From: Aplectana chamaeleonis
Taxonomy: Eukaryota; Nematoda; Chromadorea; Rhabditida; Cosmocercidae
Assembly: GCA_029168955.1 (NCBI GenBank)
Contig: JAPDOI010000133.1
Span: forward strand, 559,001 to 623,000
Reading direction: 5' to 3'
Length of the DNA stretch: 64,000 nucleotides
Below the pieces are notes generated by a model, which was not told where the DNA came from, did not search any database, and saw nothing but the letters and a program-made list of their open reading frames with translations. Both the position numbers and the translations under genes were made by a program. Positions 1 through 64,000 of this stretch are shown in pieces (position 1 is the stretch's first letter; each line of letters begins with the position of its first letter).

Positions 1-3000
1 ACAGCAGCGCTCGCCAAGGCCGCGCTCACCACATCGCAGCCCACCGCGTGAGCATAGCCGTCGTCATCATGACGAGGAGCTCTACGCACCGCTGCATTAC
101 GCGCAGCCGCAGCGTTACTATCTGCCAGCGCCGCAACATTGCTATCCGCTGCCGCCACTTCAACCGTCGTGCGACAACCATTGGAGAGGTTTTCAGCCGC
201 ATTGCCCCAACTGTCAAAGTCGGTACCGCTATCTAGTGGATTTGGCTATGCGCGAACCCCCAATGGGTCCCACATACGGTCCCGGCTATTACCATCAGCC
301 GCGTTATAGCTCACGCAGGGACTATCACAGTCCACCGCGTGCAAGCTATAGCCCACAGCGCCGCGCAAATACATCACAGCGCAGCTATCACAGCCCGCCA
401 CGTGAGGCGGAACATCATTCGCGAATGGCTCGTTCTCCCACACCGCGTCCACGCGACCACTCCCCTCATGGAGAGGATCGCCATGTGGAACGCACTCGCG
501 CACTATCATCGCGCAGGGAGCCAACACCGCCTACGCGTCAATCTACCCCTAATCCTCCCCAATCAAGCACTCAGCTTGACGCCTCACGTCTGCCGCCCCC
601 ATCTTCATCTCGCGCATCTTCCGCTCGCAACCCCCCTCGTGGTCCCACTCCGTCCTCGCGCCTGCAGGCTGGACCGCTAAGACGGCCCATTTTTACAGCA
701 GCGTTCGACGAGGAAGGTAGACTCAAACCAGTCTACGTAACCCAACCCGGAGACCACGAGTATTCCCCATCCCGCTGCTTCTTCTGTGGTCAACACCACT
801 TCAGCAGGGGTTGTCGTGTCGTGCCGTGTCTGTCGAACCGCGTGAGAATTCATGCGGATGACGGCAGATGCTTCATGTGTGGAGGCATCCATGCTGAGCA
901 CGAATGCGAGCTTCGGGAACATCCGTGCCGAGCGTGTGGTGGTCATGGTCATCACCCCGCGTTCTGCCCGAATAGCTCTCGGCTTACCTGCGATGTACCG
1001 CACAGCGATTACGATCGCGTCATGCGTCGCGCTAGACGCCAGGCTCAAGCCGTACGAGATCATCATCGTGAAGCCGAGTTCAAGGCATACGAGATGGAGA
1101 TGAAGAAGAGAGAGCAAGAGGATGAGGAGGATGATGAGTAAGTTGGGTAGGTTGAAAACAGCGTTCGTATTATCAAAACCGCGTTTAATATTCGTTGTTT
1201 TGGCAGACCTTAAGTCGCCCGTGTGTACATATTTTTTCGCGTCAACTCTACTTCAGATTCGGGTTTCGACGTGCCTTGGATGCAGTATGGTTGATCAAGT
1301 GCCTTTGGTCGAGAGGCTGTATATACTCGCTTTTCCCTGGGGCTTTCACTTGCTCAATTCATAGTCGGCCCGGGTTAGGAGTTTTATCAACACGTGCTTA
1401 ACACGTGTTTCGTTCGTGTGACCCGTGGGATATTTCCTTGGCGTGAAACAAGAAGCGTTTCACTAAATTCCCCCGTTCGGTGACGGAACGTGTATGAAAT
1501 TCGTGACTTCCCCCCGCGTCACAAACTAATCTAAAAAGTGTTTCATGTTCGACGTGTCGTTGATGATGCCGTTCGGTTCTCAGTCGTTATGGTCAATCAA
1601 GCCGTTCGTGCAAGCCGTACTGTCCAGTCGCGTTACCTCAATACGCGACTCACAATCTCACGTTGCCGTCAAACTCGATCTCGTCATGCCGTTACACTCT
1701 ATCGTCACAATGCGTCCAGCCGTCATGTACATATGGTGCTATCCCGTTCGTCAAGGATCTCGTCAACTGCGTTTACCCGTGATATTTTATTTATGTATAT
1801 ATTTTGTGTTGTAGTTTTTTGTATTGTGCGCCCTCTCCCGCACACCGTAGAATGTTCATAGAGGATGATAGAAGTGCAATGCCCCCAAAATGTCAGAAGC
1901 TGCAAGACCACGGACCGAGCCTGTCTCTTCTTGTGGATCGACCTCCAGCCCGTCATTCGTAATGGTCGTCGTCCATCGTAGGGTTAGGGTGTCCCTGAGA
2001 AAGTTAACTATGTATGTATATTCTAGTTAGGTTGGACTTTCTTCTCTGCTTGGCGTCTTGGCTCGTTCTTCTTTGGGCCCCCAGTGTCGTGACTTCCGTC
2101 CGACTTATTCATCTAAAGGCCGCCGCCTGGCCTTCCGTCACTGGTCCCGCCACGATCTCTACAGAAGGATTGCATCATCATGCAGGGACGCAGAATCCGC
2201 ACGACCCCCGTCGCCTGGCAAGTCAGAGCGTCAGTGTCGACGCCTCCTTGTCAGAGTGTGTGTCATCGATTGCCGTCATCGGGTGCGCTACTCTTCGTGC
2301 GTTCGCGTCACATGCCTGTGACGTCCTGCTTCCTTCGATCGTCGTCAGTCCTGCGAGTCGTCCTGCCGATCCCGCGTACGGAGGAGGGGTTACCGAGCGG
2401 GGGCGTCCTGCCCGCACCGACCCTGCTCCTGTCATCGCCTGATGGTAGAGCAGGGGGCCTGGTCGACTTCAGCCCTCACTGCCCGTGCGTCCGGTCCTCC
2501 CATGCCTGGGAGTTCGTCAGGTAGTAGGAGTTTGTCCTCTCCCGTCTCAGCTGGGCAAGGTCCGTCCCTGACACGTAGGAGTAATTGTATTTTAACTTAT
2601 GTATATATTTATTGCCGCGTTCAGTAGTTTAGTACTTTAAAGGGTAAACGCATATTTAAATACTTGTGTCCTGTTGTGTGGCAATATCATACCGTACAGA
2701 CGGTGTATACTTGGTTCGGTGACATATGTTATGGTTTGTGTGTACCGCGCAATGGCGGTTGTAGTTGGGTCAGACCTATCCTGGAGTTGGCCCTGGTTTG
2801 TGGAGTAAGGGCGTGGTACCAGCGTAGTGTGCGACCGGAGGCTGTAGGGCCTAACACACATGTAGTATTCCATATACTCGGTTTCCGCGTGGCAGGCATA
2901 AGCATAGGGGCACGCCGTAAGTCCTCTGGTTCATTCGTGTCGGGCTAGCGGCTACTCACACTCCGTGACAACCGATGCTGCAAGGACGGAAACGCAGACT

Positions 3001-3029
3001 CGGGGTGTAGGGTAGCACACGTCGCGACA
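1..3029 (+). repeat. Left arm of ~3 kb direct repeat (truncated by window start)
   Basis: This segment is nearly identical to 7067-10099, at an offset of 7066 to 7070 bases that drifts through small indels. The match is already perfect at base 1, so the repeat extends left of the window. Identity stops abruptly after GTCGCGACA at 3029 and 10099. The arm holds the 3' part of a Gag-like ORF and about 1.9 kb of downstream non-coding DNA that has no long ORF. The shared right end finishes in CA, as LTRs do, and a TGG-starting stretch follows three bases later in the left copy only, which could be a primer-binding site. Either a long LTR or a tandem duplication of a 7.07 kb unit explains it. Confidence 0.9.
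2..1141 (+). CDS. Gag-like zinc-knuckle protein, upstream copy (5' end outside window)
   Basis: This is the C-terminal 379 residues of the same protein encoded complete at 6141-8189; the codon frame begins at base 2. It has a long Pro/Arg/Ser/His-rich region with RRxSP and SPPR-type repeats. Three cysteine clusters follow: CFFCGQHHFSRGC and CFMCGGIHAEHEC, both C-X2-C-X3-H-X4-C, and CRACGGHGHHPAFC, C-X2-C-X4-H-X4-C, the classic retroviral-type knuckle. After these comes a charged tail ending in an acidic run (EDEEDDE). Zinc knuckles of this kind bind nucleic acid and are typical of retrotransposon Gag. No protease, reverse transcriptase or integrase follows. This copy keeps the third-knuckle histidine (CAT at 950-952) and the acidic tail, both of which the downstream copy has lost. 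The domain identity is secure; the element family is inferred. Confidence 0.75.
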   Translation, partial: QQRSPRPRSPHRSPPREHSRRHHDEELYAPLHYAQPQRYYLPAPQHCYPLPPLQPSCDNHWRGFQPHCPNCQSRYRYLVDLAMREPPMGPTYGPGYYHQPRYSSRRDYHSPPRASYSPQRRANTSQRSYHSPPREAEHHSRMARSPTPRPRDHSPHGEDRHVERTRALSSRREPTPPTRQSTPNPPQSSTQLDASRLPPPSSSRASSARNPPRGPTPSSRLQAGPLRRPIFTAAFDEEGRLKPVYVTQPGDHEYSPSRCFFCGQHHFSRGCRVVPCLSNRVRIHADDGRCFMCGGIHAEHECELREHPCRACGGHGHHPAFCPNSSRLTCDVPHSDYDRVMRRARRQAQAVRDHHREAEFKAYEMEMKKREQEDEEDDE

Positions 3030-6000
3030 GCGTGGTTTCAAACCCACACTTATAACGTCTACTTGTAGGCTCACTTAACTCTGGGGTTCACTAAATAATG
3101 GCTGCAGGCCTTCATTCCATCTTAAAATCCTTAAAATCTGCGTTTCCGCAGTATTTCTGGCTTATCTGGGGCATTCAGGCCTCAATAATGGGTTTTCGCA
3201 CCTATTTCCATTCATTTGGTCGTTTTCGCTTTGTTCGGTTTATTCGTGTTTCCTCGTGTCTCCACGTTCAAACGTGTTTTCGCGTGGATACGGAATTTAC
3301 CGTTCAAATTTCGCGGTACGCAGTCCAAATTGCGTCCCGAAGCGAAAAACGTGGTTGCCACCATTATTTCGTAATGGTCATGAGGTCGACGGTGACTCAT
3401 CATTGTCTTCACCTCGTTGGCACCAGCTCATCGCATGTGTTTTCACCTGCGTCATAATCAGCGTCTGTGGACTATTCCTAATTGTTGCTAAATATTCCCT
3501 ATTCTATTCAATAATATTTGGTCAGGTTTCCCCTTAAATTTTCCCTCGTGCAGTGCGCGCTTGTAAAATTCATATTTCCTCCGCGTGCAGTGATCTCATT
3601 CGTTTTTCTAGTATTTTTCTATCCTTTCAATTTCATCCCCTTCATTATCCCCTCATCATTTCCTTCTTATCCTGCACGCAATCCAAGATTCTCCGCGAAA
3701 GCAGTAAAATTTCCCAATCTCGCGTTTATAAATTTTTATCCCAAACCCCCTTCTTTTCAAATTTTTCGCTCGCGTTTTTACTGCTGAAAATCCAAATTTA
3801 CACTGCACGTTTCCCAATATCCTGGCCACTTACCCTTTTAACATCCCATTTTGGCAGCTCTGGTTGTGTGTCAGCGTACCTGCGTGCGGATACCCTCTAA
3901 GAGGCGTCCTCACCCCGTTTCGCCGACGCACTGCTGCGTTTGTTCGCTGTCTGTACCCGGGCGGCTCTATTTGCCGCCTGTGCGGTTTGGCAGCGACAAA
4001 CTTCCTTTTCTATATCATCTTTAATTTTTTCTTACAATTGAACCGCAAATCCTCATTTTCACCCCTTCAAATCCCTCAAATTTGCCGCCTTTTTGCAGTT
4101 CACGGCACTCTATATCTGGTTTATAGTCCATCTCATCTGTTCCATCTCGTTGGCGCTCGTTAACGCAGGCTCCTCCTCGCCGCGTGCCTAGTCAGCCCGT
4201 AAAAGTTGCACGAATGCCACGACCGCGTCGCGTCTCCATGCGTCGCGTGTCCGCCAACTTCGAAAGGCTGCGTCGAGCAGCTGTCCATTTCAGGTATTGA
4301 TCTTCTCCAGCGTTTGTTGGATTCTAATCCTCATGGACTTTCTACCTGCTTTCGACTACTATGGTATTCCGGCATTTGCTACCATCTACATACTGGTCAG
4401 GTAACAGCTGCGTTTAAAACTTGTAGATTTTGCGCTCGCTTGCAGCGTTTTCATTTTTTCAATTTCACTTCTGGGTGTTCTGTTCAGTTTTTCAGGTATT
4501 TCCCCATATCCCCTCTCTTTACTGGGTTACCCCTTTTTCATTTTTCCCCGCACGCAGCGTCAAAATTGAGCAATGACCTTTTCACCTTTTTTTTCTGACC
4601 CTTAAACCCTCTTAAATTCACCCTAATTTTTCCAGCGTATACATGGTTGCTAGAAGTCTAACCCGTAGCCTTATGGCCGCGTGTTGGATTGATAAAAACC
4701 ACGTATACGCCCATTCCCCACCAAAATCGTAATTTACGATTTTGGCTATTTCGCAATAAATCGTATTTTCTGATCATTGCTCACCAACTGCGTTCAAGTT
4801 CCACGCAACTGACCAGTCTATCCCGGCTTCATCCATTTAGTGTTGGCTTCATTTCCCCTTAACATTGGTGGGATATTCCTTAGCCCTTACACTAAATTTT
4901 ACCTGGACTTTCGTTTGTGTTTTTGTTGCACGTTACCGCGTAAATGCTCGCGTGGTGACTTGCCACTTCAACACAAGAGAGTGGTTACACTCTCCTACCT
5001 GGACTTGACTTAAAATTTGCTGGTCAATGTTTTCTAAATATCTCTGGACTTCACACTTCGGGTTTTCTCTCACATGTTGGCTACAGTAACCGCGTTGCGT
5101 GTCAGCTCGCGCACTTCATGCGTCATCATCGCCTATTGTTCCTCATGTGTGCTACAATTAACCTTAGCGCGCCGCGATTGCATCATTGAGCAGTGTTAAT
5201 TCTCCGTATTAACCTTTCACACCATTTATTACTTCTCTATATTTAACCGCGTCCACCAACTACCACAGTCCCTTTCCGTCCTGTCTAAATTTTTCTCGGT
5301 GGACTCCGGCCAAAAATTCCTTTCCAAAATTTTCCTTTTAAAAAAAAAAATCTTTTCAACTCTCCCTAATTTCACATTTTTCACTCAATCGCAATTTCCC
5401 TCAAATGTTTCAATTTTTAAAAAATTCCCCTATTTTTTACAACAAAATTCCAAACAATTTTTTCTTCCTACAATTTAATTTTAAATCGCCATTCAAAATT
5501 TTCTCCCATACTGCTCAATGGTTTGCCCGCGTATCGTCCACGCAAATTGACCAGCAATAAATCCCCGGATATGACGTTGTATTATGATGGGTGTGATCTG
5601 ATATGCTAACTCACCGTGTCTCACGCAAGTTGAGGCTAGCATTTCATTTCAAAAACATCTTTCACCGTTCATAATACCTTTTTTCTATTTTTGACTCGAG
5701 TTCATTTAATCACTTCACATTTATCACATTTTCGATTCGGCTATATTGTAGATCACATAACCACATCATAGTTATTTCATATCATCTGTGATAATCATCT
5801 TTTTCAATAGCTAATGGTAGGCTTTGATCTTTATCGGTCTTCTTTAGCTCAGAATTGTCAATTTATTTTCAACTATACATACATACAAAATTATAACTAT
5901 TTTTACACCTTTCGCGTTATGGCATCCTCGCCGCTCAAGTTCAGTACTTTTATGCAGCACTCACATTTAGTTAATTACTAAACAGCTTCTGCTTCATTAT

Positions 6001-6140
6001 TATTACTTTGCGAGTGCCTGCGGTTATCGACATAATAAATATACATCGTCGATTATGCCGTTTCGCATATTTTTGGTTCCGACATGCGTTTTTAACTTTA
6101 TTTTCAGGTAATTCGTGAGGTCCCCTGCTTCACAGCGATC
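3030..6140. other. Non-coding interior of the 7 kb unit
   Basis: This is 3.1 kb of pyrimidine-rich DNA between the repeat arms. It has no ORF above about 130 codons and no recognisable pol motif. It begins GCGTGGTTTCAAACCCACAC, a possible tRNA primer-binding site if the arms are LTRs. The word GCGT is conspicuously frequent throughout (for example CTGCGTT, CCGCGT, CAGCGT). The stretch ends at a strong splice acceptor just before the Gag-like ORF, so part of it is probably promoter and 5' leader or intron. Confidence 0.5.
6098..6107 (+). promoter_or_regulatory. Splice or trans-splice acceptor upstream of the Gag-like ORF
   Basis: The sequence TTTATTTTCAG ends at 6107, only 33 bases before the ATG at 6141. 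It matches the nematode 3' splice consensus. It supports 6141 as the start codon and implies either an upstream non-coding exon or addition of a spliced leader. Confidence 0.6.
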
Positions 6141-8189
6141 ATGTCGGAAAATGCGAACAACGGTTCCAAGGAACCACAATGCGACGCTCAGCCACCCCCT
6201 CTTGGGGCAGCAACGCCGCAGCCGCCTGCGCCTGCTCCACCTGCGCAGCCCGCTGCTATTCCACCGGCGTTATCGCCGCACAACCGCGTCGTACATGTTC
6301 AACCTCGTGAGCCATCACGTCAGTATGAGGAAGCTATTGCCAACAGGCGTCTCCTTCGTGAGGTCGCCGAGGTGATCGCCCCGTACGACCCCGTGGCGGC
6401 TCGGGAGTTGTTGAACACAGACGACATCAACATGGCTTATAGGCCTAGGGTGATCGAGCTAGTGTTCGGACCAACTCCGAGCACTGGAGCTACGGCTCAG
6501 CTCTCACCAGCGCATTCAGCGCCATCAACCGCGTCTGCACTAGCAGCGCCCGCGCAAACAACATCTGCGCATCCCGCGCCTGCTCAACCTACTGGTGGTC
6601 AGACTGCTATGGACCAGACAACGGAACATCCGCCTAAGTCGGACATCCCGCGTTTGGTCGAGAGCGACGTGGAGCCTCCCAAGGCCCCATCCTCCGCGTT
6701 GCCTCCGCAGCAGCCAATGGTTCAGCAGTCTACTTCGGCACAGCAGCAGCAGCCTACTGGCGCACAACAACCGCGTCAGGGTCGCGTGCGCTCGCCTTTG
6801 CGTTATGGAGGCTTTCATCGCATGTACCGCAGCGACACGTCGCCGCCGTGCAGCGAAAAGTCTTTCAGCGTACAGCCGCCGGCTCATGTGGAGCGCCGTG
6901 GAGGCGTAGCTTATCCGCGCTACGATCCACCTTCACCAAGGCAGCCCCATGCACCTTCGGCTCATCGCTTCAATCCATCGCGTCGTGCTTCGCCACATCC
7001 GGCTCGTCGCGCCTTGCCTCATCAGGCTCGCCGCGTCTCTCCATCGCCGGTGCGTCGCGCATCGCCACAGCAGCGCTCGCCAAGGCCGCGCTCACCACAT
7101 CGCAGCCCACCGCGTGAGCATAGCCGTCGTCATCATGACGAGGAGCTCTACGCACCGCTGCATTACGCGCAGCCGCAGCGTTACTATCCGCCAGCGCCGC
7201 AACATTGCTATCCGCTGCCGCCACTTCAACCGTCGTGCGACAACCATTGGAGAGGTTTTCAGCCGCATTGCCCCAACTGTCAAAGTCGGTACCGCTATCT
7301 AGTGGATTTGGCTATGCGCGAACCCCCAATGGGTCCCACATACGGTTCCGGCTATTACCATCAGCCGCGTTATAGCCCACGCAGGGACTATCACAGTCCA
7401 CCGCGTGCAAGCTATAGCCCACAGCGCCGCGCAAATACATCACAGCGCAGCTATCATAGCCCGCCACGTGAGGCGGAACATCATTCGCGAATGGCTCGTT
7501 CTCCCACACCGCGTCCACGCGACCACTCCCCTCATGGAGATGATCGCCATGTGGAACGCACTCGCGCACAATCATCGCGCAGGGAGCCAACACCGCCTAC
7601 GCGTCAATCTACCCCCAATCCTCCCCAATCAAGCACTCAGCTTGACGCCTCACGTCTGCCGCCCCCATCTTCATCTCGCGCATCTTCCGCTCGCAACCCC
7701 CCTCGTGGTCCCACTCCGTCCTCGCGCCTGCAGGCTGGACCGCTAAGACGGCCCATTTTTACAGCAGCGTTCGACGAGGAAGGTAGACTCAAACCAGTCT
7801 ACGTAACCCAACCCGGAGACCACGAGTATTCCCCATCCCGCTGCTTCTTCTGTGGTCAACACCACTTCAGCAGGGGTTGTCGTGTCGTGCCGTGTCTGTC
7901 GAACCGCGTGAGAATTCATGCGGATGACGGCAGATGCTTCATGTGTGGAGGCATCCATGCTGAGCACGAATGCGAGCTTCAGGAACATCCGTGCCGAGCG
8001 TGTGGTGGTCATGGTAATCACCCCGCGTTCTGCCCGAATAGCTCTCGGCTTACCTGCGATGTACCGCACAGCGATTACGATCGCGTCATGCGTCGCGCTA
8101 GACGCCAGGCTCAAGCCGTACGTGATCATCATCGTGAAGCCGAGTTCAAAGCATACGAGATGGAAATGAAGAAGAGAGCAAGAGGATGA
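6141..8189 (+). CDS. Gag-like zinc-knuckle protein, full-length copy
   Basis: This single 682-codon exon has these parts. Residues 1-50 are Pro/Ala/Gln-rich. A compact segment around residues 55-105 (EEAIANRRLLREVAEVI and following) may be folded. A long low-complexity Pro/Gln/Ser/Arg-rich stretch with RRASP-type repeats resembles RS-type RNA-binding regions. Three zinc knuckles start near residues 568, 599 and 618. The third reads CRACGGHGNHPAFC: asparagine replaces the canonical histidine kept in the upstream copy. A 2-base deletion in a GA run near 8170 shifts the frame, so this copy stops at 8189 with RARG instead of the acidic tail that would end near 8203. It is interpreted as Gag of a non-autonomous or decayed retroelement. 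No Pol ORF lies within the unit. A cellular RNA-binding origin is possible but less likely. Confidence 0.75.
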   Translation: MSENANNGSKEPQCDAQPPPLGAATPQPPAPAPPAQPAAIPPALSPHNRVVHVQPREPSRQYEEAIANRRLLREVAEVIAPYDPVAARELLNTDDINMAYRPRVIELVFGPTPSTGATAQLSPAHSAPSTASALAAPAQTTSAHPAPAQPTGGQTAMDQTTEHPPKSDIPRLVESDVEPPKAPSSALPPQQPMVQQSTSAQQQQPTGAQQPRQGRVRSPLRYGGFHRMYRSDTSPPCSEKSFSVQPPAHVERRGGVAYPRYDPPSPRQPHAPSAHRFNPSRRASPHPARRALPHQARRVSPSPVRRASPQQRSPRPRSPHRSPPREHSRRHHDEELYAPLHYAQPQRYYPPAPQHCYPLPPLQPSCDNHWRGFQPHCPNCQSRYRYLVDLAMREPPMGPTYGSGYYHQPRYSPRRDYHSPPRASYSPQRRANTSQRSYHSPPREAEHHSRMARSPTPRPRDHSPHGDDRHVERTRAQSSRREPTPPTRQSTPNPPQSSTQLDASRLPPPSSSRASSARNPPRGPTPSSRLQAGPLRRPIFTAAFDEEGRLKPVYVTQPGDHEYSPSRCFFCGQHHFSRGCRVVPCLSNRVRIHADDGRCFMCGGIHAEHECELQEHPCRACGGHGNHPAFCPNSSRLTCDVPHSDYDRVMRRARRQAQAVRDHHREAEFKAYEMEMKKRARG

Positions 8190-10099
8190 AGAGGATGATG
8201 AGTAAGTTGGGTAGGTTGAAAACAGCGTTCGTATTATCAAAACCGCGTTTAATATTCGTTGTTTTGGCAGACCTTAAGTCGCCCGTGTGTATATATTTTT
8301 TCGCGTCAACTCTACTTCAGATTCGGGTTTCGACGTGCCTTGGATGCAGTATGGTTGATCAAGTGCCTTTGGTCGAGAGGCTGTATATACTTGCTTTTCC
8401 CTGGGGTTCTCACTTGCTCAATTCATAGTCGGCCCGGGTTAGGAGTTTTTATTAACACGTGCTTAACACGTGTTTCGTTCGTGTGACCCGTGGGATATTT
8501 CCGTGGCGTGAAACAAGAAGCGTTTCACTAAATTCCCCCGTTCGGTGACGGAACGTGTATGAAATTCGTGACTTCCCCCCGCGTCACAAACTAATCTAAA
8601 AAGTGTTTCATGTTCGACGTGTCGTTGATGATGCCGTTCGGTTCTCAGTCGTTATGGTCAATCAAGCCGTTCGTGCAAGCTGTACTGTCAAGCCGCGTTA
8701 CCTCAATACGCGACTCACTCACAATCTCACGTTGCCGTCAAACTCGATCTCGTCATGCCGTTACACTCTATCGTCACAATGCGTCCAGCCGTTATGTACA
8801 TATGGTGCTATCCCGTTCGTCAAGGATCTCGTCAACTGCGTTTACCCGTGATATTTTATTTATGTATATATTTTGTGTTGTAGTTTTTTGTATTGTGCGC
8901 CCTCTCCCGCACACCGTAGAATGTTCATAGAGGATGATAGAAGTGCAATGGCCCCCAAAATGTCAGAAGCTGCAAGACCACGGACCGAGCCTGTCTCTTC
9001 TTGTGGATCGACCTCCAGCCCGTCATTCGTAATGGTCGTCGTCCATCGTAGGGTTAAGTGCCCCTGAGAAAGTTAACTATGTATGTATATTCTAGTTAGG
9101 TTGGACTTTCTTCTCTGCTTGGCGTCTTGGCTCGTTCTTCTTTGGGCCCCCAGTGTCGTGACTTCCGTCCGACTTAGTCATCTAAAGGCCGCCGCCTGGC
9201 CTTCCGTCACTGGTCCCGCCACGATCTCTACAGAAGGAATTGCATCATCATGCAGGGGCGCTGGATCCGCACGACCCCGTCGCCTGGCAAGTCAGAGCGT
9301 CAGTGTCGACGCCTCCTCGTGTCTGAGTGTGTGTGTCATCGATTGCCGTCATCGGGTGCGCTGCTCTTCGTGCGTTCGCGTCACATGCCTGTGACGTCCT
9401 GCTTCCTTCGATCGTCGTCAGTCCTGCGAGTCGTCCTGCCGATCCCGCGTACGGAGGAGGGTCTACCGTGCGGTGGCGTCCTGCCCGCACCTCCCCTGCT
9501 CCTGTCATCGCCTGATGGTTGAGCAGGGGCCTGGTCGACTTCCAGCCCTCACTACCGCGTCCGGTTCCTCCCATGCCTGGGAGTTCGTCAGGTAGTAGGA
9601 GTTTGTCCTCTCCCGTCTCAGCTGGGCAAGGTCCGTCCCTGACACGTAGGAGTAATTGTATTTTAACTTATGTATATATTTATTGCCGCGTTCAGTAGTT
9701 TAGTACTTTAAAGGGTAAACGCATATTTAAATACTTGTGTCCTGTTGTGTGGCAATATCATACCGTACAGACGGTGTATACTTGGTTCGGTGACATATGT
9801 TATGTTTTGTGTGTGCCGCGCAATGGCGGTTGTAGTTGGGTCAGACCTATCCTGGAGTTGGCCCTGGTTTGTGGGTAAGGGCGTGGTACCAGCGTAGTGT
9901 GCGACCGGAGGCTGTAGGGCCTAACACACATGTAGTATTCCATATACTCGGTTTCCGCGTGGCAGGCATAAGCATAGGGGCACGCCGTAAGTCCTCTGGT
10001 TCATTCGTGTCGGGCTAGCGGCTACTCACACTCCGTGACAACCGATGCTGCAAGGACGGAAACGCAGACTCGGGGTGTAGGGTAGCACACGTCGCGACA
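7067..10099 (+). repeat. Right arm of ~3 kb direct repeat
   Basis: This is the second copy of the repeat seen at 1-3029. It includes the 3' two-thirds of the Gag-like ORF and a 1.9 kb downstream non-coding region whose sequence (for example the stretch around 9657-10099) is almost unchanged from the first copy. The high identity suggests a recent duplication or retrotransposition. After 10099 the sequence is unrelated to what follows the left arm. Confidence 0.9.
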
Positions 10100-10635
10100 C
10101 CTAGTATTAGGCCCTGCTCTTCAACCAGGATTGCGGCTCTGCCTTCTCTCTAGCAGGTCTTCTTTAACCATTCCTACGTTTTGCTTTGCAGACGCCGATG
10201 CAATCTGAAAGTTTTCATATGCTAACTAAGAGTGTGTACCTCATCAAGTGCAAAACTAAAACCAGAACAAACCTGCAGCAAAGTGTGTGTAGTAGGCCGT
10301 TCAGAGCGGCTTCAGTGAGCACATAATGACGAAATATTTTAGAACATTTTACCATGATCTTTGGTGATTGCCCTATCGTGCCATCAAGTACCATGCCATG
10401 GCTTCTATAATGCTTCTACAATAAAGGGTTCGCAAACAGGATATCAAAGTTCTCCATGCACTTTTATGAAAATGAGGGATTTTGCTGCTCATTAAAAGTC
10501 TCGAAATGCGATATACAATAACCAATACCACTAAATTGAGTTTCCCATGTACTTGTATGAGGAATTAATTGAGAGTTTGCTGCTCATAAAAGGACCTTGA
10601 AATCTATTCCCGCATCGAATCGCTGTGCCACCTCA
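10100..10635. other. Intergenic, upstream of CAP gene A
   Basis: No coding signal is visible. The phrase GAGGGATTTTGCTGCTC/GAGAGTTTGCTGCTCAT recurs near 10475 and 10570, together with TCCATGCACTT/CCATGTACTT, so a degenerate direct repeat of about 110 bases is present. The promoter of the following gene should lie here, but no element can be assigned. Confidence 0.4.
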
Positions 10636-13600
10636 ATGATCCGCTTTCTGCTAGCCGTCGCTGTGAGTTTCTGTCAGATGTTTGTTGTCTGCCTCAAATT
10701 TTACTCCACTAGAGAAATTGGTAGAAACTTGAGAGAAGTGTATAAATTGTGCGGACAAAGCAAAACCAGTAGTCTCTGCAAGGCAACGGAGTGTATTGCC
10801 TAGGGCATGCCACAGACCCACTTCGTGCTCAATCGCTTTATTTCATCTCGACAGCACCCTCTGTGAACTTTTTTTTCCATTTTTTTTTCATAACAAGAGC
10901 TTAAATAAAAGAAACGGGTTGAATTCTGCGTGAGACCACAAAGGGTACACTTTAGGAGCGGTGACATCGGGTAAGGAAATAGTACATTTATCCAAGAGTG
11001 TTTAGTGTCACGACTGATTGTAAGATAAAGTGTGAAGTAGCAGACGTACCCATTCCTGATTTGCAGATAATAGTGCTCTTTCTGGAAGAGGCAGTACCTA
11101 CAGATCTGCATGTGGACTGCGGCCCCATTAATGGCATTGGTAGGTTCCAAGTCTAATGATAATTTCCTGAAAATCATGACATTTCTTTCGCCCTCACATT
11201 ATGTTAAGTATACATGTATACTCGAGCGCATCTCTGCCAAAGTTTGAGCCTTTTTTAATCTAGGACCTTCAATAAAGTGCAAAAATACGTACAGAAACCA
11301 GAGGAGCGCCCTGCTCCAACTGCATAACAGTTTTCGAAGAAAACTTGCCCTAGGAGAAGATGGCGTCGAAAACATTCCAAGGATGATGTACGGATTAGTA
11401 AGTTGCCTTTTATATTTCTAATGAGCAGAGTAAGCAGTAAGCAGGCTAGGGAAGAGAAGTGGATCGCAGGGCGCTCTACCACATGCTTTTCCTTTGTACC
11501 TGGGTGATGCCGGGACTCCCTAAATTCGACAATAAGCGTCAAAACTAGAGCTGAACGGGATTCGTGTTCAAGGAACTGAATAAGACTTGAGAAGACTGTG
11601 AGAAGTGGGCACATTGAAAAAGTAGTTTCTCGCAAGACTGGCCTTCAATAAATGAAATGCAGAAAGTAATCAAGTAATTCGTTGAGGAAAATAAATGGAC
11701 AGTCCACTCTCGAGAGTTTATGACGAGAAGGCAACAAAATATACACGAACCGAAAGGTAAATCAAATCAAAGAACGGGTAATGGAATGTGAACCAAACTC
11801 TTCATGCCAAACCGGATTAAAACGTAAGGGATTAGTGTAGCCGCCCTTTAAACGACACACAGCGTTGCCGAGAGCACGTAGCCAGCTTCGCCCTGAGCTC
11901 GATACAATTATACATTGCCAGTCTCTCTCAGGCACGAAGTAGCGCATAGCAATCGGGGGTGCAATCATTCGATCAATAGCCATCCTCCCATCGTTTTCAC
12001 GCGCGCAATTTTTCGCGCCAAGCAGCATCGCGCCTTTCCCCCATCTAGTGCTTGACGATATCTCTCATGGTAATCTATTCTCTCTCCTTCTTCTCTTGTG
12101 GTGAAATTGTCTCTTCTGGGGAGGCGAGCAGGATTGAGAGTTTCGTGAAGGGGTAAGGACGGGACATCACGGATAACTCGTTCCCCAGCCAAACCTAGCT
12201 AGGGGGCTGGGTCAGCCGTAACTCCGTTGAGACACTTTTTATGAGTGATCTCCACCACTCGCACGGCAATCATGAAAGGCGCCGACCTGTCCCAATCTTT
12301 TGGTAACACTCTGCATGCCGCCCCTGATCTTGCCAACTTGGGGTCACAAGTAGTTTGCGCATGGCATTGAGGTAAGTTGTTCTATCGAAAAAAAGTTGTT
12401 TACTTGTTTTTTTATTGCCTGTCACAGTCAGACATTATGCATCCCATTTCAGCATTACTATTGCGCTTACGAGCAGAAAGCCTATGAGATCCTCGTAAAA
12501 AATCTGCCATTGAATTACGTTGCCAACACCGTTTACAATTACTTTGAACTGTAAGTTATGGTGGCATTTATATCTCTGAACTTTGGCATTTGATACTAAG
12601 GAACTGTTACGCACCTCGTATCAAAATTTGTATGGGTTTTCATGTAAACACATTAGAAAAGAGGTATAGAGCAATTTTAAAGAGCTCTGTATTCCGTAGT
12701 TCGAAATGACCGAGTGTGTCTCTCACTTCTTAGCATCGTTATCAACAGATATATTTCGTCATGATCGACGTCCGCAACGGATCTCTCATAAAAACGAAGA
12801 GCTCTTCGCAAATGCGCTAGAATTTTTCTACACAGAGGGAGCAAAAACCGAAGAGGTTTTCTAAAAAAAGGGGGGGGGGTGGAGTCAGCTCAAAACTTTG
12901 CACTAAAGAAATAAAATTTCGTTCAATCCTGATCGTAATGGGAGAAAGCATAAAATTATTACTAACCTGGTCAGATTTCATGTTTGAAAAATCCCTGAGA
13001 GGCGGCGCGTTCCCTCCCCGTTTTCGGGACCTCATAGCTTCCAGAGTGCAGTGTGACGAAAACATTGCTTCAAAGCCTTGATTGATCATCCTATATCCAT
13101 CCATATTAACTTGCTTCCATATTTGTTTTTTCCTTTCCTGATCATTTCGAAGTATTCGTCATTTACGCATTGTCAAATCTGCACAAACGAAATCAGAAAC
13201 CAAAAATTTCGCTGGTCCCTTACTCGAACTATTTTTACCCCATTTTGTACGATAGGAAAACTTCGGATGTTCGAACTTCTAAAATAGCGAAAGTGGGAGT
13301 TTTTTTTATCTGCACATCAGTGCAACTAATATCCCTAACGCTTGAACGCACTGCGAAGATTGAAAAACGCTTAATGTTCAGAAGCAAGACATCCAGGGGA
13401 AACCTAAGATGGCTTAGGGTTGACTGAGTATATTTATCGACTGTGGAGATTGGCGCTTCAACTCTGGGAAATGTGAAATTTGGTTTCGGCGAGGTGGAAG
13501 GGTTGACTGAGTATCAGTTTTTTTGTTGTTGATGGAGCTTGATTTGGCTGCGAAAGCGGGAGTCATGCCTCTCATTGGTTTTTTTGTGCTGTTTTCTTAA

Positions 13601-14993
13601 TTCGAGGTGAAGTCGTTGTTTGGATCTTCCCGTGTTCAGGCCATTGCACAATTATTATCTCGATTTTAATTCCTGTTGGATAGCTCCTATTTCACCGTTG
13701 TTCCTGTTGTATGTATAACGTCGGCATGGATCCGGAAGAGACTTCGCGTTCACTGTTGGAGGTTGGCGCAAACTCGGTGCACCTATGTTATAACATATGG
13801 CACCGAGTCTGAGTCAACCTACAATGGGGAACGCGAAGTCTCCTCAGGATCCATGCCGTTTTCGATTTAGTGTGACGCATGGACCAGGTTGCTGGCCGTG
13901 GGAGGTTGGCGGTCTTATTGGAGAATAGAGTTTCGATTCTCACGGGGTGATCTACCGTCGCAGCCCAGTCCATTCATCAGACTAAAATTATTATGCGAAC
14001 TCTACTGTGGTGAGAAAAAATAATTGCCGTCCCCTTATTTCGATTGGTAGTTCAAACATCCTCAGTACTATCGTTCTCGGAGCCGAATTCCGGGCCGCAA
14101 TTGCGGACTGCGTCTGCTGCATCATGCGTTACGTGATAATCGTGCTGGGAGAAAGGTGAATTGTGCCTGGACCAAGTGGTCCCAGCACGATTATCACGTG
14201 TCGCATGATGAAACAGCCGTAGTCGGCAAATGCAGACCGAACTCGGGCCCCGAGAACAACTGTATATGTTGGGCTGACATCCACGAAAACAGCATTTGAT
14301 TTTTCAGCGGTTTCTTAGCGTGGTTTTAGAAAATACGCTGAGTGTAAACTATACGTGGGTCTTGAAAGTTTTGTTGTAGAGTCTCATAATTTAGGACAAG
14401 TTCGCAATTTTTGGCTCTGCAAAGGTTAAAGAAATCCTTCTTTGCGGTGGCTGTTAAGAAATGGCTGGAGAGGAACGGAGCGAGCACCCTTTACCTTCAA
14501 AATGTAAGATCACGCTCGTTTCAGCGACATGGTGCTATATAAGGCCTATATGACACCAGGAGTAATCGGAGTACGGGGCAGAATTTATCCCTCTGTCGGC
14601 CGGTCGGCGGAAATCTCTCCAGCCTTCGAGTTGTGGCTGATTGGCCGACGAAGGGGTAAACCCAGCCTCGTACTTCCTTCTCCCCTGTACCCATCACGTT
14701 GCAGATTATGCACCCATGGAGGCGCTGGTTTGGTTGCGCCACGCATATTGAAAATCAGCGAAAAATCAGATTCCTCTGTCTCTACAAAGAGGATAGGTTA
14801 GTTCTGAAATTATTCCATCCATTCATACCTACTATCTAATCTGTCCCAATTCAGATACAAATTCGACGAACTACTCCCGGCACCATCAGGAAAACCGTGC
14901 GAGAAGGATGAAGACTGTACGCATTACTCCGGCTCCAAGTGCAGCAATAGTCTCTGTTTCTCCCCAATGCCAGATCCATTCACAATACACTAA
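10636..14993 (+). CDS. Secreted CAP-superfamily (SCP/TAPS-like) protein, copy A
   Basis: Seven exons are in frame with GT-AG introns: 10636-10662, 11067-11139, 11264-11397, 12453-12550, 14395-14503, 14705-14796 and 14855-14993. Together they give 223 aa. Exons 1-2 encode a signal peptide (MIRFLLAVA joined to a hydrophobic IIVLFLEEA). Exon 3 carries the CAP helix motif LLQLHNSFRRKLALG and exon 4 the YYCAYEQKAYEIL helix. Exon 6 has the FGCA...CLYK strand pair typical of the CAP core. Exon 7 is a cysteine-rich tail (CEKDEDCTHYSGSKC...LC) like the hinge of nematode ASP proteins. The usual CAP GHYTQ and GEN motifs are not found, so the sandwich is short. CAP proteins are secreted and are often expanded in parasitic nematodes; their role is not deducible here. 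Exon order, phases and lengths match the tandem copy at 17200-19703. Confidence 0.88.
13726..13862. repeat. Hairpin MITE in CAP gene A intron 4
   Basis: Inverted arms GGCATGGATCC...GAGACTTCGCGTTC and GAACGCGAAGTCTC...GGATCCATGCC flank a short loop that contains GGCGCAAACTCGGTGCA and its partner GCACCGAGT. A related, more decayed copy lies at 16720-16850. No ORF is present. Confidence 0.75.
14070..14265. repeat. Hairpin MITE with CAATTGCGGAC terminal repeats
   Basis: A long inverted repeat carries outer arms containing CCGCAATTGCGGACTGCG and their complement. The inner arms are TACGTGATAATCGTGCTGGGA and TCCCAGCACGATTATCACGTG. It is related to the element at 62643-62832 and, through its outer arms, to those at 33706-33985 and 41063-41338. 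Confidence 0.75.
14555..14700. repeat. Short hairpin element in CAP gene A intron 5
   Basis: The arm TTTATCCCTCTGTCGGCC pairs with GGCCGACGAAGGGGTAAA, and the flanking GAGTACGGGG pairs imperfectly with CCTCGTACTTC. Copy B has only an 82-base intron at this position, so the hairpin is an insertion specific to copy A. Confidence 0.6.
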
Positions 14994-15059
14994 GAGATCC
15001 TATCTGATAGTGAGAGCTCCTTGCCTCACTATACTTTCTCAACACGGATATTTTTTCCG

Positions 15060-15065
15060 AATAAA
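15060..15065 (+). terminator. Poly(A) signal of CAP gene A
   Basis: A canonical AATAAA lies 67 bases after the stop codon of copy A and is followed by T-rich sequence. No equally good signal follows copy B. Confidence 0.6.
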
Positions 15066-17199
15066 GTCTTTGGTATTTATCACATTTTTACGATTTATTG
15101 TGACATTCTGCCATGCCCACTGTGTCTTTCAATCCACATAACACTGTTTATGATCGCAGGTCAAGGTTTGAAAGGGATACAGCCGTGTCGGTGTGGGTAA
15201 CAACTGGGACCTGAAAGGGAACAAGTAGAACAATGCTATTTTCCTACAGACAATTCTCAGCCTTTAGAAGGGCGTTTGGCCCTTTTTTCCAACGTTGCTA
15301 TGCTTTTGAGAGCTATCACAGTTGATTCTCATCTGAAACCCAAAAACGAGAGGTGGTAATAAACAAGCCACAACTCGCCGTTAGTTACCGTGATCAGCCA
15401 GCGAAAATCAGAGAGAAATCATGTGTCTAACCGGCACACAGTCCTCGAATCAACTTAAAGATTATGCTCTTCACCCTTCCCTGCTTCAATATCCTACCAC
15501 ACAGCTCATGCCGAAACTAACCTTCTGTATCGTTCTTATATGCAAACATGAACTCACCAAACTCTATCACGAACTCATCAAGAAGCTTCGAATAATTCGC
15601 GAACACCTGTATCGATGAATAGTGAACCAGACAAGGCGTTGGATTGCCAGTTTTCTGTATATTACAACAAACGCACAGAAACTGATCAATCAGTACCATG
15701 GTTCTCTCATTCTAAACAACCTATCGGTACCCCTCCCATTTACAAGAAGAACTGGCAGAACTATGATGTGCCACTTATTGTTAGAGGAAAAAGTCTACGA
15801 GAGGACTTCTCTGTCTGACTCGCAATCGTCAGCCGCTTCACTCCTCAACCCACAGATCTGCTGGTTTGTATGTAAGAATCCATGTTTGAGATAGCGACTT
15901 AGCATTTTGAACACGGAGGTTAACGTCCTGGTACCGTTGTGGTTTCTGGCGCCATGTTTGACTTTCCATGTACTTCTGCATAGTATTAGACCGGTAGTTT
16001 ATGCTCTGCTTGAAGTTTATATGAGGTTGATATACAAAGTTTGGTGGCTAACGCTTCGACTATATCGCCTTCTTCAGAGCCTGAAAAAACAAAAACCTTC
16101 CAGTTCACATAAACTTTGAGAACAATCTTTTGCTCCGCGTAATAAAGCCAGAGACACTAGCAAAGTTCCACCTTTTCATGAGCTAAATGCGAGAGATCAG
16201 CAATGTAGACGAGATTTGTACCACGACGGGCAGCCAAGCTTTCCAGTTCAGGTGATGCGCTAGAAGTTCACGTCTACCCTGGAGGATAACACTCTTCCAG
16301 CCTTCAATTATCGAGGGCATATGCAACACCTAGAGCACACAAAGTGACGAAGAGAACACTTCACACTCCATTTAATGGCCGTCAAGTATTCAACGGATCC
16401 AGTACTCGGAGGTAACAAATGTGATTGAGCTTTCCGTTTGGAGACTTGTGGGAGGGGGGGGGTGCAACTATTATTGGCTGCGCCGAACAAAGTACATTCA
16501 GAATTGCACTGTTGTGTCTTTAGCTCTCGATGTGGAGTGGAGAAACATATGATAGAAGCAGGAGTTTACCGTGAAGAACCAACGATAATAATGACAGCCA
16601 CAACCTGCTTCTATACAACTTGACTAGTCCTTCTAGAACACTCTATACACAGGGAAAAGGTTACAGAACACGAAATAGTACATGCAGTCGGCACGGATCG
16701 CACAGATGCTTTGCATCCTTCATTGTGCGTAGGCGCACACTCGGTGCACGTTTTCTATAACATGAGCGCACCGAGTTTGCACCAATGCTTAATAAGGAAC
16801 GCAAAGTACCAGTGGGATTCGTGTACTGGGTACAATGAAAAGAGCACAGAGAAAAGAACATTCTAGAAAGTTTCGGACTATCGATCACTCAGTGAGTTTT
16901 TCCCGTATCCAACAATTAACATTTTGCTGAAAGGGAAATTAACATGGTAACTGACACTGTGTACTAGAAGTCCAATCCAGTTTCAAAGGCACTCTGGAGC
17001 TGAATAAAATAAGATTCATAGAGACTAGTACTCACCCCCCCCCCAACATTATGAAATCTCTCACAATACCTGTTCATTCAAAGCTCATATTGCCAGGGTT
17101 CTCCTGCGTACTTTCACAATGAAGTGCTTGAGTGCTCTATGGCTATAAAAAAAGGCATGCCAGTTGAATCGTGCATCAATTTATCGTGGTGGTGCTTCG
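15066..17199. other. Intergenic between CAP genes A and B
   Basis: Only short ORFs on both strands occur here and none shows recognisable domains. A decayed copy of the 13726 hairpin lies at 16720-16850. There are short homopolymer C and G runs near 16450 and 17035. I see no RNA gene. Confidence 0.4.
16720..16850. repeat. Decayed hairpin MITE
   Basis: It shares GGCGCA.ACTCGGTGCA, TATAACAT and GCACCGAGT with the element at 13726-13862, and retains a GGAACGCAAAGT motif. The termini are poorly preserved. Confidence 0.5.
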
Positions 17200-19703
17200 A
17201 TGATCCGCCTTCTACTAACTGTTGCTGTGAGTTTCTATCCAACGAATTCGGCAATTGTGGTTTCGGCGGTCCCGAATTTTCCATCCTTATAATTTCGTGC
17301 GAGTACTGCTCATCTGCATCGAAAACTGGAACTTCATAAATTAGAATAAGATGAATGCAGTAACTTACGCAAGAGCTCTCTCGATCATATTAGGACCCAC
17401 CAGAGAATAACGTTGCTTTGGAAATGGTGAAGAAATACTCTGGGACACGAGCGCTAACACGGCGGCTAACGAGGTGCCAGGAGCGAGATTCATCGGGGTC
17501 ATTCGGATTCGATCAATATCGAATACATCTGCCCCGTCTCTGCTATTTATGGTGTGCGGTACGTGACCGTAAATTCTTTTGGCTAGCCTGAGCCCGTAAA
17601 CAGATTTCGAAATCATTTTGCGCGCAAAATCTCACTCTAATCAATTCGAAACAATTTGGCGCCTCATCGCGTGCAGCAAAACTCAAAAGTTTTCGGCTAA
17701 TGCCTCGGCTGCGTGCTGTAAGTCTTTTTATTATCTGCTTATTTCATTAAATCCCCATCATAGTCGGTCGATAAGCACTTACAACATGCGAATCGGGTGT
17801 AAAGAAGAAGTCCTTTGTGGTCGGACTGAGCAAGCCTGTGCCGTCCGTGGCCCTCCCGGTCGATACGCATGTATTGCTCACTCACAACGGAAGTGCTCAG
17901 AGGGTTGGGGGGTGGAGCGCATTTGTAAAAACAAATTGTAATCAGCATCTCTGGGGCAATGCATACAGTAATCTCTCGAAAATCAGTAAACGGACTCCAT
18001 AGTCGTGTTCAGCACCCAAAATTATCCCCTTCCCTCGCGACAAAGTTTGGCTGAAAGCACATTTTTCGAACTTTGAACAGAGCAACAGCGCTCGAGTTTT
18101 TTTTTCCCCTCGTGAATACATAGGCTGTTGAGCTAGGCCGTTTTCCGGTTGTCAATTCGACGCTATTCGAATATGTTCAAATCTATTCAAAATTCGGACC
18201 CCGAAAAAAGAGTCATTCGGAGCTATTCGAAATTTGAAAATCAAAATAGGGTCACTCGGCTCCCTTGAACATTCTTTCATTCCGTATGGAGCACAACTAT
18301 ACTGCCTAATACAAAGAAATGCATCTAGAACAGTAAAATTATGTTCCCTTGTTCATTTACAGGTAATATTATCGTTCTTGGACGAGGTAATATCCTCGGA
18401 CCTACATGTGGACTATGGTAACATCAATGGTATTGGTGGGTTTCATTAACCTTCTCTCATACATTCATTCATACATAATTAAGTACATCACCTGCGAGGG
18501 TTTCTTCTAATTAAGGGCCACCAGCTAGGTGCAGACATACAAGCAACGCCCAAAGAATCCTGCTGCTCAAACTCCATAATGACTATCGAAGAAAACTTGC
18601 CCTCGGAACGGATGGATTCGAAAACAAAGCGAGGATGATGTATGGTTTAGTGAGTTTTCGTCCATCCTCTTAATCATTCTGCATAAATTATGTCTCCAAA
18701 ATGGCAATGGATTGCCGAAAATGGTCTCTGTTTATAATCTGTAACTTTGCATGCCTTTGCGTGTGACAGAGTCTCAAAAAAGGACTTTTTCCGCGCTCTC
18801 GAAAGCGCGGATTTGATTGTAACGGGGTAAACTTCTAACTTTGAAACTTTAATCCGCATATTCCAGCGTTACGACTGCGCATACGAGAAAAAAGCCGGCG
18901 AGGTTCTCGCCAGGAACTTGCCGTTGAACTATATAGCCAATACTGTTCACAACTACTTTGAAATGTATGTTTCTTCTGAGATACATATTTCCTAGTTGAC
19001 ACTATTTCAATGAGAACTAACTCTTATGTGTGATATATGTGAAAGGCACACTTATTATGAGGTTAACAACTATCTAAAGCTGTCAATGGAAACCAGCATC
19101 ACCTTCTGCGACCTCTGGTTTTTATCTAAAACCTTTCAACTTTTCGCTGTGTGTGCCTAAGGAAGGAGCCTCCATCCACCCGACACGGAGCCTAGCCAAG
19201 TAATTTAGGTCAAGCTTACAATACCTCGCCCTACTGAGGCAGAAGGGAAACTTCTTCGCCAAGGCTGTCAACCATTGGTTGCGTCGGAACGGAAAAGACA
19301 CACATTCACTTCAAAAGGTGGAGTTTCTCGTTATTTACCATACAAGCGATGGGTGGATCATACCTATATGAAAGAGGCAGATATGATATAACTTTACAGC
19401 TCATGTACCCGTGGAGGCGATTGTTCGGGTGCGCTATGCAGGTTGCAGATCAGCGGAAAATAAGATTTCTCTGTCTCTACAAAGAAGATCGGTCAGTTTG
19501 CCAAGAATCAGCGGATGCTCGACTGTTTACGCCCGTCCATGCTTACTGAACTGTCCTAATTCAGCTATAAATTTGGCGAACTGCTTCCTGGACCGTCTGG
19601 AAAACCCTGCGAAAAAGATGGAGACTGCACACATTACTCTGGCTCGACATGCATCAATAGTCTCTGCTTCGCTCCAAAGCCTGATCCTTTCACAATTCAC
19701 TGA
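17200..19703 (+). CDS. Secreted CAP-superfamily (SCP/TAPS-like) protein, copy B
   Basis: Seven exons encode 220 aa: 17200-17226, 18363-18435, 18525-18649, 18867-18964, 19209-19317, 19400-19491 and 19565-19703. All phases are consistent, and six of the seven exon lengths equal those of copy A (exon 3 is 9 bases shorter). The signal peptide is split over exons 1-2 (MIRLLLTVA, then VILSFLDEV). Core motifs are LLLKLHNDYRRKLALG, RYDCAYEKKAGEVLARN, FFAKAVNHWLRRNGKD and LFGCAMQ...RFLCLYKED. The tail is CEKDGDCTHYSGSTC. The GHYTQ segment normally present in CAP folds is absent here too, which makes this a family trait rather than damage. The two genes clearly arose by tandem duplication. A secreted role is inferred; no target can be named. 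Confidence 0.88.
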
Positions 19704-21483
19704 ATGTCATTTGGCATACATGGGCTTTTCCAGTTTGTTGTTTTTCTCATGAAGATATTCACAAAATTTTAAATTTGTTGTAAAACGCTTATACACACAT
19801 TTAAAGAACTCAAAATCGCTCCGCTATGATACGATTATGACACAAGTTCTGCTACCAGATTTTGAGGATTTGATAGGCCACTTTTTGTTTCCTTTAGGGT
19901 TCAATGCGGGTTAATGGATAGATATGAGACTGCAGCTTGTCCGATAAGCCTCCAGGCAAATCGAAGAAATGAGGAGCCTAAACAGGAGAGGAAAACTAAC
20001 AAAATAGATCGACAAAGAGCGGACCACCCCCAGCAGACCTAGCGAAGAGATTCCTGAAGTGGCATGCATGAATGCGGAGGCTGGTGTGGGGGCGCGCCGT
20101 TCGCGTTACAATTTGAACTCAAAATCGTGCGCGTGCGTGCAGCGTTTCGCTCCCTGTCTCTCGCCTCCGGTTCATGCATGCTACCCCTAAATTACTTCTC
20201 TTCCATATCAGTTTGAAACTCTCTTAAAGATTAAAGTTTAGTGTCAGTTTAAAACTCTCTTAAAGTTTAAGGTAGAGTTTGAAACTCTTTAAGTCTTTCT
20301 CAACAACTTGATCTCTCCGCCGTTTGTTTTCTCACGTTTACGTTTCCCTTGTGGCCTGGTAATGATGCTTTCCTGATTGGGTCGTCAATAACTGTAGTTT
20401 ATTATTCTGAGGTGTTAGATCTGAAAGTGTTTTGCTTGCGTACCGGTACAAAAAGATTGTGTGGTTATTGTGAGCTGTGCACATTTGCCGAGCATCGTAC
20501 ATTCATGATTGCGCATTGCGTTATCACTCAGCTGAAATGAGAACTAGCATGATGCACTTGTAGTTCAAACCTATTTCACACGTTCTCTGCAGTTTCGTTA
20601 TTTGAATTCATGGACGTATCCCTCCATTGTGAATTCCTCAATCGGCACTTGACTAGCATACACTGAAATCGCTCCAAATATCGTGTTGTTAGAGAATACC
20701 ACCCCACGTAAAGTCCAGGACATGATTGAGTGAAATCCCATAGAGAATGCTATATCAATTACAATTAAGTAGCAAGTGGAATTGAATCGCCTGGAAACGA
20801 ATTCTCTTGGTTTAGGAGCTCGGATTCTACAGATTGACATTAATCAGGAGTGGAGAATTGAATAAGAGCTAATTGTAGCTGTTTCGCAGCATTTTTCAGG
20901 ATTCCTTCTTCACTGTTGAAACAGCCAAGCCCTAAACCTTCGTTTTCTGGTAAGAACTCGAAAACGATTTTTATCATGTACACTGCCTTCAAAGGAAGAA
21001 AACTCCCACCTGTAGTAGGCCATGACATTGATGCAGAATCGCGGCAAGAATGAGATGCCCGTGAACGAGCATCCACAAGATTTTATCACTGATAAGGCAG
21101 CATGTTTGGAAGGGAAAACGGGAGAAGCAGCTTATAGTCACTCTACCTTTCATGATATGGAAAAAAGGAACGCAGACCTTCAAGAAACCGGACCAGAAGT
21201 TGTGAATGACTGTCTCCATTGTAATCTTGGGAGCGGTGATCCTTCCATCTGGGCATCAAAGTTTGGTAATCGTAGTCTTGCGGGTAGCGAAAACGCGTCG
21301 TGCGCGGTGAACTCGCCTTATCCTACTAACTATATTTGGTTTGGTGTGTGTATGTGTGTGACTTTGAACGGAAATTAGTCATTACCACCCGTCATTAACA
21401 ATTTACACCCGGTTGTCTCACACACTGTCCACGCCTGCAGCCTTGGTGATTGACCTCCTGTGTCAATGGGCAAACATTCTACT
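19704..21483. other. Intergenic downstream of CAP gene B
   Basis: No gene is supported. Three copies of a short GTTTRAAACTCTCTTAAAG motif occur between 20210 and 20300. The stretch at 19835-19915 shares ATGA.ACAAGTTCTGCTAC.AGATTTTGAGGATTTGA with 23390-23460, marking a dispersed repeat. A + strand ORF at 21022-21378 has unbiased composition and no recognisable domain. Confidence 0.4.
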
Positions 21484-21517
21484 TATAGCTGGATTCCTGA
21501 GCTTCATATCAATGTTA

Positions 21518-21878
21518 TAAATAGAAATAAATTGAAGCTCTATTCGTTATGTGGAGACAGTTAATTATCCACCACTTTATCCGCAACGTTTCGGGTCATA
21601 GACCCATCATCTGGCGGCTAAAATTCAATCATATGGCAGCGAAACAAACATATATAATTAGGGATCTGACCTACGGCTGCGCGGTAGGGGTGGATGAGAG
21701 GGTGGTGGCGGGTAGGGTCTTCTTGGAACGGCCGGCTCAACCACAGCACAGACGACAAATGGTGGGAGGACCGTCAAATGTCGTTAATCAGTGAGGTCAG
21801 ATCGGAGTGTAAGCATCTTCAGCGCGTCCTTCATTTCTTCCCGGTTGTTCATCGGTGGTGAATGCAACCGTATCTCCG
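21518..21878 (+). repeat. Left inverted terminal repeat of the Penelope-like element
   Basis: It is almost the exact reverse complement of 22223-22581; a few substitutions are visible (for example CGGCCGGCTC versus CGGCTGGCTC). It contains a hammerhead-like motif on the - strand. The outer boundary begins TAAATAGAAATAAATTGAAG. Confidence 0.9.
21581..21617 (-). ncRNA. Hammerhead-ribozyme-like motif (left arm)
   Basis: Read on the - strand, it has a CCGC/GCGG stem I, a core CAGATGA, stem II GGGTC-TAT-GACCC, then GAAAC and a GTT cleavage-site equivalent. This is the layout of the minimal hammerheads reported in Penelope-like elements. The core deviates from CTGATGA at one base and has one extra T before stem II. 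Catalytic activity is not demonstrated. Confidence 0.5.
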
Positions 21879-22303
21879 TACCGTACCTCTTAACTTCATC
21901 TAGACCTTACGAAAGCCGTTGTGGGCGTACCGGTTGCAGATATTGCACTGCAGATCTACAAATATGCCAAGCACGGAATGTGGTCTACAAGGTCACCTGC
22001 CTGGGCTGTGGAGAATTTTATATTGGCGAGACTGGTAGGCCTCTTCACAAGAGGCTGGATGAACATATGCGGGCCCTGAGATCACCGTCCTCGTATCTCA
22101 ACAGTGCGTTCTCCAAGCATCGGACATCACGGCATGCGTATGAAGCCGCGCCAGAAATGAGAGCAAGCATACTGTATAAAAACATTTCTGATACGGCCGA
22201 AAAGAAAGATAAAGGAAGCTCTGGAGATACGGTTGCATTCACCACCGATGAACAACCGGGAAGAAATGAAGGACGCGCTGAAGATGCTTACACTCCGATC
22301 TGA
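21791..22303 (+). CDS. GIY-YIG endonuclease domain ORF of the Penelope-like element
   Basis: This 170-codon ORF starts inside the left arm and ends inside the right arm. Its centre has a CRYC...C zinc-binding lead, NVVYKVTCLGCGEFYIGETGR (the GIY and YIG strands), then PLHKRLDEHMRAL with the conserved Arg and the following acidic His motif. This is the C-terminal endonuclease seen in Penelope-like retroelements. There is no upstream reverse transcriptase. The ends of the ORF merely read the repeat arms, so only about residues 45-105 are likely to be a genuine domain. It may be a fossil fragment or a retained recognition sequence. Confidence 0.75.
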   Translation: MRSDRSVSIFSASFISSRLFIGGECNRISVPYLLTSSRPYESRCGRTGCRYCTADLQICQARNVVYKVTCLGCGEFYIGETGRPLHKRLDEHMRALRSPSSYLNSAFSKHRTSRHAYEAAPEMRASILYKNISDTAEKKDKGSSGDTVAFTTDEQPGRNEGRAEDAYTPI

Positions 22304-22581
22304 CCTCACTGATTAACGACATTTGACGGTCCTCCACCATTTGTCGTCTGTGCTGTGGTTGAGCCAGCCGTTCCAAGAAGACCCTACCCGCCACCACCCT
22401 CTCATCCACCCCTACCCCGCAGCCGTAGGTCAGATCCCTAATTATATATGTTTGTTTCGCTGCCATATGATTGAATTTTAGCCGCCAGATGATGGGTCTA
22501 TGACCCGAAACGTTGCGGATAAAGTGGTGGATAATTAACTGTCTCCACATAACGAATAGAGCTTCAATTTATTTCTATTTA
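22223..22581 (-). repeat. Right inverted terminal repeat of the Penelope-like element
   Basis: It is the reverse complement of 21518-21878. It ends TTATTTCTATTT at 22580 and is followed directly by the right copy of the 12-base duplication. It carries the second hammerhead-like motif on the + strand. Confidence 0.9.
22482..22518 (+). ncRNA. Hammerhead-ribozyme-like motif (right arm)
   Basis: Stem I is CCGC at 22482-22485 with GCGG at 22515-22518. The core CAGATGA is at 22486-22492, stem II at 22494-22498 with 22502-22506, GAAA at 22507-22510, and the predicted cleavage is after T22514. It is identical to the left-arm motif on the opposite strand, which suggests it has been conserved. Stem III is minimal, as in hammerheads thought to act as dimers. 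Confidence 0.5.
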
Positions 22582-22593
22582 AAACATTCTACT

Positions 22594-23502
22594 GCATATA
22601 TTAGGATTCATGCGTGCCTATTGCTTCAACTGTTCATTCATAATCACTTTCTAGAGGGACAGCTTTCTGCGATGAGCTCAGGAACTCAGCAGGACATCAA
22701 TTTAAACCGAAATGTTCACCAATCCATGGAGAAGTGTGTCACAACTTCCTCCGTGGATTCTCGTCTTTCGAATCTGTGTCAGACTGTAAAGGGTTATGCA
22801 TTGCATTGCGAAAGCTCCCTGCTTGAGCTTGATTGAGCACAGTTTAGCTGATTTCCGTGAAAACATACAGTAGCGCGCAAGTCTTTTTTCTGCAAAAAAA
22901 GCTGTTTGTGACGTATTTCGCTCATACAACTCTGAGAGAAATATTGCCGCGACTCCGCCGCAACTCCTTCGGCTTGGCGCCAGCTGGAGGAGTCGCGGGG
23001 AAGATGCGGGACAGAACCGCGGACTATTCTTCATTGATCAAATCGCGTTAGGGTCGCGCTAGATTTGCGAAAGCTTGACCCGCGAAGAAGCCGCGAAAGA
23101 GTTAAGGGTCGCTGAGGAGTTGCGGGACAGTCCGGGATCGCGGTGGAGTCGTGGGGCAGTAGCGGAAGAGTCGCGACAATGTTTCTCAGAGAAAGCGCCA
23201 CATCGCCATATCTCGCTTCGAAATTGACGAAATGAACATAGAAAAATAAGACACCGTTTTTTTCGCGTAGGATGCCTTCAAGGCTGTTGAGCACAGCGAG
23301 GCACTGCTCTGCAATTCAAATGATCCATAGATCCTAAAGCACGCCCACAAGTACGCCGCGAAGCGGCGTGGGTGTTCACCTTGTAAAATTATGATACAAG
23401 TTCTGTGCTACTAGATTTTGAGGATTTGAGGGACCAGAGTTTCTCTCCGCTAAGGTGCAGTGCGGGTCAATGAGAACGAAAAATGTGGGAAAACGCTGTC
23501 GC
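22594..23502. other. Intergenic with a TIR element at about 22925-23205
   Basis: ACTCTGAGAGAAATATTGCCGCG near 22929 and the complement of CGCGACAATGTTTCTCAGAG near 23175 form terminal inverted repeats around a GC-rich interior with repeated GTCGCGG words. A 55-codon + strand ORF beginning at 22671 has no recognisable domain. Confidence 0.5.
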
Positions 23503-23574
23503 AGCAGCGTGGCGCAGTGGAAGCGTGCCGGTACCATAACCCAGAATCCGGTGGATCAAAACCTCACCCTGCTA
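23503..23574 (+). pseudogene. Initiator tRNA-Met-like sequence
   Basis: It is 72 bases, the length of a eukaryotic initiator tRNA-Met. It keeps the 5' AGCAGCGTGGCGCAGTGGAA box-A region, a CCATAA anticodon loop (anticodon CAT), GTGGATCAAAACC at the B box and a matching ...TGCTA 3' end. The anticodon stem and T stem have mismatches (GGT instead of the initiator GGG), so it is probably a tRNA-derived repeat rather than a working gene. Confidence 0.7.
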
Positions 23575-23662
23575 AGCGTTTTGCAACAGTAGTCCAATCC
23601 TATTTTACCAATTCCGATGCATTTGACAACAATCAGGGCCCGTATTCATGAACGATTTACCA

Positions 23663-23875
23663 GCGGAGCAAGGGTAAAGTACTTCCAAATTGGTGCTTAC
23701 CCGGTATTCACAGGCTAACCTTGCAGTCATACAGCCCAGCAAACTTTACCCGATGTATGTGGTCATACGTCGGGTCAAACTTTTTGCTGAACCTCTTACC
23801 CAAAAATTCCGAGTAAGTAAGCTTCTGAATACCGGGTAAGCGCCAATTTTGAGAATGTTTACCCTTTACCCTATG
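23663..23875. repeat. Inverted repeat between the two tRNA-like sequences
   Basis: The left arm GGTAAAG...CCAAATTGGTGCTTACCCGGTATTC pairs with the complement of GAATACCGGGTAAGCGCCAATTTTG...CTTTACC at 23828-23875. It lies inside the interval bounded by the two tRNA-like copies and may be part of the same composite element. Confidence 0.65.
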
Positions 23876-23901
23876 TGAATTGGATCACCATGGCAAAAAC
23901 G

Positions 23902-23970
23902 TTCGCAGCGAGTGGTTTCGATCCACCGACCTATGGGTTATGGGCCCAGCACACTGCTGCGATAGGTGCT
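23902..23970 (-). pseudogene. Initiator tRNA-Met-like sequence, inverted copy
   Basis: Read on the - strand it contains TGCTGGGCCCATAACCCA (an intact initiator anticodon arm) and GGTCGGTGGATCGAAACCAC (T arm). The D-arm region is degraded and has lost three bases. Its 3' end is followed by GAACGTTTTTGC, resembling the GCGTTTTGC after the + strand copy, so the two are related beyond the tRNA itself. Confidence 0.7.
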
Positions 23971-24369
23971 GCCTACATTAGCTAATTCTCATCCGCTTCC
24001 CGCTGTCCATCCATGAGGAGGGAATGTGAAACGAGAAATGAAAGAGAATGTGAAACGGCCGATTTTTTGTCAGGCGTGAGTTTTTTTTTAGACCAAGGTT
24101 TGTGGGTATGTGTACCTGACGGATTATCAGGTAGACCGGAAACATACGGTGCAAAAGAATTTATATATTTTTGACATTTTCTGTTTGTCTGTGGGTCAAT
24201 TATAATATTGGAGGAACCAGAGGTAATGTAATTTATGCGCATTGGACATTTGTAAATGCCAAAGGTGGTTTCCCAAGTTCATATCGGTTAGTTTTGATCT
24301 TTTGAATTCGTATCTATCAAAGACCTTCAGTGTTAGATACAACGACATGATAAGGGCTGAAGTGAAAAA

Positions 24370-24870
24370 AAAATTATGTCAGACGATCGAGGAATGGTCA
24401 AGTAGTCCTAATCAACCTTGATCGACCATCCAAGAACATTTGAAGCAGATTGGGAAAGCAAGCAGAGCTGGTGTTTGAGTCCCACATAATCAGAAAACGA
24501 CATTACTTTCTGTGGCCGTATTCATCAAACTACTCTCGGGAGGCTCCCGTCGCGATCCAAGAAATTACATAGGATCTCGGATTATCCACCCATGCGAGGC
24601 TTACAAGAGTTCCAATCAAAAGAAGCACTCAGAATGTAAATCCTGGATGGTGTTTTTTACTGTATAACTTTCAGAGGAATCCAAAATCGAACTAGTTTGT
24701 CTGAATTCAAACTCTAGCAAGCATTATATTGTTGGATAGGGCTCCGCAAATAGATCCCAAATGAAATCTCAGATCAACAAATTGGGACTGAACGAATTAC
24801 CAAAAAATAGGAAACAAAATTCGCGAGAAAGCGTCGCCTGATGCATTCTGTTCAAAAATAAACGAGTTAT
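24370..24870 (+). pseudogene. Decayed mariner-type transposase
   Basis: Fragments in shifting frames with stop codons read IQEHLKQIGKASRAG, resembling the mariner helix-turn-helix that precedes a WVPH motif (here a VPHN remnant). Further on, SANRSQMKSQINKLGLNELP sits where the mariner catalytic region HDNARPH...LGLEVLP is expected. No intact ORF remains. It is assigned by resemblance only. Confidence 0.5.
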
Positions 24871-26785
24871 GTTTTAGTGAAAGAGTTTTTTCTCGTTCAA
24901 TTTTTTACAACCATATGTCTCTCATAAGGCCGATAGCATACGTGAGTGCACCGAAAAGACATAATAAATTTATTATTACATATAATGACTGACATTAGAA
25001 TCGTATTTGAGTTGAGTTAGTCTTGAGATCTTCGTTACTGATATCAATGATCTTCTCTGGCAGGACGGCGTGTACCTTAAAAAGATTTAATTAGAACTCC
25101 ATGGTCATAATTCGAAAACGGTACTTGAAAAAAGCCTGAAGTCCCCTTCGTTGAGAATGACAGAGAAGCGGCTTTTGATCAAGCAAACGCGCTGTGACTT
25201 CATAGGTTGGTGAAAATCAGGCGATTGAATAAAGTTTGAGACAAAGCTCTTGATGACCAGCAGTGTTCTACGAATGAGGGCTCGTGGGAGGTTTTATTGA
25301 TTTGCCGATTTGGTGGTACAGAAAACTGCTGACCTAACGATAACGGTTGGGAACATTTGTGGCACTGAATTATCCTCTATTTGGTTTCGAGTTATCTGCA
25401 ACGAATTGAAGCAAACGCTCCTTACGTCATCGTCTTTTCGCGTGTTGGTCCGGACACGATCCCTGACGTTCAAGTGAGAAAAATTGTTGTCGCACATTCG
25501 TTAGCTTTATTGTTGTGCTGGCTTTACTCGCCCTCTTCTTTCATTTTCTTCCGTTCTTTTTTTCGTGTGAGTCAACAAGTATCTCATTACTCTTCCCTGA
25601 CTCTTTCCTCTATTGCCCGGTTATCAGAATCACATCGGCGTGACCACTTGAAAGATTCAATGGTTTTTTTTGAGATTTCTCCCAAATACTTTCTTTGCTG
25701 GGACATTACCGCCTCGGCTAGCTTTTTCTGAAGTAAGACCCAGTCCATGAAGAACACCTTGTGCGGAGGACCTCATCTTGATACCAATTATTCTGCGCAT
25801 TTAGGACACTCGAAGAACATAAGGGGTCCGCAGGGTTGGAGTCGCGGCGTTGCTCGCAGCGACGAACAGCACTGGTTCATGCAATATCGATTACATTTGG
25901 TTACAATGGCGACCGCAGAGTGTATTGACGCCACGACGGTCCTACATCACTGCCAGCGAGCGGCAACCGACGCCGCGACGATAATGTTTGGAAACATTTT
26001 TGTCGCCGCGTCAAGGCTGGCGCTCGGAAACCACTCGCCGGTCCCTGCAACTCTGCAGACCCCTATAGATGACGATTTGGAGAATGAACTCAGAACAACA
26101 AAACAGCATCATGAGCAGAGTTCGGGCCGCTCGAAGAAGCTGCGCCCATATAGTTGACCCACCACTTCGCGCTCACTTGTTCGGCTCGGCAGTTGTTTCT
26201 GTGCCAGCATCAAGCCATAGCTGGGAAATACTTTTATCTTTCTGACCCAGTTTAATAGTCACCGAAGGCCGAATTTGGATGAGCCAGCCACGTAATGAGG
26301 ACAGCCGACGATAGACGCCTAAGAAGAACAGCCATCGAGGGAAGCTACGTTCGAGGTTAGTTGAGTGGATTGACGACACAGGCGGCAGATCGTCCCGTGC
26401 TATCGTACCCCCCCCCCTCATGATCGCACCTGGTCCATCTGCTGGATTAAGCTTGACCGAAGGCCTTCACGTTTGCCAAGACCGCTAATCAGCTGCCTCA
26501 ACTATAATCGGTTGCTTCCAGACCCACTGTCCGAGACGTATGGATGTCTTGATGGGCCTCGCAAGTCTAGTGAAGAAGAGCCGTCGAGATGAGTCCAGGT
26601 AAGTAAGGCAGCTTAAGTCTAGTAGCATAAACGCCGTTGAGAAAAATTGAGTGATCAGGTAGGACGCTCAGATCAACACGCCTCCTCTTTAGCGGACCAA
26701 CCGATGACGCCGCAATGTGACTGCTCGCTCTGACTGCAGGAGTTTTCGCAGTGCTGCCATTTCCAACACAAAAGTTCGTGCCTAC
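24871..26785. other. Intergenic downstream (3') side of the SLC17 gene
   Basis: ORFs of 116 and 136 codons on the + strand (25381-25731 and 25747-26157) lack any recognisable family. A compact hairpin, GACGCCGCGACGATAATGTTT with its complement, lies at 25969-26012. The 3' end of the transporter gene on the - strand must lie in the right part of this interval. Confidence 0.4.
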
Positions 26786-29700
26786 CTTGTTGCCAGTCCA
26801 TGGAGCAGGATCACTTCGTGCGACAAACACAAATGGTATGTTTGCCACCACGATAATCGCACTTATTCCGAGGAATAAGTGAGACCACTGAAATTGAGAA
26901 TTGTAACCACTGTCAGAGACGATAACCAATTGGGTATAGATTCGGAAGAGAACTTGTGTACCTGTTCCGCAGTGTTGTCCGGGCACACGGTGTTGACGGC
27001 GACCGGAATGAGAAGAACAATGATGCAGAGGAGGAACGAGATTACGGCCATCACAATGTGGACGTATTGTCGTGCCACCTGAAAGGATGCTTTTAGGCGT
27101 GAGTCAATTCGACCAGATGGATCCTTATTTTAGGGCCTACCATCTGCGCACATTTCACAACGCCAACGACATTTATGCCGCTGGTCACTATGGAAACTGT
27201 GTAGGCGATCTGACCCAGACCAGGAGATGTGATCTGTAGAGAATATTTGTGAGTGAACATTTTTCCTACAAATCTGCAACTGAAAAACATGAAAACTCAC
27301 AAATGCAAGGGAGAAGATTGACAGCGCCATTACTCCTTGTGAGAATGATGCGAATAAAATTACCCGCCATCGTTCCGAAATGCAGGTGGTTCGATCTGAG
27401 ACAGGTCCCACCACGAACTTCACAACTGCAGAAAGAATATAGGGAAGTGCAGTGATGAAACCGGTCGACTTCACGTCGTAATGTAGCACCTGACATTGAA
27501 TCAGAATGTTCTTCTCTAGGTGAATTCCCTCCAATTCAATTATACAGCTAACCTTGTTGATGTAGGTAGGACCGTAGAGGAGGAAAATTTGAAATCCTAG
27601 ATTGCCGCCGATGGCTGCCAGCCAGATTCCGAGAATGCACGGGTCGGTAGCAATGGCCCTGACACGGAATTTTATCATTCATGAAGCTGTTTAATGGCCT
27701 CCTCTACTATGTCCTTATTAGCCTCTATAATTTAGTGTTCTACGCCCTCTGGTGTGCTGCTGTGCCCTATACGTGAATAGTTGATCATATGTGGCCCCAC
27801 TTTCCCTCATGAATAAAACAACTTTTAGCAAGATAAGATTCGGAAACAACGCCACGATACTCATCATCATGTGTCATTATGAGATAGTCATGTATTGCAT
27901 GGACTATCTATGTGTGTTGCACGCGACAAGGCCGACACATTAGTCACCAGTAGGCGGTTTTACCCAAACTGCATGATCGGGTTCATACTTCAAGCGACAC
28001 CTAACCACAACATGATGGCGGCTTAACTATTGTCCTCCATCGACCTTGCCGATGAGTTTACATCAACTCGCCATCAACCCGGTGAGCTCTCCGTTCACCG
28101 TGGTTGGAATTTTCATGAGAGCGTGATTAGCTCGAAGGAGCGTTTACGGCTCGTGCTCAACCATTCGCTTACCAGGCAACATCACACGCACATGAGATAA
28201 GTTCAAAAAAGTCAACCTGTAAGGAGGAGACTGCTTCTTTTGTCCTTGCTTGCCTTTTGTGATTTTCGTCAGTTCAGCTGAGCTTACATTTCTGAAAAAA
28301 AAATCAAATCTTATGGACTGAATTGCGTAGAAGTTATACATGTAGTTATAGAATGATCTTCTAGCTTAAAATGTTCGTCCACTGTGGTACTTCCTAACAA
28401 GAAGGTCATCGCACCTGTGCAGTCCCGGGTCGTCTCTGTAGAAGAGGTAGAACGCAAGAAAAGCACATGCTGTCAAGCCTCCCTAAAATCGGAATATTTT
28501 CAGGTTCGTCTTTTTTGCTTAGTTCAACTTTATTCTTTGACGTAATAGAATATTCATTTGAGGTGAACTGATGTTCAAAATATTCAGTGTGGCATCCCCT
28601 TTACACTGCATGGAATCGAATGACTAGCTGGTGCAAAAAGGCTCTAAGGCGTCGTCTATACTTCCGCCGCGGCGCGGCGAGATGCAATACAGCCATATCG
28701 AACAAGCGGCGCCGCGCTGCGTTCAGAGTTTTTCTGCTCGAAATCATCCAACGGCGCCGCACGCGGCCGCCGCCTGGGTGCTGCCGCGCCGCCCGGGGAG
28801 AGCAGGCGGAGCGGCGGCCGCGTGCGATTCGTATTAGCATTATTTGCTTTTTTTGTTGTTATTTCACATACATTCTCATTTATTGTTTCTCTTATTCATC
28901 ACTCAAAGTCCCTCCAAGGTCTTGGGCGTCGTTAAAAGCAGGATGGGTTGTGAATGTTTCGGGTGCGCCCGAAGAGGCACTCTGAGATGGGAGGGGCCTG
29001 AAAGCGCATGGCGCGCGCACCTTCTCGTGGACGAGTCCCTTTTAGATCGTGATGCGTTTTTCTTGGATATTCCTGGAATGACTAACTACCCTAGTTTGAT
29101 TTCTTTTCTACCAGATGATTAATGTTTCTCCTAATCGCTTCTCTTATCCACGATGAGGTGTCCGCGGGAAGGTGCGCGCGCCATGCGCTCTTAGGCCTCG
29201 CCCATATCGGAATGCCTCTTTTCCCTCCCCCGAATGTTTCGATTTTTTTGCTTTTGAAACCATTTTTCTCAACAGAAAATACAAAACTACTCTTAAAATA
29301 CTTTCTACAAAGCGCGTGGATCTTTTTGTCATGTGAATAATGTTGCCCGTCATTAGCGGAAAACACAAAAAAAATGTTTTGAAGACAAGAAATTTCCCAC
29401 GTCCCTCATCCACTCCACGCTGTAGTTAACCTTGCCATAAAATGTACAGTCGTGAACAATTCTGACATCGAACGTAAGTTAGTAGGGATTGGCGAGAAGA
29501 TTGAAAGTGAGAAATTCATGTTTCCTAACAAGATTAATGTAAAGATCCGCAATCCTCCGTCGAATACATGATCAGGTACGCAAATGTGCGTCGCCGCGTC
29601 AAATCGACGCAGCCCGGTTATACATCCTAGTGGCGCGATTTTTCGAGCGGCGCGCCGCGCCGCCCCACTTTTCGCCGCGCCGCTCGGCGGCGGAAGTATA

Positions 29701-31218
29701 AACGACCCCTAATCGGCAAGCGCGCTTCACGGAGATTCAACGCGAACAGAGTCGGCGCGGGAGAAAATTCGAAAATTCATTCGTCATCGGGTGATTGATT
29801 GCCAACTTTGCCCATTTCGCCCCTTTTTCCCCATGTTACCAGCGTTATTGTTTTTCTTCGCAGTTTTTTTTTGGTATTTAGGTACATATGTTGTTTATTG
29901 TCATTAAATTTCCTTGTGCTCCGTGTCGTTTAACGGGAAAGGGTTAATTAGCCCTTTAACCTTTTTACCTTTAACTTAGGTGATGTCATTACTGAGATTT
30001 CACAAAGTATGTAACCCCAGTACCTGTAGATAGAATGCAGAAGGCCATCCAAGAGATGTCTCACAGAGAACACCAGACATGGGCATCGTGAAAATATTGC
30101 AGAACTGAAACTTCGAAGTTGAATATAAATAATATCATATGTAGCGTGAACAATGGATTCACTTGCACATGACAGGACAGAATAGCGATGTACGTTCCTG
30201 CAGCCTTAGTCGTTGACCACTGTGAAGCGATAAGTCCCGTAGCTGGGTAGGAAAGGCCGGTGCCAACACCCTAAAACTCAGCAGGAGAAATCGGTCATCG
30301 TCAGGACAAGAAATGATCACACAAATAACTAGCTTGAACGTTACCTGCAAAACCCGCATTACAAAAACCGTCAAGAAGCCGAAGCGCACGGCTAGTGGAA
30401 AAGCCAAAGTGGAGAACGCCGACACCGCACCGAATAGTGTCATCGATCCACTGAAAGAGGTGGGAGTAAGAGGAATCTAAAGCTGGAAAAGTAAAGACAG
30501 CGGTTAGAGGAAGACATAAGTGGAAAGGTTGCCTCATGTCTGTCCGAAGGTCTACCAACACACATCTACTACACATGGTACACCTTCGAAACACCTGTGG
30601 GTCAGGTCAGCAAATGCTCAGCTGTATACTCACCATACTCCGATTTTATGGATGAGGTATGGCCCCGGGATCGTCCCTATCAAGCAGCCAATGGCAATCG
30701 CTGAGAAGAGTGCGTTGATATGCGAACTCGACTCTAGCCAATGAGGCGGTGCTGAAATGAACATTTATGAGGAGTCGGAAGTGAACTTCTAGAAGTCTTT
30801 CGAAACACTATAAGAGAAGGTGCTCTAGACGATTTCGAGCCCATAGTCCCTGGCTCCTCAGATTTGTTTAAAGTTTCGAAACTTTTCGATTGGTTCTGTC
30901 AGGGAAATGATAACTTTCTCATGTTCTGTCCTTCCGAATTATGATTATGCATGAATGATGCATGAATGACCTATGTGTTTTCGGAAGGGCTAAAAGTGTT
31001 TACGGCACTATTGGACATATCAGGGACGGCTTCGGTGCGAAAAATAGCCTCGAGAACTTACCATCGGTGGTGTTCAACGTCTGCTGATAGTAATCGGATC
31101 GCACATCATCCATGCAAATGATGGTGAAGTTGAGTGCAATACTGTTCGAGAAGATCAGTGTGAGGCAGACAAGTGACAGCACCATCACCACGTAGCGAGT
31201 CCGATCCAGGAAGAACAT
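26786..31218 (-). CDS. SLC17-family anion/phosphate-type transporter (MFS)
   Basis: Twelve exons on the - strand have consistent phases: 31062-31218, 30634-30751, 30345-30450, 30163-30270, 30024-30104, 28415-28482, 28217-28291, 27553-27658, 27301-27489, 27141-27233, 26962-27078 and 26786-26887. They give 440 residues to this point. Family marks include the N-terminal [20 protein letters not shown] helix and [19 protein letters not shown]. Others are [18 protein letters not shown] (the conserved helix 4 region), the short cytoplasmic loop encoded by exon 7 and [13 protein letters not shown]17 proteins are multi-pass transporters of organic anions, phosphate or glutamate at plasma or vesicle membranes; the substrate cannot be told here. 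Exon 12 ends at a possible donor after PWTGNK, but the frame also stays open to 26567, so the C-terminus is unresolved. A TTTTAG acceptor just before the ATG suggests trans-splicing. Confidence 0.9.
28651..29710. mobile_element. GC-rich TIR element in SLC17 intron 5
   Basis: The element starts GTCGTCTATACTTCCGCCGC and ends GGCGGAAGTATAAACGAC, matching ends of a family seen again at 46575-46708, 46791-47023 and 51884-52154. The 1.06 kb body contains a second, nested inverted repeat (arms near 28951-29040 and 29148-29245, including GCGCATGGCGCGCGCACCTT). No transposase is recognisable. Confidence 0.65.
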
Positions 31219-31222
31219 TGTG

Positions 31223-31232
31223 GCTAAAATGA
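31223..31232 (-). promoter_or_regulatory. Splice or trans-splice acceptor of the SLC17 gene
   Basis: On the - strand CATTTTAG is followed by CCACA and then the ATG at 31218. The five-base leader argues for spliced-leader addition, though a cis-spliced 5' exon is possible. Confidence 0.55.
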
Positions 31233-32654
31233 CTGGACAGGAACTTGATGGGTTCAGAATTGAAGTACGCCCTCCACTGACTCAGGGTGGAAACGGATAA
31301 ATGTTTCACTCCATAAGATATTACCAGTCGAGAATTTTGAATGCATTTTGAAGGCTTGGATTGGGTCTTCGATCGAGTGAGATGGAAAATTCAGGAAGTT
31401 GGAAGGCTGCAGTGTGCAGCAGAAACAATGATATAGAACGGGGACTCTGCATAATCCATAAAAGTTTATGCACGCCGTTTTTCCTGGTTTGAGCCATGTT
31501 CACCAGACCAGAAGGAAAAGAAAATCTACACTAGGAGGGTAGTATGATGACATCACATCGGCAGTTCCAGCGGAGTGGGTTGACACCAAAGTTACTCTGG
31601 CAAAAGCTCCCTTGTAGCCCCGGAGGGAGTGGCCGATTTTGATGACATTTTCGTCGGCGCGTCAAGTTCCGCACTTGCGCGACCGGCGACGACCAATCCA
31701 CACAATGAGCACTTCCTCGCCCCGGCGGGGCGTTTACGAGCACTTCGTCGCGCCGGCAGGGCGTTTATATGCACTTCCTCGCGCCACTTCACATTGAGTG
31801 TGGCGTCATCATCCAGCGTCCTCGATATTGATTCGTCACCATTTCACCCACTGTAAGTTACCTTTCAGACTTACTGCATTATCGCAACTTTTATCGATTT
31901 TAACACCATACTAAACACATAAATTCATTCTAAGATAGATCGATCTGTATGCTTTGCTTAGTATTTTTAAAGATAAAAGCTGCGAGTGCGCTTCAAGTCC
32001 GAAAGTCTTTATTCTTACTGTTTTTCGCCTTCGTTTACACATTCTTTGGTTGAGCACTTTTTTCAAGTGATAACCTCTATAGAGACATATATGTGTTCAA
32101 CTGGTATATGTGTTTGTAAATATATTTTTCTTTTTTGATTCCATGGTGACAAGATAGCCAATTCGGAGAGCTGCCGCGATGAGACTTGATCGCATACAAG
32201 AAAAAAATAAGAAAAGTTTAGTCATGACTTTTATATCAGTTAGTTTTTAATAGCAGTTCTTTCTTTTAACACTACAGGTTTTGGAAGGGAACGTTTGAGA
32301 AAAACATGAGTTTCTGAAGAAAATTTAAAACGATTACTTTTTGAAAAAAAATCAAGCGTCGTGTTCAATCGTTCCTAAATCACCTACCCTCCTGTTGTAA
32401 CCGTTATCAGAACAAAAATCGATCTCCGAAGGCTGGAAAACGCCATGTTGTTGTAAAAATTATTCCACTATCTTAAAAGAGCTCTTTTTTTTACCCAGCG
32501 TAATTTTCTCTTGGCAGAACGCACTACTGATTTCAAAACCGCATTTCGTCTTCTATCTAGGGCGTCTTGTAATTTTTCGTTTCACTTGATCTTTCTCGAA
32601 TTTCTCATCTCAATATAGTGTTCGATTTCAGTAGTGAAAGCTTGGCATGTCGAT

Positions 32655-32800
32655 ATTATAGTTGTACCCGAACGAAATTTTCGAAATATTTATCGAAATT
32701 TTTTTCGTTCGTTTTCGTTCGTTTGAAAAATCGTCGAACGAAATTTTTTCAAATTTCGTTCGTTCGACATTTTTTTCGAAATTGTACAACTATAGTCGAT
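32655..32800. repeat. AT-rich hairpin with TTCGTTCG repeats
   Basis: TATAGTTGTAC...GAACGAAATTTTCGAAA and TTTCGAAATTGTACAACTATAG form terminal inverted repeats. The centre is a run of TTCGTTCG/CGAACGAA words. Confidence 0.65.
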
Positions 32801-33705
32801 ATTATCGTCCCATCAAGCGTCTTTGAAGGAATGTTTCATTCATATGCACTTAAACAGATTGACACTTTTAATTGTGGTAAATCATTTGAAACTTTGCAGA
32901 AAACTATCAACTTTTGAAAAAAGCAATCTAATTATGCAAGTACATTAAAGGCACTGTTCATTTCTTTTCTTGCATTTTTTTGCATTATTTTAGCTGAAAA
33001 CATTCGTAATATTTACTTATGATGCGAATACTCTTTCTGCGTGACAGCTAGTGCTTCTTGAATAATAGTTCGTAAGACACGGCTCAATACAAACGAGCTG
33101 TTCCACAGTTTCTCAAATTGTACTGCATCATAGGCGAGTAGCAAGAGCATTTTAGCGAAGACGATGCAAAAGAATCAGTAAAAATGCGCAAAAAGAAAGA
33201 AATACGTGAAAAAACCTGCAGAATTCTGTTTTCTGGATTACAGTAAGGCAGGTGCTGCGTCGCATACGTGATTTCTATACGTTTCTATACTAGAAACGCA
33301 GAGGAACGCTGCTTTGGACCCTTCGTTGACTCGTCGATCTGGACAGAGCATAAAGAGGTCGATTGTTGGTACTATGAAGGACTCGTGGGGGCGATTATGG
33401 GGCGAAACTAGCATAGCGAAAGAATGTCGAGAAGGACGGCGCGTGAATCGTCCCGCTCAATCCCTACAGCGCTCCACAATAGAACACAATCGCCCCACAT
33501 AATACACTTGGAGCGCACTTGTTGTTGGGCTCCAAGTCTCTATGTGGTGGGCTACACGCGAACTTTTGTGAGAGTAGCTATGAAAAAACTCCCGATTTTT
33601 CCACCGGAGAGGGACAGGTCCGCGACCCATACCGACAAAAGTTTTGAAAAGCGGATGAAAATGCGCAATAAATAGCTTTTTACGGCCCTGAAACTTGAAT
33701 GTGGT

Positions 33706-33985
33706 ATTGTGCTTTTCAGGACCAACTTCCGGTCCGCAATTGCGTCTCGCCTTGCTTTGCGGCCCCGCGCTTTCGAGTCGGAAGATTTTCCAGCACCGCA
33801 GCCGCCGATCTTTTTACTCGAGGTGGGTTTTAGAAGCTGGGAAGTAAAGAAAATTAGAGAAAACTGTATAAAAAAGTCATTTCGAGTAGGCTTTGGCGCT
33901 GGAAACTCGCCTGCCTCGAGCGCGTGCGGCCGCAAAGCGTATCGAGACGCAATTGCGGACCGGAATTTGGCCCAGGGAAGCGCAG
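33706..33985. repeat. TIR MITE (TCCGGTCCGCAATTGCGTCTCG family)
   Basis: Terminal arms contain TTCCGGTCCGCAATTGCGTC and their complement near 33945-33973. It is closely related to 41063-41338 and has no ORF. Confidence 0.75.
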
Positions 33986-34839
33986 TATGCCCGCCTTGCA
34001 CACTTCCTCAGCATCCAACGAGAAAGTTAAAGGGGCGCGCAAATCACATTTGAGTTACGTAGCCCCATAAGGCTATTTATGATCACTTTTAGCGGTTTTT
34101 CGCCATTGCTCTTGCAATGGGCCTGGGACCTGTCGATTTTCGGTAAACACTCGAAGGCTGTTTCATATTGTGAGCCTTGTCTTTAGCGTTCCAGATGTGC
34201 CTAAGGCTCTTGTCAGATTCGGCCGAGGACCGTCCTGAGCCGGCCTTAGTAGTTCTAGACCGTCCTGAGTCGTCCCTAGTGCCCGGCCATTTTCCAATTG
34301 AGCTCTGATCTGTCATTTGATATGCAATAAGATATTTCCGGCTGAAAATCGAATGCTCATTGGAAGCGCCTCCTAAGGGAACTGATTTTGGTCAAAACGG
34401 TCATTCCCAGTGAAATGTTCTCTGAAACCATGTTTGGTACAGTTTGAAGATTCCATTAGCAACTGCCTAGAAACACTCGAAAGAAGTCATGAGCGTATTT
34501 CAAGCTTTGCTAGGAGACAGTTTTCAACGGTGTTTTGAACAAAATTCGGATATTGATCAGAACTTGTATGGGGAGGGGGCATTCTAGGGTGCTGAACACA
34601 AATCTCGGCTCCGCTTGTCGGAATTTTGAGGTGTCCTTTGCAAAAATAGTAATTCTCACGACCAGTGGCGCGAGCGGCGCGCGCGATGCTACTCCCTCCG
34701 TCTGTCATGCGCTCTCTCGCTATCTCTACATAACCTCCGCACCGCACCAGCACGCGTAGGAACCATGAGAATTTCGCGGTTTTACAGCTTGTAGGTTGCA
34801 GTAGGTACCATGCCTTTTGGGGGGCGAAGCCTACCCTAA

Positions 34840-35900
34840 TAATGCGAAATTCGACAAGTGAACATCATTTCCGTATTCAGCACCCTGAATAACTCCCCTT
34901 TATAGGAATTTTGACTCAAATCTCAGACTTCGACCAAAATACCGTTTATCCACCGTAATCTGCCGTAAACTGCCAAAAATCGATAAACGGACTACAGAAT
35001 CATGCTAAGCACTTCAAATAACCCTAGAGAAACAATTTGAGCCACGCCTACTGCAGAAGTCCGGAAATCATCAAGAGTTGCTTTTTGCCCTTACAATTTC
35101 CCCGATGGTAAGCTTTGAACAAATTAAGTCGAAAACTTTGGCTAATCGACAAAAAACCTCAGATTTGTAATCATCAACTCAAAGAATCCTCATAAGAAAG
35201 TTCTGACAAGGGAACCACAATAAGTCATAGTGACCATTCCAAATAAAATGTACTTTTCTAGAACCATTTTCGGACGAAAAGTCCGAATATGCCCATCGCA
35301 GCTGCCTAAACCCACTATGAAAAAAGTTATGAGCGTTTTCTAAAGCTTCGCGGCAAGGTAAGGGTACCCCCCATGGAATTTTTAGGGTGTTTCTAAACTT
35401 TTCTCCGGATTTTGCTGAAAACAGGTATGTAGGGGCAATCTGATGTGCTGAACACGAATCTGGGGTTTGTTTGCCCAAATTTTAAGGTGTAGTGTAGGTC
35501 ACGGTAGGTAAAATGCCATTTAGGAGGCAAAATCTACCTCAATATTCCGAAAATCGACAAGTGGACATCAAATTCGTATTCAGCACCCCAAATAACCCCC
35601 ACATAGAAACTTTGAGACAAATCTGAGACTTTGACGAAACTACCGTATACCCACCGTAATCTACCACAAGCTGTCTAAAATCGATAAATTGACATCAGAT
35701 TCGTGTTCAGCACTCCAAATAACCCTCAGAGAAATAATTTGAGCATGAGCTATAGTAGCACTCCGGAAATCGTCAAAAGTCGCGATTTGCCATAAAATTC
35801 TCCCCCGATTGGAAGCTGTGAACAAATACAGTCAAAAACCTCGGAAAATCGATAAATGAACCTCACATTCGTAATCAGCACCCCGAAAAACCCCCTAGAG
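34840..35900. repeat. Imperfect tandem repeats around a TTCAGCACCCC.AATAACCC core
   Basis: Similar blocks near 34878, 35006, 35581, 35708 and 35877 read ATCGACAARTGGACATCA.ATTCGTATTCAGCACCCC followed by AATAACCC and TTTGA..CAAATCT. Adjacent units are mostly about 127 bases apart. Single related units occur near 17960 and 38790. Confidence 0.65.
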
Positions 35901-36288
35901 CAGAATTTTAGTCAAATCTTGAATATTTTTCTCAAACACTTCGAGAGCTCTAATTGGTATAAACAAACGCCTAACCGAAAATCCGTACGAGTCCAAAACG
36001 CTCTTAGTCTGCGCAAAGTTTGGAAAATGTTCCTTCAACCTAAATTTGCTTAGTGGGGTAGTTCTGGGCGCTGAACACGATTATGGGGTCCGTTTCCGGA
36101 TTTTCTCAAAAATAATGCGCTTTTCGGAGGGTACAATAAGTACGAAAATCAGAGAAAAAATGCCTATAACTTTTTTCAGAGTGGGTCTAGGCAGCTGCGA
36201 TGGGCATATTCGGACTTTTCGTCCGGAAATGGTTCTAGAAAAGTACATTTTATTTGGAATGGTCACTATGACTTATTGTGGTTCCTTT
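35210..36288. repeat. Widely spaced inverted repeat, arms ~120 bases
   Basis: Arms at 35210-35333 and 36170-36288 are near-perfect reverse complements (for example GGAACCACAATAAGTCATAG against CTATGACTTATTGTGGTTCC). They flank part of the CAGCACCC repeat cluster. Confidence 0.8.
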
Positions 36289-38329
36289 GTGAGTCTAATC
36301 TGGAAAATTTTTAGGCTTTTAGATGTCCTCAATTGATGTAAGTCAACGGTCAACCAACAATCCGTACAAGTCCAAACGCTAACTTTGTATTTCACAGCTT
36401 GTAGCCTCCTCAGTCAGTCCCAATGTCCAAGCTCAGATAAAGAACAATAGAGAATAAAGGAAAAACAGCTAAGGCAATACCACAGAATAAGGCTCCGTGC
36501 CAAATAGGACACTAAACACACTATAATAGGACGTGAACAGGCGAGCAACAGAACGAGCTTCCGGGGCGATGGGCACGTCTTTCGCCACAACACGCCAAGT
36601 TTTAGTTTTGTCGAAAACTGACAATAAAGTGTAGTTCAAAAAATTTGACCATTTGAGTAGAGATGTGCATTTCCTGAACCATTTATGAACGTAGAATCCG
36701 ATATCAACAAATGGACATCAGACTTCCGCATCGAGCGAAATTCGAAACATAATTTGAAATACAGAAAAATTCATGGTCCGTACCATTCTTTAAGAAGCGA
36801 TGGCTATCGATCGAATGATTTCGCGAACAATGGCTGGCAAGCGCGGCTTCCTAAATGAATGACACGGACTATACACGAAAAATCTAAACCAAAATCAAGA
36901 AATAAAATCAATCGGATAGGAACAGCCTTCCAAAGACACAGTTTGTGCACTATGGACATTTTTTTGAATCGATATGGTGCTTATCAAAATTATAAATGCA
37001 TCCATAATTCTGACGATCATGGCACGATTGAACAATTAGCCGGAGAATTGCACGATTTTGCGCAAAATGTTGACCAAAAAGTGATAAATTCATCGTCGGG
37101 GCACAGTCATCACAGTTGACATTTCCCCTCATCCTCTGTCTCCCGTCGTCATTTATAGCCGAGCTGCTGCAGCTAATAACTTCCAACTGACTGAGCATGA
37201 CCGAAGTGTGAAGCGGTGACCGAATCGTGGGGCTGATTTTAATCTCCTAAGGCGCAAAACAACCGGATAGATGTGAGTAATGGAGTATGAGCTTTGGAAA
37301 AATCGACTGCTTGTTATCTATTACAACAGACGAGGCATGGCGACCTCCCCCCGCAGGGCTAGTGTCCGGACAAATGACGACGAACGTTTCGTCAAAAGTT
37401 CGCAAATTCGACTTGTTATGGGCCAGCGAAATGTCGAAATGAACAAAATTCTGTTCGTGACTTCTCATCGAACCCCGTCCGAAGCCGATCATCTGGCAAC
37501 TTTGCATTTATTATCACCATCATAATCGTTCTCGGTCATCATAAAGGTTAACACTGGCGGGAAGTGTGAACAGTGATCAGCTAAATATGATGACTTATTA
37601 CTCTTTGCAAGAAAAAAAGTGAGACAGAAGCCAAACAACCCAACCTTGTCATGCTAAAATATCACAGAGTAAAACTTATGGCATGTGAATTCCACTGGAC
37701 CTAGATCAGCTGCAGATCACAGCAGGGTGACGCGGGGCGGACGCGTTGCGGCGATCAATGACTAATGTCGCAAGTAAAATCTCTGTGAAGATCAACAATA
37801 TCGTCAATCACTAGATGAGGGATCGCCGCGACGCTGCTTGGCGGGAAAAATTGCGCGCGGGAAAACGAAGGGAGAGTGGCTATTGATCGAACGATTTCGC
37901 GCCCGACTGCTGAGCGCGGCTATCTCCCTGTGAAACACCAACGATACTTAAAAACAGTTTCACATACTTATGTATCTCCTCTCCCCTCATTTATCCTCTA
38001 TTTTAGAGTTAAATTTATTTTCGTTGATGGCGTGCGTGTGCGCGCGTATGTATGCTGCGCCTTTTTCTCCACTCTTTCTCGCTGTCTCTCCTCTCACTCC
38101 ACGCACGCATGTTGAGGAAAATAAACCTGGCTCCAAAATAGAGGGCCTTAAGTCAAATCCAAGAGGTACGCGAAAGAACAGAAAACCGTCGATCGCGACA
38201 TCTTCGTCATTGACAGCCGCAACGCGCCCGCGCCGCGTCTGGTTGTAGACTAATTTGTGCGCCACCCATTTGTCCAACTATACAAAATCGTCAATACAAA
38301 AACTAACAATGGCTTTTTAAGTACGTAAA

Positions 38330-38580
38330 CTCTGACTTCGCCGTAGTGGGCCATGCGATCGAGCCTCACCAACTGCGTGCGGTCGCGCCGCGTGCTCACT
38401 TGGGCCAGATAGCCTGCGATAGGACAATTAATCAGAAGTCGAAGAACACCAGGAATAGTCGCGGAATGCATACGAGATAAGATCCTATCACTGGCTATCT
38501 AGTAGAAGTTAGCACGCGGCGCGACCGCACGCAGCTGGTGAGGTTCAATCACGCAGCCCACTACGGCGGCGTCAGGGTTT
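38330..38580. repeat. Hairpin MITE
   Basis: TGACTTCGCCGTAGTGGGC...GGTCGCGCCGCGTGCT pairs with AGCACGCGGCGCGACC...GCCCACTACGGCGGCGTCA. The central unpaired part is about 110 bases. No ORF is present. Confidence 0.7.
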
Positions 38581-39074
38581 CAATACACCGGTGTTTCACA
38601 AAACCAAGTTCTGAATGTTGTAGGTATAGTCCTGAACATTAATAATCCGAATTCAAAATTTCCTAAACGCCTCAGAGATTTCCAGAAAAAAAAGCATTTT
38701 CATAGCATTGCGGGTGGCGGTATGTTACGGTAGACATACGGTAGCCTTGTCAAAGTCTTAGATTTGATCCAAAATCTATGTGTGAGGGTTATTTGGGAAA
38801 CCGAACACTATACTGGAGTTCACTTCTTGATTTTCGAATTATTAGGAAAAGCTACGTCAGTTGAAACGCATACCGTGAACTGAGAAAAACCTCAGACTAG
38901 CGAAAAACGGCCTCAAATCGGTGTTTAGAGCCTTAAATAACCCCTAGTTGGAAGTTTTGAGCCAAATCCAGGTAACCCTTGATGTACACCCTCCCCTTTT
39001 CGAAAAGCAATGAAAAATCTCTTTTTTTACTCCTCGGGAGCATTAAAGGAATTTCGAGCACGGATTATTTATGT

Positions 39075-39240
39075 ACTTTCACTTATCCACACTCCATTTC
39101 GGAGCGAAATTTACTTTCTTCCTTCGCATGCGTGTGCGGACAACGAGAAAGTGTGGGACAGAAGGAGACGCAACATACGCGCACACGCGCGCGACTGACG
39201 GAAATGAATTTCACTCCGAAACAGAGGATACAACAACAAA
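39075..39240. repeat. Hairpin MITE near the 3' end of app-1
   Basis: CACTCCATTTCGGAGCGAAATTTACTT and CGCATGCGTGTGCG pair with CGCGCACACGCGCGCG and GAAATGAATTTCACTCCGAA. A related half is seen at 43020-43115 and another near 37960-38110. Confidence 0.6.
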
Positions 39241-39313
39241 ACAATGGTTTTTCAAATCATCGGAGCACGGGTAAAACAGTCCCTAGTGAGATTACGAAAG
39301 TGAAACACCAGCA

Positions 39314-42300
39314 CTAGATATGGGCACACTGCTTCTTCAGCCACTCCAGCTCAGCCGTTTTACCGGCCTTCTCCAGATACTCTCCGACAGTCGACAGTAC
39401 TCGGTCATGGTACAAATTCAGCCATTCAACCTGAAATTTATGAAGTTTGGAAACGTTTTCAGAAAGCACCCTTCTTCAGGATGAAGTGATCTACCCTTAC
39501 TTTCCACCTTTTTATCAATTTTCTCACGGGTTAGATGAGGGAATTTTGTGGTTGGTCAATATAGACTTAGGCCAGCCCCTAGCACCATGCCAAAACAAAT
39601 GAACAAAGGCACGCAAGTAACTGCGATGTACAAACCTCGGAATGTGTCAGCATGGATCTATCAATAATGCTGGTCTGGATTGGAGCCAACGTTAACGCAC
39701 GGAATCCCAGGAAATCCGCTCCTGAAGGCACCTTCGCCTTCACAATCTGGAAGATTGCATTTTAACAGTACCTTAACAAAGTCGATAAATATTCCAAATA
39801 TAGAATCAATATCCATGAACTACAGCCTGTCACCCAGAAAGGATTACAGGCGGAGCTATGTATGTGGTGGTGGGAACGAGCGGCTGAGTTACACATTTGC
39901 GGTGCTTAAACACTCGTAGTTCTGTTCCGCCAGACCGCTGCCGCACAAAGGCCAAATTCGTTGACCCGAAACGCCGGCTGTTTATCCCGAGACGTCGCTC
40001 TTCGGTGCTTACTTTAATGCATGGTTTTCTCAAAAACACCTCCTGCTTCACCCGAAAGACCTGGCGTTTGCCCCAAGACAAGAAGAAACAGCAGCGATCT
40101 GGCGGAACACAATCACGAGCGTCTGAGTAGGTAAGAAGCCGATTTTCCTAATCTCGCAGGTAACAGTCCTTTTCCTGTTTGAAGTTCTTCTTATAGGTGA
40201 TAAAAATTCAGAAAAAGACCCAGTCGTCAAAATCGTATTTGCATTGAACGTGCAGCGCGGCCGCCCGCGCTCCCCTCCATTTGGCTCCGCCTAGACTCAT
40301 TTATGAGAACAGAGTGCACGGACCCGAAAACAGCTGATTCCGCCAATTAAGGCAACTCGAAAGCGAACCAAAGCTTCCTATAGCGTGACGCGTAGCGGAC
40401 GCGCTGCGGCTATCAGTAACCTGTCATGACCCTAAAGATTTCTTCTCTTCTATCGGACCCAATAATACTGATTTCGAGAGCATGGTAGGTTCTATAAAGC
40501 AGTACCAATCAGTTATCTATTTTAGAAGCATGTCTGTCACCCCGCCGCTTTGCAAACACGCTCGCCTGCGACGAAAACAATTAACGAAATTTAGCCAGAT
40601 TTCAACAATTTCAATCACCCTCTCCATTATGAGACCTGAGACTCACCTCATAGCAGTTTTCTATCCGAATTCCCCATTTTCCTACCAAGTAGTAGCCCGG
40701 TTCTATGGTCAGAACCATGCCTTCCCGAATCCAACAATCTGATCCATACGCAGCGATACGATGGCCGAGACTCGCTAAAAAATATGAGGATTTGGCAAAT
40801 CCACGCAATACCTTGGGTTTTTGATCTCCAGTAAAACCACCCACCTGGACCCTCATGCACATTGAGGAAATGCCCCACACCATGCCCAGTACCATGTCCG
40901 AAATCCAGACCAACCTGCCATAAAGCATGACGAGACAGCGTGTCCATTCGAATACCTGGGGAGAACCATAATATAAAACTATAAACGCTAAAGTATCGAT
41001 TTTTTTCAATTTTTCTGGTTTACAGAAAACCTCCACATACTCTGAAAATATTCTATTGTAATGTGCTTATCTGGGCCGAATTCCGGTCCGCAATTGCGTC
41101 TCGACACGCTTTGCAGCCGCACGCGCTCGAGTCAATCGGGTTTCCAGCGCCAAAGTCGACTCGATGTGGCCTTTTTATATAATTTTCTCCAATTTTTCTT
41201 AGTTTCCGGTTTCCAAAACCCACCTAGAGTCAGCAGATCGGCGGCTGCAGCGGTGGAAGCTCTTCTGACTCGGAAGCGTGCGGCCGCAAAGCGTGTCGAG
41301 ACGCAATTGCGGACCGGAATTTGGCCCAGATAAGCACAGTAAGTCTGCAGAGAATTAAAAAAGAAGTTTTTTTTGCAAGACCCTATCGGGAAACGGCTGC
41401 ACGTTTGGGTCAGCCCTGTGCAATGCTCCTGTCGATCAATATCGCCACCCGGCTGACCCCCAAGCGCCACCACTTCCCTAGAAACCTCATGACAATACCT
41501 GTAAGCGCCTGCGGGAAAACGGTATTGGCCAAATTGATATGTCCTTTCAAAACCAAAGTATTATGCTCTATGAACTCTTTAGGTACAGGAGATTTCAATG
41601 AGATCCATACAGTACGAGTGACATCCGTGGTACCATCCCTGAAAAATTCAGATTTTATGAAGTCTACACGAGAAAAAAAACTGAATTAAAAAAAAATAAC
41701 CTATAATGCGCTCCAGAGTCTATAAGATAGACCTGATCCGCTGTCACCAGTCGTTTTCCTTCTTTCTCATCAGGGTGATAGTGCGGCTTCGCGGCATGAT
41801 CTCCAGCCGCCGAGATCGACGAAAAACTGCAGAACAACCATAAATATCCACTAAAATTTGAAAAAAAGTCTAAGCTCACCTCAGATCAACATATTTGTCC
41901 ATGGCGGCCCTCATCGAGTCCACCTTCGCGGCCATCTCAATTTCGCTATGGGATCTACCCTCCAACAGCTCATTTTCCACCCACATAAGGAACCCAATAA
42001 GAGCTGCGCTATCCCTAATCTGAAAACAAAGATCAAGAATTTCGCAATGGGGTCATATTTTAGTACCTAGGGATTTAGGAGATTGAGCATTCACTCTGAG
42101 AGTTTTGACCAAGAATAGCTGCGAAATGTCTGCTTGCCGCGTAGTAGCCGCAAAATAGCCGTGAAACGATGCTCACCGCAAAATTACCGAGAAATAATGC
42201 TCTCCAGGTAGGCATGCGGCGCATCTCAGAGGCATGATTCAGATGTCAACGCCTCCGTGGGTTCAATTACCAAAGTTTGAGGTCTTTGGACCTCTTTCAG

Positions 42301-45300
42301 CCTCTGGAGGCCCAGACCAAACGCTGGCCCCGTATTGGTTACTTTTGCCTCTTCTCATTATTTCTCGGCTTCTTCCTGTCCGTTTCGTGGAAAGCCGTGG
42401 AATAGCCGGGAAGTAGCCCTTCAGGAGCCGTCGCGGAGCCTGGTGGGCTATTTCTCGGCTAAAACTCTCAGAGTAGGTCCAAATTGGACAACTCACATGG
42501 CTCTTCCGCATGCCTTCCAGCTCCACAGCATTTTTCACTCCTTTCATCACCTGTACCGGGCTGCCCTCTACGATGGCACATGATCCGAACAGCTTACCAA
42601 ATAGGTAGTTAGTGGTTGTCGGAACAAAAACCTAGAAAAAAAAATCAGAAATTTTGTTCATTTCTATTGGAGTCTATCAAAACCCGCTCACCCTATGCTT
42701 CTCCTTCACGTCAGCGGTCTGCTTATTATGCCATTTGGACACAAAATCGTAAGCTTCCGCATATGGATGAAGAATTACAGATTCACTTTCCAGGTATTCC
42801 TTCATCTAAAGCATTGGACAATATTACTTTGCTGATAATCTGCAGTCTTAACCGCAGTTCTGACTTGAGGTCACCCGATTTCCGATGATTCATGACCGTT
42901 CAATTTTTGAATTTTGGTTTTTTTTTTGAAAAAACACTTCAAAAGCGGAAGACGCTTGAAAACACAAATTTTCCAATTTTAGGAATTTCGGTAATCGTTC
43001 CGCTTTGCGATTCTTATAACTTCCGAAAATTTTCCACTCATGAGAAAGTGATGGGGGGACGCAGCATACGCGCGCACACGCACGCGGCCGACAGAAGTAA
43101 ATTTCACTCCGGAATATAGGATATAGTTAGGGCTGTGGCTCGCTCTCTTAAGAAAAAAACATTTAAATCTCTCCCGCGGCTGGAGCGGCTGTCGCGTAGG
43201 CCGGCCCGCTAAACAATTCAGGCCTAGAGGAGAGCGCAGCCGATCAGCTTACGATATCGCCAGCTGCCGGTGAGATTTGAACCTCCCGCGCCAGCCGCGG
43301 ATGAGATTTAGATGTTTTTTCTTGAGGAAGCGACCCAAGGACCTAACTGTACGTAGTTTTACCATTACGCCTAAGGCTCCGTCCATTGCAGACGACCAGC
43401 GTCAAAGCGTCAAGGCGTCGGACGACTGGTCGGCTGCAGTGGTCGCTGGGGAGTCAAATCAATAACAAGTGCTGAAGATGCAAACCCCCAGCGTCACATT
43501 ACGCTCACTTGACGCTAGGACGTCAGCTATAGACGGAGCCTAAGAGATGCTAACAATGTAGTTCGTTTTTGCATATGCCTTTAACTTTCTAAACACCGCG
43601 CTAGTCAGAAACTTAATGGCCAAAGTTGAAAAGAAATCTGGCTTACTATACTTACAGTATCATCGGCTTTGTCCATAAATAAATGTACATCAGAGGGAGT
43701 GACCAGAAGGTAGGAATAGGCCAAGGGGTTATGCGTAATATCAAATCCTCTTATATTCAGCAACCCTGAAAGCTGATATTGTAAGCCAGGTTTACACTTT
43801 GACACAGCTATACTCGCGCGCTGCATTTGTCGCTGCGGCAAACTATATACATAACGTACACATAATGTCATCGAGAGCCGCAAGAATGATGGAATTGCAT
43901 TTCTTTTTCGCGATTCTCTCACGCAGCTCTTTCAGCTTATCATTCACTGGCCGTCCATGTTCTTCTGGAGATAAGATTATAGGCTGAAATATAAAATCTA
44001 AAAAAAATTAGGTAGCTCAAGAAAGATTTAGTAAGAGCAAGACTCACCCCTTTAGGTTGGAGAGGAGGCCGAGTTTTCCAGAACTCGTCCACGAGATTCT
44101 CCTTTATTGATGCCACGTGAAAACCCATTCCTTCCAAGGTTCTAGTCAGACGCAGCCCACTTTCTGGAAAAAAAAACGTTTTGAAATCAATTTTCCGTGG
44201 GCAATTACAGACAAAAATTATTAGTTTACCATAGGAATGAAGTGAAGGATCAATTCCCAGCCAATCACCCACGTCCAGATTCTCTGCCATAAAGTCCTCT
44301 AACGAGATGGAATCTGCTTGGCTCTCCTTCAGGAGCGTGAATGGCGGAACAAGTTGTTCGGTAGCCTGATAACATTTTATACTATATGACAGCCATCCTT
44401 AGATGACTGGTAAAAAAAACGAATTAAAAAGATTAGTTTTTGATGATTTAGGTCAATTTGAGTATATCTTTAAATTTTATAATCATAAGAATGAAACTTT
44501 TATTTATCCACCTAGATTGAATTCTATTATATCCACTTATTATTTTTTTATTTTAATTTTTTCTTTATTTCTTCATTTTCCTAAGGATAAGAGACGAGGA
44601 AGAAGGAAAAGAAGAAGAAGGAGAGGAGGAGGAAGAAAATGAAGAAGGACAAAGAGACGAGGCAGAAGAAGATGAGGAAGGGGCAGACGAAAAGGAAGGG
44701 GAGGAAGAAAAGGTATACGAAGACGAAGAGGAAGGAGAAAAGTAAGAAGATGAGGAAGAAGAATAGGAAGAAGAAGAGGACGAAGAGGTAGAAGTAGAAG
44801 GAGTAGTAGAAGAAGAACAGTAGGAGGAAGAAAATGAAGGACAGAAAGAAGGGGAAGACGAAAAGGAAGGAGAAGAAGAAGAAGTATATGAATGCGAAGA
44901 GGAAGGAGAAAAGTAAAGGATGAGGAAGAAGAGGAAGGAGAAAAGGAAGAAGATGGGGTAGAAGAAGAGGGAAAATAAAAGAAGGAAGAAGAACAGGATG
45001 ACGATGAAGAAGGGTAGATATAAGAAGACGGAAAATGAGAGGAATATGAAAAAGAACAGGAAGGAGAAAGGGAAGAAAAAGATGAACAAGAAGAGGAATA
45101 GAAAGAAGAGGAAGAAGAAGTGGAAGAAGAGGTAGAAGAAAAGGAAGAAAAAACACGAGAAGAAGAGGAATGAGAAAAAGAAGAAAAGAGGGAGAAGAAG
45201 AGGAAGAAAGAGAGGACAAGGAAGAAGAGAAAGAAAGAAGAAGGGGAAGAAGAAAAGGAAGAAGAGAAACAAGAGGAAGGAAGAAGGAAGAAGGGAAAGA

Positions 45301-45931
45301 AGAATAGGAAGAAGGAGAGAAGGAGGAACAGGAAGAAGAAGAGGATCAGGAAGAGGATCAGAAGGAAGAAGAGCAAGAAAAGGAAAATGAAAGTTAAACG
45401 TTAAAAATACATACCTAATAAATAAATAACTAATTACTTAATAAATAAATAAAACTACATACCTGCGTAAAGTACCGTCCATCCGTCCAGAGCACGGCTT
45501 TCGTGTTGGTGACAGCCACAGTTGCATTTGACCCAGTAAATCCAGTAAGAAATTTCACTCTGAAGTCGTGCTCAGCTAGATATTCACTCTGAAATTGATC
45601 TCTATCAGCGATTGATGACCAAAAAATACTAGTTTAATGCACAAAGCGTCGGCTCGGCCTCAGTAAGCAATACATTACATACATATCGACCGGGACGGAC
45701 ACAGCTGGGTCAGGACGGGCCAGCCCCGGCTCGAAACAGTCACACCGTGACGCTACCGCAACGCATCACGCACCCACACTGCCTAATCGGATGAAAAATT
45801 ACACGAATCTTTATTACCTGATGAGCATCTGTGCTGGGCAGTAAATAAGCTTTAATGGCAGAGCCCTTCGTCACAGCCAATACTTTCTCCGATGAAAACT
45901 GGGCTCGAAGCAAATCAGCCGTGGAGGACAT
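39314..45931 (-). CDS. app-1: Xaa-Pro aminopeptidase (aminopeptidase P, peptidase M24B)
   Basis: Fifteen exons on the - strand: 45818-45931, 45463-45588, 44230-44365, 44048-44163, 43860-43983, 43656-43765, 42692-42805, 42497-42631, 41880-42019, 41701-41826, 41499-41638, 40845-40955, 40647-40774, 39636-39746 and 39314-39430. They total 1848 bases and give 615 aa, matching the known nematode enzyme length. The enzyme removes an N-terminal residue that precedes proline and is a two-metal cytosolic hydrolase. Creatinase-like N-terminal domains occupy about residues 1-320, then the M24 pita-bread domain, then the M24 C-terminal region from about 550. Metal ligands are visible: D408 (LIDSGAHY), D419 (TTDVTRT), the HGTGHGVGH histidine (481-489), E522 (TIEPGYY) and E536 (GIRIEN). 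The start at 45931 lies just after a splice-leader-like acceptor; an in-frame upstream ATG at 46000 would add 23 residues. Introns carry several MITEs and a polypurine tract. Confidence 0.95.
39840..40130. repeat. Hairpin-forming repeat in app-1 intron 13
   Basis: AGTTCTGTTCCGCCAGACCGCTGC near 39918 pairs with GCAGCGATCTGGCGGAACAC near 40090. Inner words (GACCTGGCGTTTGCCC, CGAAACGCCGGCTG) recur in the sequence at 51000-51195, so both belong to one family. Confidence 0.65.
41063..41338. repeat. TIR MITE in app-1 intron 11
   Basis: Terminal inverted repeats begin TGTGCTTATCTGGGCCGAAT and continue TTCCGGTCCGCAATTGCGTC; the complement ends the element. Arms are about 70 bases and the element is 276 bases. 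It is the best-preserved member of the family also seen at 33706-33985. Confidence 0.85.
42095..42480. repeat. TIR element in app-1 intron 8
   Basis: ACTCTGAGAGTTTTGACC at the left pairs with GGCTAAAACTCTCAGAGT at the right. The interior repeats words such as ATAGCCGCGAAA and GAAATAATGCTC. The ACTCTGAGAG terminus resembles that of the element at 22925-23205. Confidence 0.65.
43133..43351. repeat. TTAGG..CGTGGCTTG MITE, copy 1 (app-1 intron 6)
   Basis: Terminal repeats TTAGGGCTGTGGCTCG...AAGAAAAAAACATTTAAATCTC and complement, with a centre built from GCCAGC/GCTGGC words. Five copies occur in the window (also 47356, 53423, 54831, 58972). Each is bounded by TA. Confidence 0.85.
44581..45392. 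repeat. Polypurine GAA/GGA tract in app-1 intron 2
   Basis: About 810 bases are almost entirely A and G on the + strand, in irregular GAAGAAGA, GGAAGGAG and GAAAAGGAA words with only scattered pyrimidines. On the app-1 sense strand this is a polypyrimidine run. Long apparent Ser/Phe/Leu ORFs on the - strand are composition artefacts. Mirror-symmetric purine runs of this kind can form triplex DNA. Confidence 0.95.
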
Positions 45932-45950
45932 ACTTCTACTGAGGGGAAAT

Positions 45951-45960
45951 CTGTAAAAAC
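45951..45960 (-). promoter_or_regulatory. Splice-leader-like acceptor of app-1
   Basis: On the - strand GTTTTTACAG ends at 45951 and is followed by a 19-base leader and the ATG at 45931. It supports the shorter start, which also aligns with the expected N-terminus. Confidence 0.6.
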
Positions 45961-46574
45961 TTGATCGTAAAGAGTTGCTTTTGCAGGATTTAAACTTCAT
46001 CGCAGCGGCAAGATAACGCTTCGGGTTTGGGAGAAACTTTTTTAGAAGTACTCATCTGTTCCCTAATTTGAGAAAAAAAGCAAATTCAGAACTTCAAGTC
46101 TTTTCATGAGATCTGTTAGGCATCGTTCAAAACGAAATACTCGAATATTCATTCGACTGTCGAAGTTATTATCGATTAACTCGAGAAGTCAAATATTCGA
46201 GAAGTTTATGTGTCTGTGTGAGGATTCTAACAGAAAAAAGAGCAAATGGGGAGCAATCGACAGGTAGGAGTCTGAGTTTTTTCTTATAAGAAATGGTGAT
46301 AAGGTCAGTGTGAACCATGGTGATAAGCGTATTAATCAATGGACAGAACTGTCACAATGGGACGATTCAAGTGGAATCAATCACCTGAAATGGTGGGGAA
46401 GAAGACTAGCGATTGCTTGGCGGCCAAACATGAGGTGAAGATATGGAACGTATTCTGGAATTTCAAGAAATCAGTGATAAAAAACGTGAGGAAAATTACA
46501 TGGAGGCTACAGGATATGGAGATGGAGGACCGCCTTGGAACCACATAGCGGCAGCCGCCAGGGTTGACATTAGA

Positions 46575-46708
46575 GGTCGTTTATACTTCCGCCGCAGAGC
46601 GGCGCTGCGAAGTGCATTTCTGTAGTATTGATCACGCGGCGCGGCGCGATCAATATTGTAGAATTGCCCTTCGCCACGCCGCTCGGCAGCGGAAGTATAA
46701 ACGACCCC
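46575..46708. repeat. GTCGTTTATACTTCCGCCGC hairpin MITE, copy 1
   Basis: It is a near-perfect 134-base hairpin: GGTCGTTTATACTTCCGCCG at the left and its complement ending ATAAACGACC at the right. The core is ATTGATCACGCGGCGCGGCG. Confidence 0.85.
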
Positions 46709-46790
46709 TTAGGGGTTGTTTACAGTTCCGGTGCGGCGAAAAGAAAGGCGATGCGGCGCGTATACATTCGCACCACCTCGCTCTCTAAAG

Positions 46791-47023
46791 GGTCGTTTAT
46801 ACTTCCGCCGCCGAGCGGCGCATCGAAGTTCAATCCTTTGATAATGACCGTGCCGCGCAGCGTGATCAGTGTTACACAAAGGTATTGCTTATACTTGCGC
46901 CGCGGCACAGTGCAAACCTATAATAGAAAAAAAAACCTATAATGAAACACGCGGCGCGGCACAAACAAAATGGTGGCATCGCACTTCGCCCCGCCGCTCG
47001 GTGGCGGAAGTATAAACGATCCC
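46791..47023. repeat. GTCGTTTATACTTCCGCCGC MITE, copy 2
   Basis: The same termini bound a longer interior that contains a second internal ATACTTGCGCCGCGGC motif, suggesting one element inserted into another. Confidence 0.75.
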
Positions 47024-47355
47024 TAAACGGGCCGAGCAGAGGCGGTGACGAACGATTCGGATTTGGGACTGAATCGAATGAATTTTAGAATAATACACTA
47101 GTAACACGAATATTCGCGTATTGAGGATTCGACTCACCCGGTAAACATTATTCTAATTTTTCAAATAATCTATTCATTCAGAAAGTTAGATTTATGTTTT
47201 TTTTTGAATATTCGAGAGTTAAATAATTCTTTTTTGTAATTATTCAATTCATTAGGAAATTTGAATTATTTGGATTAGTAAATATTCGATTCAATCGGGA
47301 ATTTGGATTATTCGGGCTTCCGAGTAGGTATTCGGTTTATTCGTGGAACTGAAGT

Positions 47356-47560
47356 ATGGTTAGGTCCGTGGCTTGTTTTCTCAAGAAAAAAAAACACTCA
47401 AATCTAACCCGTAGCTGGCTCGAGCGGTTTAAATCTTACTGGCGGCTGGCTGGTAACTAGTTACCAGCCAGCCGCCAGAGAGATTTCAACCGCCCGCGCC
47501 AGTCGCTGGTGGGATTCAGATGTTTTTTTGCGAGGAAACAAGCCACAGACCTAGTTAACC
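47356..47560. repeat. TTAGGTCCGTGGCTTG MITE, copy 2
   Basis: It starts GGTTAGGTCCGTGGCTTGTT and ends ACAAGCCACAGACCTAGTTA. The centre is the palindrome GGCGGCTGGCTGGTAACTAG with its complement. It is the most symmetric copy. Confidence 0.85.
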
Positions 47561-48941
47561 ATATATGATTTTACGATTTTCAGGGTTACGATATTCAAAT
47601 AACCAGTTTTTTCAGATATTTTAGATATCATTTTCAGATTTAGATGGCCAAACCCCGCGTTCGCCTAATATTTATTGTTTTTTTATGATATTCACTTTTA
47701 GAAATTGTAATCTTCTTTCTCAAATAAATATAGTGTACGCGCACGTTAAACTCGTTACGGGAAGCAGAAAAACCCAGCTGCTCACAACTTCACGAATTCA
47801 TCGAGCGCTGCCGCCACGCATACGCTTGCGCTGATTAAGGTCGCCCTCCAAAGTCACTGACCACAAGACTGTATGTATACGTATGTCTATCGAACAATGA
47901 AAAAAATCGCAATAATACAACATCCGAGAAATTCGGAAAGTTGGTAATCGAATATTTGGATTAACGTTTTTTTTTCTAAAAATCCGAATAAATACAATAA
48001 TTAATTTTTAAATATTCGAATACTCGATAGTCTTCGAATTTTTGACTTTTTAGACACTAGAATTATTCGATTACCCATCAATTTTACCTTAATCAGTCAT
48101 GTGGCTACATAAATAAAAAAAAAGAAAGTCCGGTTCTGTACAATGGTCAAATTTGAAGCTTCCTTAATTAAAAAAAAGCAAAAGCGAAAATTAAAACAAA
48201 ACAATTTTGAAACACAGCGAAAAATAACCCAACTTCTTTTCACGTTTCCGAATTTTCAAAAACAAACAAAAAATGTTCTCATAAATAGTATACCCTATTT
48301 ACCCACAAACTGACTTAAAACGGAAAAAGAGTGGAGTTTTAACTTTTCACAAAAAACAGATTCATATTTAAATCCAACGAGGCAACACCTGCAACCGCTC
48401 GCATTTTAGCTGCACAGGAACCGTGCAGCTCCTGCAACGGACAGTTTTGCTGTCTGGGCCTATCATTCTCTCGTCAAATGGATTTCTTTTCAATTCTCCC
48501 TCTCTCTCTCCTTTGTGTAAACTAGACATTCATTGATTCCATTCACAAATTTCATAATTGAATTCATTCAATAGGAAGTGAAGGTTTGTATAGTATTGTG
48601 TTAAAAGGTACCCTTAGAGAAGCCGCCATTTAATAAGGCAAGAAAAAACTTCATAAAAAACTGCTATGTCCTATTGATTCGCATTGGCACTCGTAAGTAC
48701 GCCTCGCTCACTGAGTACACATTTTTCTTTAAATTCGTTGAATCGATAGCTTTTTTGAAATGGGTTATCTTATACAATCTTTTTCGATTCAAAATAGTCA
48801 CATTATTCCACTTTTCGGTCTATTCAAAAAATCCTTCGAATTATTAGAGGCGCTGAAAGTGACTGGTAATTTTTTTAGTTTCTGAAAATTGTGGTAGTAG
48901 TTGACTAAAACCCTACCTGCGGCGTTGATTTCAAGCCTGAT

Positions 48942-50069
48942 AAGGTGGCATCTAGAGTTCTGCGAGCTGCGAGTTGCTCGCAGTGCGAGAGGTTGGGGGC
49001 GTGGCCTTGAAACTCTCGCAACTAGCTTACAGAGTCTGCGAGTTGCGGGCAGTGCGGGAACCTGAATCAGGGTTGCGCATGAGTCATTGCGTCATATTGA
49101 ATCAGGGAATGAGTGGCATTGGAGCGCGGTATTGTTTCGGGGCTATCTCATTCCGTTGCTGTCCTGCCGGGCGATGAAGTGAGCTTAAAAAATGCAAACA
49201 CAGGAAATTCGGATGGAGACGGGGCCTAAGGATATTGGAGCGATAAAAAATTGGGAAGTTTGAGCTCAGTAGCATTGCATAGAAGTTAAAATGAAAGTCT
49301 TTGAGCCTTTTTAGTAATGAGCGTCGTTTAAAATTACAACAAAACACAAGAAAATTTCAACTCCCATTTAACTAAAACTTCCATATAGGGTCACCCCGGA
49401 TATGACGTGAATTTTTTTCTTGGGAATTTTGACCTCCAGAAAGATAGACGGTACAAAAAAGCTCGACCGTGCTGTTTTGACGACAAAAGAAGAAAATACC
49501 ACCCTCAAAACAACAATCGCATATGTAGACAAAACAAACATGATATTTTGGAAATGCTTTTCCTTTCTTTGATAAGCATCACTTTCCGCACAAATGTTGT
49601 GTGTTGAAACTTCAAAAAAACCATGATTGAAAAGCAAAGCTGGATATAATCACGAGAAGAAACTAAAGAGAAACCTTCACAGGAAAGGAAACAGGAAGCA
49701 ATCATGAGTAAAGACAAAGAAAAACCAGCACAAAGTGTTTTGTTGGCAAAAGAAATGATGATTCAGGAATTACTCGCAGTGCGAGCTACGACAAAAATGG
49801 TCAGAAGTATTCTTCTCGCAGCTCGCAATGCGTGCGTGAAAATGGTCGCAGTGTCCTCGCAGTGCGAGAGGACTATGAAAGCCCTGTGCGAGAAGTTCGT
49901 CGCAGGGCGCTCGCACTGCGAGTTGCGTGCTCGCAGTGCGGCAACAACTATGAAAGCCCCCCCTACCATTTCGTCGCAAGACAGCTCGCATGCGAGGACG
50001 CTGCGAGCACGCAGCTATATGCTTATACGTGTCGCAACTCGCAGCTCGCAGAACTCTAGATGCCACCTA
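48942..50069. mobile_element. 1.1 kb TIR element with GCTCGCAGTGCGAG subrepeats
   Basis: A perfect 35-base terminal inverted repeat (AGGTGGCATCTAGAGTTCTG and following at 48943; complement ending at 50067) bounds the element. Near both ends short palindromes of CTCGCAGTGCGAG type are repeated. A 125-codon ORF at 49704-50081 reads through these subrepeats and is not a recognisable transposase. Confidence 0.8.
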
Positions 50070-50999
50070 ATCTCTTTCTGATTTCGGAGCTCGTGAAAAG
50101 CGAAAATGGGTATAGGGGTCATGATCAGTACCGGGCGATGCAAAAATTCGTATGCTTTCCAGAAACAAAAGAAAGTTGGCTGAAAACGCTGCAAACGCGT
50201 GGGCACTAAAATAATACAAGCTCAAAACAAAACATAAGATATTATTATTCAAGATTAGTGGGTGAAAATGAAAATAATATATGATATAACAAAGTTTCTA
50301 TCAAAAAATATCTTCCATTCTTGTCGATTCAGAAAAAAAATAGTCAAAGAATAATTCGTTCATGAGATAGTTTGAATATCGTTGGTCCTCTCAGACAACT
50401 TCATGGTAATGGCCGAACCAGGGTTGAGCCGGGTTTCGACTCGGCGCAACGGGAGGGGGCGTGAAACTTTTGGAAATTTTTGAAAAAAAAGGCAATATAG
50501 GGGGCTCATGAAATTTTCGGAGAAAAAAAAGGAATTCTAGAAAAAATTATTTTTTTTATTACCTCAAGTTTGAATTTTTTCCCAATTTTTCATTCCAAAA
50601 AAGCTAAAGCAATTTTCCTGTTCGAGTGAGGGGGATCGTAAATTTTTTTCAAATTCCTTCGAAATTTGGGTCAACAGGGGGGGTCTTAGCTCCATCGAGG
50701 TGGCGCAACGGCCCGCTCAATCCTGAGCCGAACAGCCCCTCTCAGTCACTCCCAGTCCCAACACAATAGCAATATGAGGTTGAAAGTGTGGCACCTGTTG
50801 CTATTGTCCCTAATTTTCGAATAATAGCAACAGCTTATGAGGTCTGGTCACAGCTGTTGGGTTCGTAGCCACAACTGTCTGGTTTCCGTTCGGCTAGTAG
50901 CGGCTCTAATACCCCCCCCATTTTCGACTATTATACAAGCAACTTGCTTCTGCTTATGCCTTCTCCTGCCCCGTATAAGTATCATCTACTCAGACCCTC

Positions 51000-51195
51000 G
51001 TAGTTGTGTTCCGCCATACTGGTGTTGCTTGTGCTTGTCTCGGGACAAATGCCAGATGTTTCGGGTAAAACAAAGGGTGCTCCGAAAAAACCAGACGTCA
51101 AAAAAAAAACGCTGAAGAACGATGTCTCGGACTATACGACTGACGTTCTGGGGAAACGAATCCGGCCTCTAAACGGCAGGAGGACCGATGCCTAA
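51000..51195. repeat. Dispersed repeat related to 39840-40130
   Basis: It shares GTAGTTGTGTTCCGCCA, GTCTCGGGACAAATGCCAG and TTTCGGGTAAA blocks with the complement of the app-1 intron 13 repeat. A 63-codon ORF here (51004-51195) with an apparent signal sequence is therefore treated as repeat, not gene. Confidence 0.6.
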
Positions 51196-51883
51196 CTTCC
51201 AGGATCTTTAATAGTGCTGGAGGGTGATTTTGACCGTGAGGCACGAGGGCCTTGTCTGCGGACCATGTCATGTTTTCAGTTCGGGTACTTACGAGTTTTT
51301 TGTCCGGCTATTAGGTACTCGAACTCAAATCTTTTTTTTAGCTTTCAGCCGAACAGCGTTTGCGAGAATAGCGACAGTAGTAGCCATAAAATTGGGGAAT
51401 TTCTGGAAGTGGCCGAACATCCACGGGTTACTATTGCTATTCTGTTCGACTACTAGCGCAAGATTGTCTGAGTTTTTCAGAGAAGCCGCATTGACAAGCT
51501 GTCCGCTCCTTCAAAACTGCTTAAAATTGTGAAATTCGATGAATTACCCGAGGCATATCTTGTTGGCTTGGAGTAAAAATAATTGTAGTGTACTATCATA
51601 CATCCTATACTCCAGCTCGAAATTACCCTGGGTAAGCCCTGTTCATGCTGCCAATTTGCTACCCTTACCCCAAACTTTGATCCTTGCTCTGGTGGGAAAA
51701 GATGTGTTTTAAGGGGCTGGCTTCGCGGCGAAGTTATTCCTGCTCCTCATTTTCAGTTCCTGAAAAACCTTAGCTTGAAGACGCAGCGAACCCTGTTGTA
51801 CTTGTTTGGGATAGTACAGGTGAAAAACGTGCCAGTTCACGCAAAAAAAAATGTGCGGGAACTGGTGTTGCGTCTGGGTAAGG

Positions 51884-52154
51884 CGTCGTTTATACTTTCG
51901 GTGCCGAGCAGCGCGGCGAAGTGCAGTCCTAGAGTATCGATCGTGGCGCGCGGCCTGGTCAATATTAGGCGTCACTTATACTTCCGCCTCAGAGCGGTGC
52001 GGCACGAGGCATTTTTGTAATATTGATCATGCGGCGTGATTCGATAGATGTTATAGGATTGCACTTCGCCGCCCACTCGGGGGCGGAAGTATAAACGACG
52101 TCTCACAGAAGTGCACTGTGCCGCGCTGTTCTACGGCGGTAGTATAAACGACAC
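51884..52154. repeat. Nested GTCGTTTATACTTCCGCC MITEs
   Basis: An outer pair (GCGTCGTTTATACTTTCGG... and ...GTAGTATAAACGACAC) encloses an inner pair (GCGTCACTTATACTTCCGCC and GGCGGAAGTATAAACGACG). It looks like one copy inserted into another immediately upstream of the apm-1 gene. Confidence 0.75.
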
Positions 52155-52310
52155 TTAAAATACGTTGACATTTCAACCTTTGTGTTCTGAGTGTTCCCGA
52201 ATGCTTTAGTATGCGTTTTGTCGCTTAACAGTTGTTCTAAGCCAGTGTTTTTAGGAGCGCTTCAGTTCAAAATGAATTATTGCTGATAGGTTACCCGCCT
52301 CGGAACCAAA

Positions 52311-52319
52311 GTAAGTATG
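52311..52319 (+). promoter_or_regulatory. Start codon embedded in a donor-like GTAAGTATG
   Basis: The apm-1 ATG (52317-52319) overlaps a perfect nematode 5' splice consensus GTAAGT. Upstream lies a TTTTTAG acceptor at about 52254 and a tiny uORF ATG AAT TAT TGC TGA at 52272. If the donor were used, the start codon would be removed. Confidence 0.6.
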
Positions 52320-55300
52320 TCGTCGTCGGCGATTTTCATCCTCGATCTCAAAGGAAAGGTGATTTTTCCAAAGGTTTTGATCAAATATTTGAATTGTATA
52401 TTCTTTTAGAGTAAATTTACATCTGCAAATTTTCTATTTTTCAGACCATCATCTCCCGAAATTACCGTGGGGATGTCGATATGGGTATTATCGACAGATT
52501 CCTTCCCATGCTGATGGATCGGGAGGAGGAAGGACTCGCTTGTCCAGTGATATCAAATCAAGATGCTACCTTCGTCTACGTAAAACACAATAATATATAC
52601 CGTGAGTGTCAATTTTATAAGCGTTCATTTGTGGGGTACTAGAAGACGTCCAAGTTTTTAATGACGAGATTGATAAAGGTTATTTTTACACTTTCATCGC
52701 TGATCGCCGCGATGGCATGTTTCGAATACAGATCGACGTGCGATGCGGTCTCGATCGATGCTCGTGGTTATCATCCCGTCGCATCGCGTGTTGATCGAAA
52801 TCTGAAAGAGGCCTAGAGTCTAATTTTTGCGTTCTTCGCGGCACTTTTTTTTCGTAATTTTCGTGGTCTTTGGGTTTGGAATCGTAACCCATGTACTTCC
52901 TTAGAAGGGCAACGTTTTGGTATGAAACAATCATATTTTTAGGGAATTGGTGAGATTGTCTTTTCATCAAAAAGTTTTCAGTTGTATCGACATGTCGTTC
53001 AAATGTCAATGTGGCGCTCGTGCTCTCGTTTCTTTTCAAGTGTGTTGAGGTTTGTCCCGTTTTTATTTTCATTTTTTACAGCATATCTTGAAACAAAAGC
53101 AGGTTTTGCTTCTTTCATCAAGCATTCTTGTCGAAAGACTTGAAAGGACAGTTTCATGGATGTTTCAAGCCGGTAAATCACTTACTTCTGAAGCCGTGTG
53201 GGCTCAAGCGGTCACAACTGGGCGTTACGACTTGTGGAGAGTAACGAAGCCAAAATTGCGCTGAAATTGAGCGTGTGTATGCAAAAAATATTTTTTTGTC
53301 TGCGGTTTAATGACTGCAGGGCATATTTTGCGCTAGAGATTGTTTTTTTGCTCGACTCTTATCAATATTTGGCTACAGTTACTTTTGAATTTTGGGAGTT
53401 CAAATCATCTTATACCCAGAAGTATAGTTAAGTCCGTGGCTTGTTTCCTCAAGAAAAAACCATTTAAATCTCACCCGCCGCTGGAGCGGCTGTCGCGTGC
53501 GCCGGCCCACCATACCGCCAGCCGCCTGTGATATTTAAACAGCTCGCGCCTGCTGCGGGATAGATTTAAATGCTTTTTCTTGAGGAAACAAGCCACGGAC
53601 CTAACTGTATATGAGTGTTGGGTCTGAAAACACGGGGTCTCTGATTGCTCACGTATCTTTTCGAGAAGAATGTTATCTGATCGTTGAAAAAGAACTCGGT
53701 ATTAGTTTTGACACAAACATGCTATTTTTAGATGCTGACAAACGTTTCTTCTTTCTCACTAGTCGTCCTGATATTTTTCTTCCAGGGGGGACCGATTTGC
53801 GTAGAAAAGGGGACTGACAGGGTGGTTATTTTTGAGTGAACTGCGGTGATATTACCGTTCCCACTTCACTCCTAAATGGAGAATTTTGGAACGAAATCAT
53901 TAATATCCAAGGCCACGGGGTGACCTTCTTTTGAAGTATCGTAAATCGAGTGAAAAGCGGTACAAGAATGCGCTCATTGCTTCCTTCGAAACACGGAATG
54001 CCAAAGTTTCAGGACCTGTGGGTGTCGAAACACGAAGTTCTCATTCCAGTTGTGAAGCTGGTAATTTATTGAAGATTCGCCACGTTTCGTGCCTCGAAGC
54101 GTTTGTTTCTGCACAATTATAGACCCAAAATAGGTTCCTTCTGGAGTTTCCAGAGGTAAGGAAGGGAGAAAGGACGACAAAAAAGGGAGCGGAAAGTGAA
54201 CGAATATCGCGTAGATCAGCCGAGTCACCAAATTGGCCCGCTTTAAAGTAGAAGAGTTGTTCATCCAGAAAAATAGTTGTAGACGTGCTATAAATACTTT
54301 CTACGTCGAAGGATTTTGACATCCAAACATGCGCATTCTAAAAAAAACTTTTGCTCGAAGAAACAGATTGTGAAATATCTGAATTGCTACGTTTTCTAGG
54401 TCTTTGCTGAGTACTTCAAAGATGTGGAGGAGGAGTCTGTGCGCGACAATTTTGTTGTAATTTATGAGCTCCTTGACGAAATGATGGATTTTGGCTTTCC
54501 GCAAACCACTGAGGGCAGAATTCTGCAGGAGTGAGATATGGTTTTGGTTTTTTTTTTCAGTAGCATTTTGAAGTTCGAAAATTGTATTTGCATAGGTTTA
54601 TTACGCAAGAAGGTCACAAATTGGAGGCCGCCCCGAGGCCTCCTATGGCCGTCACCAACGCGGTTTCATGGAGATCAGAGGGAATCAAGTACAGAAAGAA
54701 TGAGGTGTTCCTGGATGTGATCGAGAGCGTTAACATGCTTGTAGGTTCCTTTGAATTTTTTTGTTCGTGGAGCTAAATTAGATTTTTTTTTAAGAATTTA
54801 TTTAGTCTGAGCTTGGTAGACATGTATATGTAGTTAGGGTCGTGGTTTATTTCTTCAAGAAAAAATCTTTAAATCTCACCCGCGGCTGACCCGGTGGTCG
54901 CGTGCGCCGGCCTGCTAGTCGATTCAGAGCGTAGCTGATCAGCTTATCATACCGCCAGCCGTCTGTGAGGTTTAAACTGCACTCGCCAGCCGCGGGTGAG
55001 ATTCAAATGATTTTTCTTGAGGAAGTAAGCCACGGACCTAACTGTATTTCTGACTCTGAACGAATTATTGTAATTTTACCGGTGTTTTTCAAGTAATTTC
55101 CCCTCTAGGCGAACGCCAATGGGACTGTGCTGCAAAGCGAAATCGTTGGGTGCGTGAAAATGCGGGTCTATCTAACAGGAATGCCTGAATTGCGACTTGG
55201 GCTCAATGACAAAGTGCTGTTTGAGGGCAGTGGACGTGAGTTGGAATCTCTCGAATTTGTTCTTTATTCTGTATCCTTTGTTTAATGCCATCTGTGCAGA

Positions 55301-58300
55301 CAGACATCAGTGCCAAGTGCACTTGTCGCGATCCTCTCATACTTCCCCATCCGATCGGACCAATTTTCGTTCTCTAGAAAGTCCATTAATATGTCTATGA
55401 ATTTTCTGGGGCTTATCTATTCTGTATTTTCTTGTATTTTTTTTTAAATTTTGTGTCGCTCTGTTTAGAAAAAAGTGGTTTCTTCTTCTCCTTTGCAGCC
55501 ACATCGAGGGTTCAGTCCAGTGTCAAGCGAGGTCTCGAAATTTCGCGGCGGGGGATGGGGGGGGGTGCGAAATTTTTGGCCCGAAGATGAAGGTTAGCGG
55601 GGGTGGATCGCAAAAATTTTGAACAAAAATTACAGTTTTGTGAAGATATCCCAAAAATTCTCGATATTTCTGGTCGTCAAAGGGAAGGATTGGAGCATTT
55701 TAGTTTTACGCGCTTAAGCCCGACTACTGAACGGGTTTTCGACGTCTGACAGTTTAAAGGCATCGTCCACGATGAAAACCGAATTTAGGTTTATGCGTTC
55801 ATTCGGACTAGTGGGCCATGACAATGTCACTCAGAAAGTTTGGAGTTACAAAACGGTCTCTGATTGAAGATTCGCTTACCTCAAATTGGCTTCCTGGGTT
55901 TGGGGGGCAGGCCTTGGGGTCGATCCGTTGTTACAAGGAACAAAGCTCCTGGGTTGCTGACGGCGGGCGTGCCTTGACGCGTCGTAGGGCGCAATACATA
56001 CGCCAGTCAATTTCGAATTCGGCATCGATCGAAAGCAGCCGGCAGCACTGGACGCAGCAGGTGGGTAGCCCATTTTAATTCAGCTGAAGTCTTAGTTGAG
56101 CGGCATCCTCGGTGAATTGCTTCCAACGCTGCGCCAAGGAACGAAGCGTAAAACTGTTCCTTGCATTCTCTGCGCAACTATCCCAAGTTGATGCCGGCGC
56201 GAAATTCAAATTTGCTATGAACTTTCTAAAAATGGGTTTTTCTCAAAAAGTCGACGTTTTTGAGGGGGCGTTTTGCTACCGTTAGTCACTATAGGGATAG
56301 TACAACACGAAAACATCAAAAACCCAAATATGGTTTTCATCGTGTACGATGCCTTTAAGTAATCAGATATAAACTGCCCAGAAAACGCCCTGGGGATGGG
56401 GGTTGCTCCGATTTTGAAAAATTGAGCAACGTGCCGCTTGATCCCCTGGTTCAGTGCTAGGAGGAGAAACTGGGCGACCAGTAGTGGATTCGTCCATAGA
56501 TCCATTGTGGTCAGCGTGGTAGTTCTCTCCAGACAGTTGAACAAATGTGCGGTGTTATGGCCGATGGAACCGCAGTCCGGACAAACATCAGGATGGCTGC
56601 TGTCAGTCTTGCTGAAGTAGGACATGAGCATTGTAGAGTGACCGCAGTGATGCGAGTGTGCATTTAGCCCTTCTTCCGAGTAGAGTCTCGGATATGCAGA
56701 CTGGGAGCGGTACTTCTCCTAGTATAAGAGCCACCGCCGCCTTCTCAAGATGACACCGTACGAAGTTGGTGTGATCCTCGCGCAGAAGACGGAGTCGTTC
56801 TTGCTGTGGGTCGTGTCATCTTTATAAGTTGACTTTTCTTGGAGCATCGGCAACAGGCTTTCTTTTACCTTTATCTCTCTCTCTAACGGGGTTAAGTACT
56901 CTCCAAGATGGGTGCTTTGGTCCTTCTTGGAGAGTGCTTAACCCCGCTAGAGAGAGCCAAAAGAAAGCCTTTCGCCGATGCTCCAAGCAAAGTCAACTTG
57001 TAAAGATGACAGGACTCGTAGCAAGAACGACTCCGTCTTCTTGTGAAAGGAGCGCACCAAGTTCGTACGGTGTCATTTTAAGAAGGCGGCGGTAAATCCT
57101 ATACTAGTAGAAGTACCGCCCCCAGTCCGCACATCCGAGAATCAACTCGGAAGATGGGCTAGATGCACACTCGAATCGCTGCGCTGCGGTCACTCTACAA
57201 TGCTCATTGACAGATTGACAGTAGCAAATCTGATGTTTGTCCGGACTGCAGTTCCATCGGCCATAACACCGCACATTTATTTAACTGTCCGGAGACACCA
57301 ACCACGCTGACCACAATGGAGCTATGGACGAATCCAGTACTGGTCGCCCAGTTCCTTCGTCTATGACAAAACCCTCGATGTGGCTGCAAAGAAGAAGAAG
57401 AACGGGTGTTTTGGTTGTTCAATAATATTGCTATGGAATTGTTGGGCTTGGAGCTAACAGAGCTCCCTCACTGGTAATAGACGGGTTCCGGCATGCAGAT
57501 GCTCGACTGGGGAACTCTTTGCACATCCGGAGGCAATGCGAAGAGCGGCATACTGTACGCGTTGCATCTTAGTTCAAGAGAATTCTAAAATTAGATGCCG
57601 CCATGGTTTCCATGGTGGATAGCAGTATCTGCTTGGCCCTGTAATGCAGATCTATCCGAAACTATTCTAATTCATATTCTATTCTATTCGGGCACAACTA
57701 TAGTTTTCCTTGTAGGTGGTTTTAGATCCGAGAAAACTTTAAGATTGTTTTCATTATGGGTGTAATGCGGTAAACAAAATGCAGTCGGTCCGAAAAAAAA
57801 ATCAGTGAAATTCGTTCTTGGTTGACCCAGATTTCGTTGAGATGAGAAATGATATTTGGTTTATAGGCGGGAAGAGTAAATCAGTGGAATTGGAGGATGT
57901 GAAATTTCACCAATGCGTTCGGCTGTCAAGGTTTGACAATGACCGAACGATTTCGTTCATTCCACCGGATGGGGCGTTTGAATTGATGAGTTATCGCCTG
58001 ACGACGGTTGTGAAGCCTCTTATATGGATTGAGACGAACATCGAAAGGCATTCACACTCGCGTGTGGAGTTCATGATCAAGGTAATGCGTCTTTTGAAAA
58101 TATTGCCTCGTAAATATAAATTTTATTTGAAAAAGTTTCTAGGCCAAATCTCAGTTTAAACGTCGTTCTACTGCGAATAATGTGGAAATAATCATTCCTG
58201 TGCCGTCGGATGCAGATTCGCCCAAGTTCAAGACTAGTATTGGATCTGTACGGTATGCCCCGGAACAGAGCGCGTTTGTGTGGACGATCAAGAGTTTTCC

Positions 58301-58653
58301 TGGTAAGTGGTAGCCCATTCTGTTTTAAAAATGCAGCTTTTGGTAGATTCATCTATATGTATGTTGTTTAGGTGGAAAAGAATATCTTCTGAGTGCGCAT
58401 TTCTCGCTGCCGTCTGTGGTTGGCGAGGAGGTGGAGGGAAGACCGCCAATTAAAGTCAAGTTTGAGATCCCGTACTTCACAACGTCGGGAATTCAGGTAT
58501 CAAGGACAAGGTGCAGACTTTATTCAGGTTTTCGTTTAAATGTCGTCTTTTCAGGTGCGGTACTTGAAAATCATTGAGAAGAGCGGCTACCAAGCTCTTC
58601 CATGGGTGCGATACATCACTCAGAATGGCGAATATCAGATGCGAATGAAGTAG
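52317..58653 (+). CDS. apm-1: AP-1 clathrin adaptor medium (mu1) subunit
   Basis: Ten exons: 52317-52358, 52445-52601, 52982-53049, 54400-54530, 54596-54740, 55109-55235, 57867-58081, 58143-58302, 58372-58496 and 58555-58653. They total 1269 bases and give 422 aa, the standard mu1 length. It is a subunit of the AP-1 complex at the trans-Golgi and endosomes that selects tyrosine-motif cargo. The N-terminal longin-like part (residues 1-140) starts [13 protein letters not shown]. The mu-homology domain begins near [15 protein letters not shown]. Its cargo pocket residues are present as D173 (FLDVIE), W407 and R409 (LPWVRYI). The 68-base exon 3 encodes [19 protein letters not shown], resembling apm-1 rather than unc-101, whose equivalent is SKKNAN-like; the paralogue choice rests on recollection of those families. 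Intron 6 (55236-57866) carries an inverted retroelement remnant. Confidence 0.95.
53423..53610. repeat. TTAGGTCCGTGGCTTG MITE, copy 3 (apm-1 intron 3)
   Basis: It begins TAGTTAAGTCCGTGGCTTGT and ends ACAAGCCACGGACCTAACTG. The interior has CTGGAGCGGCTGTCGCGTGC. TA borders are visible. Confidence 0.85.
54831..55046. repeat. TTAGG..CGTGG MITE, copy 4 (apm-1 intron 5)
   Basis: It begins TAGTTAGGGTCGTGGTTTAT and ends AAGCCACGGACCTAACTGTA. The interior is close to copies 1 and 5 (CTAGTCGATTCAGAGCGTAG). Confidence 0.85.
56370..56770 (-). pseudogene. 3' fragment of a jockey/RTE-like non-LTR retrotransposon (- strand arm)
   Basis: On the - strand the reading frame has the C-terminal knuckle [17 protein letters not shown] followed by [19 protein letters not shown]. 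That arrangement is typical of the end of non-LTR reverse transcriptase polyproteins. Only the terminal part is present and it is truncated upstream by the palindrome centre. Confidence 0.7.
56450..57370. repeat. Large palindrome of two inverted retrotransposon 3' fragments in apm-1 intron 6
   Basis: Arms of roughly 430-460 bases (about 56450-56910 and 56935-57370) are reverse complements. They meet at a short centre containing AGTACTCTCCAAGATGG and CTTCTTGGAGAGTGCTTA. Intron-located inverted copies can fold in the transcript. Confidence 0.8.
57100..57370 (+). pseudogene. 3' fragment of the same non-LTR retrotransposon (+ strand arm)
   Basis: The + strand reads [17 protein letters not shown] then [21 protein letters not shown] before a stop. 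It matches the - strand arm at 56370-56770 with a glycine-to-serine change in the knuckle. Confidence 0.7.
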
Positions 58654-58971
58654 CACTCTCTGGAGGCGTGTTTTTTCTCTCAGATTTAGTTCCATAGTTT
58701 TATTCTGTGTCAGCATTGCTTGTTTTCTTCAAATTTCATATTTATCGATTCATAATCCTACTTTCAACACGGTGCACTCTACGATCTTGATCGCATAATT
58801 GCAGAGATTTCAAATTTTTCATTTTGTTTCATAAGCTCTCATTCTTTGAATACCATTTCTGTCTGCTACGCCGCTATTTGCATGTATATCGATTTATCGA
58901 TTTTTCTTGGGATGGTTTTATGCATCTGGAGTTAGAACCCTGGACGACCCAGATGGATTTTCTGAGCTTTA

Positions 58972-59160
58972 TACAGCTAGGTGAGTGGCCCGCTCTTTTA
59001 AGAAGAAATATTGAAATCTCACCTGCGGCGGTCGCGTGCGCCAGCCTGCTAGTCGATTGAGGCTGAGTGAAGAGCGCAGCTGATCAGCTTACCACACTGC
59101 CAGCCACGGGTGAGATTTAATTGGCTTTACCTGAGGAGGAAAGCCGCGGACCTAACTGTA
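58972..59160. repeat. TTAGG..CGTGG MITE, copy 5
   Basis: It is a decayed copy: the left end is CAGCTAGGTGAGTGGCCCGC, the right end AAGCCGCGGACCTAACTGTA. It contains GCCAGCCTGCTAGTCGATTG shared with copy 4. Confidence 0.75.
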
Positions 59161-59700
59161 GTACTCTCTGAGAACTCTAGGCCTATAAAAATGCGTCGCT
59201 TACCGTTAAACCAAGTGAGCCGCTAATAGCAGGTCGATAGGCCGTCATCCCTTGAATGGTTTCTTGTTGACTTAACAGTGAGAAGTTTGCATATCGACCC
59301 GAAATACCGGCTTATTCTCCCGAAAAGATGTCTGTTAAAATTGCTGTCCCATTTAGCGTCCTGTAGTGTCACCAGGGTTGAGCAGGCCGTTGCGATCGGA
59401 GACCAAAATTTCGCGCCCCCCCCTGGTGACCAAAACTTTTACGAAAAATTTTCATACCTCGCCTGATTTCGAAAATTTTACGAACCCCCCTCCAAAATTG
59501 TCATTTTCTTTTCGAAAAATTCTTGAAATTTTTACGACCCCCGTTGCAAGTCTGCCCAATCCTGAGTGTCACTGGCTTGTGAACAGGCGAAGCGTTCGTG
59601 GGAATACGTAAGTCTTCCGGGTCGAAAAGAAGTTTTTTCCGGGGCAAAATACGCATGGTTTTCGATGTCAGACACCAAGCAGCTTTTGGAGTAGAATGCA

Positions 59701-60110
59701 GATTTTTTTGGGGGGGGGCGATGGGCAGATAGGCAAGTATTTCGCTGCAAAAAGTGCCTGTTTTGTTGTTTGAAGGCTGAACCGTCGGGACCATAAGCGG
59801 GTCTTTCGGGGCGATAGGCAGATGCTTCGCTGCAAAAAAAAACGTTTGGTTTGTTGTAAGACAGGAGCATAAGCCTTCGGGACGGTAAGCAGGTCTTCCT
59901 TGGTGGTAGGCAGATATTTTGCTGCAAAAAACATCTGGTTGGTTGTTAGACAGGAGGCTGAACTTTCGGGGCCATAGATAGGTCTTTCGGGCGATAGGCT
60001 GATATTCCGTTGCAAAAAAAAACACCTGGTTTGTTGTTAGACAGAAGGCTGAACTTTCGGGACGATAAGCAGGTCTTTCGGGGTGACCGGCAGGCGTGCC
60101 TTTCGAAATG
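59701..60110. repeat. Minisatellite, ~85-92 base units
   Basis: Units share GCTGCAAAAAA..., TTGGTTTGTTGTTAGACAG, GAGGCTGAACTTTCGGG and GCAGGTCTTTCGGGGCGAT. The anchors TGCAAAAA fall at 59746, 59831, 59923 and 60011. On the - strand this yields an open, repetitive frame of about 220 codons, most likely a by-product of near-30-codon periodicity. Confidence 0.85.
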
Positions 60111-61685
60111 GACGTCTCGTGATGCTTGCCAAAAATGGGCGTGGCATTTTTGATTGCGCTGCTCACCCAAAGTAAATAGAAAGTATTTTAAGTAAGGATG
60201 AGCGTAATTTTGGTGAGATTTCTTATTGATTTTTATATAGCGTGTGCTTGTTAAGGTGATCAAATTTTTCTAGTAATCAAATTCTTGACTCGATTGTGAT
60301 ATTCTCTCCTGTTATAGCACTTTCATTCCTTTCAATACTTAGTTTTCTATGTGATAGCTTCATTTCCTTCTTCTTTGTTTATGTTTGTTTTTATATTTTT
60401 TCATATGTTCTAGACCTGATCATGGATATGCTGCGTTTTTCTTCACGAATCTCACTAAGCAGTTTTTTCTCAGCTGTTCGAAATGTTCACAGAGGACGGG
60501 GCGGAGACACGCCCACTTTTGTGACTGCTGTCCTTGTTTCGTTTGTGACTGTTTCTTTTTGTACCTTTCAATTAATTTGCCTACTTTTGCGATATTTTGT
60601 GTAGTAATAAAGAGATTGTGATGATGTTCTCCTATCAAAGTCCACTTTGAGGTGGTGTAACTCTATGAGATATATCTAAATGCGTTTATGTTACTGTGAT
60701 GTGTGTCTACTCGCCTTAGTAATTACTACTTCCCGTCTTTCGTTAGAACTGCCGTCGTTGCACTCTGAACATGACGACAGCGGCTGGTGCGAGAGCGTTT
60801 TTGCGGCATGTCTGGTCCTCCGCCGCCGCTTCGACGAGAACGATTCCGGCCTGTTCTACTTCCGTAATGGTGGATGAGTTCACTTTCTCTGTTTTCGCTT
60901 TTGCCCTTTAAGTTGTTATGCATGAGGGTGTCTTTATTTGAGCTCTCTGTTACCCTATCAGAGCTTCAAAAGCTATGCCCTGCTATTAGAGGCCCGATAA
61001 GAACCGAAAGACCTGATAATAAGGTTCAGCAGGGCGCTGTGACCATCTTCGGCGGAGCTGCGGACATCTCTTCCAAAAACCTGGGGTAAATCTCTACGAA
61101 TTCACCACCAGGTGGAAATATCCTCTTTTTCAGTCTAGGAAAGTTTAAATCAACCCACAATTAGTAAATTAACAATTTGGGAAAAGCTTTTATGAACTCC
61201 CCCCATCTTTTTTTTCTGCTGTGACCGTTTTCCTGAAGCCGCGGGAACTTCCCAGGTAGGTTTCTGAAACCAGCCGATGTATGCGGCGGGTGGACTTTGG
61301 ACCCTCCTGGGATGCTCCCGTAGTTTCATGATTGCGGCCACTAGACTTCGCCATATTGGGTCCCTGAACGAAACGTTGCTGCTATTACACCCTGTTCCAG
61401 TTGAGTCCGCCATTGGAAAGCCTAACGAAGCAAATCTTCTTCTGCTTTTGAACGCGCACGGGCTCGGTCGGGGTAGTGCATACGTCCTAGAATGGAAACG
61501 CACTGTCGAAGCCGCCTTCGTACGGTCAGTCAAAGGAGCGCTTTCCCTCCAGTGTCCACATGATGGTGCGTGCAGCGCACTCTTCAAGTGACTTCGAGCT
61601 GATCACGATGTTCAGACAAAAAAAGGCGACCGGTTGGTTCTGGTGATTATCGAAATCGAGAGCTCATCAGACATGCCTCAAAGCT

Positions 61686-62163
61686 TAAGGGCAGCATATG
61701 CGCCCGTAAACGTAGTTGAGATAACTACGGAAGTAGATTGGTATGGCTCAGAATACAATGCCTACGCATTTTCAGGCGTCAAAAACGACCCACACTGCCG
61801 CTACACGAGTGACATGTTGACCCCGATCTGTATTTATCCGCCCTTCAGCATTTGCCTCCATCCTCAAAAACAGGGCAGCGGGGCCTTTCCCACCGTCGGC
61901 GACGTTTGTGGTTTACTGATTGTACTGATTGTACCACCCTCAAATGTCGCAGACGGTGGGAATGGCCCATCACCCCTGTTCTGGAGGAGACGGCAAATAC
62001 AGGGGGCGGGCAGATACAGGGGCGGGGGCAGCTTCTCACTGGTTTAGCTTCACTGTGGCTAGTTTTTGACGCTTCAAAATGCGTAGGCGTTGTGGTCTGA
62101 GCCATACTGTTCTATTTCCTTAGTTATCTCAATCACGTTTACGAGCGTGTATGCTGCCTTTAA
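61686..62163. mobile_element. 480-base hairpin element
   Basis: The left arm starts TTAAGGGCAGCATATGCGCC and the right arm ends GTGTATGCTGCCTTTAA. Inner arms pair as well (CACCGTCGGCGACGTTTG with CAAATGTCGCAGACGGTG), so most of the element is self-complementary around GATTGTACTGATTGTACC near 61920. No transposase is present. Confidence 0.85.
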
Positions 62164-62642
62164 CAACCGTCCCACATGCGGAATCTCTGGTTTCTTTATT
62201 AAGCGAGAAACTAAAGGCAGCAGTCTAACCTATATCCCCATTTTCTAGAAACGCGGAGCTCCCTGAAAAGCATCTTTTCTTAAAAATTTTTTTGAGGCGA
62301 TGCTCATTGTCCACGAGTATGATGGCGCAGATCCTGGCTTACTTTTTGGGGCGGGTCCATGACTTAGTTTTTGTTGTATTTAGGCGGGGCCGAATCGTCC
62401 CCTGAAGATCAGCATATGAAATGTAGTTTTCCAATTCCTGCAAATTTTGTGATGTGCCATTGGAAGAAAATAGAATCAAAAGTTTAGAAAAAACACTTTT
62501 TTTGTAATTGTTTAACTTCTGGGTCCATACGGCGCACAGTTTTCAGCTCTGAAATTTTGTTTTTTCTTTCTCCATGATGGTGTGCCAGAGCATTTTTTTC
62601 TCGTCACTGTGCCTTCCGCGATAAAAATTGATGCACATACAG

Positions 62643-62832
62643 TCCCTATAGGAACGCAATTCCGGTCTGCAGTTGCGGACAACCTCTGTTGCAGGACGCT
62701 TTACGATAATCGCGCTAGAGCAAAAGTAAATCGTGCTAGGACCGCGTGGTCTCAGCACGATTAGCGTCATGTTACGTGCTGAAATAGCGATTGTCTGCAA
62801 CTGCGGATCGAAACTTTGTCCGATAAGGACAG
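62643..62832. repeat. Hairpin MITE related to 14070-14265
   Basis: The left arm is ATTCCGGTCTGCAGTTGCGGAC, the right arm is GTCTGCAACTGCGGATCG, and the inner core is CGTGCTAGGACCGCGTGGTCTCAGCACG. It has the same architecture as the 14 kb copy with about the same length. Confidence 0.75.
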
Positions 62833-63197
62833 CGAGTATTGGCGGCTACCCAACTTCAAATTGATTGTTTCCACTGCAGCAGTTGTGCCTTCCAAAGACG
62901 GTCTGTGACTTTAGTCAGGAAAAAAAGCAGGACCGGTTTCAAGCTGGTGGTCGTACAATACCATCTGTCGACCACTTATTTCAGTGAAATTTGAACTGTG
63001 ATATGAATTATGACCCTGTGAGATTTCCTGTTTCGAGTTTGAATTCGGATGAGTTGTGCATCGAAGGCATGTGACCCGAAATGTAAGTTGAAATTTAATG
63101 AAATTTGGTAGTGGTGCTGTCAGATATGGTTAAACAATGGGTCGATGCTGACGATAACTGGTTTTCTTGTCTCGTAATGCAGGGGGAAGTGTTTTAG

Positions 63198-63771
63198 GTA
63201 CCATCGTCGAGGCTACCAGGTCCTTCTTCCACTGTTCGCAGTGTCTCCAACTCGTCTGATACAGTAGAAAGGTCAGGAGATGAACATCAGAGAGCAAACT
63301 ATGACCCAGAAGATCTAGTTCCGGGTCCTAGTATGTTGAAACGAATTGTATCTGAGTTAGAGAAGGGTGGGACCAAATTCATCCTGCCAGTGGCTGATGA
63401 GGATGCAATGAAACAACTTGTCCAACCGCTCCGATCGTTGGTTTCTATAGGTGGGTGATGGATCATGTTAATTCTTACGAGAGGCAACTATCTGTGAAGT
63501 TGTTATTGTTGAGTTGTTCCAGGAGTGAAGCCGGAGTTTGTGATTGATGCCTGTGTGAAGAATTTTGGGCTCTTCAGAAATCTTACGACTAAAGAAGATG
63601 CTTGGCAGGTTGATTTTTTTGTCGTATTAACAGTTCCGATTTTAAGGCTAACGAGAAAATGTTGTTCAGAAAATCAAGCCCTTCCAACAGAACTGCAGGT
63701 TGTCGCTGCAAAGTTGTGTGCCATCCGACATATGCCGATTTTTGAAAATTTCAGAGTTCGCTTTTAGCTAA
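63198..63771 (+). CDS. C-terminal exons of an unidentified gene
   Basis: Three exons fit in phase: 63198-63450 (acceptor GTTTTAG), 63523-63608 (acceptor TTCCAG) and 63670-63771 (acceptor TTGTTCAG), ending at TAA 63769-63771. The first encodes a Ser-rich lead, then LKRIVSELEKGGTKFILPVA and QLVQPLRSLVSIG. The second encodes VKPEFVIDACVKNFGLFRNL and DAWQ. The third is basic and Cys/Ser-containing with no clear fold and is the least certain. The gene continues upstream, but no earlier exon could be joined with confidence through the repeat-rich DNA. I do not recognise the family. Confidence 0.5.
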
Positions 63772-63849
63772 GGGTGATATACCTTGTCCCGAATGAGACG
63801 GCAAGCGAAGAGTTCAAGGAAGCAACGCCTCTCTGCGTCTCTGACATTT

Positions 63850-63908
63850 TTGGATTACGGTAAAACGTCGCGTACGCAAATCACTTAGCATGTCTTACCG
63901 TAATCCAA
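63850..63908. repeat. Small hairpin after the unidentified gene
   Basis: TTGGATTACGGTAAAAC pairs with GTCTTACCGTAATCCAA across about 25 bases containing ACGTCGCGTACG. It could be a MITE end pair or lie in the 3' UTR. Confidence 0.6.
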
Positions 63909-64000
63909 TAAAAACAGAATTTAATGGGGTTTTCACGTTCTTAAACACTTCAACTGTCGCATAAGGAGAAGTATCTGCATCGAGAGTGAGTATCACAAGC

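Follow-up and report, generated by a model that had tools for sequence, protein, structure and literature searches.

The window, meaning the whole 64-kb stretch of DNA analysed here, contains an insert at 21484-22581 that is flanked on both sides by the 12-mer AAACATTCTACT (21472-21483 and 22582-22593). Within the insert, two inverted arms (21518-21877 and 22223-22581) differ by 2 mismatches and 1 gap across 360 columns, an identity of 99%. Arms of about 360 nt make an origin by chance impossible. The left end carries an extension of 35 nt, whose last base overlaps the left arm and which is unmatched at the right end. The spacer that separates the arms measures 345 nt and is composed of a 7-nt filler that resembles neither of the two copies on either side of it, and then of sense element sequence. 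The 12-base target duplication, the 35-base extension and the inverted arms of about 360 bases had all been claimed from the sequence alone, and we found all three in place, the extension at the left end alone. The features, in order and with positions referred to the parent-like unit on contig C1474, are the following:

21472-21483, no strand: target site duplication, left copy
21484-21518, minus strand: 35-nt tail, corresponding in antisense to the unit's final 35 nt and occurring solely at this end
21518-21877, minus strand: left arm, an antisense 5'-truncated copy starting at unit position 2489
21878-21884, no strand: 7-nt filler of the head-to-head junction, a junction found once
21885-22222, plus strand: sense copy with its 5' truncation at unit position 2162, comprising a GIY-YIG coding piece with a frame shift near 22200
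22223-22581, plus strand: right arm, comprising the end of the coding stretch, the 3' untranslated part and the pseudo-LTR, without a tail
22480-22519, plus strand: hammerhead-like string CCGC CAGATGA TGGGTC..GACCC GAAACGTT GCGG, mirrored in the left arm
22582-22593, no strand: target site duplication, right copy

We searched the assembly (1.04 Gb in 2087 contigs) with the whole element and obtained 91 matches, the best 40 of 630 first-look candidates having been scored. The sequence-only reading had suggested looking for a parent with the same arms, and parent-like units were indeed present. Contig C1474 has a full unit of about 2.88 kb, which forms a tandem with a truncated unit of 1.5 kb and faces an inverted one head to head; across 394 nt, the left arm and tail of the window insert are 100% identical to two units of this contig at their 3' ends. 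The full unit has an 808-codon frame with a reverse transcriptase domain (RVT_1, E 3.2e-9) and, by alignment, a GIY-YIG motif downstream. This frame stops short of the last conserved stretch, and Pfam reported no GIY-YIG domain in it at E 0.01; among relatives, P0107 scored above the Pfam cut-off for this domain, and P0001 and P0004 scored below it. The best-scoring proteins against the frame come from strongylid nematodes (Haemonchus contortus, at 55% identity, and Ancylostoma), which makes a strongylid the likely host. A search of solved structures returned no match.

The parent unit therefore has the order of a Penelope/Poseidon-type element, a reverse transcriptase and then a C-terminal GIY-YIG motif in one frame. 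Head-to-tail units, which form pseudo-LTRs, occur in C1474, C1353, C49, L017 and L034. The 35-nt tail and the 12-nt duplication agree with the tail of 30-40 bp at one end and the short target duplication of such elements, as does the frequent 5' truncation. Placed on the C1474 unit, the window element runs antisense from 2489 through the end of the tail, crosses the 7-nt filler and continues in sense from 2162. The sense copy stops where the tail would begin, and the 3' ends of both copies face outward. Each of the two copies corresponds to the 3' part of the unit. The Penelope derivation and the completeness at both ends that had been proposed are borne out. In a 27-row alignment, no other row has any of the three differences that mark the right arm. 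Because these differences are private, and because the left arm and tail are identical to the C1474 units, the insert is probably young. We see it as an ordinary truncated, dead copy of the published Penelope class. A terminal-inverted-repeat DNA transposon or foldback element was also considered and rejected: the outer ends are unlike, one of them bearing the tail, and the parent-like units encode a reverse transcriptase.

It had further been claimed that a GIY-YIG core is kept open between the arms and that the reverse transcriptase has been removed. A GIY-YIG piece does lie between the arms, but it is not intact: the open frame at 21788-22303 departs from the frame of the Penelope family near 22200, and the last conserved stretch (KIKEALEIRL...) falls in another frame. 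The Pfam GIY-YIG match of the spacer piece reaches 15 bits, below the curated cut-off of 22.6 (E 0.031), and the motif is apparent when the insert is aligned with its relatives. As to the reverse transcriptase, what we find instead of a removal is that both copies are 5'-truncated, at different points. The nuclease piece was retained because it lies near the 3' end of the unit, where copying starts, and it is best read as whatever happened to be copied. Since the nuclease frame is shifted and a reverse transcriptase is missing, the insert is not expected to encode a working enzyme. The string at 22480-22519 was likened to the hammerhead motif, whose core we take to be CUGAUGA. Of the 27 rows aligned, 25 extend over its own core, which begins with CA and not CU in all 25, and an Rfam search of the element gave no hammerhead match at E up to 1. 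As Rfam gave no match, the string is recorded here and is not used as proof of membership.

The layout of the window insert is not an isolated case. We read 32 places in the assembly, the window and 31 others, which form a best-scoring and hence biased sample. Both outer 3' ends are visible at 16 of them: the window, C1474, L012, L014, L015, L017, L021, L025, C1353, C1793, C49, L033, L034, L038, L040 and L042. All 16 are head to head, and each carries a tail at exactly one outer end. If the start sites were chosen independently, opposite types would be seen at most half the time, giving P <= 1.5e-5 for 16 of 16 (0.5^16). L040 and L042 were obtained after the rule had been noticed; both conform. 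Target duplications of 10-14 nt, end homology included, are readable in 14 of these insertions, and the two in which they are unreadable (L015 and L025) lie within microsatellites. In C49, a 13-nt duplication is common to the outer ends, the middle 3 kb being outside the data. The 16 uncounted places have fewer than two outer 3' ends present or visible:

Tail at a single 3' end (10 of 16): L011, L016, L019, L020, L023, L024, L031, L032, L035, L036
Single 3' end without a tail (5 of 16): L013, L018, L022, L037, L039
3' end lost (1 of 16): L041

Two of these, L020 and L037, are inverted pairs in which one of the outer ends is absent or outside the data. The tail-bearing L023 (4973-5010) and L035 (1291-1337) have on their other side a short inverted piece from about unit positions 2155-2200, and L013, which lacks a tail, has a short inner inverted piece from unit positions 739-788. 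C1493 and C38, matched by a junction query described below, lie outside the 32 places, and L001-L008 from the whole-element search were not analysed apart. The region C49:96000-110783 (L028 and L029), about 14.8 kb long, is a compound insertion in which one 13-nt target duplication encloses several units, some direct and some inverted; an inner stretch of it appears duplicated. Stretches of about 455-533 nt interrupt three of the Penelope inserts (L017 at 6301-6786, L021 at 6979-7433 and L042 at 1261-1793).

The two kinds of outer end point to two places in the unit. Ends with a tail start a few bases or less from ...GTATAGC. Ends without a tail cluster at an 8-bp stem, GAGCUUCA...UGAAGCUC, located at 2834-2859 in the C1474 unit and at 2837-2862 in the C1353 unit. 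Fourteen of the 16 no-tail ends fall within the loop between GAGCUUCA and UGAAGCUC, at positions 2843 to 2861, these being alignment ends that may extend a few bases into the target; the other two lie outside the loop, C1353 at 2830 and L042 at 2822. The stem is predicted in both subfamilies, and its stability is modestly better or no better than that of shuffled sequences (z of -0.56, -1.45 and -2.44). In the C1474 tandem, the next unit adjoins the tail without a gap, and its 808-codon frame is in phase with an ATG that lies within the tail.

We are fairly confident that the window insert consists of two 5'-truncated copies of one endonuclease-bearing Penelope-like retroelement, placed head to head in a single 12-nt duplication, and that they likely arose when both 3' ends of one staggered cut primed reverse transcription. 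Since the 12-nt duplication encloses two outward 3' ends, a staggered cut with 3' overhangs, each of which primes, is the simplest reading. The GIY-YIG enzyme of the element would cut both strands of the target and leave 3' overhangs of about 12 nt. One overhang would prime at the outer start site, so that the tail is included, and the other would prime some 35 nt inward of it, within the loop of the stem described above, giving no tail. The copies would proceed toward the 5' end of the RNA and halt early, after about 394 and 697 nt, and the two cDNA ends would be joined with 7 nt of filler between them. In support of this explanation, the antisense-then-sense layout of the window insert is shared by 15 further insertions, 13 of which have a readable target duplication.

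In the twin priming of human L1, each end of the target cut serves as a primer on the element RNA, and an inverted part results. To our knowledge, L1 inversions do not copy the same stretch of RNA twice, whereas the arms in the window have about 360 nt in common and begin close to one and the same zone of the RNA. L023 and L035, with their short inner inverted piece, look more L1-like.

An inverted pair could also be made by self-priming, in which one cDNA snaps back and copies itself, a route proposed for rotifer Penelopes on an antisense template (PMC3846280). The head-to-head orientation agrees with it, as do nearly symmetric centres in two of the 14 two-ended inserts in which inner breakpoints were compared (L014, 47 nt, and L033, 19 nt; L017 and C1793 were left out of the comparison). 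A self-copy should, however, repeat the same outer end, and the tail is at exactly one end in 16 of 16. The inner breakpoints of the window insert are 327 nt apart, and those of 12 of the 14, the window included, differ by 147-1879 nt. We consider self-priming unlikely. An inverted pair could likewise come from two nested insertions that took place independently, or from recombination of two copies lying close together, and tandem and inverted clusters of this Penelope family do exist (C1474, C49 and C1353). Such a history sits badly with the single target duplication that encloses both copies in the window and in 13 other two-ended inserts, and with arms that share a subfamily wherever they are comparable (L025 has an arm of 53 nt that is not comparable with its mate); we regard it as very improbable.

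The sequence-only reading had raised the idea of a mobile non-autonomous family, whose copy number can be counted at the central junction. A 90-base query over this junction gave 41 matches (best 40 of 88 candidates scored), and the window's own place alone spans it. The other 40 are one-sided, including C1013, which runs 11 bases beyond the arm at lower identity. In the whole-element search (best 40 of 630 candidates scored), positions 1-1098 are matched by the window alone; no match in the 90 other rows takes in both copies, and the one that crosses furthest is C1013, with 3-405. Breakpoints unlike those of the window insert are seen in two still shorter inserts, L025 (622 nt) and L040 (616 nt), and both copies of L040 begin 3' of the GIY-YIG motif. 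The same deleted structure was thus not found at several target duplications. A single copy in the genome, which the sequence-only reading had itself named as grounds against such a family, is what turned up among the candidates scored. A miniature, nuclease-keeping Penelope family that is moved in trans as one piece, inverted arms included, has in its favour the complete ends, the target duplication and the existence of parent-like relatives with the same arms, but a junction found once among the candidates scored, a shifted nuclease frame and inserts of equal shortness with other contents make it very improbable.

We return to the two primed copies in a single duplication and to the RNA that they were copied from. 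With regard to a single template RNA, the mate arm ranks first by identity in five of 13 rankable insertions (14 were examined, of which L025 was unrankable; L040 and L042 were outside the set). How alike the arms are thus speaks neither for nor against one template RNA per insert. The left arm of the window insert and L040 have the inner breakpoint 2489 in common, which we considered as a sign of a short RNA and rejected as chance: among 42 breakpoints, two pairs lie within 1 nt, where 0.98 are expected (P 0.24). It is possible, though we put it forward tentatively, that every two-ended insertion combines one tail-end start with one stem-loop start, and never two alike, because a complex has two reverse transcriptases that work on a single shared RNA and are unable to sit at one start site together. 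The head-to-head structure would then be the fossil trace of two primers having been extended on one template.

Much of this anatomy is in print. Head-to-head arms and an optional tail of 30-40 bp are known traits of Penelopes (PMC3846280, PMC11167929), and inverted pseudo-LTRs in head-to-head order with a tail on one of them have been published (PMC3846280, 2013; PMC8969392). The endonuclease-bearing Penelopes of the rotifer Adineta vaga (Pen2a_Av and others) share with the window insert the inverted pseudo-LTRs, the head-to-head layout and the 5'-truncated copies; their tail, on one inverted pseudo-LTR, is 31 bp and their target duplication 8-10 bp, as against 35 nt and 12 nt here (PMC3846280). 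In contrast to the Adineta elements, both window copies are truncated to the 3' end, with no reverse transcriptase left, and the host is likely a nematode. The rotifer study left open the origin of head-to-head copies (PMC3846280, 2013).

The Poseidon protein PAc of Anolis carolinensis cleaves and extends both target strands in vitro (PMC11167929, 2024). It uses two adjacent internal start sites on the RNA, whose spacing equals the genomic tail, and the main site is a stem-loop that lies a little way into the reading frame. The element described here, as read from genomic sequence, has in common with it two start sites at a distance of one tail, tandem units and, it seems, the use of both target strands as primers, and the start-site region is a close anatomical match to that of Anolis Poseidon. 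PAc behaves alike on both strands in the choice of start site, whereas the genomic two-ended inserts have one of each kind. The in vitro work therefore does not predict the one-of-each rule, since it saw no start-site difference between strands (PMC11167929). No statement of a strict one-tail rule was met in the accessible parts of the open-licence papers PMC11167929, PMC3846280 and PMC8969392, and the strict pattern may be new.

The 16 two-ended insertions thus provide genomic evidence on Penelope integration: both cut strands seem to act as primers, with one start site each. The one-tail rule links the rotifer question about head-to-head copies (PMC3846280) with the two start sites seen in vitro (PMC11167929). 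If true, the proposal that the two reverse transcriptases share a single RNA would answer how the head-to-head copies of rotifer Penelopes arise.

Elsewhere in the window we observed several other features. A 697-codon open frame occupies a G+C-rich stretch at 6096-8189 and has no Pfam match at E 0.01. On the minus strand, 27130-27675 has a weak major facilitator superfamily match, below the cut-off, and 40611-41063 has a Peptidase_M24 match above the cut-off; each is perhaps an exon. The stretch 44591-45385 is a strongly purine-rich degenerate GA repeat, the minus strand of which is open in three frames of 254-290 codons. At 59774-60083, a 91-base unit is tandemly repeated in 3.4 copies.
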